Source: Candidatus Acutalibacter stercorigallinarum
GTDB taxonomy: Bacteria > Bacillota > Clostridia > Oscillospirales > Acutalibacteraceae
Length of the DNA: 33,900 nucleotides
Assembly (NCBI GenBank): GCA_019112625.1
Contig: DXIW01000006.1
Coordinates: 1-33,900 of the forward strand
Reading direction: 5' to 3'
This document shows, one piece after another, positions 1-33,900 of this stretch. The notes under the pieces are model-generated. The model was not told where the DNA came from, did no database searches, and saw only the letters and a list, made by a program, of their open reading frames with translations. Position 1 is the first letter of the stretch. The number at the start of each line of letters is the position of its first letter. The translations under genes and the position numbers were made by a program.

Positions 1-1
1 G

Positions 2-748
2 GGCACCAAGGTGTTCGCTTTGGGCGGCAAAATCACCAACACCGGCCTGGTGGAAGTCCCCATGGGCACCACCCTGCGGGAAGTGGTGGAGGAGATCGGC
101 GGCGGCGTGCCCGGCGGCCACACCTTTAAGGCTGCCCAGACCGGCGGCCCCTCCGGCGGCTGCATCCCGGCCAAGCTCATCGACACCCCCATCGATTACG
201 ACAACCTCATCGCCATCGGTTCCATGATGGGCTCCGGCGGCCTGATCGTTATGGACGAGACCACCTGTATGGTGGACATCGCCAAGTTCTTCCTGGAGTT
301 CACGGTAGACGAGTCCTGCGGCAAGTGCACCCCCTGCCGGGTAGGCACCAAGCGCCTGCTGGAGATTCTGAACAAGATCACCTCTGGCAACGGGACCCTG
401 GAAGATATCGACAAGATGGAGGAGCTGTGCTACTACATCAAGGAAAACTCCCTGTGCGGCCTGGGCCAGACCGCGCCCAACCCCGTGCTCTCCACCCTGA
501 AGTATTACCGGGATGAGTATGAGGCCCACGTGGTGGAGCACCGCTGCCCCGCCGGCGCCTGCAAGGCCCTAACCAACTTCTACATCGAGGCGGATAAATG
601 TAAGGGCTGCACCCTGTGCGCCCGCAACTGTCCCGTTGGCGCCATCAGCGGTTCGGTGAAGCAGCCCCATACCATCGATACCACCAAGTGCATCAAGTGC
701 GGCGTGTGCATGGAGAAGTGCAAGTTCGGCGCTGTGGTGAAGAAATAA
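2..748 (+). CDS. hydB: NuoF-like flavoprotein/diaphorase subunit of an [FeFe] hydrogenase, 3' part
   Basis: The reading frame is open to the left edge of the window, so only the C-terminal part is present. The visible part begins in the SLBB region ([19 protein letters not shown]). It continues with the NuoF C-terminal [4Fe-4S] motif ([15 protein letters not shown], then SLCGLGQ). It ends with a ferredoxin-like domain carrying two CxxCxxC-type [4Fe-4S] sites ([12 protein letters not shown] and [11 protein letters not shown]). This order is typical of HydB/HndC subunits that oxidise or reduce NAD(P)H and pass electrons to the catalytic subunit; the FMN and NAD sites lie upstream of the window. 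The hydrogenase gene follows after 18 bp, so the two are surely co-transcribed and co-translated. The family is clear. Whether the complex bifurcates electrons or is a simple NAD(P)-linked hydrogenase cannot be read from this fragment. Confidence 0.93.
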
Positions 749-766
749 GAGAGGAGAGTGCGAAAG

Positions 767-2503
767 ATGGAAATGGTCAACATCAAAATCAATGGTGTGG
801 GCTACGAAGTGCCCGCAGATTCCACGATCCTCGAGGCTGCCCGCACCGCTGGCATCGACATCCCCACCCTTTGCTATTTGAAAGACATCAACCAGATCGG
901 CGCCTGCCGGATGTGCATGGTGGAGGTCAAGGGGGCCCGCTCCCTGGTGGCCGCCTGCGTGTACCCGGTAAACGAGGGCATGGAGGTGTTTACCAACTCC
1001 CCCAAGGTGCAGGAATCCCGGAAGATGACCTTGGAGCTGCTGCTCTCTGTCCACGACCGGAAGTGTTTGACCTGCGAGCGCAGCGGCAACTGCGAGCTGC
1101 AGAAGCTGTGCAACGACATGGGCATCGAGGAGGAGGACCGCTTCGCTGGGGCCATCCCCGCTGGCAACAAGGACTTCTCCACCCTGTACCTGGAGCGCAA
1201 CAACGCCAAATGTATTCTGTGCCGGCGCTGCGTGGCCGCCTGCCAGAACCAGCACGTCTCTGTCATCGGCGCTAACAACCGCGGCTTCGATACCGAGATC
1301 GGCTGTGCCTTTGAGAGCCCCCTGAGCGACGTGGCCTGCGTTGCCTGCGGCCAGTGCATCGTCAGCTGCCCCACCGGCGCCCTCACCGAGAAGGACAACA
1401 CCCAGGAGGTCATCGACGCCATCAACGATCCCGAGAAGATCGTTATCGTGCAGACCGCCCCTGCGGTGCGCGCCGCCCTGGGCGAGGAGTTCGGCCTGCC
1501 CATCGGCACCAACGTGGAGGGCAAGATGGTGGCCGCCCTGCGCCGCCTGGGCTTCGACAAGGTGTTCGACACCGACTTCGGTGCCGACATGACCATCATG
1601 GAGGAGGCCAGCGAGTTCATCGACCGGGTGAAGAACGGCGGCGTGCTGCCCATGATCACCTCCTGCTCCCCCGGCTGGGTGAAGTTCTGCGAGCACTACT
1701 ACCCCGACCTGCTGGACAACCTGTCCAGCTGCAAGTCCCCCCAGAATATGACCGGCGCCCTCATCAAGACCTGGTATGCCCAGAAGGAGGGCATCGATCC
1801 CCGGAACATCGTGTCTGTGTCTGTGATGCCCTGTACCGCCAAGAAGTTTGAGATCCAGCGGGACGACGAGGACGCCGCCGGCCTGCCCGACGTGGACATC
1901 AGCCTGACCACCCGGGAGCTGGCCCGGCTCATCAAGAAGGCCAAGCTCAACTTCAACCGCCTGCCCGAGGAGAAGTTCGACGACGCCATGGGTGTTTCCA
2001 CCGGCGCTGCCGTCATCTTCGGCGCTACCGGCGGCGTGATGGAGGCTGCCCTGCGCACCGCGGCCGACCTGCTCACCGGCGAGGACCTGGATTCCATCGA
2101 CTACACGGAGATCCGGGGCACCGAGGGCTTTAAGGAGGCCGTGTACAACGTGGCCGGCATGGATGTGAAGGTCGCTGTGGTCAGCGGCCTGTCCAACGCC
2201 GACGCCCTGCTGAAGAAGGTGCGGGCCGGGGAGGCCGATTACCAGTTCATCGAGGTCATGTGCTGCCCCGGCGGCTGCGTCAACGGCGGCGGCCAGCCCA
2301 TCCAGAGCTCGGAGAACCACAGCTTCTACGACATCAAGAAACTGCGTGCCCAGGCCCTGTACGACCAGGACAAGGCCATGCCCCTGCGCAAGAGCCACAA
2401 GAACCCCGTGCTGCAGAAATGCTACGAGGAGTTCCTGGGCGAGCCCGGGAGCCACAAGGCCCACCAGGTCCTGCACACCTCTTACGTCAAGAGAGGCCAT
2501 TGA
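767..2503 (+). CDS. hydA: [FeFe] hydrogenase catalytic subunit, group A (HydA/HndD type)
   Basis: Cytoplasmic iron-only hydrogenase of 578 residues, expected to interconvert protons and H2 with electrons from the preceding flavoprotein. Domains in order: N-terminal [2Fe-2S] (C36, C47, C50, C64); His-Cys [4Fe-4S] domain (around H96-C100-C103-C109); two [4Fe-4S] sites (CILCRRCVAACQ and CVACGQCIVSCP, about 149-201); H-cluster domain with L1 (ITSCSPGW, 297-304), L2 (MPCTAKKFE, C356) and L3 (EVMCCPGGCVNGGGQP, 496-511). L1 has Ser where the textbook motif TSCCPGW has its second Cys, and L3 has an extra Cys where Ala is usual; see findings. I chose the ATG at 767 because AGGAGAG lies 8 bases upstream; an in-frame GTG at 758 sits inside that ribosome site. 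C-terminal motifs (KSHKNP, GKPG-like LGEPGSHKAHQVLHTSY) match the family end, so the protein is full length. Confidence 0.96.
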   Translation: MEMVNIKINGVGYEVPADSTILEAARTAGIDIPTLCYLKDINQIGACRMCMVEVKGARSLVAACVYPVNEGMEVFTNSPKVQESRKMTLELLLSVHDRKCLTCERSGNCELQKLCNDMGIEEEDRFAGAIPAGNKDFSTLYLERNNAKCILCRRCVAACQNQHVSVIGANNRGFDTEIGCAFESPLSDVACVACGQCIVSCPTGALTEKDNTQEVIDAINDPEKIVIVQTAPAVRAALGEEFGLPIGTNVEGKMVAALRRLGFDKVFDTDFGADMTIMEEASEFIDRVKNGGVLPMITSCSPGWVKFCEHYYPDLLDNLSSCKSPQNMTGALIKTWYAQKEGIDPRNIVSVSVMPCTAKKFEIQRDDEDAAGLPDVDISLTTRELARLIKKAKLNFNRLPEEKFDDAMGVSTGAAVIFGATGGVMEAALRTAADLLTGEDLDSIDYTEIRGTEGFKEAVYNVAGMDVKVAVVSGLSNADALLKKVRAGEADYQFIEVMCCPGGCVNGGGQPIQSSENHSFYDIKKLRAQALYDQDKAMPLRKSHKNPVLQKCYEEFLGEPGSHKAHQVLHTSYVKRGH

Positions 2504-2522
2504 TCACATAAGTACAGCTGCG

Positions 2523-2557
2523 AAAGAGCATCGGGTGTTTCCCGGTGCTCTTTTTCT
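2523..2557 (+). terminator. Intrinsic terminator of the hydrogenase operon
   Basis: Arms AGAGCATCGGG and CCCGGTGCTCT pair with one T-G wobble around a TGTTT loop and run straight into TTTTT. It starts about 20 bp after the hydA stop. Confidence 0.9.
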
Positions 2558-2566
2558 GTGAAATGG

Positions 2567-2595
2567 TTTACCCCGGCGGGGAAATGTTGTATAAT
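2567..2595 (+). promoter_or_regulatory. Sigma-A-type promoter for the DUF218-pyr operon
   Basis: TTTACC at 2567-2572, a 17-bp spacer, and a perfect TATAAT at 2590-2595, located just after the hydA terminator and 43 bp before the next start codon. I see no PyrR-type attenuator in the short leader. Confidence 0.8.
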
Positions 2596-2638
2596 AACAA
2601 AAACTGCGATTTTTGGCGGGAAAGGGAAACGGGTCTGG

Positions 2639-3409
2639 ATGGAAACGTGGAAGAAAGTTGGTAGGATACTGGGCCTCGTCCTCTGCGGGGCGGGGTGTGT
2701 GTGGTTTTTGCTGCCGCTGCTCCGGGGCGGGTTCCGGCTGGGGGCGGTGTTCGGCCTGGGGGTGTGCGCCTTGGGGGCGCTGCTGCTGGTGTTTTACCCC
2801 CGGCTGGCCCGGAAGGGGGGCTGGAAGAAAGCCCTGGTCCGGCTGGCGGCCTGCTTTTACTGCCTGGGGCTGTGCTGGGCCGGGTACCTGACCGGGCTGA
2901 TGCTCTCCGCCCAGAACCGCCCGGCCCCGGCCAACACCCCGGTCATCGTGCTGGGGGCCCAGGTGTTCAGCGCGGAGCGCATGGGGGTCAGCCTGGCGGG
3001 GCGGGTGGAAAAGGCCGCCCAGTACCTGCAGGAGAACCCGGAGGCCGCCTGTATCGTCACCGGGGGACAGGGCGGGGACGAGCCCTGCCCCGAGGCGTTG
3101 ACCCAGCGGAACAACCTGGTGAGCCGGGGCATCGGCGAGGAGCGCATCTATATGGAGAGCGAGTCCCACAACACCCGGCAGAATCTGGATTTCGCCATGG
3201 AGATTGCCCAGCGGGAGGGCCTGGGGACCGAGTTCGTCATCGTCACCCAGGATTTCCACATGTACCGGGCGCTGCAGCTGGCGGAGAACGCGGGCTTTAC
3301 CGCCTACAGCCTGACCGCCCGCAGCGACCCGCTGCTGCTGCCGGAATACTACGGCCGGGAGCTGCTCTCCCTGACCAAGTGGACGGTAGAGCGGTTGATT
3401 CTGGAATAA
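2639..3409 (+). CDS. YdcF/SanA/ElyC-family (DUF218) membrane protein
   Basis: Membrane-anchored protein of 256 residues in the DUF218 family, whose members are linked to envelope integrity and peptidoglycan precursor handling; the exact reaction is unknown. Three hydrophobic stretches occupy roughly residues 6-27, 31-50 and 62-85. The conserved DUF218 core follows: VIVLGAQV, then VTGGQGGDE, ALTQRNNLVSRGI, MESESHNTRQNL and VTQDFHMYRA. The ATG at 2639 is preferred over an upstream in-frame ATG at 2558 because the latter lies upstream of the promoter. The ribosome site is weak (GGCGGGAAAGGG). It is the first gene of the unit that continues into pyrC after 16 bp. A role in pyrimidine synthesis is not implied by the family; co-transcription is the only link. 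Confidence 0.85.
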   Translation: METWKKVGRILGLVLCGAGCVWFLLPLLRGGFRLGAVFGLGVCALGALLLVFYPRLARKGGWKKALVRLAACFYCLGLCWAGYLTGLMLSAQNRPAPANTPVIVLGAQVFSAERMGVSLAGRVEKAAQYLQENPEAACIVTGGQGGDEPCPEALTQRNNLVSRGIGEERIYMESESHNTRQNLDFAMEIAQREGLGTEFVIVTQDFHMYRALQLAENAGFTAYSLTARSDPLLLPEYYGRELLSLTKWTVERLILE

Positions 3410-3425
3410 GGAAAGGAGAGATCCC

Positions 3426-4703
3426 ATGACGATCCTCATCAAAGGGGCCAGGCTGGTAGACCCCAGCCAGGGCCTGGACGAGACCGGGGACCTGCTGTTG
3501 AAAGAGGGGAAGATCGCGGCCCTGGGCGGCGACCTGGGAACGGAAGCGGAAGAAATTCTGGACGGCCGGGGCCTGGTGGCCGCCCCCGGGCTGGTGGACA
3601 TGCACGTCCATCTGCGGGACCCGGGCCTCACCTACAAGGAGGACGTGTTCACCGGGTGCCGGGCCGCCGCCGCCGGAGGCGTCACCAGCCTGCTGGCCAT
3701 GCCCAACACCAAGCCGCCTATGGACAGCCCGGAGGGGGTGCAGGCCCTGTTGGAGAAGGCCGCCTCTGCCGACGCGGCTGTGTACACCGCAGCCTGCGTC
3801 ACCAAGGGGATGAAGGGGGAGGAGCTCACGGACCTGGAAGCCCTGAAAGCGGCCGGGGCCATCGCCATCAGCGACGACGGTGTGCCGGTGGGTAGCTCCC
3901 GCTGCCTGCTGGAGGCGTTGGGGAAGGCGCAAAAATTGGGCCTCACCCTCACCGCCCACTGCGAGGACATGGACCTGGCCCGGGGCGGGAAAATGAACGA
4001 AGGCCCCGTGGCAGAGGAACTGGGACTGCCCGGTATCCCTGCAGCAGCGGAGGACTGCGGCACCGCCAGGGAGATCGCGGCGGCGGCCTCCATCGATGCT
4101 GCGGTGCACATCTGCCACGTGAGCACCAAGGGCAGCGTGGCCCTCATCCGGGACGCAAAGGCCCGGGGGGTGAAGGTCACGGCGGAGACCTGTCCCCACT
4201 ACCTGCTCCTCACGGAGGAGGCCCTGCGCAGCCGGGACGCCGACTACCGCATGAACCCGCCCCTGCGCACCGAGGCCGACCGGCTGGCGCTGCTCCAGGG
4301 GCTGCAGGACGGCACCATCGACGCCATTTCCACGGACCACGCCCCCCACAGCCCGGAGGAGAAGGCGGACTTTGCCGGGGCCCCCAACGGCTCTATCGGC
4401 ATGGAGACCTCCCTGGCGGCGACGCTGACCGCCCTGGAGGGGAAGCTGGGCCTGTCCCAGATCATTGAGAAGATGAGCTGGACGCCGGCCAGGATTTTGG
4501 GCATCCCCGCGGGGACGCTGCAGGTGGGGCAGAACGCCGATGTGGTCCTTTTCGACCCGGAAAGAAAATGGGTGGTGGACCCGGAGAAGCTCCACGGCAA
4601 GAGCAAGAACACTCCCTTTAAGGGCATGACCCTGAAGGGCAAAGTACTGGTGACTATTTTCCGCGGCCGGAAAGTGTACGACGGCCGGGAGGAAATCAAA
4701 TAA
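3426..4703 (+). CDS. pyrC: Dihydroorotase
   Basis: Zinc amidohydrolase of 425 residues that cyclises N-carbamoyl-L-aspartate to dihydroorotate, the third step of UMP synthesis. The metal-binding motif DMHVHLRDPG is at about 58-67, where the HVH pair and the following DPG are diagnostic. Other matches are the THC-type HCED around 182, ICHVST around 235, the substrate loop YRMNPPLR, and STDHAPHS with the catalytic Asp near residue 304. Length is normal for the class I (Bacillus-type) enzyme. AGGAGAG precedes the ATG by about 6 bases. It is the first enzyme gene of the pyrC-F-K-D series. No pyrB is present in the window, so aspartate carbamoyltransferase must be encoded elsewhere. Confidence 0.97.
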   Translation: MTILIKGARLVDPSQGLDETGDLLLKEGKIAALGGDLGTEAEEILDGRGLVAAPGLVDMHVHLRDPGLTYKEDVFTGCRAAAAGGVTSLLAMPNTKPPMDSPEGVQALLEKAASADAAVYTAACVTKGMKGEELTDLEALKAAGAIAISDDGVPVGSSRCLLEALGKAQKLGLTLTAHCEDMDLARGGKMNEGPVAEELGLPGIPAAAEDCGTAREIAAAASIDAAVHICHVSTKGSVALIRDAKARGVKVTAETCPHYLLLTEEALRSRDADYRMNPPLRTEADRLALLQGLQDGTIDAISTDHAPHSPEEKADFAGAPNGSIGMETSLAATLTALEGKLGLSQIIEKMSWTPARILGIPAGTLQVGQNADVVLFDPERKWVVDPEKLHGKSKNTPFKGMTLKGKVLVTIFRGRKVYDGREEIK

Positions 4704-4719
4704 GAGAGGGAGAACAACT

Positions 4720-5655
4720 ATGGGAATGGACAAACTTTTGGAGAAGATCGCGGCGCTGCAGAACCCCACCGTGGCGGGGCTGGACCCGAAGCTCAGCTAT
4801 ATCCCGGAGCACATCCGGGCCGCCAGCTATGAGAAGTACGGCAAGACCCTGGAGGGGGCTGCCGACGCCCTGCTGGCCTATAACAAGGGGCTCATCGACG
4901 CCCTGTGCGACATTGTGCCCGCGGTAAAGCCCCAGGCCGCCTACTATGAGATGTACGGCTGGCAGGGGGTGCGGACCCTGGCGGAGACCATCGCCTATGC
5001 CAGGGAGAAGGGCATGTACGTCATCACCGACGGCAAACGCAACGACATCGGCGCCACCATGACCGCCTATGCCGCCGCCCACCTGGGCACCACCGACGTG
5101 GAGGGGGAGGAGGTTGCCGCCTTTGGGGCCGACGCCCTCACGGTCAACGGCTACCTGGGTACCGACGGCATCGCCCCCCTGCTGGAGGTGTGCGGGAAAG
5201 GGAACAAGGGCATCTTCGTGCTGGTAAAGACCTCGAACCCCTCCTCCGGCGAGCTGCAGGACCGGAAGCTGGAGGACGGCCAGACCGTGTACCGGGCCAT
5301 GGGCGCCATGTGCGAGGGCTGGGGGGAAAAGCTCCCCGGCAAGTACGGCTACAGCGGCGTGGGCTGCGTGGTAGGGGCCACCTATCCCGCCCAGCTGGAG
5401 GAGCTGCGGGCCGCCCTGCCCCACACCTTCTTCCTGGTGCCGGGCTACGGCGCCCAGGGCGGCGGCGCGGCGGATGTGGCCCCTGCCTTTGACAAAAACG
5501 GCCTGGGGGCCATCGTCAACTCCTCCCGGGGCATTCTGTGCGCCTGGCAGAAGGAGAAGTGCGACGGCGCCGATTACGCCGGGGCCGCCCGGCGGGAAGC
5601 CATCCGCATGCGGGACGAGATTGTGGGGCATATCGGCAAAATCGTCCTGCCGTGA
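4720..5655 (+). CDS. pyrF: Orotidine 5'-phosphate decarboxylase, type 2
   Basis: Decarboxylates OMP to UMP, the last step of the pathway. The 311-residue length and motifs fit the longer type 2 family rather than the roughly 240-residue type 1 enzyme. The catalytic Lys-Asp-Lys array is visible in ITDGKRNDIGATMTAYA (about 106-122), followed by FVLVKTSNPSS, VGCVVGATYPAQL, and FLVPGYGAQGGG with the phosphate-binding Gly residues. The start ATG at 4720 follows AGAGAGGGAG. It lies 16 bp after pyrC and 35 bp before pyrK, so it is co-transcribed. Confidence 0.96.
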   Translation: MGMDKLLEKIAALQNPTVAGLDPKLSYIPEHIRAASYEKYGKTLEGAADALLAYNKGLIDALCDIVPAVKPQAAYYEMYGWQGVRTLAETIAYAREKGMYVITDGKRNDIGATMTAYAAAHLGTTDVEGEEVAAFGADALTVNGYLGTDGIAPLLEVCGKGNKGIFVLVKTSNPSSGELQDRKLEDGQTVYRAMGAMCEGWGEKLPGKYGYSGVGCVVGATYPAQLEELRAALPHTFFLVPGYGAQGGGAADVAPAFDKNGLGAIVNSSRGILCAWQKEKCDGADYAGAARREAIRMRDEIVGHIGKIVLP

Positions 5656-5690
5656 CCGGGACAGAAAACCAGGGAAAGGGGAGTCCTCTT

Positions 5691-6452
5691 TTGAAGCGAT
5701 ACGATTCTGTTTTGGGCAGCCTGCGGCGGGCGGACCGCCTGACTGCCGACGTCTACGATTTTGTGGTGGAGTGCCCGCAGTTGGCGGCCTTGGCCGTCCC
5801 CGGGCAGTTCGCCCAGCTCTACGTGCCGGGGCACACTTTGCGCCGGCCCATCTCCATCTGCGGCATTGACAGGCAGGCCGGGACCCTGCGGTTTGTGTTC
5901 CAGGTGCGGGGCCAGGGCACCGCGGACCTGGCCCGGCTGCAAGCCGGTGACCAGCTGGAGCTGTTGGCCCCCCTGGGCAACGGCTTCCCCCTGGACAAGG
6001 GCAAGCGCACCCTGCTGGTGGGCGGCGGCATCGGCGTGCCGCCCCTGCTGGGCCTGGCAGCGGAGCTGGGGGAGAACGCCGTCGCGGCGTTGGGCTTCCG
6101 CAATCGGGACGCCGTGATTTTGGAGCAGGATTTCCAGGCCGCCGGGGCCAAGGTGCTCATCGCCACAGACGACGGCAGCTACGGCCACCACGGGCTGGTC
6201 ACCCAGCTGGCGGAGGGGGAGGAATTCCAGCAGGTGTGCGCCTGCGGCCCCCTGCCCATGCTGAAGGCGGTGAAGGCCTTGGCGGAACAGCGGGGCGTGC
6301 CCTGCTACGTCTCCCTGGAGGAGCGCATGGCCTGCGGCATCGGGGCCTGTCTGGGCTGCGCCGTGGCCCTTAGGGGTGAGGACGGCGCAGAGTATTTCGG
6401 CCACGTGTGCAAGGACGGCCCGGTGTTCGATTCCCGCCGGGTGGTGTGGTAA
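5691..6452 (+). CDS. pyrK: Dihydroorotate dehydrogenase B, electron-transfer subunit
   Basis: Iron-sulfur flavoprotein of 253 residues that passes electrons from PyrD to NAD+. An FAD-binding domain of the ferredoxin reductase type comes first (RRPISICGID, about 44-53). An NAD-binding domain follows (LLVGGGIGVPPLLGLA, about 105-120, and CACGPLPML). The [2Fe-2S] site is near the C-terminus (CGIGACLGCAVAL ... HVCKDG). The start is set at TTG 5691, because AAGGGGAG sits 8-9 bases upstream and the protein then begins at the expected family N-terminus. The in-frame extension back to 5538 would run inside pyrF. The next gene, pyrD, follows after 13 bp, as usual for this heterodimer. Confidence 0.94.
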   Translation: MKRYDSVLGSLRRADRLTADVYDFVVECPQLAALAVPGQFAQLYVPGHTLRRPISICGIDRQAGTLRFVFQVRGQGTADLARLQAGDQLELLAPLGNGFPLDKGKRTLLVGGGIGVPPLLGLAAELGENAVAALGFRNRDAVILEQDFQAAGAKVLIATDDGSYGHHGLVTQLAEGEEFQQVCACGPLPMLKAVKALAEQRGVPCYVSLEERMACGIGACLGCAVALRGEDGAEYFGHVCKDGPVFDSRRVVW

Positions 6453-6465
6453 AGGAGGAAAAGCT

Positions 6466-7377
6466 ATGGCTGATTTGCGAGTGACAGTAGCCGGTGTGGA
6501 GTTTCAGAACCCTCTGATCGCCGCCTCGGGCACCTTTGGGTTTGGCCGGGAGTACAACGAGTTTTACCCCCTGTCCGTGCTGGGGGGCATCTCCTGCAAG
6601 GGCATCACCATCAAGGAGAGGCCGGGCAACCCGCCGCCCCGGGTCACGGAGGCCCCGGGGGGTATGCTCAACGCCGTGGGACTGCAGAACCCCGGGGTGG
6701 ACCACTTTATCCAGCACGACCTGCCCTGGCTCTCCAAGCAGGGGACGAAGATCATCGCCAACGTGGCGGGCAACGCCCCGGAGGATTACTGCGCTACGGT
6801 GGAGAAGCTCAATGACACCTGCGTGGACATGATCGAGCTGAACATCTCCTGCCCCAACGTGAAGCAGGGGGGCGTGCAGTTCGGCACCACCACCGAAGGG
6901 GTGTACGGCATCACCAGCCAGGTGCGCAAACACTGCAAAAAGCCCCTGATGGTGAAGCTCTCCCCCAATGTGACGGACATCGCCGAGATGGCTGTGGCCG
7001 CGGAGAGCGCCGGGGCCGACGCCATCTCCATGATCAACACCCTCACCGGCATGCGCATCGACATCCGCACCCGGCGGCCCATCATCAAGAACAACACCGG
7101 GGGCTTTTCCGGCCCGGCGCTGCTGCCCATCGCATTGAGAATGGTGTGGCAGGCCAGCCAGAAGGTGAAGATCCCCATTGTGGGCCTGGGGGGCATTTCC
7201 ACCTGGCAGGACGCGGTGGAGATGCTGCTGGCCGGGGCCACGGCGCTGCAGATCGGCACGGTGCTGTTCACCGACCCCTACGCGCCCATCAAGATCGCCG
7301 AGGGGCTGGCCCAGTTTATGGACGAGAACGGCATCCAGTCCCTTTCCGAGCTGACGGGAGGCGTAAAGCCATGGTGA
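6466..7377 (+). CDS. pyrD: Dihydroorotate dehydrogenase B, catalytic subunit (class 1B)
   Basis: FMN TIM-barrel enzyme of 303 residues that oxidises dihydroorotate to orotate; with PyrK it makes the NAD-linked class 1B complex. Motifs: N-terminal NPLIAASGTFGFG, the KGIT loop, NAVGLQNPG, the active-site loop ELNISCPNVKQGG with the catalytic Cys, VKLSPN, INTLTGM, GGFSGPALLPIALRMV and VGLGGISTWQDAVEMLLAGA. The ATG at 6466 is preceded by an excellent AAAGGAGG. Its last 7 bases overlap the next gene (ATG at 7371), which indicates translational coupling. Confidence 0.97.
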   Translation: MADLRVTVAGVEFQNPLIAASGTFGFGREYNEFYPLSVLGGISCKGITIKERPGNPPPRVTEAPGGMLNAVGLQNPGVDHFIQHDLPWLSKQGTKIIANVAGNAPEDYCATVEKLNDTCVDMIELNISCPNVKQGGVQFGTTTEGVYGITSQVRKHCKKPLMVKLSPNVTDIAEMAVAAESAGADAISMINTLTGMRIDIRTRRPIIKNNTGGFSGPALLPIALRMVWQASQKVKIPIVGLGGISTWQDAVEMLLAGATALQIGTVLFTDPYAPIKIAEGLAQFMDENGIQSLSELTGGVKPW

Positions 7378-8033
7378 CGAAGCTCTACATCGTGCGGCAC
7401 TGCCAGTCCGCCGGGAACGCCGGGGGGCGCTTTCAGGGCCGGTTCGACGGGCCTGTCAACGAGCAGGGGGAGAAGCAGCTGGAGCTGCTTTCCCTGCGCT
7501 TTCGCAACGAGAAATTAGACGCCATCTATTCCAGCCCCCTCATCCGGGCCTGGCGGACGGCGGAGGCCATCAACAAGTACCACGGGCTGCCCATCCACAA
7601 GGACGACGGGCTGCTGGAGATCGACGTGGGGGAGATGGAGAACAAGCTCCTCACGGACATCGGCAGGGAATACCCCCAGCTGGCTCGCGATTGGGACCAG
7701 GCCCCGGACCAGTGCCGGTTCCCCGGTGGGGAGACCATGGGGCAGGTGTACCGGCGGGTGCAGGACACCATCCGGCGCATCATCGGGGAGAATGAGGGGA
7801 AAACTGTGGCGGTGGCCACCCACGGGGGCTTTATCAAGAACCTGAACGCCTGGGTGGAGTACGGCTCCATCGAGGGCCTGCGGAAGGGGAAGGTGTTCGG
7901 CAACACCAGCGTCAGCGTGCTGCTGTGCGAGGATGGCAACCTCCGCTGGGAGAGCACGGACGACCAGTCCCACCTGCCGGAGGAGCTGCGGAAGGCCCCC
8001 ATGCAGTACAGTTTCCACACGGAGGCGCTATGA
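7371..8033 (+). CDS. Histidine phosphatase superfamily protein (phosphoglycerate mutase-like)
   Basis: Protein of 220 residues with the phosphohistidine signature near the N-terminus. Here it reads VRHCQSAGN, with Cys where Gly (RHG) is more usual. The second catalytic His is in ATHGGFIKN. These enzymes transfer or remove phosphate through a phospho-His intermediate, and the real substrate is seldom predictable. YSSPLIRAWRTAEAI is the typical phosphate-pocket region. The start ATG 7371 overlaps the pyrD end by 7 bp and has GGGAGG upstream. The stop overlaps ruvX in an ATGA arrangement. The position between pyrD and ruvX suggests shared transcription, not a pyrimidine function. Confidence 0.88.
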   Translation: MVTKLYIVRHCQSAGNAGGRFQGRFDGPVNEQGEKQLELLSLRFRNEKLDAIYSSPLIRAWRTAEAINKYHGLPIHKDDGLLEIDVGEMENKLLTDIGREYPQLARDWDQAPDQCRFPGGETMGQVYRRVQDTIRRIIGENEGKTVAVATHGGFIKNLNAWVEYGSIEGLRKGKVFGNTSVSVLLCEDGNLRWESTDDQSHLPEELRKAPMQYSFHTEAL

Positions 8034-8455
8034 TTATACTGGGGATCGATCTGGGAAAGGCCCGCACCGGCGTGGCCATCTGCGACAAAGGGGAGCTGCT
8101 GGCCTCCCCCCTTACGGTGGTCACCGAGTACCACCGGGAACAGCTGGTGGAGAAGCTGGCCGTTCTGGCGAAAGAGAACAAGGCGGAGCTGCTGGCGGTG
8201 GGCCTGCCCCGGAACATGGACGGCAGCGAGGGGGAGAGCGCCCAGAACGCCAGGGAGATTGGCGCCCTGCTGGAAGAGGCCACGGGCCTGCCCGTGGAGT
8301 TTGTGGACGAGCGGGGCACCACTATCACCGCCCACGGGTATTTGAACGAGACCAACACCCGGGGGAAAAAGCGGAAGGCCGTGGTGGACGCCGTGGCCGC
8401 CACCGTCATTCTGGAGGACTGCCTGCGCCGCCGCCGGAACCAGTGGCAGGGGTAG
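8030..8455 (+). CDS. ruvX: Putative pre-16S rRNA nuclease, RuvX/YqgF family
   Basis: Small RNase H-fold protein of 141 residues, the normal family length. It begins with the nucleotide-fold motif MIILGIDLGKARTGVAI. It has the conserved VGLPRNMDGSEGE and FVDERGTTITA loops and ends with the second acidic region KAVVDAVAATVILEDCL. The family is thought to take part in maturation of the 16S rRNA 5' end. It starts at 8030 inside the preceding stop codon (ATGA), so it is translationally coupled. It is the last gene of the pyr unit; a new promoter begins 2 bp after its stop. Confidence 0.94.
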   Translation: MIILGIDLGKARTGVAICDKGELLASPLTVVTEYHREQLVEKLAVLAKENKAELLAVGLPRNMDGSEGESAQNAREIGALLEEATGLPVEFVDERGTTITAHGYLNETNTRGKKRKAVVDAVAATVILEDCLRRRRNQWQG

Positions 8456-8456
8456 G

Positions 8457-8485
8457 TTTACAATCCCTCTGTTTTCTGGTATAAT
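8457..8485 (+). promoter_or_regulatory. Strong sigma-A promoter with extended -10, for degV
   Basis: TTTACA at 8457-8462, 17-bp spacer, TATAAT at 8480-8485 with TG one base upstream (TGGTATAAT). It lies between the ruvX stop and the degV ribosome site. Confidence 0.88.
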
Positions 8486-8530
8486 TGTTCCATCGGCACC
8501 GAATTACTTTCGCGGAGGAGAGGATAGGCT

Positions 8531-9403
8531 ATGGCAGCGTATCGCATTATCACGGATTCTACCACGGACCTGGCCCCGGAGATGATCCGGGAGCTGGGGG
8601 TGCAGGTGATCCCCCTGTGCTACCTGATGGAGGGGAACACCTACCACAACATCCCCGGGGGCGGGGAGATGGACGAGCCCGCCTTTTACAACAAGCTGCG
8701 GGCGGGGGTCATGTCCACCACCACCCAGGTGAATTCGGAGGAGTTCATCGCCGTGTTCACCCCCATTTTGGAGGCGGGGGACGACATCCTCTACATCGCG
8801 TTTTCCTCGGGCCTCAGCGGCACCTGCCAGAGCGCCCACCTGGCGAAAAAAGAGCTGGAGCAGAAATTCCCCGGCCGGCGGATAGAGGTGTTCGACTCCC
8901 TGTGCGCCTCCATGGGGGAGGGGTTGCTGGTGTACCACGCCGCCATGCAGAAATTGGGAGGCGCCTCTCTGGATGAGGTGCTCCTGTGGCTGAAGGAGAA
9001 CGTGCTGCACCTATGCCACTGGTTCACCGTGGACGACTTGAACCACTTAAAGCGGGGCGGCCGGGTCTCTACCGCAACGGCTTTGGTGGGCACTATGCTG
9101 GGCATCAAGCCGGTGCTCCATGTGGATGACGAGGGGCATCTGATCCCGGTGTCCAAGGTGCGGGGGCGCAAGCAGTCTTTGGACGCCCTGGTGAAGAAGA
9201 TGGAGGAGACCGCCATCGACCCCCAGGACCAGGTGGTCTTTATCAGCCACGGCGACTGCCTGGAGGACGCCAGGTATGTGGCCAAGCAGGTGAAGGAGAA
9301 GCTGGGGGTCAAAGAGGTGAAGATCAACTTCATCGGCCCGGTGATCGGCGCCCACTCCGGCCCCGGCACGGTGGCCCTGTTCTTCCTGGGAAATCCCCGT
9401 TAA
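8531..9403 (+). CDS. degV: DegV family fatty-acid-binding protein
   Basis: Protein of 290 residues in the DegV/FakB family, which binds a fatty acid between two domains and presents it to a kinase for incorporation into lipid. Motifs: IITDSTTDLAPEM at the N-terminus; TTTQVNSEEF and SSGLSGTCQSA lining the ligand carboxylate; LKRGGRVS; the C-terminal VFISHGDCLEDA; and IGAHSGPGTVALFFLG. Family members of this length are complete. GGAGGAGAGGA precedes the ATG. It is a one-gene unit, with a promoter directly upstream and a terminator about 20 bp downstream. No fatty acid kinase gene is nearby, so a FakB role is only a possibility. Confidence 0.94.
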   Translation: MAAYRIITDSTTDLAPEMIRELGVQVIPLCYLMEGNTYHNIPGGGEMDEPAFYNKLRAGVMSTTTQVNSEEFIAVFTPILEAGDDILYIAFSSGLSGTCQSAHLAKKELEQKFPGRRIEVFDSLCASMGEGLLVYHAAMQKLGGASLDEVLLWLKENVLHLCHWFTVDDLNHLKRGGRVSTATALVGTMLGIKPVLHVDDEGHLIPVSKVRGRKQSLDALVKKMEETAIDPQDQVVFISHGDCLEDARYVAKQVKEKLGVKEVKINFIGPVIGAHSGPGTVALFFLGNPR

Positions 9404-9423
9404 ATGTTGGTGAAATCATCGCT

Positions 9424-9460
9424 CCCGGAGGGGAAAAGGCCCCCTCCGGGGCTTTTTTTG
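9424..9460 (+). terminator. Intrinsic terminator of degV
   Basis: CCCGGAGGGG (9424-9433) pairs with CCCCTCCGGG (9441-9450), 10 bp, followed by a run of seven T. Confidence 0.95.
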
Positions 9461-9462
9461 TC

Positions 9463-9491
9463 TTGACAAACCGGCGGGAAAAAGGTACAGT
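9463..9491 (+). promoter_or_regulatory. Sigma-A promoter for the mgtE leader
   Basis: TTGACA at 9463-9468, 17-bp spacer, TACAGT at 9486-9491. It directly follows the degV terminator and lies about 290 bp before the mgtE start, so the transcript carries a long leader. Confidence 0.87.
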
Positions 9492-9497
9492 AAGACA

Positions 9498-9780
9498 GGA
9501 CCGCGGGCGCCCTGCCCGCAGGACATGATCTGAGGTAAAAGGAGTGAGCAAAGTGAGCGTACCGCGAAGTAGCAACGGCACAAAACCCGGCGGATCACCG
9601 GCGGGCCAGCGTCGCGGCCGCCCCCGGCCTGGCGGGCGGGCAGCGCAGCTTTGCCCACCTGGAGGGAAAGGCCGGCCCTGAGAGGGCCTGTTTTGTCCCA
9701 TCCGGCTGTGCCGTCCGGTTTTGTGCTGTACTCTTCCAAGGTAAGACCAGACCAACTTTGAAACATGGGAGGTACAGGCT
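9498..9780 (+). promoter_or_regulatory. Long structured 5' leader of mgtE, candidate cis-regulatory RNA of unassigned class
   Basis: About 280 nt between the promoter and the mgtE start. There is a first hairpin GCGGGC/GCCCGC (9503-9519), a direct repeat of GTGAGC at about 9544-9558, an imperfect CCCG...CGGG hairpin (9587-9604) and a GGGCA/TGCCC hairpin (about 9637-9657). A terminator-like stem then follows (9674-9696), and after it a segment complementary to the early leader. ACGGCACA (9575-9582) matches TGTGCCGT (9707-9714). The overlapping CACAAAACCCGG (9579-9590) can instead pair with CCGGTTTTGTG (9715-9725), with one bulge. Mutually exclusive pairings around a terminator are the usual layout of a riboswitch or attenuator. 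I do not find the M-box core (AGGTGAGGCTCCT and GACGCCAATGGG) expected for Mg2+ sensing upstream of mgtE. Confidence 0.6.
9674..9696 (+). terminator. Terminator-like hairpin inside the mgtE leader
   Basis: GGCCCT (9674-9679), loop GAG, AGGGCC (9683-9688), then TGTTTTGT. It sits 85 bp before the mgtE start, as expected for a regulated attenuator. Confidence 0.6.
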
Positions 9781-11115
9781 ATGCAAGAGAAGATTTTAGA
9801 ACTGCTGGAGGACCGGAAGTACGGGGAGATCGCCGCTCTGGTAAAGGACATGAACCCCGCGGACGCGGCCGCCATGCTCCAGGAGCTGCCCGAGGCCAGG
9901 ATGCCGGTGGTGTTCCGCCTGCTGCCCAAGGAGCTGGCGGCGGAGACCTTCGCCTATATGGAGGGGGACGCCCAGGAGCTGCTCATCCAGGGATTTACCG
10001 ACAAAGAGCTGGATGAGGTCATGGAGGAGATGTTCCTGGATGACGCGGTGGACATGATCGAGGAGATGCCCGCCAATGTGGTGAAGAAGATCCTGCGCCA
10101 CGTGGACGCGGACACCCGGAAGATGATCAACCAGGTGCTCAACTACCCCAAGGACAGCGCCGGCAGCATTATGACCATGGAGTACGTGGACCTGAAGCGC
10201 CGGATGACGGTGGAACAGGCCTTCGAGCGCATCCGGGCCACCGCTCTGGACAGCGAGACCGTGTACACCTGCTACGTCACCGACAGCCGCCGGAAGCTGG
10301 AGGGCGTCATCACTGTGCGGGAGCTGCTGATGGCCCCCAAGGACGCGGTGCTGATGGACATTATGGAGACCAACGTGAAGTTCGTCACCACCCACACCGA
10401 CCAGGAGGAGGCCGCCAGGCTGCTAAGCAAGTACGACTTTTTGGCCCTGCCTGTGGTGGACGCCGAGGAGCGGCTGGTGGGCATCGTCACGGTGGACGAC
10501 GCCATCGACGTCATCCAGGAGGAGACCACCGAGGACATGGAGATGATGGCCGCCATCAGCCCCTCGGATAGGCCCTACCTCAAGACCGGCGTGTTTACCA
10601 CCTGGAAGCAGCGGGTGCCCTGGCTGCTGCTGCTGATGATCTCCGCCACCTTTACCAGCACCATCATCGCCTCTTACGAGGGGGCCCTGGCGGCCAGCGT
10701 GGTGCTCACCGGGTTCATCCCCATGCTGATGGACACCGGCGGCAACGCGGGGAGCCAGTCCTCCATCACGGTCATTCGCGGCCTGTCCCTGGGGGAGATC
10801 CGCTACCGGGACGTGCCCCGGCTGGTGGGGAAGGAGCTGTGCGTGGCGGTGCTGTGCGGCCTGAGCCTGGCTGCCGCCAACTTCATCAAGCTGATGCTGG
10901 TGGACCGGGTGACGCTGCCCGTGGCGGCAGTGGTCAGCCTGACCCTGGTGTGCGTGGTGCTGGTGTCCAACTTTGTGGGCAGCGTGCTGCCGGTGCTGGC
11001 CAAGCGCATCGGCTTTGACCCCGCGGTGATGGCCAGCCCCTTTATCACCACCATCGTGGACGCGGTGGCCCTGATCATTTACTTCAACATCGCCAAGCTG
11101 CTGCTGGGCATCTGA
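9781..11115 (+). CDS. mgtE: Magnesium transporter MgtE
   Basis: Integral membrane Mg2+ channel of 444 residues, complete for the family. The N-terminal superhelical Mg2+-sensing domain covers about residues 1-130. Two CBS domains follow (about 135-255), linked by an acidic plug-like helix (EETTEDMEMMAAISPSD). A five-helix membrane domain (about 277-444) carries the family signature FIPMLMDTGGNAGSQSS and ends with FDPAVMASPFITTIVDA, where the Asp lines the ion pore. GGAGG lies upstream of the ATG. It is transcribed alone, with a long leader and a terminator immediately downstream. In the known family, cytosolic Mg2+ closes the channel through the N and CBS domains. Confidence 0.96.
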   Translation: MQEKILELLEDRKYGEIAALVKDMNPADAAAMLQELPEARMPVVFRLLPKELAAETFAYMEGDAQELLIQGFTDKELDEVMEEMFLDDAVDMIEEMPANVVKKILRHVDADTRKMINQVLNYPKDSAGSIMTMEYVDLKRRMTVEQAFERIRATALDSETVYTCYVTDSRRKLEGVITVRELLMAPKDAVLMDIMETNVKFVTTHTDQEEAARLLSKYDFLALPVVDAEERLVGIVTVDDAIDVIQEETTEDMEMMAAISPSDRPYLKTGVFTTWKQRVPWLLLLMISATFTSTIIASYEGALAASVVLTGFIPMLMDTGGNAGSQSSITVIRGLSLGEIRYRDVPRLVGKELCVAVLCGLSLAAANFIKLMLVDRVTLPVAAVVSLTLVCVVLVSNFVGSVLPVLAKRIGFDPAVMASPFITTIVDAVALIIYFNIAKLLLGI

Positions 11116-11133
11116 ACTGCATAGAGCGCGCGA

Positions 11134-11166
11134 AAAGGCCCCGGGACCAATGGTCCCAGGGCCTTT
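11134..11166. terminator. Terminator between the convergent mgtE and oxidoreductase genes
   Basis: AAAGGCCC-c-GGGACC pairs with GGTCCC-a-GGGCCTTT around a 3-base loop, with short T runs on both strands. It probably serves both convergent genes. Confidence 0.8.
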
Positions 11167-11205
11167 CTGATGCGAAATTAAATCTGCCGGTGGGGGAGAG
11201 GCTTC

Positions 11206-12330
11206 TTACTCGAAGTCTACCGCTACGCCCTTCTCGTCGGACTCCAGGGCGGCCTCCATCAGCTTGAGGACCCGCAGGGCCTCCTCGGGCTTTACGATCT
11301 GCTCGGCCTTGCCCAGCACGCAGTCGCACAGGTTGGAGTACAGCTCGTTGCGGTCGTACTGGATGTCGGGCAGGGGCAGGTCGTCCACGGAATCGGCGTT
11401 CCGGGGGGCCATGGTCTTGGACAGGCCCTCGCCCATGAGGATGGGGGTGGCGTCCTTGTCTTCCCAGCTGCGGAGGATGACCATGTGGCCGGGGTCCTGG
11501 AAATCCTTGATCTCCGCGGTGCCCTGGTCGCCGCACAGGTACCACAGGGGCAGGGTGATGAAGTTGCAGGTGCCCACCTCTACGGTAGCGGTGATGCCGC
11601 TCTCAAACTCCATGTTCATGATGAAGCCATCGTCCACCTCGTCGTTGGTGACGTGGGTCATCTTGGCGTAGACCTTCTTGATCTTCTCGGGTACCATGAG
11701 CACCATGCGGTCCAGCAGGTGGACGCCCCAGTCGAACATCATGCCGCCGCCCTTTTCCTTGATACCCCGCCAGTCGCCGGGGATGCCCCGGGAGCCGTGG
11801 TAGCGGGACTCGATGTGGAACACATCGCCCAGGGTCTTTTCGTCGTAGAGCTTCTTCATGGTCAGGTAATCCTTGTCCCAGCGGCGGTTCTGCCGGGGAT
11901 AGAAGATCTTACCGGTCTCCTTGGCGACTTCCATCACGTCCACCAGGTCCTGGCTGCACATCATCACGGGCTTCTCGCACAGCACGTGCTTGCCGGCCCG
12001 CATGGCGCGGATGGACAGGTCCTTGTGGTCGTCGTTGGGGGTGGCCACCAGGACCACGTCTACCTTGTCGTCGGCCAGGATCTCCTCGAAGCTGTTGTAG
12101 GTGTGGAAGCCCAGCTTCCGGGCCCACTCCTGGCGCTCCTCCTTGATGTCGTAAGTGCCGGCCAGGACCATCTTGGTCTTCAGGTCGGTGTCGCCGGGGA
12201 GCAGTTCCCGGCCCTTGGAGCCGTCGGTCATCCACAGGGCCTGGCCGCTGCCGGTGGCGATAGCCACGGCATGGCCGCCGCCCATACCGCCGCAGCCCAC
12301 GATCGCAACTGCAACTTTGCCGTCGATCAT
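11206..12330 (-). CDS. Gfo/Idh/MocA family NAD(P)-dependent oxidoreductase
   Basis: Protein of 374 residues with an N-terminal Rossmann fold (VAIVGCGGMGGGHA, about 7-21), VATPNDDH at about 95-102, and the family signature HVLCEKPVM (115-123) whose EKP lysine is catalytic. The C-terminal alpha/beta domain contains GGGMMFDWGVHLLDRM, where Asp and His are the usual catalytic pair. Family members oxidise or reduce sugars, inositols and related alcohols. The substrate cannot be deduced here, and no sugar transporter or sugar kinase is adjacent. The ATG at 12330 is preceded by AGGAGAGGAAAG. It has its own promoter about 70 bp upstream and converges on mgtE. Confidence 0.93.
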   Translation of the reverse strand: MIDGKVAVAIVGCGGMGGGHAVAIATGSGQALWMTDGSKGRELLPGDTDLKTKMVLAGTYDIKEERQEWARKLGFHTYNSFEEILADDKVDVVLVATPNDDHKDLSIRAMRAGKHVLCEKPVMMCSQDLVDVMEVAKETGKIFYPRQNRRWDKDYLTMKKLYDEKTLGDVFHIESRYHGSRGIPGDWRGIKEKGGGMMFDWGVHLLDRMVLMVPEKIKKVYAKMTHVTNDEVDDGFIMNMEFESGITATVEVGTCNFITLPLWYLCGDQGTAEIKDFQDPGHMVILRSWEDKDATPILMGEGLSKTMAPRNADSVDDLPLPDIQYDRNELYSNLCDCVLGKAEQIVKPEEALRVLKLMEAALESDEKGVAVDFE

Positions 12331-12400
12331 AGTTCTTTCCTCTCCTATCTGTTAAAATTAAAGAATCCGTTTGGTGGAGGGCACAAAATCCCTCACCATA

Positions 12401-12429
12401 TTCATACCGCATTGGCCCGGAAAAGTCAA
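12401..12429 (-). promoter_or_regulatory. Promoter for the Gfo/Idh/MocA gene
   Basis: On the minus strand, TTGACT (12429-12424), 17-bp spacer, TATGAA (12406-12401). It lies between the 6S RNA terminator and the start codon at 12330. Confidence 0.75.
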
Positions 12430-12471
12430 GGGAATTTTTGATTTTCCCCCGGGAAATTTGCCGCAAACAGA

Positions 12472-12505
12472 CAAAAAGAGAGGAAGAGCGAAGCTCTCCC
12501 TCTCT
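12472..12505 (-). terminator. Intrinsic terminator after the probable 6S RNA
   Basis: Minus strand: AGAGAGG-G-AGAGC, loop TTC, GCTCT-T-CCTCTCT, 12 bp with one mismatch, followed by a T run. The T tract exists only on the minus strand, which fixes the orientation of the RNA. Confidence 0.88.
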
Positions 12506-12516
12506 GGAATACGCGG

Positions 12517-12715
12517 GGACCCGCCTGGCCGTATCGCGCAACTCAATAACCTGCTACCAAAAAGCAGGTGGGTGCCCCCCCTCCTGCTTCACGCTCCCTT
12601 CCTCCAGCAACCGGACAAAGCCGTGCCGGGAGGTCTGCGATCCCCAGGCGGAGACAGGGCTCCCTTTTATTCGAGTGTAGGGTTATATGTGCGCAGTCCG
12701 CGAGCCAGGCAGGCT
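12517..12715 (-). ncRNA. ssrS: Probable 6S RNA
   Basis: About 195 nt on the minus strand between the DUF1292 gene and a terminator. It can fold as one long, interrupted hairpin with an open centre, the hallmark of 6S RNA. CCTGCCTGG (12713-12705) pairs with CCAGGCGGG (12528-12520), and further in TGCGCA pairs with TGCGCG. The apical part has CCTCC-CGGCA-CGG pairing with CCG-TGCTG-GAGG. The 3' side of the centre carries a small hairpin, GCAGG with CCTGC, within GGGCACCCACCTGC; I recall this arrangement and string from clostridial 6S RNAs. 6S RNA binds sigma-A RNA polymerase and lowers transcription in stationary phase. No clear own promoter is seen, so it may be processed from the upstream DUF1292 transcript. 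The exact ends are estimates. Confidence 0.7.
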
Positions 12716-12725
12716 GAAAACGAAG

Positions 12726-13025
12726 TTACTCTTCGGGCTCGTCGTAGTAGGCGTCGTTGAAGCGGCTCTCGAAGATCTCGGCCAGCTGGTCCAGCAGGGC
12801 GTCGTCCTCCACTTCCTGGAGCTGCTCCTCGCCGTCCTCCTCTACGACTTCGAAGATGTAGTAGGTCTCGGCCTCGGAGGAAATCTCCTCGGGCTCCTGC
12901 TGGGTGGGGACCAGGGCCATGTAGTGGCCGTCGTCGTTCTCCAGCTCGTCGATGATCTCGAACTCGTGCTCGTTGCCCTCGTCGTCGATGAGGGTGATGA
13001 GGTCGGCCTCATATTGATTATCCAT
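12726..13025 (-). CDS. DUF1292 family small acidic protein (YrzB-like)
   Basis: Protein of 99 residues, extremely acidic, with no membrane segment or Cys. The order of motifs ITLIDDEGNEHEFEIIDEL, YMALVP, and FEVVEEDGEE followed by a C-terminal helix with FESRFNDAYYDE matches DUF1292 proteins. These are widespread in Firmicutes, often near ruvX, and have no established function. The family is easy to recognise; the role is unknown. AAGGAG lies 12 bases before the ATG at 13025. It has a clear promoter (13073-13101) and is followed on the same strand by the probable 6S RNA. Upstream it is divergent from the large RNA promoter at 13213. Confidence 0.88.
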   Translation of the reverse strand: MDNQYEADLITLIDDEGNEHEFEIIDELENDDGHYMALVPTQQEPEEISSEAETYYIFEVVEEDGEEQLQEVEDDALLDQLAEIFESRFNDAYYDEPEE

Positions 13026-13072
13026 AGGGATGATGCTCCTTTCTGCCAGCGCCGCCGCGCTTTGATACCTGT

Positions 13073-13101
13073 ATTGTACCCAAAACCCGCGGGGAAGTCA
13101 A
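13073..13101 (-). promoter_or_regulatory. Sigma-A promoter for the DUF1292 gene
   Basis: Minus strand: TTGACT (13101-13096), 17-bp spacer, TACAAT (13078-13073), about 48 bp before the start codon. Confidence 0.85.
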
Positions 13102-13212
13102 GTGTGTGAGAAGGGGTGGGGGAAAATTTCCTGTTTTCACAGGAGGGGAGGGAGCGGTGAGATAGGGATGGAAAAACTAGATAAAAAATTTCAAAAAAAT
13201 GAAAAATAACTA

Positions 13213-13241
13213 TTGACAAGCGGGCGGGTATCCGCTATAAT
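13213..13241 (+). promoter_or_regulatory. Consensus sigma-A promoter of the large non-coding transcript
   Basis: Perfect TTGACA (13213-13218), 17-bp spacer, perfect TATAAT (13236-13241). The 40 bp upstream of the -35 box are A/T-rich with phased A runs (13179-13209), like an UP element of stable-RNA promoters. This is the best promoter match in the window and there is no coding sequence behind it. Confidence 0.93.
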
Positions 13242-13247
13242 ATAGCC

Positions 13248-14321
13248 AGAAGATAAGAGGTGAGAGAAAATCAGATCAAAATCTTCGAAGGCAGCTTCGC
13301 AAACCGGAAGTAGCCGAAACAGGAAACACCTCAATACCTGTTCTCCGACGAGAAAAGAGAAACAGGGCAACGGAGGACCTGCATGGTGTGAAAACGGTGA
13401 GGAGTGGAAAAGAGAGCTGTAAGTTTTCCCAGAGAAAAGTAGTCGCAAGAGCGATGAAGGCACTGGAGAGAACACAAGACAGCGGGAAAACAAAAAAGCG
13501 AAGCGCCAAACAAAAAATCTTGCAGAAAGGCGGGTGAGTCCATTGGACAGAAATGAACCTCAGCACTTAGCTATCTGCGGACTCACAATCCGCAGATAAA
13601 TAAAAGATCGAGAGATCGAAAATTTGGTCTTACCCTGTAAGGCCAAAATCATAAAAGAAAGGGGTCCCAATTCTGAAAGAACCTCAGAGCCAAGGGAACC
13701 ACAATCGGCACGAAGCTGTTTGATCGCCGCAAGTTTCAAAAGCTTTGTAAAGCTGCCCTGAAAAAAGGGAATCATACATAAGGCGGCTAAACAGAACAGC
13801 GACCGGTGCCAGAACAGGACAAATAAGCCAATGTACTAATCATTTGATAAAATGATGTTTTTCCCAAAAGCTGAGCATGAGGGAAAGCCGCCAGGACAGG
13901 GAGGGCAACGGGAACTTCTTCTCGGGACATCATTTTGAAGTGAGTTTCGAAAACCAGAACCTTGACAAGCGATCCCTGAGAATGGCGAAGCGTTTCCCAG
14001 CGAAACAGCAAAACGGGAACCATAGCCAGAAATGGCCGAAAGGCCAGGTCAAACGGCAGGCTTCTTTTTCAAAAGCTGTCCGGTATTTCCCAATGGAGTG
14101 TCTATCAGAAAGAAAGAACGGGCAGACTAAAAAGAAAGGTCAAATCAAAAACAATCCGTTTGACAGCTGACTTGAACGATGACGAGTAGTACGAATGTAA
14201 ACCCAGTTTCGTAACAACAAACGAGTGACAGACCGGAACCTTGCTTCATACCGTTCGAGTAAGCAAACATCAAAACAAAAAAGAGGGCTTCCAAGGCAGC
14301 TTGGAGGCCCTTTTCCTTTTT
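13248..14321 (+). ncRNA. Large structured non-coding RNA (about 1.07 kb), class not assigned
   Basis: A full transcription unit without a credible protein. It is A-rich and less GC-rich than all neighbours, and stop codons fall in all frames. Helices seen: 13286-13299 (CGAAG/CTTCG), 13406-13429, 13443-13454, 13572-13598 (TATCTGCGG/CCGCAGATA, 9 bp), 13606-13617 (GATC-GAGA-GATC), 13623-13647 (9 bp), 13756-13769, 13839-13856 (ATCATTT/AAATGAT), 14033-14046 (TGGCC-GAAA-GGCCA), 14054-14082, 14139-14164 (GTCAAA/TTTGAC), 14190-14213, and the terminator. Long-range helices: 13849-13865 with 13924-13936, and 14170-14178 with 14252-14260. The loop ACTCAC (13581-13586) matches GTGAGT (13534-13539), a probable pseudoknot. 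These are features of giant ornate RNAs such as OLE, GOLLD and ROOL. I see no RNase P, tmRNA, group I or group II intron core, and cannot place it in a known family. Ends are inferred from promoter and terminator. Confidence 0.8.
14285..14321 (+). terminator. Strong intrinsic terminator of the large RNA
   Basis: GGGCTTCCAAG (14285-14295), loop GCAG, CTTGGAGGCCC (14300-14310), 11 bp with one wobble, then TTTTCCTTTTT. Confidence 0.95.
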
Positions 14322-14381
14322 ATTTGCCAAAAAATCCCGGAATCATGGGAAAAATTTCTTGCCCCACTTTGTGAAACTCCC

Positions 14382-14410
14382 TTGAGAAACGGTGACGCCT
14401 GTGGTAAAAT
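14382..14410 (+). promoter_or_regulatory. Promoter for the HD-domain gene
   Basis: TTGAGA (14382-14387), 17-bp spacer, TAAAAT (14405-14410), 30 bp before the start codon. Confidence 0.78.
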
Positions 14411-14439
14411 AGGCTCGATACTGTGCAAGGGGTGATCCT

Positions 14440-14985
14440 GTGTCAGAACGAGAGAGAGTCCGGGCGGAACGCACTGCCGCGTTTTTTGGCCTTTACGGGG
14501 AGCTGTCCTCCCAGTCGGGGTTTGAGAAGATCGGGCAATACGCCCAGCATGGCTCTACCACCAGGCTGGTCCACAGCGTGGCGGTGGCCTACTACAGCTA
14601 CCGGCTGGCGTTTTTCCTGGGGCTCTCCTTCCACGCCAGGGACCTGGTGCGGGGGGCGCTGCTCCACGACTATTTCCTCTACGACGCCCAGGACGGCGAC
14701 CCCGCCCACAAGGGCCACTGGACCCGCCACCCGGAGATCGCATTGGAAAATGCCGGGAAGGACCTGCCCCTCACCGCCATTGAGGCGGATGTGATCCGCA
14801 AGCACATGTTCCCCCTTACCCATCAGCCGCCCTGCTACCGGGAGAGCGTGGTGGTGGCCATTATCGATAAGGGCTGCGCGGTGTACGAGTTTTTCTGCCG
14901 CAGGCAGCCTTATGCCAAGCTCCGCCGGGCCATGGGGGAGCGCACCTGGCGGCCGGTACGGCTGCTGCCCCTCCCGGAGGATTGA
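14440..14985 (+). CDS. HD-domain phosphohydrolase-like protein
   Basis: Soluble protein of 181 residues with the metal-binding HD pattern: H45 (TRLVHSVAVAYYSY), H76-D77 (GALLHDYFLYD), H122 in the KHMFPL stretch and D143 (AIIDKG). This is the normal spacing of an HD phosphohydrolase. Such enzymes act on nucleotides, cyclic dinucleotides or other phosphoesters; the substrate is not predictable. HWTRHPEIALENA is also typical of the small HD proteins of Clostridia. The start is GTG at 14440 with AAGGGGTGAT upstream. It has its own promoter and a terminator, so it is probably transcribed separately from the large RNA upstream and the GtrA gene downstream. Confidence 0.87.
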   Translation: MSERERVRAERTAAFFGLYGELSSQSGFEKIGQYAQHGSTTRLVHSVAVAYYSYRLAFFLGLSFHARDLVRGALLHDYFLYDAQDGDPAHKGHWTRHPEIALENAGKDLPLTAIEADVIRKHMFPLTHQPPCYRESVVVAIIDKGCAVYEFFCRRQPYAKLRRAMGERTWRPVRLLPLPED

Positions 14986-14996
14986 CCGGCTGTTAC

Positions 14997-15019
14997 GCCC
15001 TGCTGCTGCGGGGCTTTTT
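14997..15019 (+). terminator. Intrinsic terminator of the HD gene
   Basis: GCCCTG (14997-15002) pairs with CGGGGC (15009-15014), one T-G wobble, 6-base loop, followed by TTTTT. Confidence 0.75.
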
Positions 15020-15087
15020 CTGTTCCGGCGGGAAGTGCCTGCCTTTTTCCGGCCAGGGGGCCATTTTGAGAAAGAAAGGGACCAGCT

Positions 15088-15510
15088 ATGAAGCAGTTGT
15101 TCGTCAAATACCGGGAGCTCATCCTGTATGTGTTTTTTGGGGGCCTTACCACCCTGGTGAACTGGGGCCTCTACTGGCTGCTGGCCAACCCCCTGGGGGT
15201 GCCCTACCTGTGGGCCACGGCCATCGCCCAGATCGCCTCCATCCTGTTCGCCTATGTCACCAACCGGATCTGGGTGTTCCAGAGCAGGGCCAGGGGCTTC
15301 CGGGAGGTGTCGCTGGAGATGCTCCGGTTTTTCGGGGCCCGGGGGGTGTCCTTCTTCCTGGACCTGGGCTGCATGTACGTGGGGGTGGACCTGCTCCACA
15401 TCAACGACACCTGGATGAAGCTGCTGGCCAATATCCTGGTCATCATCGCCAACTATGTGTTCAGCAAGGTGTTCGTGTTCCGGAAGGGCCAGGAAAAATC
15501 TAAGGATTGA
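15088..15510 (+). CDS. GtrA family membrane protein
   Basis: Small polytopic membrane protein of 140 residues with four hydrophobic segments (about 8-30, 33-55, 72-92, 105-125). It has the GtrA signatures YVFFGGLTTLVNWGLYW near the N-terminus, FAYVTNRIWVF in the middle and NYVFSKVFVF at the end. GtrA-like proteins are thought to help move lipid-linked sugars across the membrane for surface polysaccharide synthesis. GAAAGAAAGGGA precedes the ATG. The stop codon overlaps the -35 box of the promoter for the first LCP gene, so the two are adjacent but separately promoted. This fits the envelope role of the genes that follow. Confidence 0.9.
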   Translation: MKQLFVKYRELILYVFFGGLTTLVNWGLYWLLANPLGVPYLWATAIAQIASILFAYVTNRIWVFQSRARGFREVSLEMLRFFGARGVSFFLDLGCMYVGVDLLHINDTWMKLLANILVIIANYVFSKVFVFRKGQEKSKD

Positions 15511-15535
15511 CGGGGAAGAGGCCAGCAGGTATAAT
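15507..15535 (+). promoter_or_regulatory. Sigma-A promoter for the LCP gene pair
   Basis: TTGACG (15507-15512), 17-bp spacer, perfect TATAAT (15530-15535). The -35 box includes the GtrA stop codon. Confidence 0.88.
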
Positions 15536-15570
15536 AGAGAGAAGAATTATGTCAAACAGGAGGCCGTATC

Positions 15571-17043
15571 ATGCTGCATATAGCAAGAGACGACGCACAG
15601 GAATTCGAGGACCTCTCCAGCTACTCCTCCTCCAAGGAATATAACAAGCGCCGCAAGAACCGCCGCGGCCACACCGTGCTAAAATGTATCCTGGGGGTGT
15701 TCTGCGCGCTGCTCATCGTCTTTGGCAGCGGGCTCATCTACATAGCCACCCACCTGCTGGACGACCTGACCACCACCAATATCACCAAGGACCCCACGGC
15801 CCTGGGCATCGACCCCAGCGTGACTATGGACGACAGCATCAAGAACATCGCCCTGTTCGGCCTGGACCAGCGGAGCGCCTATTCCGACGATTCCACCCGT
15901 TCCGATGTGATTATGGTGCTCACGGTGGACAACAAGCACAAGAAGCTGAAGATCACCTCCATCCTCCGGGACTCCTACGTTTCCATCGAGGGGGAGAACA
16001 GCAACGGCGTGCACGTGGATTATATGGATAAGATCAACGCCGCCTACGCCGAGGGGGGCTACGAGCTGGCCATCCGCACCCTGAACCGGAACTTCGGCCT
16101 GAACATCATGGACTATGTGACCATCGACTTCACCGACACCGCCGCCATTGTGGACGCCTTCGGCGGGGTGGAGATCTCCCTCACTGCCGAGGAGAAGTGG
16201 GAGATCAACCAGAACCTGTGGAACCTGAGCCAGGAGACCGAGGGGCTGATCAAGGACTCTGATTTCTTGGCGGACGCCAACGGCGAGGTGGTGGACCTGG
16301 CCGGGGCGGAGTACAGCGACAGCGTGGAGCTCTTGAACGGCAACCAGGCGGTGGCCTACGGCCGCATCCGGAACATCGGCTACGACTACCAGCGGGTGGA
16401 GCGGCAGCAGATCGTCTTCAAGGCGCTGATGAACCGGGTGACCCAGCTGAGCTTCGGGGAGTACCCCAGCCTGATCTCCCAGCTGATGCCCTACTGCGAG
16501 ACCTCCCTGGACCTGACGGACGCCATCGGCATGACGCCCATCCTCACCAGCGACTTTACCATCGAGACCATCTCCGTCCCGGATGTGGACTATGAGCTGG
16601 ACCTGACGGACGACGGCAGCTACCTCTACTACGACGTGGAGCAGGCCGGCCACCGCATTGACAGCTTTATCAACGAGGAGGACTCCGACTACTGGGAGGA
16701 GTTTGGCAACAGCGGCGCCACCCCTGCCGAGGGCACCGCGGAGCAGGAGGCCCTGGACAAGGCCGCCGCCAACAGCGGCTCTTCTAACAACTACAGCGGG
16801 CATTCCGACAGCTACAACAACGGCTCCGATGATGGTTATACTGACAGTTACGACACTGGGTACGATACCGGCTATTCCGATAACACCTACGGCGATACCG
16901 ACGGATACTATGACGGCAGCTACGATACAGGTTCCTACGACAGTACCGGGGACAGCTACAACGACGGCTACGGCGCCGGTTATGACGACAGCTATGATAC
17001 CGGCACAGGCGGCGGCTATTATGACACCGGCTACGCCTATTGA
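15571..17043 (+). CDS. LytR-CpsA-Psr (LCP) family protein with a Tyr/Gly/Asp-rich C-terminal tail
   Basis: Membrane-anchored enzyme of 490 residues. LCP proteins transfer lipid-linked glycopolymers such as teichoic acid or capsule onto peptidoglycan. Cytoplasmic head 1-35 has the short motif FEDLSSYSSS (12-21). The single membrane helix spans about 36-62. The extracellular LCP domain covers about 90-340, with RSDVIMVLTVD (110-120), SILRDSYVS (R133, D134), VDAFGGVEI and NGNQAVAYGRIR. The tail (407-490, DNA 16789-17040) is a low-complexity, acidic, Lys/Arg-free stretch of YD-T/S-G units with about 19 Tyr in 84 residues. It is not part of the LCP fold. AGGAGG precedes the ATG. The next gene is a paralogue 22 bp downstream. 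Confidence 0.93.
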   Translation: MLHIARDDAQEFEDLSSYSSSKEYNKRRKNRRGHTVLKCILGVFCALLIVFGSGLIYIATHLLDDLTTTNITKDPTALGIDPSVTMDDSIKNIALFGLDQRSAYSDDSTRSDVIMVLTVDNKHKKLKITSILRDSYVSIEGENSNGVHVDYMDKINAAYAEGGYELAIRTLNRNFGLNIMDYVTIDFTDTAAIVDAFGGVEISLTAEEKWEINQNLWNLSQETEGLIKDSDFLADANGEVVDLAGAEYSDSVELLNGNQAVAYGRIRNIGYDYQRVERQQIVFKALMNRVTQLSFGEYPSLISQLMPYCETSLDLTDAIGMTPILTSDFTIETISVPDVDYELDLTDDGSYLYYDVEQAGHRIDSFINEEDSDYWEEFGNSGATPAEGTAEQEALDKAAANSGSSNNYSGHSDSYNNGSDDGYTDSYDTGYDTGYSDNTYGDTDGYYDGSYDTGSYDSTGDSYNDGYGAGYDDSYDTGTGGGYYDTGYAY

Positions 17044-17065
17044 GCAGGCCTGATGGAGGTCGGGA

Positions 17066-18406
17066 ATGGGAAAACAAGAGGACCGAAAAAGCCAGGGGCG
17101 CCACGCCTCCCGGGACAGGCAGCAGCCTGCCCGCCGGCGGGAGCCCCTGCGGGACAACTATTATTACGAGGAGCCCTCCCGGGGCGGGGACAGCTTCGAC
17201 CAGTTCGAGGACATCTCCAGCAGCTCGGGGGGCTACCGCCAGGACTTTGAGGACATCTCCAGCTATTCCTCCAGCCGGAAGCGCCAGGAGGACCAGCGGG
17301 AGCTGCGCAGCGCTGCCCGCCGGGAGGAGCGCCGCAAGACGGACACCCGGCAGGGCAGGGGGGAGGCCCAGCGCTCTCACAAGCCCCCAAAAAAGAAGAA
17401 GAGCCCCGCCCGGCGGGTGCTGGGGGTGTGCCTCGCCCTGCTGGTGGTGGCCTTGGTGGGCCTGGCCGGGGCGTTCCTCTTTGTGCTCAGCGGGCTGCAG
17501 GTGGCGCCCCTTACCGGGGACCTGGGCACGGGCTCCAGCGCCTACACCGACAGCATGGTGAAGAACATCGCCCTGTTCGGGGTGGACGCCCGGGACGACT
17601 CCAACGAGGGCCGGTCCGACGTGCTGGCCGTGCTCACCGTGGACAACCGCCGGGGGAAGCTGAAGCTCACCTCCATTTTGCGGGACTCCCAGGTGTACAT
17701 CGACGGCTATGGCTACGACAAGGCCACCCACGCCTACGCCTACGGCGGGCCGGAGCTGGCCATCCGCACCCTGAACCAGAATTTCCACCTGGACATCACC
17801 GACTATGTGACCGTGAATTTCGCGGAGATGGCCCAGATCGTGGACGCCTTCGGCGGGGTGGAGATCACTCTTACCGCCGACGAGAAGCGGGAGATCAACC
17901 GGAACCTGTGGGACCTGAGCCAGGAGACCGAGGGGGTCATCCGCCACACGGACTTTATGGCCGACGCCAACGGCCAGGTGGTGGACCTGCTGGGCTCCAC
18001 CTACAGCGACAGCACCGAGCTGCTCAACGGCAACCAGGCGGTGGCCTACGGCCGCATCCGGGAGATCGACAGCGACGACGCCCGGGTCAGCCGGCAGCAG
18101 CGGGTGCTCCAGGCCCTGGTGGCCCAGCTGAAGAAAAAGAATATCTTCCAGTACCCCGGGCTCATCCGGGAGGTGGCCTCCCACTGCGAGACATCCCTGG
18201 GGGCGGGGAAGCTGCTCTCCCTGTCGCCCATCGTATTGCGGGGCCTCAGCCTGGAAACACTATCGATCCCGGGGGAGGAGGAAGCCCCCTACGGCGGATA
18301 TACCGACAGCGGCAGCTGGGTCTATATCTACGACACCGAGCTGGCCGCCCAGCATATCAGTCGGTTCATCTATGAGGAGGACTCCCCCTACTACGGGGGA
18401 GCCTGA
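17066..18406 (+). CDS. LytR-CpsA-Psr (LCP) family protein, paralogue of the preceding gene
   Basis: Protein of 446 residues with a long charged cytoplasmic head (1-115), one membrane helix (about 117-141) and an extracellular LCP domain (about 165-430). LCP landmarks: GRSDVLAVLTVDN, TSILRDSQVYI, YVTVNFAEMAQIVDAFGGVEITL and NGNQAVAYGRIR. The head carries two copies of a short motif, FEDISSSS (47-54) and FEDISSYSSS (61-70). The second is nearly identical to residues 12-21 of the upstream LCP protein. The tandem LCPs clearly arose by duplication but differ at both ends; this one lacks the Tyr-rich tail. GGAGG lies upstream of the ATG. It likely attaches a secondary wall polymer; partners are not visible apart from the neighbouring nucleotidyltransferase. 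Confidence 0.93.
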   Translation: MGKQEDRKSQGRHASRDRQQPARRREPLRDNYYYEEPSRGGDSFDQFEDISSSSGGYRQDFEDISSYSSSRKRQEDQRELRSAARREERRKTDTRQGRGEAQRSHKPPKKKKSPARRVLGVCLALLVVALVGLAGAFLFVLSGLQVAPLTGDLGTGSSAYTDSMVKNIALFGVDARDDSNEGRSDVLAVLTVDNRRGKLKLTSILRDSQVYIDGYGYDKATHAYAYGGPELAIRTLNQNFHLDITDYVTVNFAEMAQIVDAFGGVEITLTADEKREINRNLWDLSQETEGVIRHTDFMADANGQVVDLLGSTYSDSTELLNGNQAVAYGRIREIDSDDARVSRQQRVLQALVAQLKKKNIFQYPGLIREVASHCETSLGAGKLLSLSPIVLRGLSLETLSIPGEEEAPYGGYTDSGSWVYIYDTELAAQHISRFIYEEDSPYYGGA

Positions 18407-18432
18407 GAAATCACAAAGGAAGTGCGAGAGTT

Positions 18433-19353
18433 ATGAGCGAACCTGTATTGGTCATTATGGCGGCGGGCATGGGCAGCCGGTACGGCGGCCTGAAGCAGAT
18501 CGACCCGGTGGGGGCCTGCGGGGAGAAGATCATCGATTACTCCCTGTACGACGCCCGGCTGGCCGGCTTCCGCAAGGCGGTGTTCATCATCAAAGAGGAG
18601 CTGCTGGGAGACTTCCAGGAGGCGGTGTTCTCCCGGCTGGAGGGCCAGATGGAGCTGGAGGTGGTCTTTCAGAAGCTGGAGGACGTGCCTGCTGGCTTCT
18701 CGGTGCCGGAGGGCCGGGTAAAGCCCTGGGGCACCGGCCACGCGGCCCTGTGCGCCGCCCGGGTGCTGGGGGACGCCCCCTATGCCGTCATCAACGCCGA
18801 TGACTTTTACGGCCGGGAGGGCTTCCGGAAGATCTACGACTTTTTGAAGAACGCCAGGGACGGGGAAGTGCTGGACCTGGCCATGGTGGGCTTTTATCTG
18901 CGCAACACCGTCACCGAGAACGGCTATGTATCCCGGGGTGTGTGCGCTGTAAAGGACGGCATGCTGGAGAGCGTCACCGAGCGCACCCGCATCGAGCAGC
19001 GGGAGGATGGCATCGCCTACTCCGAGGACGGCGGCGAGACCTGGACGCCCCTGGACCCGGACACGGTGGTCTCCATGAACCTGTGGGGCTTTGCCCCAGG
19101 CTTTACCGCCGCCCTGGAGGAGGACTATGCCCGCTTCTTCCGGGAGGATGTGCCGAAAAACCCCGAGAAGGCCGAGCTCTACCTGCCCTTTGTGGTCAAC
19201 CGGCTGCTGGACCAGGGAAAGGCACAGGTAACAGTGCTCTCCTCCGGGGACAAGTGGTACGGGGTCACCTACCATGAGGACAAGGCCATGGTACAGGCGG
19301 CCATCCGCGCCATGACCCAGCGGGGGGACTACCCCTCGCCCCTGTGGCAGTAA
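18433..19353 (+). CDS. Nucleotidyltransferase family protein (sugar-1-phosphate nucleotidyltransferase-like)
   Basis: Protein of 306 residues with the nucleotide-binding signature of NTP transferases at the N-terminus (LVIMAAGMGSRYGGLKQ, about 6-22). It has GTGHAALCAARVL around 98-110 for base recognition and YAVINADDFYG (about 117-127) whose Asp pair binds metal. NGYVSRGVC and SMNLWGFAPGF are seen in the later part. It resembles the family annotated simply as nucleotidyltransferase rather than GalU or RfbA, so the sugar is not known. It starts 26 bp after the second LCP gene and is probably co-transcribed, which suggests it supplies an activated precursor for a wall polymer (inference). Confidence 0.87.
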   Translation: MSEPVLVIMAAGMGSRYGGLKQIDPVGACGEKIIDYSLYDARLAGFRKAVFIIKEELLGDFQEAVFSRLEGQMELEVVFQKLEDVPAGFSVPEGRVKPWGTGHAALCAARVLGDAPYAVINADDFYGREGFRKIYDFLKNARDGEVLDLAMVGFYLRNTVTENGYVSRGVCAVKDGMLESVTERTRIEQREDGIAYSEDGGETWTPLDPDTVVSMNLWGFAPGFTAALEEDYARFFREDVPKNPEKAELYLPFVVNRLLDQGKAQVTVLSSGDKWYGVTYHEDKAMVQAAIRAMTQRGDYPSPLWQ

Positions 19354-19359
19354 GGCGAT

Positions 19360-19410
19360 AAAAAAATCAACCCCTTGGGCGCCGCTGATTTTTCAGACGG
19401 CCCCAAGGGG
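19360..19410 (-). terminator. Intrinsic terminator reading on the minus strand
   Basis: CCCCTTGGG (19371-19379) pairs with CCCAAGGGG (19402-19410), with an inner CCG-CTGA/TCAG-CGG helix. On the minus strand it is followed by TTGA and seven T. No T tract follows on the plus strand. Confidence 0.75.
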
Positions 19411-19541
19411 CAAGCGGCCGGGACCCGGCAGGGGCGAAGATTTTCACGAGGCCCTTCCGGGTCCCGGTCCTGTTGGACGATCTTCGGATTGCCTGGTGTG
19501 CAAACGCACCCGGGCCGCTTGCCAGTATCCTGCCCGGCGGG
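19360..19541 (-). ncRNA. Candidate small structured RNA on the minus strand
   Basis: A 337-bp gap between genes is filled by strong inverted repeats. GGCAAGCGGCC (19409-19419) and its perfect complement (19513-19523) enclose a 9-bp perfect helix 420-428/457-465 extended by GGGC/GCCC, a GTCC/GGAC hairpin (19467-19478) and a GTGTG/CGCAC hairpin (19496-19509). Next to it is a long hairpin 19371-19410. The only T tract lies on the minus strand (complement of the A run 19360-19366), so that hairpin is a minus-strand terminator. A weak minus-strand promoter is possible: TTCAAA (19576-19571), 17 bp, CATAAA (19553-19548). I do not recognise SRP RNA, tmRNA or RNase P signatures. An alternative is a non-transcribed repeat element. 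Confidence 0.45.
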
Positions 19542-19604
19542 AGGGCCTTTATGCGGGTGGGTAAAAATTTTTTGAAAGAATTTCGAGAAATTGCGGCCCA
19601 TCCC

Positions 19605-19633
19605 TTGCAATCTCACAGAAATCGTGGTATCAT
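19605..19633 (+). promoter_or_regulatory. Promoter for secG
   Basis: TTGCAA (19605-19610), 17-bp spacer, TATCAT (19628-19633), with a clear ribosome site (CAGGAGG) before the ATG at 19691. Confidence 0.78.
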
Positions 19634-19690
19634 ATTCTAGCTGTTTTACATGCTTGTCCCAAGTTCGAAAGTTCAGGAGGAATTGACCAA

Positions 19691-19939
19691 ATGGGTGCTC
19701 TGGAGATTATTTTCGGTATTATTTTGCTGCTGTTTTCCCTGGCCATCATCATCGTGGTGCTGCTGCAGGAGGGCAACCAGAAAAACCTGGGCGTTGTCAC
19801 TGGCGGCGCCGACACGTTCCTGTCCAAGCACAAGGCCCGCTCGGTAGACGCGTTTCTGGCCCGCTGGACGAAGTTTATTGCCATCGGCTTTTTTGTCCTG
19901 GTCATTGTTGTGAACGTGGTGCTGTACTTTACCGCTTAA
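19691..19939 (+). CDS. secG: Preprotein translocase subunit SecG
   Basis: Small inner-membrane subunit of the SecYEG channel, 82 residues with two hydrophobic helices (about 4-24 and 58-80). Between them is the conserved cytosolic loop VLLQEGNQKNLGVVTGGADTF, which contains the family Q-x-G and GGxxxxF features. It stimulates SecA-driven export but is not essential in many bacteria. AGGAGG lies upstream of the ATG. It is a single-gene unit with its own promoter and terminator; the common secG-rnr-smpB order is not seen here. Confidence 0.93.
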   Translation: MGALEIIFGIILLLFSLAIIIVVLLQEGNQKNLGVVTGGADTFLSKHKARSVDAFLARWTKFIAIGFFVLVIVVNVVLYFTA

Positions 19940-19955
19940 AGAAAGACGGACCCCG

Positions 19956-19982
19956 CGCCCCGCTGCATGGCGGGGCGTTTTT
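19956..19982 (+). terminator. Intrinsic terminator of secG
   Basis: CGCCCCGC pairs perfectly with GCGGGGCG around a 6-base loop, followed by TTTTT. Confidence 0.92.
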
Positions 19983-20006
19983 CTGTGAAAGGAGGGCTGG
20001 CCGGTT

Positions 20007-20735
20007 GTGATTTTACTGGCAGAGGAAAAGGGCGACCAGGAAAAGCTGTTGGCCCTGTGCGAGAAAACGGCCTTCGGGTGCAAGATCGCCTCGGTGGCCG
20101 GGTGCTATGGCTTTGACAAGGGCTTTGCCTGCTTTTGGCTGGACACCACCAGCCAGGCGGTGTACTGCCTGGTGGACGGGGTGATGCTCCTCTCCGGCAC
20201 GGTATTGGACGGAGAGGAAGCCCTGGCCTTTTTGCGGGCTGTGGGGCCGGAGCAGGTGTTCTGCGCCGTGCGCAACGCGGAGGCCCTGGGCCTGTGCCCC
20301 CAGGCCGCCGGCGACGTGCTGCGGCGGCAGGTGCCAGCCGGAGAGGCCCTGCAGCCGCCTGGCGAGGTGAACATCCGGGAGCTCTACGGCCTGCTGGAGG
20401 AGACCGGCATGGTGGAGGAGTTCGAGCCCTTTTACCTGGATTTGTCCCACAAGCTGCGCCACGGCGGCGCGGTGGCCCTCACCCGGCACCAGGAGGGGGA
20501 GCTGGCAGGCTGCGCCGTGGTGTCCGCCATCAGCCGGAAGGCGGCGGTGCTCTCCGCCGTGGCGGTGGGGGAGCGCTTCCGCCGCCAGGGCATGGGCTCG
20601 GCCCTGGTCCGGCAGGCGGAGGCCTGCCTCCCCGGCAAGAACGTGTATGTGTTCCGGGAAAAGGAGAAGAACCAGGAATTTTACCGGAAGCTGGGCTACA
20701 GTAAAATCGACACCTGGGTCCAGGCCAGGCTATAA
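20007..20735 (+). CDS. GNAT family N-acetyltransferase
   Basis: Protein of 242 residues. The C-terminal half (about 135-242) is a GNAT fold: GCAVVSAISRKAAVLSAVAVGERFRRQGMGSALV contains the acetyl-CoA pyrophosphate loop (R-x-x-G-x-G/A, here RRQGMG), and FYRKLGY is the usual final strand. The N-terminal half (1-130) resembles the extra domain found in several clostridial GNAT proteins and has no clear assignment. The acceptor is unknown. GTG at 20007 is chosen because AAAGGAGGG lies 10 bases upstream. The next gene begins 13 bp after the stop, so the two are probably co-transcribed. Confidence 0.85.
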   Translation: MILLAEEKGDQEKLLALCEKTAFGCKIASVAGCYGFDKGFACFWLDTTSQAVYCLVDGVMLLSGTVLDGEEALAFLRAVGPEQVFCAVRNAEALGLCPQAAGDVLRRQVPAGEALQPPGEVNIRELYGLLEETGMVEEFEPFYLDLSHKLRHGGAVALTRHQEGELAGCAVVSAISRKAAVLSAVAVGERFRRQGMGSALVRQAEACLPGKNVYVFREKEKNQEFYRKLGYSKIDTWVQARL

Positions 20736-20748
20736 CAGGAGGATACCT

Positions 20749-22020
20749 ATGTTTCCCTATTTTTCCATCGACCCCCGGCTGCAGGAGCTCTCCCGCCAGG
20801 CGGAGGAGGAGATCCGCCCTCAATTTGAGAAGATCGAAGAGGTGCAGCGGTACAACCAGCAGAAGATGCTGGCCGCCTTTAACCGGGCGGGGGTGAGCGA
20901 GAGCCACTTTGCCGCCAGCACCGGCTACGGCTACGGCGACCGGGGCCGGGACGTGCTGGATGAGGTGTACGCCTACGCCCTGGGGGCGGAGGACGCCCTG
21001 GTGCGCTATAACTTCGTCAGCGGCACCCACACCTTGACGGTGGCCCTCTTCGGCCTGCTGCGGCCCGGGGACAAGATGCTCTGTGTCACCGGCACGCCCT
21101 ACGACACCATCCAGGGTGTCATCGGCCTCCCGGGCCGGGAGGAGCCCGGCTGTCTGAAGGAGTTCGGCATCGGCTATGAGGAGCTGGACCTGCTCCCCGA
21201 CGGCACCCCCGACTACGGCGCCATGGAGGAGAAGATCACCCCCGCGTACCGGATGGTCTACATCCAGCGGTCCCGGGGGTACAGCCTGCGGCCCTCCTTC
21301 TCCGTGGCGGAGATTGAGAAGATGGCCCGTATCGCGAAGAAAAAGGCCCCGGACTGCATCGTCTTTGTGGACAACTGCTACGGGGAGTTTGTGGAGAAGG
21401 AGGAGCCCACCTCCCACGGAGCGGACATCATGGCCGGGTCCCTCATCAAGAACCCCGGCGGCGGCATCGCCCCCACAGGCGGGTACATCGCCGGCCGCCG
21501 CGACCTGGTGGAGCTGTGCTCCTACCGGCTCACCACCCCGGGCACCGGGCGGGAGATCGGCTGCACCTTGGGCCACAACCGGGAGCTGTTTTTGGGGGCC
21601 TTCCACGCCCCCCACGTGGCCGGAGAGGCGGTAAAGACCGCCGTGTTTGCCGCTGCCCTGTTCCAGAAGCTGGGCTACGGCATCACCCCCAGGCCGGAGG
21701 AGGACCGCCACGACATCATCCAGGTGGTGGAGCTGGAGAAGCGGGAAGCCCTGATCGCCTTCTGCCGCGGGGTGCAGAAGGGCGCGCCGGTGGACTCCTT
21801 CGTGGTCCCCGAGCCCAGCCCCATGCCCGGCTACGACTGTGATGTGATCATGGCCGCTGGGGCCTTCACCCTGGGGGCCTCCATCGAGCTCTCCGCCGAC
21901 GCGCCCCTGCGGGAGCCCTACGCCGCCTGGATGCAGGGGGGGCTCAACTACCACAGCGGCCAGCTGGGGATGCTCCTGGCTGCCCAGGAGCTGCTGGACG
22001 AGGGCCTGCTGCGGCTGTAA
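20749..22020 (+). CDS. Methionine gamma-lyase family protein (YnbB-like, PLP-dependent)
   Basis: Protein of 423 residues, complete for the PLP-dependent family often called methionine gamma-lyase or aluminium resistance protein (YnbB in Bacillus). Recognisable parts are STGYGYGDRGRDVLDEVYA, NFVSGTHTL (the phosphate-binding region of PLP), FVDNCYGEF with the Asp that contacts the pyridine nitrogen, and GSLIKNPGGGIAP with the probable PLP lysine. The true reaction of this family is uncertain; C-S lyase activity is inferred from fold type I. The ATG at 20749 has AGGAGG 6 bases upstream. In Bacillus the relative often sits beside glnR; here the neighbours are a GNAT gene and the convergent feo operon. 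Confidence 0.9.
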   Translation: MFPYFSIDPRLQELSRQAEEEIRPQFEKIEEVQRYNQQKMLAAFNRAGVSESHFAASTGYGYGDRGRDVLDEVYAYALGAEDALVRYNFVSGTHTLTVALFGLLRPGDKMLCVTGTPYDTIQGVIGLPGREEPGCLKEFGIGYEELDLLPDGTPDYGAMEEKITPAYRMVYIQRSRGYSLRPSFSVAEIEKMARIAKKKAPDCIVFVDNCYGEFVEKEEPTSHGADIMAGSLIKNPGGGIAPTGGYIAGRRDLVELCSYRLTTPGTGREIGCTLGHNRELFLGAFHAPHVAGEAVKTAVFAAALFQKLGYGITPRPEEDRHDIIQVVELEKREALIAFCRGVQKGAPVDSFVVPEPSPMPGYDCDVIMAAGAFTLGASIELSADAPLREPYAAWMQGGLNYHSGQLGMLLAAQELLDEGLLRL

Positions 22021-22037
22021 ATCCAGATTGGAGCAAA

Positions 22038-22067
22038 AAAAGGACAGGGAGGTTTCCCTGTCCTTTT
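22038..22067. terminator. Bidirectional terminator between the lyase gene and the feo operon
   Basis: AAAAGGACAGGGA pairs perfectly with TCCCTGTCCTTTT around GGTT, 13 bp, giving T runs on both strands. Confidence 0.93.
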
Positions 22068-22082
22068 CCTGTATTAGGGCCA

Positions 22083-22253
22083 TTACAGGCCCTTTTTCTC
22101 TTTTTTGCAGTTAGAGTTAGCGCAGCAGGTGCAGCCGCTGCCGCCGCAGCAGGTGCGGCCGTTCTTCTTGTCCCGCCAGAGCTTCCGCCCGGCCAGGAAC
22201 ACTCCCGCCGCCAGCAGGAGAACCACAATGGCGGTGCCGATGATCTCGCCCAT
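22083..22253 (-). CDS. FeoB-associated Cys-rich membrane protein
   Basis: Small protein of 56 residues: one N-terminal membrane helix (about 4-22), a short basic linker (GRKLWRDKKNGR) and a Cys-rich cytosolic tail (TCCGGSGCTCCANSNCKKE) with six Cys. It matches the FeoB_associated family encoded after feoB in many Clostridia. A role in iron handling or in the FeoB complex, comparable to FeoC, is suspected but not proven. The start is set at 22253 because AAGGAGG lies 7 bases upstream; an in-frame extension to 22298 would overlap the feoB end. It starts 10 bp after the feoB stop and is the last gene of the operon. Confidence 0.9.
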   Translation of the reverse strand: MGEIIGTAIVVLLLAAGVFLAGRKLWRDKKNGRTCCGGSGCTCCANSNCKKEKKGL

Positions 22254-22263
22254 AGACGCCTCC

Positions 22264-24333
22264 TTACGCGAACAGCAGGCCGATATGGTACACGGCAAAG
22301 GTCACCAGCCAGGCCACTGCGATCTGGAATACTGCCACCAGGCCGGTCCAGCCCCAGCTGCCGGTCTCCTTTTTGATGGTGGCCAGGGTGGCCGCGCAGG
22401 GGACGTAGAGCAGGGAGAAGGTCATCAGGGCGTAGGCGTTCAGCGCGCCGAAGCCCAGGGCCCCCAGACTGCCGGAGAGGGCGGCCATGCCCGCGTCGGA
22501 GGTGACGCTGGAGATGCCGAAGAGCACCGCGCAGCTGGAGACCACCACCTCTTTGGCGGAGATGCCGGCGATGAGGGCCACCACGATCTGCCAGTAGCCC
22601 AGGCCGATGGGGGCGAAGAAGGGCACAATCCACTTGCCCAGGATGGAGCCGAAGGTGTCGGCCATGTCGGTGGAGTAGCCGGAGGGGCCGAAGTTTAAGA
22701 GGAACCACATGATGATGGAGGCCAGGAAGATGATGGTGCCCGCCTTGGTCAGGTAGTCCTTGACCTTCTCCCACACGTAGATGGCGATGGTGTGGGCGCT
22801 GGGGGCCTTGAATTCCGGCAGCTCGATGAGCAGCTGGTCCTCCCGCTCCCGCTTCCGGTCCGCCAGGTGGAGGAGGAAGGCGATGAGCACCGCCACCACC
22901 AGCCCCAGCACGTACAGGGAGAAGGCCACCAGCATGGCGTTCTCCGGGAAGAACATCTGGGAGAACAGCACGTAGATGGGGAGCCTAGCGCTGCAGGACA
23001 TAAACGGGGTGATGAGCATGGTCTTGTACCGGTCCCGTTTGCTCTCTAAAGCGCGGGAGGCCATAATGGCCGGCACGGTGCAGCCAAAGCCCAGCACCAT
23101 GGGGATGAAGGACCGGCCGGAGAGCCCCAGCCTGCCCATGATGCTGTCCATCACATAGGCCACCCGGGCCATATAGCCGCTGTCCTCTAAAAAGGCCAGG
23201 GCCAAAAACAGGATGAAGATATTGGGCAAAAAGGTGAGGATGCCGCCCACCCCGGCGATGATGCCGTCCACCAGCAGGGAGATGAGGGGCGGCGCCACGT
23301 GGATGGCCTCCAGGCCGGAGCGGGCCCCGCCGGAGAGGATTTCCAGGCCGGTCTCGAAGTAACCCTTCAGCCAGTCGCCGATGGTGAAGGTGAGAAAGAA
23401 CACCAGGGCCATGATGACCAGGAAAATCGGCAGGCCCAGCACGTTGTGGGTCAGCAGCCGGTCCGCCTTGTCGGTGAGGGCGGCTTTTTTCTCCTTGTTC
23501 ACCAGCACTTCCTGGATGATCTCGTCGATAAAGTCGTACTTCTGGTTGATGATGTCCTTTTCGTAGCTGCGGTCCAGCACGTCGGGCAGGTCTACGGGGT
23601 AGCGCTCCATGATCTCCTTGTCCCGCTCCAGCAGCTTTAAGGCGTGCCAGCGGTAATTGTTCAAATCAGGGTAGCGCTTTTTCAGGGCGTCAATCACCAG
23701 GTCGATCTTGTCCTCCAGCTCGTCGGAGTATACCATGGTGTATTCCGCGTGGTGGTGGTGCCGGTGCTTGGTCTGTAGGGTCTGGGGTTCATCCTCCCCA
23801 TGGTGGTGGATGAGGGGGATGTCGTGGCGGTGCTCCTTGTGGTGGGCCGCCGCGTGCATCAGGATATCCAGGCCGGTCTTGCGCCGGGCGGACACGGGGA
23901 TGACCGGGATGCCCAGCATCTCCGGCAGGCGGTGGGTGTCGATCTCCATGCCCCGCTTCTCCACGATGTCCATCATATTCAGGGCCAAAATCACCGGCTT
24001 GCCCAGCTCGATGAGCTGCAGCGTCAGGTACAGATTGCGCCCCAGGGCAGAGGCGTCCGCCACGTCGATGATGACATCAACGTCGTCGCTCATAATGTAC
24101 TGCCGGGTCACCTGCTCCTCCATGGTGTAGGAGGTAAGGCTGTAGGTGCCGGGCAGGTCCACCAGCTTGTACTCCTGGTCGTGGAACTGGAAGCGGCCCT
24201 CTTTTTTCTCCACGGTGACGCCGGGCCAGTTGGCCACCTTCAGGTTGGCCCCGGTGTAGGCGTTGAACAAGGTGGTCTTGCCGCAGTTGGGATTCCCCAC
24301 AAATCCGATGGAAAGTTCTTGTGCCATGTTCAT
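22264..24333 (-). CDS. feoB: Ferrous iron transporter FeoB
   Basis: Polytopic Fe2+ transporter of 689 residues. The N-terminal G domain has G1 GNPNCGKTT (14-22), the G2 region ANWPGVTVEKKEG, G3 DLPGTYSL (59-66), G4 NMMD (119-122) and G5 VSAR (147-150). A His-rich stretch (160-195, about 12 His) follows before the spacer helices and is unusual (see findings). The membrane domain begins near 305 and holds the two Gate motifs with conserved Cys: LGFGCTVPAIMASRAL and FMSCSARLPIY. ATG 24333 overlaps the feoA stop as ATGA. A second ATG at 24327 is better spaced from GAGGGG, so the true start may be there, giving 687 residues. The operon order is feoA-feoB-Cys-rich protein. Confidence 0.97.
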   Translation of the reverse strand: MNMAQELSIGFVGNPNCGKTTLFNAYTGANLKVANWPGVTVEKKEGRFQFHDQEYKLVDLPGTYSLTSYTMEEQVTRQYIMSDDVDVIIDVADASALGRNLYLTLQLIELGKPVILALNMMDIVEKRGMEIDTHRLPEMLGIPVIPVSARRKTGLDILMHAAAHHKEHRHDIPLIHHHGEDEPQTLQTKHRHHHHAEYTMVYSDELEDKIDLVIDALKKRYPDLNNYRWHALKLLERDKEIMERYPVDLPDVLDRSYEKDIINQKYDFIDEIIQEVLVNKEKKAALTDKADRLLTHNVLGLPIFLVIMALVFFLTFTIGDWLKGYFETGLEILSGGARSGLEAIHVAPPLISLLVDGIIAGVGGILTFLPNIFILFLALAFLEDSGYMARVAYVMDSIMGRLGLSGRSFIPMVLGFGCTVPAIMASRALESKRDRYKTMLITPFMSCSARLPIYVLFSQMFFPENAMLVAFSLYVLGLVVAVLIAFLLHLADRKREREDQLLIELPEFKAPSAHTIAIYVWEKVKDYLTKAGTIIFLASIIMWFLLNFGPSGYSTDMADTFGSILGKWIVPFFAPIGLGYWQIVVALIAGISAKEVVVSSCAVLFGISSVTSDAGMAALSGSLGALGFGALNAYALMTFSLLYVPCAATLATIKKETGSWGWTGLVAVFQIAVAWLVTFAVYHIGLLFA

Positions 24334-24548
24334 CCCCTCACTTTCACATGCTTTGCGATGCCCAGCCCCAGGGCAAACCGTGTGCCCCGCACTTTTACGA
24401 TCACCGCGCCCCGGCGCTTTTTCTGCAGCACCGTGACCTGGGTGCCCTCCAGCAGGCCCAGGGCCTCCAGCCGGCGCTCCAGCTCCAAAGGCAGGGCGAT
24501 CTCCTCTACAACATATTGGGAACCAGGGTTCCCCTCCTGTAATGTCAT
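24330..24548 (-). CDS. feoA: FeoA family ferrous iron transport protein
   Basis: Protein of 72 residues with an SH3-like beta-barrel fold, cytosolic, thought to bind and modulate FeoB. The sequence has the typical ERRLEALGLLEGTQVTVLQKK and the C-terminal GTRFALGLGIAKHVKV strand. The start ATG at 24548 has AAGGGAG 11 bases upstream. Its stop overlaps the feoB start by ATGA. It is the first gene of the operon, about 55 bp downstream of a promoter overlapped by a perfect inverted repeat. Confidence 0.93.
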   Translation of the reverse strand: MTLQEGNPGSQYVVEEIALPLELERRLEALGLLEGTQVTVLQKKRRGAVIVKVRGTRFALGLGIAKHVKVRG

Positions 24549-24603
24549 ACGGTCCTCAACTCCCTTGTGATAGACGGGTACGCAGCTCGCGTATCCACCC
24601 TAT

Positions 24604-24633
24604 AAAGTTAGCAAAATCTAACTTTTTTGTCAA
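24604..24633 (-). promoter_or_regulatory. feo promoter with overlapping palindromic operator candidate
   Basis: Minus strand: TTGACA (24633-24628), 17-bp spacer, TAACTT (24610-24605). AAAGTTAG and CTAACTTT form a perfect 8-bp inverted repeat with a 6-base centre (24604-24625), covering the -10 box and most of the spacer. A repressor bound there would block polymerase. The half-site GTTAG/CTAAC recalls the DtxR/IdeR type of iron repressor box, but the spacing differs from that consensus, so the regulator is only an inference. Confidence 0.65.
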
Positions 24634-24662
24634 TGACTTTCTGCGTTTTTTCTCGCGGGCTC

Positions 24663-24691
24663 TTCCCAAATGGGGATTTTGGTGGTATAAT
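24663..24691 (+). promoter_or_regulatory. Extended -10 promoter for the adenosine deaminase gene
   Basis: TTCCCA (24663-24668), 17-bp spacer, TATAAT (24686-24691) with TG one base upstream. The weak -35 is compensated by the extended -10. It is divergent from the feo promoter. Confidence 0.78.
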
Positions 24692-24743
24692 CTGTTTTGT
24701 AACCAATTTGTAACGTGACATAACTTTCCGGGAGGGCCTTGGC

Positions 24744-25757
24744 ATGATCGACCTGCACCTGCATCTGGATGGTTCCCTGTCCCCGGGGCTGGCCGCGGCG
24801 CTGGCCCGGGAGCAGGGCCTTGCTCTGGCGGAGGGTGAGATCGAGGCCAGGCTGGGCGTCCCCCAGAACTGTGGAAGCCTGGAGGACTATCTCTCCTGCT
24901 TCCAGCTCCCGGTACAGCTGCTGCAGAGCTGGGAGGCCCTCTCCCGGGCCGGGTACGATCTGGCACGGCGGCTGGGGGATCAGGGGCTGCTCTACAGCGA
25001 GATCCGCTTCGCGCCCCAGCTCCACACCCAGCAGGGCCTCAGCCAGTCCCAGGCGGTGGAGGCCGTTTGGAGCGGCGTGACCCAGGCCATGGGGGAGCGG
25101 GAGGGCTTCTCCGCCCAGCTCATCCTGTGCTGTATGCGGGGCGGGGAGGAGGCCGCCAACTGGGAGACCTTCCAAGCGGCCCAGCGGTTTTTGGGCCAAG
25201 GGGTCTGCGCGCTGGACCTGGCCGGTGCCGAGGCCAGCTACCCGGTGGAAAATTACCGTGCCCTCTTTACCCAGGCGAGGGAGGCTGGGGTGCCCTTTAC
25301 CCTCCACGCCGGGGAGGCGGACGGGCCCCAGAGCGTCTGGGGCGCGCTGGAGCTGGGCGCCAGCCGCATCGGCCACGGGGTGCGGGCCATGGCGGACCCC
25401 GCCCTGGTGGAGGAGCTGGCCCGGCGGCAAATCCCCCTGGAGCTGTGCCCCACCAGCAACCTGCAGACAAGAGCGGTGGCGTCCCTGGCGGACTACCCGG
25501 TAAAGGAGTACCTGCGCCGGGGCCTGCGGGCCACCCTGAACACCGACAACATGACCGTTTCCCGCACCACGCTGCGGGAGGAGTACGAAAAGCTGGACCT
25601 CACCCCGCGGGAGCGGGACCAGCTGCTGGAAAACGCCGTAGCCGCGTCTTTCCTGCCTCCGGCCGCCAAGGTCGCCCTGGGGCAGCGGGTGCGGGAGAGG
25701 CGGGGACTCTGGCTGCCCTGCCCGGCGGACAACGAAGGAGGATGTGATCTGACATGA
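24744..25757 (+). CDS. add: Adenosine deaminase
   Basis: Zinc amidohydrolase of 337 residues that deaminates adenosine to inosine. Metal ligands and catalytic residues are visible: HLHLDGS (5-11), LHAGEADGP (H188, E191), SRIGHGVRA (H211) and LNTDNMTVS (D268). The TDN form, in place of the TDD of mammalian enzymes, is common in Firmicute homologues. YSEIRFAPQLH and ELCPTSNLQT are also family motifs. GGGAGG lies before the ATG. Its stop overlaps the start of the M23 peptidase gene as ATGA, so the two are translationally coupled even though their functions appear unrelated. Confidence 0.95.
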   Translation: MIDLHLHLDGSLSPGLAAALAREQGLALAEGEIEARLGVPQNCGSLEDYLSCFQLPVQLLQSWEALSRAGYDLARRLGDQGLLYSEIRFAPQLHTQQGLSQSQAVEAVWSGVTQAMGEREGFSAQLILCCMRGGEEAANWETFQAAQRFLGQGVCALDLAGAEASYPVENYRALFTQAREAGVPFTLHAGEADGPQSVWGALELGASRIGHGVRAMADPALVEELARRQIPLELCPTSNLQTRAVASLADYPVKEYLRRGLRATLNTDNMTVSRTTLREEYEKLDLTPRERDQLLENAVAASFLPPAAKVALGQRVRERRGLWLPCPADNEGGCDLT

Positions 25758-27034
25758 GAAAGAGGATGAGACAGCTTTGCCGCGTTTTGGCCATGACCCT
25801 GGCCCTGTGCCTGGCCTTCCCCCTGGAGGCCACCGCCGCCACCATCGACGAGGTGAAGGCCCGCCAGGAGGAGCTGGCCCAGGAGAACGCCCAGCTGGAG
25901 GAGGAGATCGCCCAGCTGAAGGAGGACGAGTCCGCGGCGCTGGAGTACCAGGCCGCCCTGGAGGAGAAGATCGGCGTGACAGAGCAGAAGATCGACGCCG
26001 CCAGGGAGAGCATCCAGCTGATGGACGATGAGATTTTGGTGTTGGAGCAGAAGCTGGACGCCGCCCAGGCGGAGTACCAGGACACCCTGGACGAGTTCGC
26101 CCAGCGGGTGGTGGCTCTGTACCGGATGGGGTCCATCGACACCCTGGAGATCCTCCTGACCTCCGAGAGCTTTGTGGACTTCGCCCTGCGCACCGAGATG
26201 CTCTCCGCCGTGGCCCGGCACGACCAGGAGATTGTGGACCGGCTGGAGGAGTACCAGGAGGTCACCCGGGCGGACCGGGAAGAGGTGGAGCGCCTGCGCC
26301 AGGAGGTGGCCGCCAACAAGCGGGACCTGGAAGCCAGCCAGGACGAGCTGAAGGACCTGAACGCGGAGAACGACGCCCTCATCGACCAGCTGGTGAGCCA
26401 GCAGCTTATGGCCGAGGAGACCATCCAGATGAACGAGACCGAGGACGCGGAGCTCAACGCCCAGCTGGAGGCCCTGCTGGAGGCGGAGCGCAAGCGCCAG
26501 GAGGAGCTGGCCGCCCAACAGGCCGCCCAGCAGCAACAACAGCAACAGCAGCAGGGCGGGGAGTCCACCGGTGAGGAGGACGGCTCCTCCCAGGGAGGCA
26601 CCTCGGAAGGCGGCCAGGCCGTCGAGCCGGTGAACCCCGGCCTCCAGGACGGCTTTAGCCCCATCTGGCCCTGCCCGGGCTATGCCTACATCAGCGGCCA
26701 CTTCGGGGAGATCTACCCCGACGGCAACCCCCACTACGGCCTGGACATCGCCGCGGTGTACGGCACGCCTATCATCGCCGCCCAGGCGGGCACGGTCATC
26801 TACGCCGATTACCACTGGTCCTGGGGCAATAACGTGCTCATCAGCCACAACGCCACCTACGCCACTCGCTACGCCCACTGCAGCTCCCTGGCGGTGAGCG
26901 TGGGCCAGTACGTGGAGCAGGGCCAGATCATCGGTTATGTGGGCAGCACGGGGAATTCGGGGGGCAACCACCTGCACTTTGAGGTGTACTACAACAACGT
27001 CCGTGTGGACCCCGACCCCTATCTGGGCATCTAA
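25754..27034 (+). CDS. Secreted M23 family metallopeptidase with coiled-coil domain (EnvC/NlpD-like)
   Basis: Exported protein of 426 residues. A signal peptide at 1-29 ends around ATAA. A long coiled coil (about 30-250) is rich in Glu, Gln, Leu and Ala. A Gln run (CAG/CAA codons, about 26515-26555) and a Ser/Gly/Glu linker lead to a LytM/M23 domain (about 305-426). Zinc ligands are visible in NPHYGLDIAA (His and Asp) and HLHFEVYY (HxH). YATRYAHCSSL provides the further catalytic His. All residues of an active LytM are present, so it should cut peptidoglycan cross-bridges, unlike the degenerate EnvC form. It may act in cell separation. AGGAGG precedes the ATG. Confidence 0.93.
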   Translation: MRKRMRQLCRVLAMTLALCLAFPLEATAATIDEVKARQEELAQENAQLEEEIAQLKEDESAALEYQAALEEKIGVTEQKIDAARESIQLMDDEILVLEQKLDAAQAEYQDTLDEFAQRVVALYRMGSIDTLEILLTSESFVDFALRTEMLSAVARHDQEIVDRLEEYQEVTRADREEVERLRQEVAANKRDLEASQDELKDLNAENDALIDQLVSQQLMAEETIQMNETEDAELNAQLEALLEAERKRQEELAAQQAAQQQQQQQQQGGESTGEEDGSSQGGTSEGGQAVEPVNPGLQDGFSPIWPCPGYAYISGHFGEIYPDGNPHYGLDIAAVYGTPIIAAQAGTVIYADYHWSWGNNVLISHNATYATRYAHCSSLAVSVGQYVEQGQIIGYVGSTGNSGGNHLHFEVYYNNVRVDPDPYLGI

Positions 27035-27055
27035 AAAAAGTATAGAGCGATCTGA

Positions 27056-27087
27056 AAGCCCCCGGCTGCTGCCGGGGGCTTCTGTTT
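27056..27087 (+). terminator. Intrinsic terminator of the add-M23 operon
   Basis: AAGCCCCCGGC pairs perfectly with GCCGGGGGCTT around TGCT, followed by CTGTTT. Confidence 0.85.
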
Positions 27088-27100
27088 CGCCAGCCAGCGA

Positions 27101-27132
27101 AAAAGGGCCCCTGCTTTTGCAGAGGCCCTTTT
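27101..27132 (-). terminator. Terminator of the uxuA-isomerase operon
   Basis: AAAAGGGCC-c-CTGC pairs with GCAG-a-GGCCCTTTT around TTTT. The T run on the minus strand serves the gene ending at 27149; it may also work on the plus strand. Confidence 0.85.
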
Positions 27133-27148
27133 GCTCCATGGGAAAAAC

Positions 27149-28054
27149 TTACAGCATCAAATCGCGGATGTACTTGATGGTGTACTTGACGCCCTTTTCG
27201 CCCTTTTCCCCCTGCCAGGTGCGGGAGTGGGGCTCGATGGCCAGGTAGCCGTCGTAGCCGTGCATGTACAGGATGGCGAAGAACGCCCGCCAGTTGATGC
27301 AGTCGATGCCGGCCGGGGGGTTATCGTAGTTGGTGTTGTGGGTGTCGTACATGCCGGGGGCGAAGATGTCCTTCAGCTCCGGGTGCTTCATCATCAGGTC
27401 GCGCTTGGACCACATGTCGGGCTCCTCAGACTCGCCCCGCTGGATGACACCCTTGATGTGGCAGTACTTGAACTGAGAGCCCCACTCCATGCCCTCGTCC
27501 ATGTAGGCGCCCTGGGGGCCGCCGTGGACGAAGCTGTGGGAGGGGTCGTACTTGATGCCCAGGCCGGGCACTTCGCTGAGGACCAGCTTCCACTGCTCGG
27601 GGGTGCGGATGTAGTTGTCGCCCATCATGCAGTTGACGATGGCGCACTCCATGCCCCGCTCTTTGGCGGCGGCCACGATCTGGTTGAGCACCTTGATGGC
27701 GGCGGTGATGTTCTTATAGTAGGAGAGCTCCTTCACGTAGGCCACGCTGCACAGGTAGTATTTGGCGCCCAGGTACTGGCCGAAGTCCATGACAGCCACC
27801 ACGTTTTCCCACTCCTCGGGGATCACGTCGCCGTTCTGGTCCAGGATATGGCTGGCCCAGCGGCCCACAGCGCCCACCTCTACGCCGGTCTTTTCCGAGG
27901 CCTCCTTGATGGCGGCCTGGCGGGCTTTCAGCTCCTCTACAGGCAGGCCGAAGAAATCGGTGGGATTGCAGTCAAACTCCACAAAATCCAGGCCCAGTTC
28001 TTTGGCGTGCTCCAGGCTCTCCGGCGCGGGCTGCGAGATGATACCAAGTTTCAT
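27149..28054 (-). CDS. Sugar phosphate isomerase/epimerase family protein (xylose isomerase-like TIM barrel)
   Basis: Protein of 301 residues with the AP-endonuclease-2/xylose isomerase-like TIM barrel. It begins MKLGIISQPAPESLEHAKELGLDFVEFDC, the usual first strand and acidic ligand. It later shows IVNCMMGDN, GIKYDPSHSFVHGG with the metal-binding Asp and His, FKYCHIKGVIQ and YLAIEPHSR with the last Glu. The set of acidic and His residues around a divalent metal fits an isomerase or epimerase of a sugar or sugar acid; the substrate is not known. AGGAGGAAAC precedes the ATG. It follows uxuA after 64 bp on the same strand, so a role in hexuronate or a related sugar-acid route is likely (inference). 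Confidence 0.88.
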   Translation of the reverse strand: MKLGIISQPAPESLEHAKELGLDFVEFDCNPTDFFGLPVEELKARQAAIKEASEKTGVEVGAVGRWASHILDQNGDVIPEEWENVVAVMDFGQYLGAKYYLCSVAYVKELSYYKNITAAIKVLNQIVAAAKERGMECAIVNCMMGDNYIRTPEQWKLVLSEVPGLGIKYDPSHSFVHGGPQGAYMDEGMEWGSQFKYCHIKGVIQRGESEEPDMWSKRDLMMKHPELKDIFAPGMYDTHNTNYDNPPAGIDCINWRAFFAILYMHGYDGYLAIEPHSRTWQGEKGEKGVKYTIKYIRDLML

Positions 28055-28118
28055 TTCTGTTTCCTCCTAGCAAAATATTGAACGAAAGCGCGTGGCTTTG
28101 TTTCCAGAATGGTCGGGC

Positions 28119-29171
28119 TTACCGGGCGGCTTCCTTTTCCGCCGCCTCGAACAGGCCGTTGATGTAGGCGGCCCCCAGGGCCCGGTCGTACAATCCGTAG
28201 CCGGGGCGGCCGGTCTCCCCCCAGATCATCCGCCCGTGGTCGGGCCGGACATAGCCGGTAAAGCCGTTTTCCACAAGGGCTTTTACGATGGCGTACATGT
28301 CCAGGGAGCCGCAGCTGCTCAAGTGGGCCCGCTCCTCAAAGCCCCCGGGGAGGAGGGCCACGTTGCGCAGGTGCACAAAGTGGATGCGCCCCATCTTGGC
28401 GTACTTGGCGGCCAGAGCGGGCACGTTATTCTTCGGCGAGCAGCCCAGGGAGCCGCAGCACAGGGTAAGGCCGTTGTGGGGGTCGTCCACCAGCTTGAGA
28501 AAGCGGTCCAGGTTCTGCTCGTCGGTGATGATGCGGGGCAGGCCGAAGATGCTCCAGCAGGGGTCGTCCTGGTGGATGGCCATGTTCACATCGCAGGACG
28601 CTGCCACCGGGATGACTTTTTCCAGGAAATACTGGAGGTTGGCCCACAGGTCCTCCTCGGTGAGGGCCTGGTACTGGGCCACCACGTCCCGCAGACCCTC
28701 CCGGGTGTAGCTGGCGTCCCAGCCCGGCAGGGTCAGGTCGCTGTCGCTTTTCAGGGGATCTACCTGGTCCACCTGCTCCTGGTAGTACACCAGGGAGGTG
28801 GAGCCGTCGGGCAGCAGGTGGTCCAGCTGGGTGCGGGTCCAGTCGAACACCGGCATAAAGTTGTAGCAGATGCACCGGACACCCGCTTCCGCCAGGCGCC
28901 GGATGTTCTCGCAGTAATTCTCGATATACCGGTCCCGGGTGGGGAGGCCCAGTTTGATGTCCTCGTGGACCGGGACGCTCTCGATGACCTCGAAGGCCAG
29001 CCCGGCCTTTTCAGTGAGTGCCTTCAGCTCGGCGATGCTCTCCCGGCTCCAGACTTCGCCCACGGGCACGTCGTACACCGCGGTGACGATGGCCTGCATC
29101 CCGGGGATCTGGCGGATCTGCTCCAGGGTGACTTTGTCGTCTTTGCCATACCAGCGGAAGGATAATTTCAT
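28119..29171 (-). CDS. uxuA: Mannonate dehydratase
   Basis: Dehydrates D-mannonate to 2-keto-3-deoxygluconate in the glucuronate pathway. The protein has 350 residues, close to the Bacillus-type length. Motifs: [24 protein letters not shown] at the N-terminus; [12 protein letters not shown], typical for Uxu[20 protein letters not shown] with the metal-site His and Asp; [16 protein letters not shown]; and [14 protein letters not shown] near the end. The start is placed at ATG 29171, since the eight extra residues of an upstream ATG (29195) are not family-like. The ribosome site is weak (GCGAGG). Other genes of the pathway (uxaC, uxuB, kdgK) are not in the window. Confidence 0.94.
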
Positions 29172-29209
29172 GCAGGGATACCTCGCTTTTTGCACAAACT
29201 TTATACTTT

Positions 29210-29238
29210 ATTTTAGCACGTGATACAGGAGATTGCAA
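29210..29238 (-). promoter_or_regulatory. Promoter for uxuA
   Basis: Minus strand: TTGCAA (29238-29233), 17-bp spacer, TAAAAT (29215-29210), about 39 bp before the uxuA start. Confidence 0.8.
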
Positions 29239-29294
29239 CGAAAAAATTGGAAGGCAGGCGGGTAAAAGCAGCGTTTTAGAAAAAAATAACATTC

Positions 29295-29317
29295 TATAAT
29301 TCTAAAATAGAATTATA
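29295..29317. promoter_or_regulatory. Perfect palindrome upstream of rubredoxin, operator candidate
   Basis: TATAATTCTA and its exact reverse complement are separated by AAA (10-3-10). It is A/T-only except for one C/G pair and resembles the A/T-rich boxes of Fur/PerR-type regulators. It contains TATAAT and TAAAAT strings that may themselves be -10 boxes. It lies 71 bp before the rubredoxin start and about 57 bp upstream of the divergent uxuA -35 box. It is not followed by a T tract of terminator type. Confidence 0.65.
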
Positions 29318-29387
29318 AAAAGCGGCAAGTGGCATAAGATAGGGGAGAGGGTAGCACCCCACACTTTTGAGACTGGAGGACAAGAAA

Positions 29388-29546
29388 ATGGATGTCTATG
29401 TATGCGATGTTTGCGGCTACCGCTACGACCCCGAAGCAGGCGATCCCGATAACGGTATTGCCCCCGGCACTGCTTTTGAGGATCTCCCCGAGGATTGGGT
29501 CTGCCCCCTGTGCGGCGTAGGGAAGGACCAGTTCTCCAAAGAGTAA
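29388..29546 (+). CDS. Rubredoxin
   Basis: Small one-iron electron carrier of 52 residues, the standard length. The four Cys ligands are in [11 protein letters not shown] (C6, C9) and [12 protein letters not shown] (C39, C42). The core [15 protein letters not shown] is also diagnostic. In anaerobes rubredoxin delivers electrons to rubrerythrin, superoxide reductase or flavodiiron proteins for oxygen and peroxide defence. CTGGAGG lies 8 bases before the ATG. It is a one-gene unit between a palindromic operator candidate and a strong terminator. Codon use is slightly less GC-rich than the neighbours in the first half. No partner gene is adjacent. Confidence 0.97.
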
Positions 29547-29554
29547 GAGACAGC

Positions 29555-29591
29555 AAAAAGGGCGGCCCCCATGGGGGGCCGTCCTTTTTTT
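29555..29591. terminator. Terminator of rubredoxin, probably bidirectional
   Basis: AAAGG-G-CGGCCCCC pairs with GGGGGCCG-T-CCTTT around ATG, with seven T on the plus strand and an A run on the other side that gives T on the minus strand. The convergent gene ends 15 bp further on. Confidence 0.93.
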
Positions 29592-29605
29592 ATGTTGTGT
29601 TTTCG

Positions 29606-30973
29606 TTAGTCCAGGGGGCGCATTTCCAGAACCTCCCAGGTGCAGTCCAGCTCCTGGCGGCTGAGGCTGCGGTCCGGGTACTCCGCCTCGCCCTGCTGGT
29701 TGTCGGTGGGGTCGCTGCGCAGATGGTCCTTGGGCGGGTCAAATTCCCACTGGAATTGGGAGTTTGCCGCCATGCGGTAGGGGTCCAGGTTGCCGAAGTA
29801 GTGCTGGTGCAGCAGCTGGGACCCGGCCCGGTAGGCGCTGCCGCCGAAGGAGGGGTCCGCGAACAGCCAGCCGTAGGGGGCGATGTAGAACTGGGCCCAG
29901 TCGTGGCTGCCGGCTTCGTAGGGGGTGACGTATAGTCCACTCTGCCACCGGGCCGGGATGCCGGCGCAGCGGCACAGGGTGATGAACAGCAGGGCCTGGA
30001 CGCCGCAGTCCCCCTTTTGGTTCAGGGCGGCGTACTCGGGGATCTGGGTGATGGTGAAATACTCCCGCATGAAGGAGTAGGTCACCTTGGTGGTGCAGTA
30101 GTCGTAGAAGCGGCGGGCCAGCAGCAGGGGGTTGGTCTCCCCGGCGGAGAGCTCGCTGCACAGGGCCCGGAGGAAGGGGGTAAAGCGGATGTGGGGCGCC
30201 TGCTCCTGGGTGTCGAAGTCCGGCTGGATGGGGGAGACCTTCTCCGGGTCCAGGGCGTGGTAGGCTGCGATGGAGTCATACTCGCACTCCACGGTGAAGG
30301 GGATATTCTCCTGGGGGGCGCAGGCAAAGCAGATGGTCCGCTGGCCCGCGGTCTCCGGGGCGATCACCGCCTGCTGTGGGGACCAGCCGGTGACGCGGAT
30401 GTTCGCCATGTTCACCGCCGGGGCGGGGATGGGCAGGTGTACCCGCAGGGGCTCCCCGGGGCGGAAGGCCTGGTCGGCGACGCGCAGGGTGCCCCGCAGC
30501 CGGATGTGCCGGCCGGCCCGGCCCTTCTCCTGCATCTCGGCCACGGTCTCTTTCAACAGGCGCTTGTTGTTGGACTCGGCCTGGTCGGGCTCCCCGGCCC
30601 GGCGGGCGATGTCCGGGTACACGGTGATGAGGGTGTCGTAAAAACTGTGGCAGAAGTAGGGCTTGCCGTCCCGGTAGATCCAGTCGATCTGGCTGCTGTC
30701 CTCCAGCTCCCGCATCTCCTCCGCGGTAAAGCCGGGGATGTGCTCCTGCAGGATCTTCAGGCCCTCCTCCTCGCTGTAGATGTAGTCCCGGGGCAGCCGG
30801 CGGAGGATCTCCGTCTCCAGCTCCAGGCGCTTTACCAGGGCGAAGGGCAGCTTTCCGGAATCCAGCCGCCGGCGGATCAGGCGCTGGGCGCGTTCAAAAT
30901 CGCCGCACCATTTGGCCTTTTCAATATCCTCCGGCAGGGGGATCTCCAAATAGCGCATTTGGTCTAAAGTCAT
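29606..30973 (-). CDS. Transglutaminase-like (papain fold) cytosolic protein
   Basis: Protein of 455 residues without signal peptide or membrane helix. The C-terminal half has the transglutaminase-like triad: C323 in NQKGDCGVQALLFITLCRCAGIP, H357 in GSHDWAQFY and D373 in WLFADPSFGG. This is the usual order and spacing of the Transglut_core domain, so the protein is likely a cysteine peptidase or amide-transfer enzyme. The N-terminal half (1-150) is charged and helical; the middle (155-240) is beta-rich (HLPIPAPAVNMANIRVTGW) and resembles the beta domain that precedes such cores. The target is unknown. AGGGAGG precedes the ATG at 30973, and an extended -10 promoter lies just upstream. Confidence 0.85.
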   Translation of the reverse strand: MTLDQMRYLEIPLPEDIEKAKWCGDFERAQRLIRRRLDSGKLPFALVKRLELETEILRRLPRDYIYSEEEGLKILQEHIPGFTAEEMRELEDSSQIDWIYRDGKPYFCHSFYDTLITVYPDIARRAGEPDQAESNNKRLLKETVAEMQEKGRAGRHIRLRGTLRVADQAFRPGEPLRVHLPIPAPAVNMANIRVTGWSPQQAVIAPETAGQRTICFACAPQENIPFTVECEYDSIAAYHALDPEKVSPIQPDFDTQEQAPHIRFTPFLRALCSELSAGETNPLLLARRFYDYCTTKVTYSFMREYFTITQIPEYAALNQKGDCGVQALLFITLCRCAGIPARWQSGLYVTPYEAGSHDWAQFYIAPYGWLFADPSFGGSAYRAGSQLLHQHYFGNLDPYRMAANSQFQWEFDPPKDHLRSDPTDNQQGEAEYPDRSLSRQELDCTWEVLEMRPLD

Positions 30974-30996
30974 AGTAAATTCCTCCCTTTTTCCCG

Positions 30997-31025
30997 ATCA
31001 TACCACGGCCCCGCCCAAAAAGCAA
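30997..31025 (-). promoter_or_regulatory. Promoter for the transglutaminase-like gene
   Basis: Minus strand: TTGCTT (31025-31020), 17-bp spacer, TATGAT (31002-30997), with TG one base upstream of the -10. Confidence 0.75.
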
Positions 31026-31037
31026 CAGGGACGGGCG

Positions 31038-31068
31038 AAAAAAGCGGGCGGCCTGCTGGGCCGCCCGC
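31038..31068 (-). terminator. Intrinsic terminator of the V-ATPase operon
   Basis: GCGGGCGGCC (31044-31053) and GGCCGCCCGC (31059-31068) pair perfectly, and six T follow on the minus strand. The end lies just before the next promoter. Confidence 0.93.
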
Positions 31069-31074
31069 CGGGCC

Positions 31075-31731
31075 TTACAGCGTCTCGTAGCCGTGGGCCT
31101 CCTGGAGCATCATGTCCTTTACCTTCATCAGGCGGATCTGGGTGGAGCGCTCGTTCTCGTCCAGCTTCATGGAGATATACTTGATGTTCTCCTGCAGCCG
31201 GGGGATGACCACGTGCTCCAGGGCGTTGACCCGGCGCCGTGTCTTTTCAATCTCCGCCGCCATAAGCTGGCAGGCCTTCTCCCGTTCCGCCAGCTGGAGC
31301 ATGGCGGGGAAGATGTCCGACAGGGACTGCACCGCGCCGTCCAGGTCGCTGGAGGTAAAGGCAAAGCCGTAGGAGAAGATATCGTTTTTATCCGGGGTGC
31401 GGGTGTGGAAGGTGAATTTGGGGATCTCCACGCTCATCACGTTCTCCAAGGTGTAGTCCAGGGATACCCGCTGCTTGGGGGCCAGCAGGGCGGTGTTCAG
31501 CACCTCGTCCTGCATCCCGGCCCGGGCCAGGAGGAAGTTTTTGTTGGCCGCCTGGATGCCCGCCTCTACCTGTTCCCGCAGGGCTTTGTTCTCCCGCACC
31601 TGGTCCAGGAATTGACGCATCAGCTCATCCCGCTTATCCTTCAGCAGCTTGTGGCCCCGGGTGGCGGTGGCCAGCTTTTTCTTCAGGCGGGTGAGCTCCA
31701 TCCGGGTGGGGTTGACCTGTGTTCCGGCCAA
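31075..31731 (-). CDS. ntpD: V-type ATPase subunit D
   Basis: Central rotor stalk of the V/A-type ATPase, 218 residues. The N-terminal helix VNPTRMELTRLKKKLATATRGHKLLKDKRDELMRQF is highly conserved, and a C-terminal helix (about 170-215) completes the coiled coil. The start codon appears to be TTG at 31731, giving the usual MAxxQVNPTR beginning, with AAAGGTG about 10 bases upstream in the end of the B gene. An ATG at 31701 would remove conserved residues. It lies 6 bp after the B subunit and ends the operon. Confidence 0.94.
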   Translation of the reverse strand: MAGTQVNPTRMELTRLKKKLATATRGHKLLKDKRDELMRQFLDQVRENKALREQVEAGIQAANKNFLLARAGMQDEVLNTALLAPKQRVSLDYTLENVMSVEIPKFTFHTRTPDKNDIFSYGFAFTSSDLDGAVQSLSDIFPAMLQLAEREKACQLMAAEIEKTRRRVNALEHVVIPRLQENIKYISMKLDENERSTQIRLMKVKDMMLQEAHGYETL

Positions 31732-31737
31732 GAGTCA

Positions 31738-33111
31738 TCACACCTTTCCGTAGTACTGGTCCAAAAGGCTGTCGCTGATGCGCTTGAGCTCGCTGCGGGG
31801 CAGGATGGACAGCAGCTTCCAGCCCAGGTCCAAAGTCTCCTCAATGTCCCGGTCGGTATTGTAGCCCTGGGACACGTATTCGTTCTCGAAGGCGTCGGCA
31901 AACTTGGCGTAGAGCTTATCCAGCTCGGTGAGGGCGGCCTCGCCCAGCACCACCATCAGCTCCTTGGCGTCCTTGCCCCGGGCGTAGGCGGCGAAGAGCT
32001 GGTTCATGGTGGCGGAGTGGTCCTTCCGGGTCTTGCCCTCGCCGATGCCCTTGTCTTTTAGCCGGGACAGGGAGGGCAGCACGTCGATGGGCGGCGCGAT
32101 GTTCTTCCGGTACAGGTCCCGGCTGAGGATGATCTGCCCCTCGGTGATATACCCGGTCAGGTCGGGGATGGGGTGGGTCTTGTCGTCCTCGGGCATGGAG
32201 AGGATGGGGATGAGGGTGATGGAGCCTGTTTTCCCCTTTTGCCGGCCAGCCCGCTCGTAGAGGGAGGCCAGGTCCGTGTACATATAGCCGGGGTAGCCCC
32301 GGCGGCCGGGCACCTCTTTCCGGGCGGCGGAGACCTCCCGCAGGGCGTCGGCATAGTTGGTGATATCCGTGAGGATGACCAGCACATGGTAGTTCTTTTC
32401 AAAAGCCAGGTACTCCGCGGCGGTAAGGGCCATGCGGGGGGTGGCGATACGCTCGACCGCCGGGTCGTTGGCCAGGTTGACAAAGAGCACCGTGCGGTCG
32501 ATGGCGCCGGTCTCCCGGAAGCTCTGGATGAAGTAGTCCGACTCCCCGAAGGTGATGCCCATGGCGGCGAACACCACCACAAAGGGCTCGCTGGTGCCCC
32601 GCACCTTGGCCTGCCGGGCGATCTGGGCGGCCAGCTGGGCGTGGGGCAGGCCGCTGGCGGAGAAGATGGGCAGCTTCTGGCCCCGCACCAGGGTGTTCAG
32701 CCCGTCGATGGCGGAGACACCGGTCTGGATGAATTCCTGGGGGTAGCTGCGGGCGGCGGGGTTCATGGGCAGCCCGTTGATGTCGTCCCGCCGGTCGGGA
32801 AGGATCTCCGGCCCGCCGTCGATGGGCCGGCCCAGGCCGTCGAACACCCGGCCCAGCATGTCCTCGCTGACCCCCAGCTCCATGCTGCGTCCCAAAAAGC
32901 GCACCTTGCTGCTGGTGAGGTTGATGCCCGTGGAGCTCTCGAACAGCTGCACCAGGGCGTTGCCCTCGTTGATCTCCAGCACCTTGCAGCGCCGTTTTTC
33001 CCCGTTGAACAATTCAATCTCACCCAGCTCGTCGTAGGCCACGTTCTCCACGCCCCGCACCAGCATCAGGGGACCGGCCACTTCCTGGATCGTGCGATAT
33101 TCCTTTGGCAT
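31738..33111 (-). CDS. ntpB: V-type ATPase subunit B
   Basis: Non-catalytic nucleotide-binding subunit of the V1 head, 457 residues. Motifs include [53 protein letters not shown], and [18 protein letters not shown]-type text, which replaces a true P-loop. [45 protein letters not shown] and the C-terminal [15 protein letters not shown]-like region are also typical. The start shares one base with the A subunit stop (TGATG), so they are translationally coupled. The enzyme pumps H+ or Na+; the ion-binding K subunit is outside the window. Confidence 0.97.
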
Positions 33112-33900
33112 CAGTAGTCCTCCTTTGTCTGCTTGGCTTCGTGGAGCTCCCGCTCCAGCTGCAGGGACACGGCCTCAAAGGCCTGCCGCAGCTGGTCCGC
33201 TGGGGTGTATTTGAACCGCCCGATCTGCTCCCGTACCGGCAGCGCGATGAGCTTTTCGATGTCCGCCCCCTCCTGGAGGGCGGCCTGGGCTTTCTCGTAA
33301 TACTGGAGGATCAGGAGCATCATGTCGTGCTGCTTCTCCAGGGGGGTGTAGGTGTCCACCTCGTCAAAGGCGTTTTGATGGAGGAAGTCCTCCCGGATGG
33401 ACCGGGCGGCCTCCAGCTTCAGGCGGTCCGGGGCGGACAGGGCATCCATGCCCACCAGCTGGACGATCTCCTCCAGCTCCGCCTCCTCCTGGAGCAGGCG
33501 CATGAGCTGGGTGCGCAGCTGCACCCAATCCTTGGCCACATGGCGGGTGAACCACTGCTCCATGGTGTCCAGGTACAAAGAGTAGCTGGTGAGCCAGTTG
33601 ACCGCGGGGAAGTGGCGCTTGTAGGCCAGGGAGGAATCCAGCCCCCAGAACACCTTGACGATGCGCAGGGTGGCCTGGGACACGGGCTCGGAGATGTCGC
33701 CGCCGGGCGGGGACACGGCCCCGATGACGGACAGGGCGCCCTCCCGCTCCTCGCTGCCCAGGGTGACCACCCGGCCCGCCCGCTCGTAGAACTGGGCCAG
33801 GCGGCTGCCCAGGTAGGCGGGGTAGCCCTCCTCGCCGGGCATCTCCTCCAGGCGGCCAGACATCTCCCGGAGGGCCTCGGCCCAGCGGGAGGTGGAGTCG
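33111..33900 (-). CDS. ntpA: V-type ATPase subunit A, C-terminal part
   Basis: The frame is open to the right edge; only about 262 C-terminal residues are seen. The first visible residues [42 protein letters not shown] are the well-conserved part of the catalytic A subunit that follows the Walker B region. [50 protein letters not shown] is also diagnostic. The P-loop and the A-specific insert lie outside the window. The C-terminal helical domain ends in KQTKEDY. It is the first gene visible of the A-B-D series on this strand. Confidence 0.97.

Follow-up and report, generated by a model that had tools for sequence, protein, structure and literature searches.

Between the DUF1292 and HD genes of the window (the whole stretch of 33,900 nt analysed here) there is very probably an independently transcribed, folded RNA which falls in no Rfam family, carries several translation-initiation sites, with the start of its first short ORF (ORF1) able to pair within ORF1, and occurs in two or more families within a single clostridial order. 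We do not read it as purely non-coding, nor as one of the OLE, GOLLD, ROOL or tmRNA groups, but as a putative new RNA class with ribosome start-stop modules. Taken as a whole, such an RNA together with a ribosome-engaging mechanism is our best explanation, held with somewhat less than even confidence. The features are as follows.

12726-13025, reverse strand: divergent neighbour gene, DUF1292 (Pfam E 1.1e-16)
13173-13212, forward strand: A/T-rich, UP-element-like tract ahead of the promoter; a like tract is seen by eye in most aligned loci
13213-13241, forward strand: consensus promoter TTGACA-N17-TATAAT, 12/12 positions; 11-12/12 in 22/25 further genus loci anchored on DUF1292
13248-14317, forward strand: predicted RNA of ~1.07 kb, both ends placed from promoter and terminator; fold z -5.7
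13383-13391, forward strand: ATG-GTG-TGA after GGAGG, a putative start-stop site
13524-13541, forward strand: predicted ribosome-binding element AGAAAGGCGGGTGAGTCC, the best conserved block of the RNA
13543-13599, forward strand: ORF1, TTG start, 18 codons (MDRNEPQHLAICGLTIRR), TAA stop; apparent selection for length, peptide partly conserved
13572-13598, forward strand: predicted hairpin inside ORF1 (13572-13581 with 13589-13598), with covariation
13707-13810, forward strand: predicted domain just 5′ of the second start site, closed by two helices (13707-13711 with 13806-13810; 13716-13721 with 13794-13799)
13831-13839, forward strand: second conserved site, CCA-ATG-TAC-TAA (start-codon-stop), with a weak Shine-Dalgarno in the window
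14281-14314, forward strand: predicted intrinsic terminator, 15-bp stem; comparable hairpins with other stems in relatives

Promoter, terminator and fold of the RNA gene

The preliminary description had proposed a gene for a structured RNA, equipped with a promoter and a terminator of its own, and this is supported by an interval that lies outside all Rfam families and has covarying homologues. The promoter it had named as the best was indeed found at 13213-13241; within the 2.2 kb scanned it is the best of four promoter-like sites and the sole sigma-70-type site matching at 12/12 positions. The strong terminator was likewise located, with a stem of 15 bp here compared to the 11 bp given earlier, and the A-rich, low-GC interior was confirmed by a GC content of ~0.46 versus 0.55-0.66 in the flanks, with a strong A skew. 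Promoter, terminator, fold and absent Rfam match make the interval look like a genuine RNA gene, single-copy within its own genome, and from the promoter alone we infer that the RNA is abundant.

Without the terminator, the minimum free energy of the RNA was -300.2, whereas 40 dinucleotide-shuffled copies gave -254.5 ± 8.0 (z -5.7); seven relatives folded at z -8.9 to -1.3 against shuffles, two of the seven (L087 at z -1.3 and L067 at z -1.9) being only slightly more stable than these. Both GNRA hairpins of the preliminary description were present where they had been placed, but neither is widely conserved: in comparison with six aligned relatives, GATC-GAGA-GATC sits in an insertion unique to the window, and TGGCC-GAAA-GGCCA has a counterpart only in the sister locus L055, as TGGTT-loop-ACCA. 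The two helices closing the domain at 13707-13810 covary, with 17 two-sided cells among 13 genus sequences versus 5.4 in shuffles (0/500 reach the observed value); two of the five covariation measures for this domain were not clearly above shuffles (74/500 and 214/500 reach the observed value), and the outer helix of the window, read from the sequence, is offset by one column from the alignment.

The Rfam search suggested as a check gave no match at gathering score to any Rfam 15 family in the RNA interval (OLE, GOLLD, ROOL and HEARO included). A permissive scan returned nine sub-threshold hits only, the best two of them on the terminator, and there was also no Rfam match in 33 further loci (20 from the genus and 13 from genus or family).

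Homologues, genomic setting and distribution

Using blastn, 14 of 99 genomes matched, the genome of the window itself plus 13 more, which all belong to a single genus. Among 394 sampled genomes of the order there were three matches, of which the single one from outside the genus (G307) was set aside as a homologue, as its 26 bases cover part of the terminator only. A TTGACA-N17-TATA[AC]T promoter (11-12/12) diverges from DUF1292 in 22/25 other genus loci (Neglectibacter group), and L059, L073 and L079 have no such promoter among these 25 DUF1292-anchored loci. The predicted RNAs range from 427 to 1241 nt, that of locus L056 measuring ~0.88 kb, and end in strong hairpins with differing stem sequences; the entries for L073 and L084 in the list of lengths are not RNAs. 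In the window, a 6S RNA (RF00013, 59.2 bits) was detected at 12514-12718 on the reverse strand, directly downstream of the DUF1292 gene, such that 6S RNA, DUF1292 and the new RNA adjoin one another.

More distant relatives were searched with the core model R1, built from 25 sequences, and with R2, built from 40 sequences (six from family f26); as both models were built partly from sequences that are counted here, and relatedness was kept in the statistics, the counts are to be read with this in mind. R1 matched 22/29 genus genomes, 20 of which were in its training set. Among the seven without a match, the contig ends at this position in three (G025, G003 and G016), three have no promoter (G004, G009 and G017), and G007 (locus L065) has the promoter and short ORFs with an unrecognisable core. 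In other genera of the family, 9/12 loci chosen by their DUF1292 gene carry the core, five of the nine having been used in model training. In the search of the order, which was not anchored on DUF1292, all seven other-genus matches with a known DUF1292 position were within ~0.7 kb of DUF1292 (three of these seven were in the model). R1 matched 50 of the 394 order genomes, many of them weakly.

R2 matched 51/197 genomes of family f26, where matches below ~29 bits are individually uncertain because of the R2 scores outside the order: it peaked there once at 31 bits (G1069, with a 16-codon ORF and no promoter found) and otherwise at no more than 27. At the level of the class, R2 matched 30/391 genomes, mostly weakly. 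For closer inspection of f26 there were 22 loci hand-picked after the R2 searches, with L182 (among the 58 sequences described below, lacking a promoter) excluded. All 22 have a promoter of at least 10/12, located 39-370 nt ahead of the ORF (start site to ATG), and a terminator search over them found none in L173 and L192. The upstream divergent neighbour was tested in nine of the 22 and is DUF1292 in six (L118, L170, L172, L180, L184 and L192), with TauE, PfkB or RNase J as neighbours elsewhere. Putative weak matches were also obtained in families f10, f13, f14, f16, f17 and f20, and the f15 match L107 (30 bits) looks right and stands alone. Two sets of R1 matches were rejected: a second one from the genome of the window (C6, 24 bits), where no such element is present, and L106, L119 and L122 of family f13, which are starts of longer ORFs, encoding HD proteins in both cases tested (L106 and L119).

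ORF1 and the later start-stop sites

The preliminary description saw no convincing coding frame and a purely non-coding RNA. On the contrary, conservation is highest at an 18-codon ORF preceded by a ribosome-binding site (13543-13599, beginning with TTG), and by the sequence statistics translation starts with very short ORFs are under selection. The start in the window reads AGAAAGGCGGGUGAGUCC-A-UUG, and the corresponding block in close relatives is AGAAAGGCGGGTGAGTCC-N-ATG-GAC...GAACCTCAGCAC, with a ribosome-binding element that we take to resemble the complement of the 3′ tail of 16S rRNA. The start codon is TTG in the window, GTG in the sister L055 and ATG elsewhere in the set.

Counts were made on 58 picked sequences. 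Left out of these as near copies or the same locus were L068, L071, L081, L090, L109, L110, L185, L190 and L199, and as repeats of other loci, members of L095-L100 and L102. Further omissions were the truncated L070, L065 (no core by pattern), L059, L073, L079 and L083-L085 (no RNA), and, as doubtful or other genes, L112, L167, L176, L179, L183, L194-L197, L111, L114-L116 and L120-L124. In 57 of the 58, ORF1 is 16-25 codons long, a range for which shuffles predict 11.0 ± 3.0 sequences, and in the remaining one it is 30; the other two frames reach 18 and 9. Outside the genus the figure is 38/39 versus 7.3 from shuffles, and in 25/25 alignment rows the distance from the start to the Q codon varies only in steps of whole codons. 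Judged by these comparisons, ORF1 is under selection for length. No long frame proved to be conserved among the forward frames compared: in the matches listed, the ORF1 frame alone recurs across the RNA-bearing genera, adjoining protein genes apart. One relative, L087, has a protein-like open frame of 93 aa inside its predicted RNA (oriented 763-1044), lacking a counterpart in other RNAs among the matches listed.

The peptide itself is conserved in part, with E kept in 43/58 and Q in 38/58 sequences; its second half is not, and close relatives differ in its reading frame with respect to the hairpin. Within the genus, the first half of ORF1 changes at rates of 0.39, 0.38 and 0.55 at first, second and third codon positions, as expected for coding sequence, and outside the genus the positions differ little (0.55, 0.62 and 0.63). 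A start context like that of ORF1 also opens ordinary ORFs in the order, namely two for HD proteins (L106 and L119) and, in L111, a small one. The two HD-protein genes (family f13) further resemble ORF1 in their encoded N-termini, MDSEIQQ and MESEIHR, a likeness that may reflect either chance or the origin of ORF1. In L111 (family f17, ~1471-1600) AGAAAGGAGGTGAGTCCAATGG and a small ORF that opens with MESKIKKLIKLVQQLEELIKAIISI lie a short way downstream of a 12/12 promoter. The window contains the pattern GAG[TC]CCN-start at three places, ORF1 and two opposite-strand TTGs that look unrelated.

Covariation among homologues, which had been named as a check, is present in the ORF1 hairpin, in a helix formed between its loop and the spacer, and in the domain helices described above. 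The loop-spacer pairing is an alternative in which 13579-13586 would pair with the spacer of the ribosome-binding site (13534-13541), with 8 bp in the window. Among 25 sequences, 6/8 pairs of the ORF1 hairpin and 2/5 of the loop-spacer pairing have two-sided changes, together 31 two-sided cells versus 9.1 in shuffles (0/500 reach the observed value). The spacer-ORF1 helix switches from GUGAG/CUCAC to GCGAG/CUCGC among relatives. Individually, the spacer pairing reaches p ≤ 0.05 in 12/19 genus rows and in only 9/39 other rows; the 39 non-genus rows combine to p 2e-6, with relatedness left in. At the level of sequence, these changes establish a covarying fold overlying the first start.

Downstream of the domain, CCAATG closing within four codons (one to three codons, then a stop) was found at the second site in 15/25 genus rows; of the ten rows without it, two are the truncated L070 and the RNA-less L073. 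In f26, L103 has CCAATGTAC-TGA and L101 has the same CCAATGTAC start with seven codons, both after AGAAAGGGATTAA. We searched all 58 RNAs for RBS-ATG sites 3′ of ORF1, which for loci not anchored on DUF1292 meant 750 nt from the start codon, a distance that can enter the next gene. This gave 66 sites versus 18.9 ± 4.2 in shuffles, 28 of which close within five codons versus 5.4 ± 2.2. Strict GAGUCCN-start sites number 17, in 12/58 loci, and 13 of the 17 are exactly start-codon-stop, the other four having 3, 6, 9 and 12 codons; judged by these 13 and by the excess of short ORFs, the hallmarks of a two-codon minigene are present, namely a start behind a ribosome-binding site, a single further codon and a stop, preserved by selection. 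The second codons of the strict start-stop sites vary and all three stops are used, so that the conserved feature is a start with an immediate stop. Both the initiation sites and the lengths of the short ORFs are, from their departure from shuffles, evidently selected.

The number and place of the start-stop sites differ greatly between relatives. In L065, where the core is unrecognisable, the 742-nt RNA contains four RBS-CCAATG sites (one or two codons, then a stop) spaced 107-126 nt apart. L086, L087, L092 and L094 have six copies of AAAGGGTGAGTCCAA lacking a start codon, beside copies with one. The second-site pattern was detected in 29 viral contigs, about the number estimated for chance, and the exact core in none.

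Candidate functions and comparison with known systems

A possible role, to which we give distinctly less than even probability, is that of a ribosome decoy or counter, where both the engagement of ribosomes and its purpose are proposed. The RNA would be made from its strong promoter and engage ribosomes without producing protein: 30S subunits would bind the Shine-Dalgarno elements, initiate, and then terminate or drop off at once, and in ORF1 the translating ribosome would open the fold that otherwise covers the start. As a multivalent decoy or counter it would take up ribosomes according to the number that are free, in analogy to the action of 6S RNA on RNA polymerase. The fuller version, a strongly transcribed multivalent decoy or counter made of serial start-stop modules and acting as the ribosome counterpart of 6S RNA across an order of gut Clostridia, is more doubtful still. 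Points that speak against our explanation are, in the window, the TTG start of ORF1 and the weak Shine-Dalgarno of the second site, and among relatives the 9/39 non-genus rows alone reaching p ≤ 0.05 for the spacer pairing, the two domain measures close to shuffles, the element copies lacking a start codon, the ten genus rows with no CCAATG site closing within four codons, and the three genus loci lacking such a promoter.

For several start-stop sites in a self-contained RNA a decoy or counter in our view fits best, docking in cis comes close behind, and a peptide third. In the case of docking, the RNA would have another function, and parked ribosomes would only shield its long untranslated sequence from nucleases or Rho. 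The spread of start-stop sites along the RNA would suit this, as would published examples described in PMC8708949, where a two-codon ORF acts in cis, possibly through RNA protection, and the ribosome bound to a six-codon mini-ORF protects RNA from RNase E. Protection should, however, not require a start and immediate stop of such regularity, and the sites vary much in number and place between relatives; we consider docking unlikely, although a serious competitor of the decoy or counter.

Less probable again is that the RNA is the messenger of a small working peptide, ORF1, with the remainder regulating it. The fixed length of ORF1, its varying start codon with whole-codon indels, the partly conserved E and Q residues and the raised third-position change in its first half within the genus all argue for such a peptide. 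The unconserved second half, with its frame shifting against the hairpin, and the near-equal codon positions outside the genus argue against it, and the two-codon ORFs cannot encode such a peptide. There is little chance that the GAGUCC elements are only pairing motifs in a structured RNA and that its starts and stops are incidental, as the spacer-ORF1 pairing and the six element copies without a start codon might suggest, since ORF1 length and the start-codon-stop pattern are far above shuffles and the same context begins protein ORFs. A divergent tmRNA, which also contains an internal ORF, can be dismissed with near certainty, as ORF1 is opened by a start site of its own, no Rfam model including that of tmRNA matches the new RNA, and a separate standard tmRNA scores over the cut-off in 22/29 genus genomes (none in the 86%-complete assembly of the window).

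If ribosomes do engage the RNA, it would be a bacterial RNA for which initiation and termination are themselves the product, and it offers a testable entry into the handling of free ribosomes by gut Clostridia. Its varied modules are natural replicates for the study of very short ORFs and peptidyl-tRNA drop-off. It also calls for caution, as the best conserved spot of a long 'non-coding' interval proved to be a translation start.

We found no description of the new RNA in the open-licence literature, as judged by titles and the openings of abstracts, and we know of no RNA family with serial start-stop sites. Dual-function RNAs such as RNAIII and SgrS combine a structured RNA with a short ORF; in comparison, the new RNA has an ORF of selected length with a peptide conserved in part at most, and start-stop sites that occur repeatedly. 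With 6S RNA (RF00013) the proposed principle alone would be shared, that of an RNA occupying a core machine: there is no sequence relation, the target would be the ribosome, and the nearby 6S gene serves as analogy only.

OLE, GOLLD and ROOL, to which the preliminary description likened the RNA, are long structured bacterial RNAs of unclear function, and the genes for GOLLD and ROOL lie in phages and prophages, close to tRNA islands, according to the sections of PMC12286853 used here, whose descriptions of the three are without the serial translation starts of the new RNA. The new RNA shares length and structure with them and differs in matching no Rfam family and in its chromosomal setting beside DUF1292. 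A likeness beyond size was not supported, with predicted RNAs of 427-1241 nt. An origin from phage or plasmid was rejected on the lack of a blastn match in phage and plasmid collections; on the same lack, and with DUF1292 and HD genes as neighbours, the phage or prophage setting of GOLLD and ROOL was rejected as well.

The closest parallels are two-codon minigenes, which, as reported in PMC8708949, engage and hold ribosomes after a strong Shine-Dalgarno, deplete tRNA when overexpressed, can be toxic because peptidyl-tRNA is recycled slowly, and are also able to make RNA more stable. In the same source, mg2 of axe-txe, the LEE1 and LEE4 leaders and ycbK share with the new RNA a Shine-Dalgarno followed by an AUG and, after one or a few further codons, a stop, and it is translation or ribosome binding that matters in them. 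As described there, such minigenes and mini-ORFs sit in leaders or in the mRNA of protein genes, whereas the new RNA has several of them, its own predicted terminator and no long ORF.
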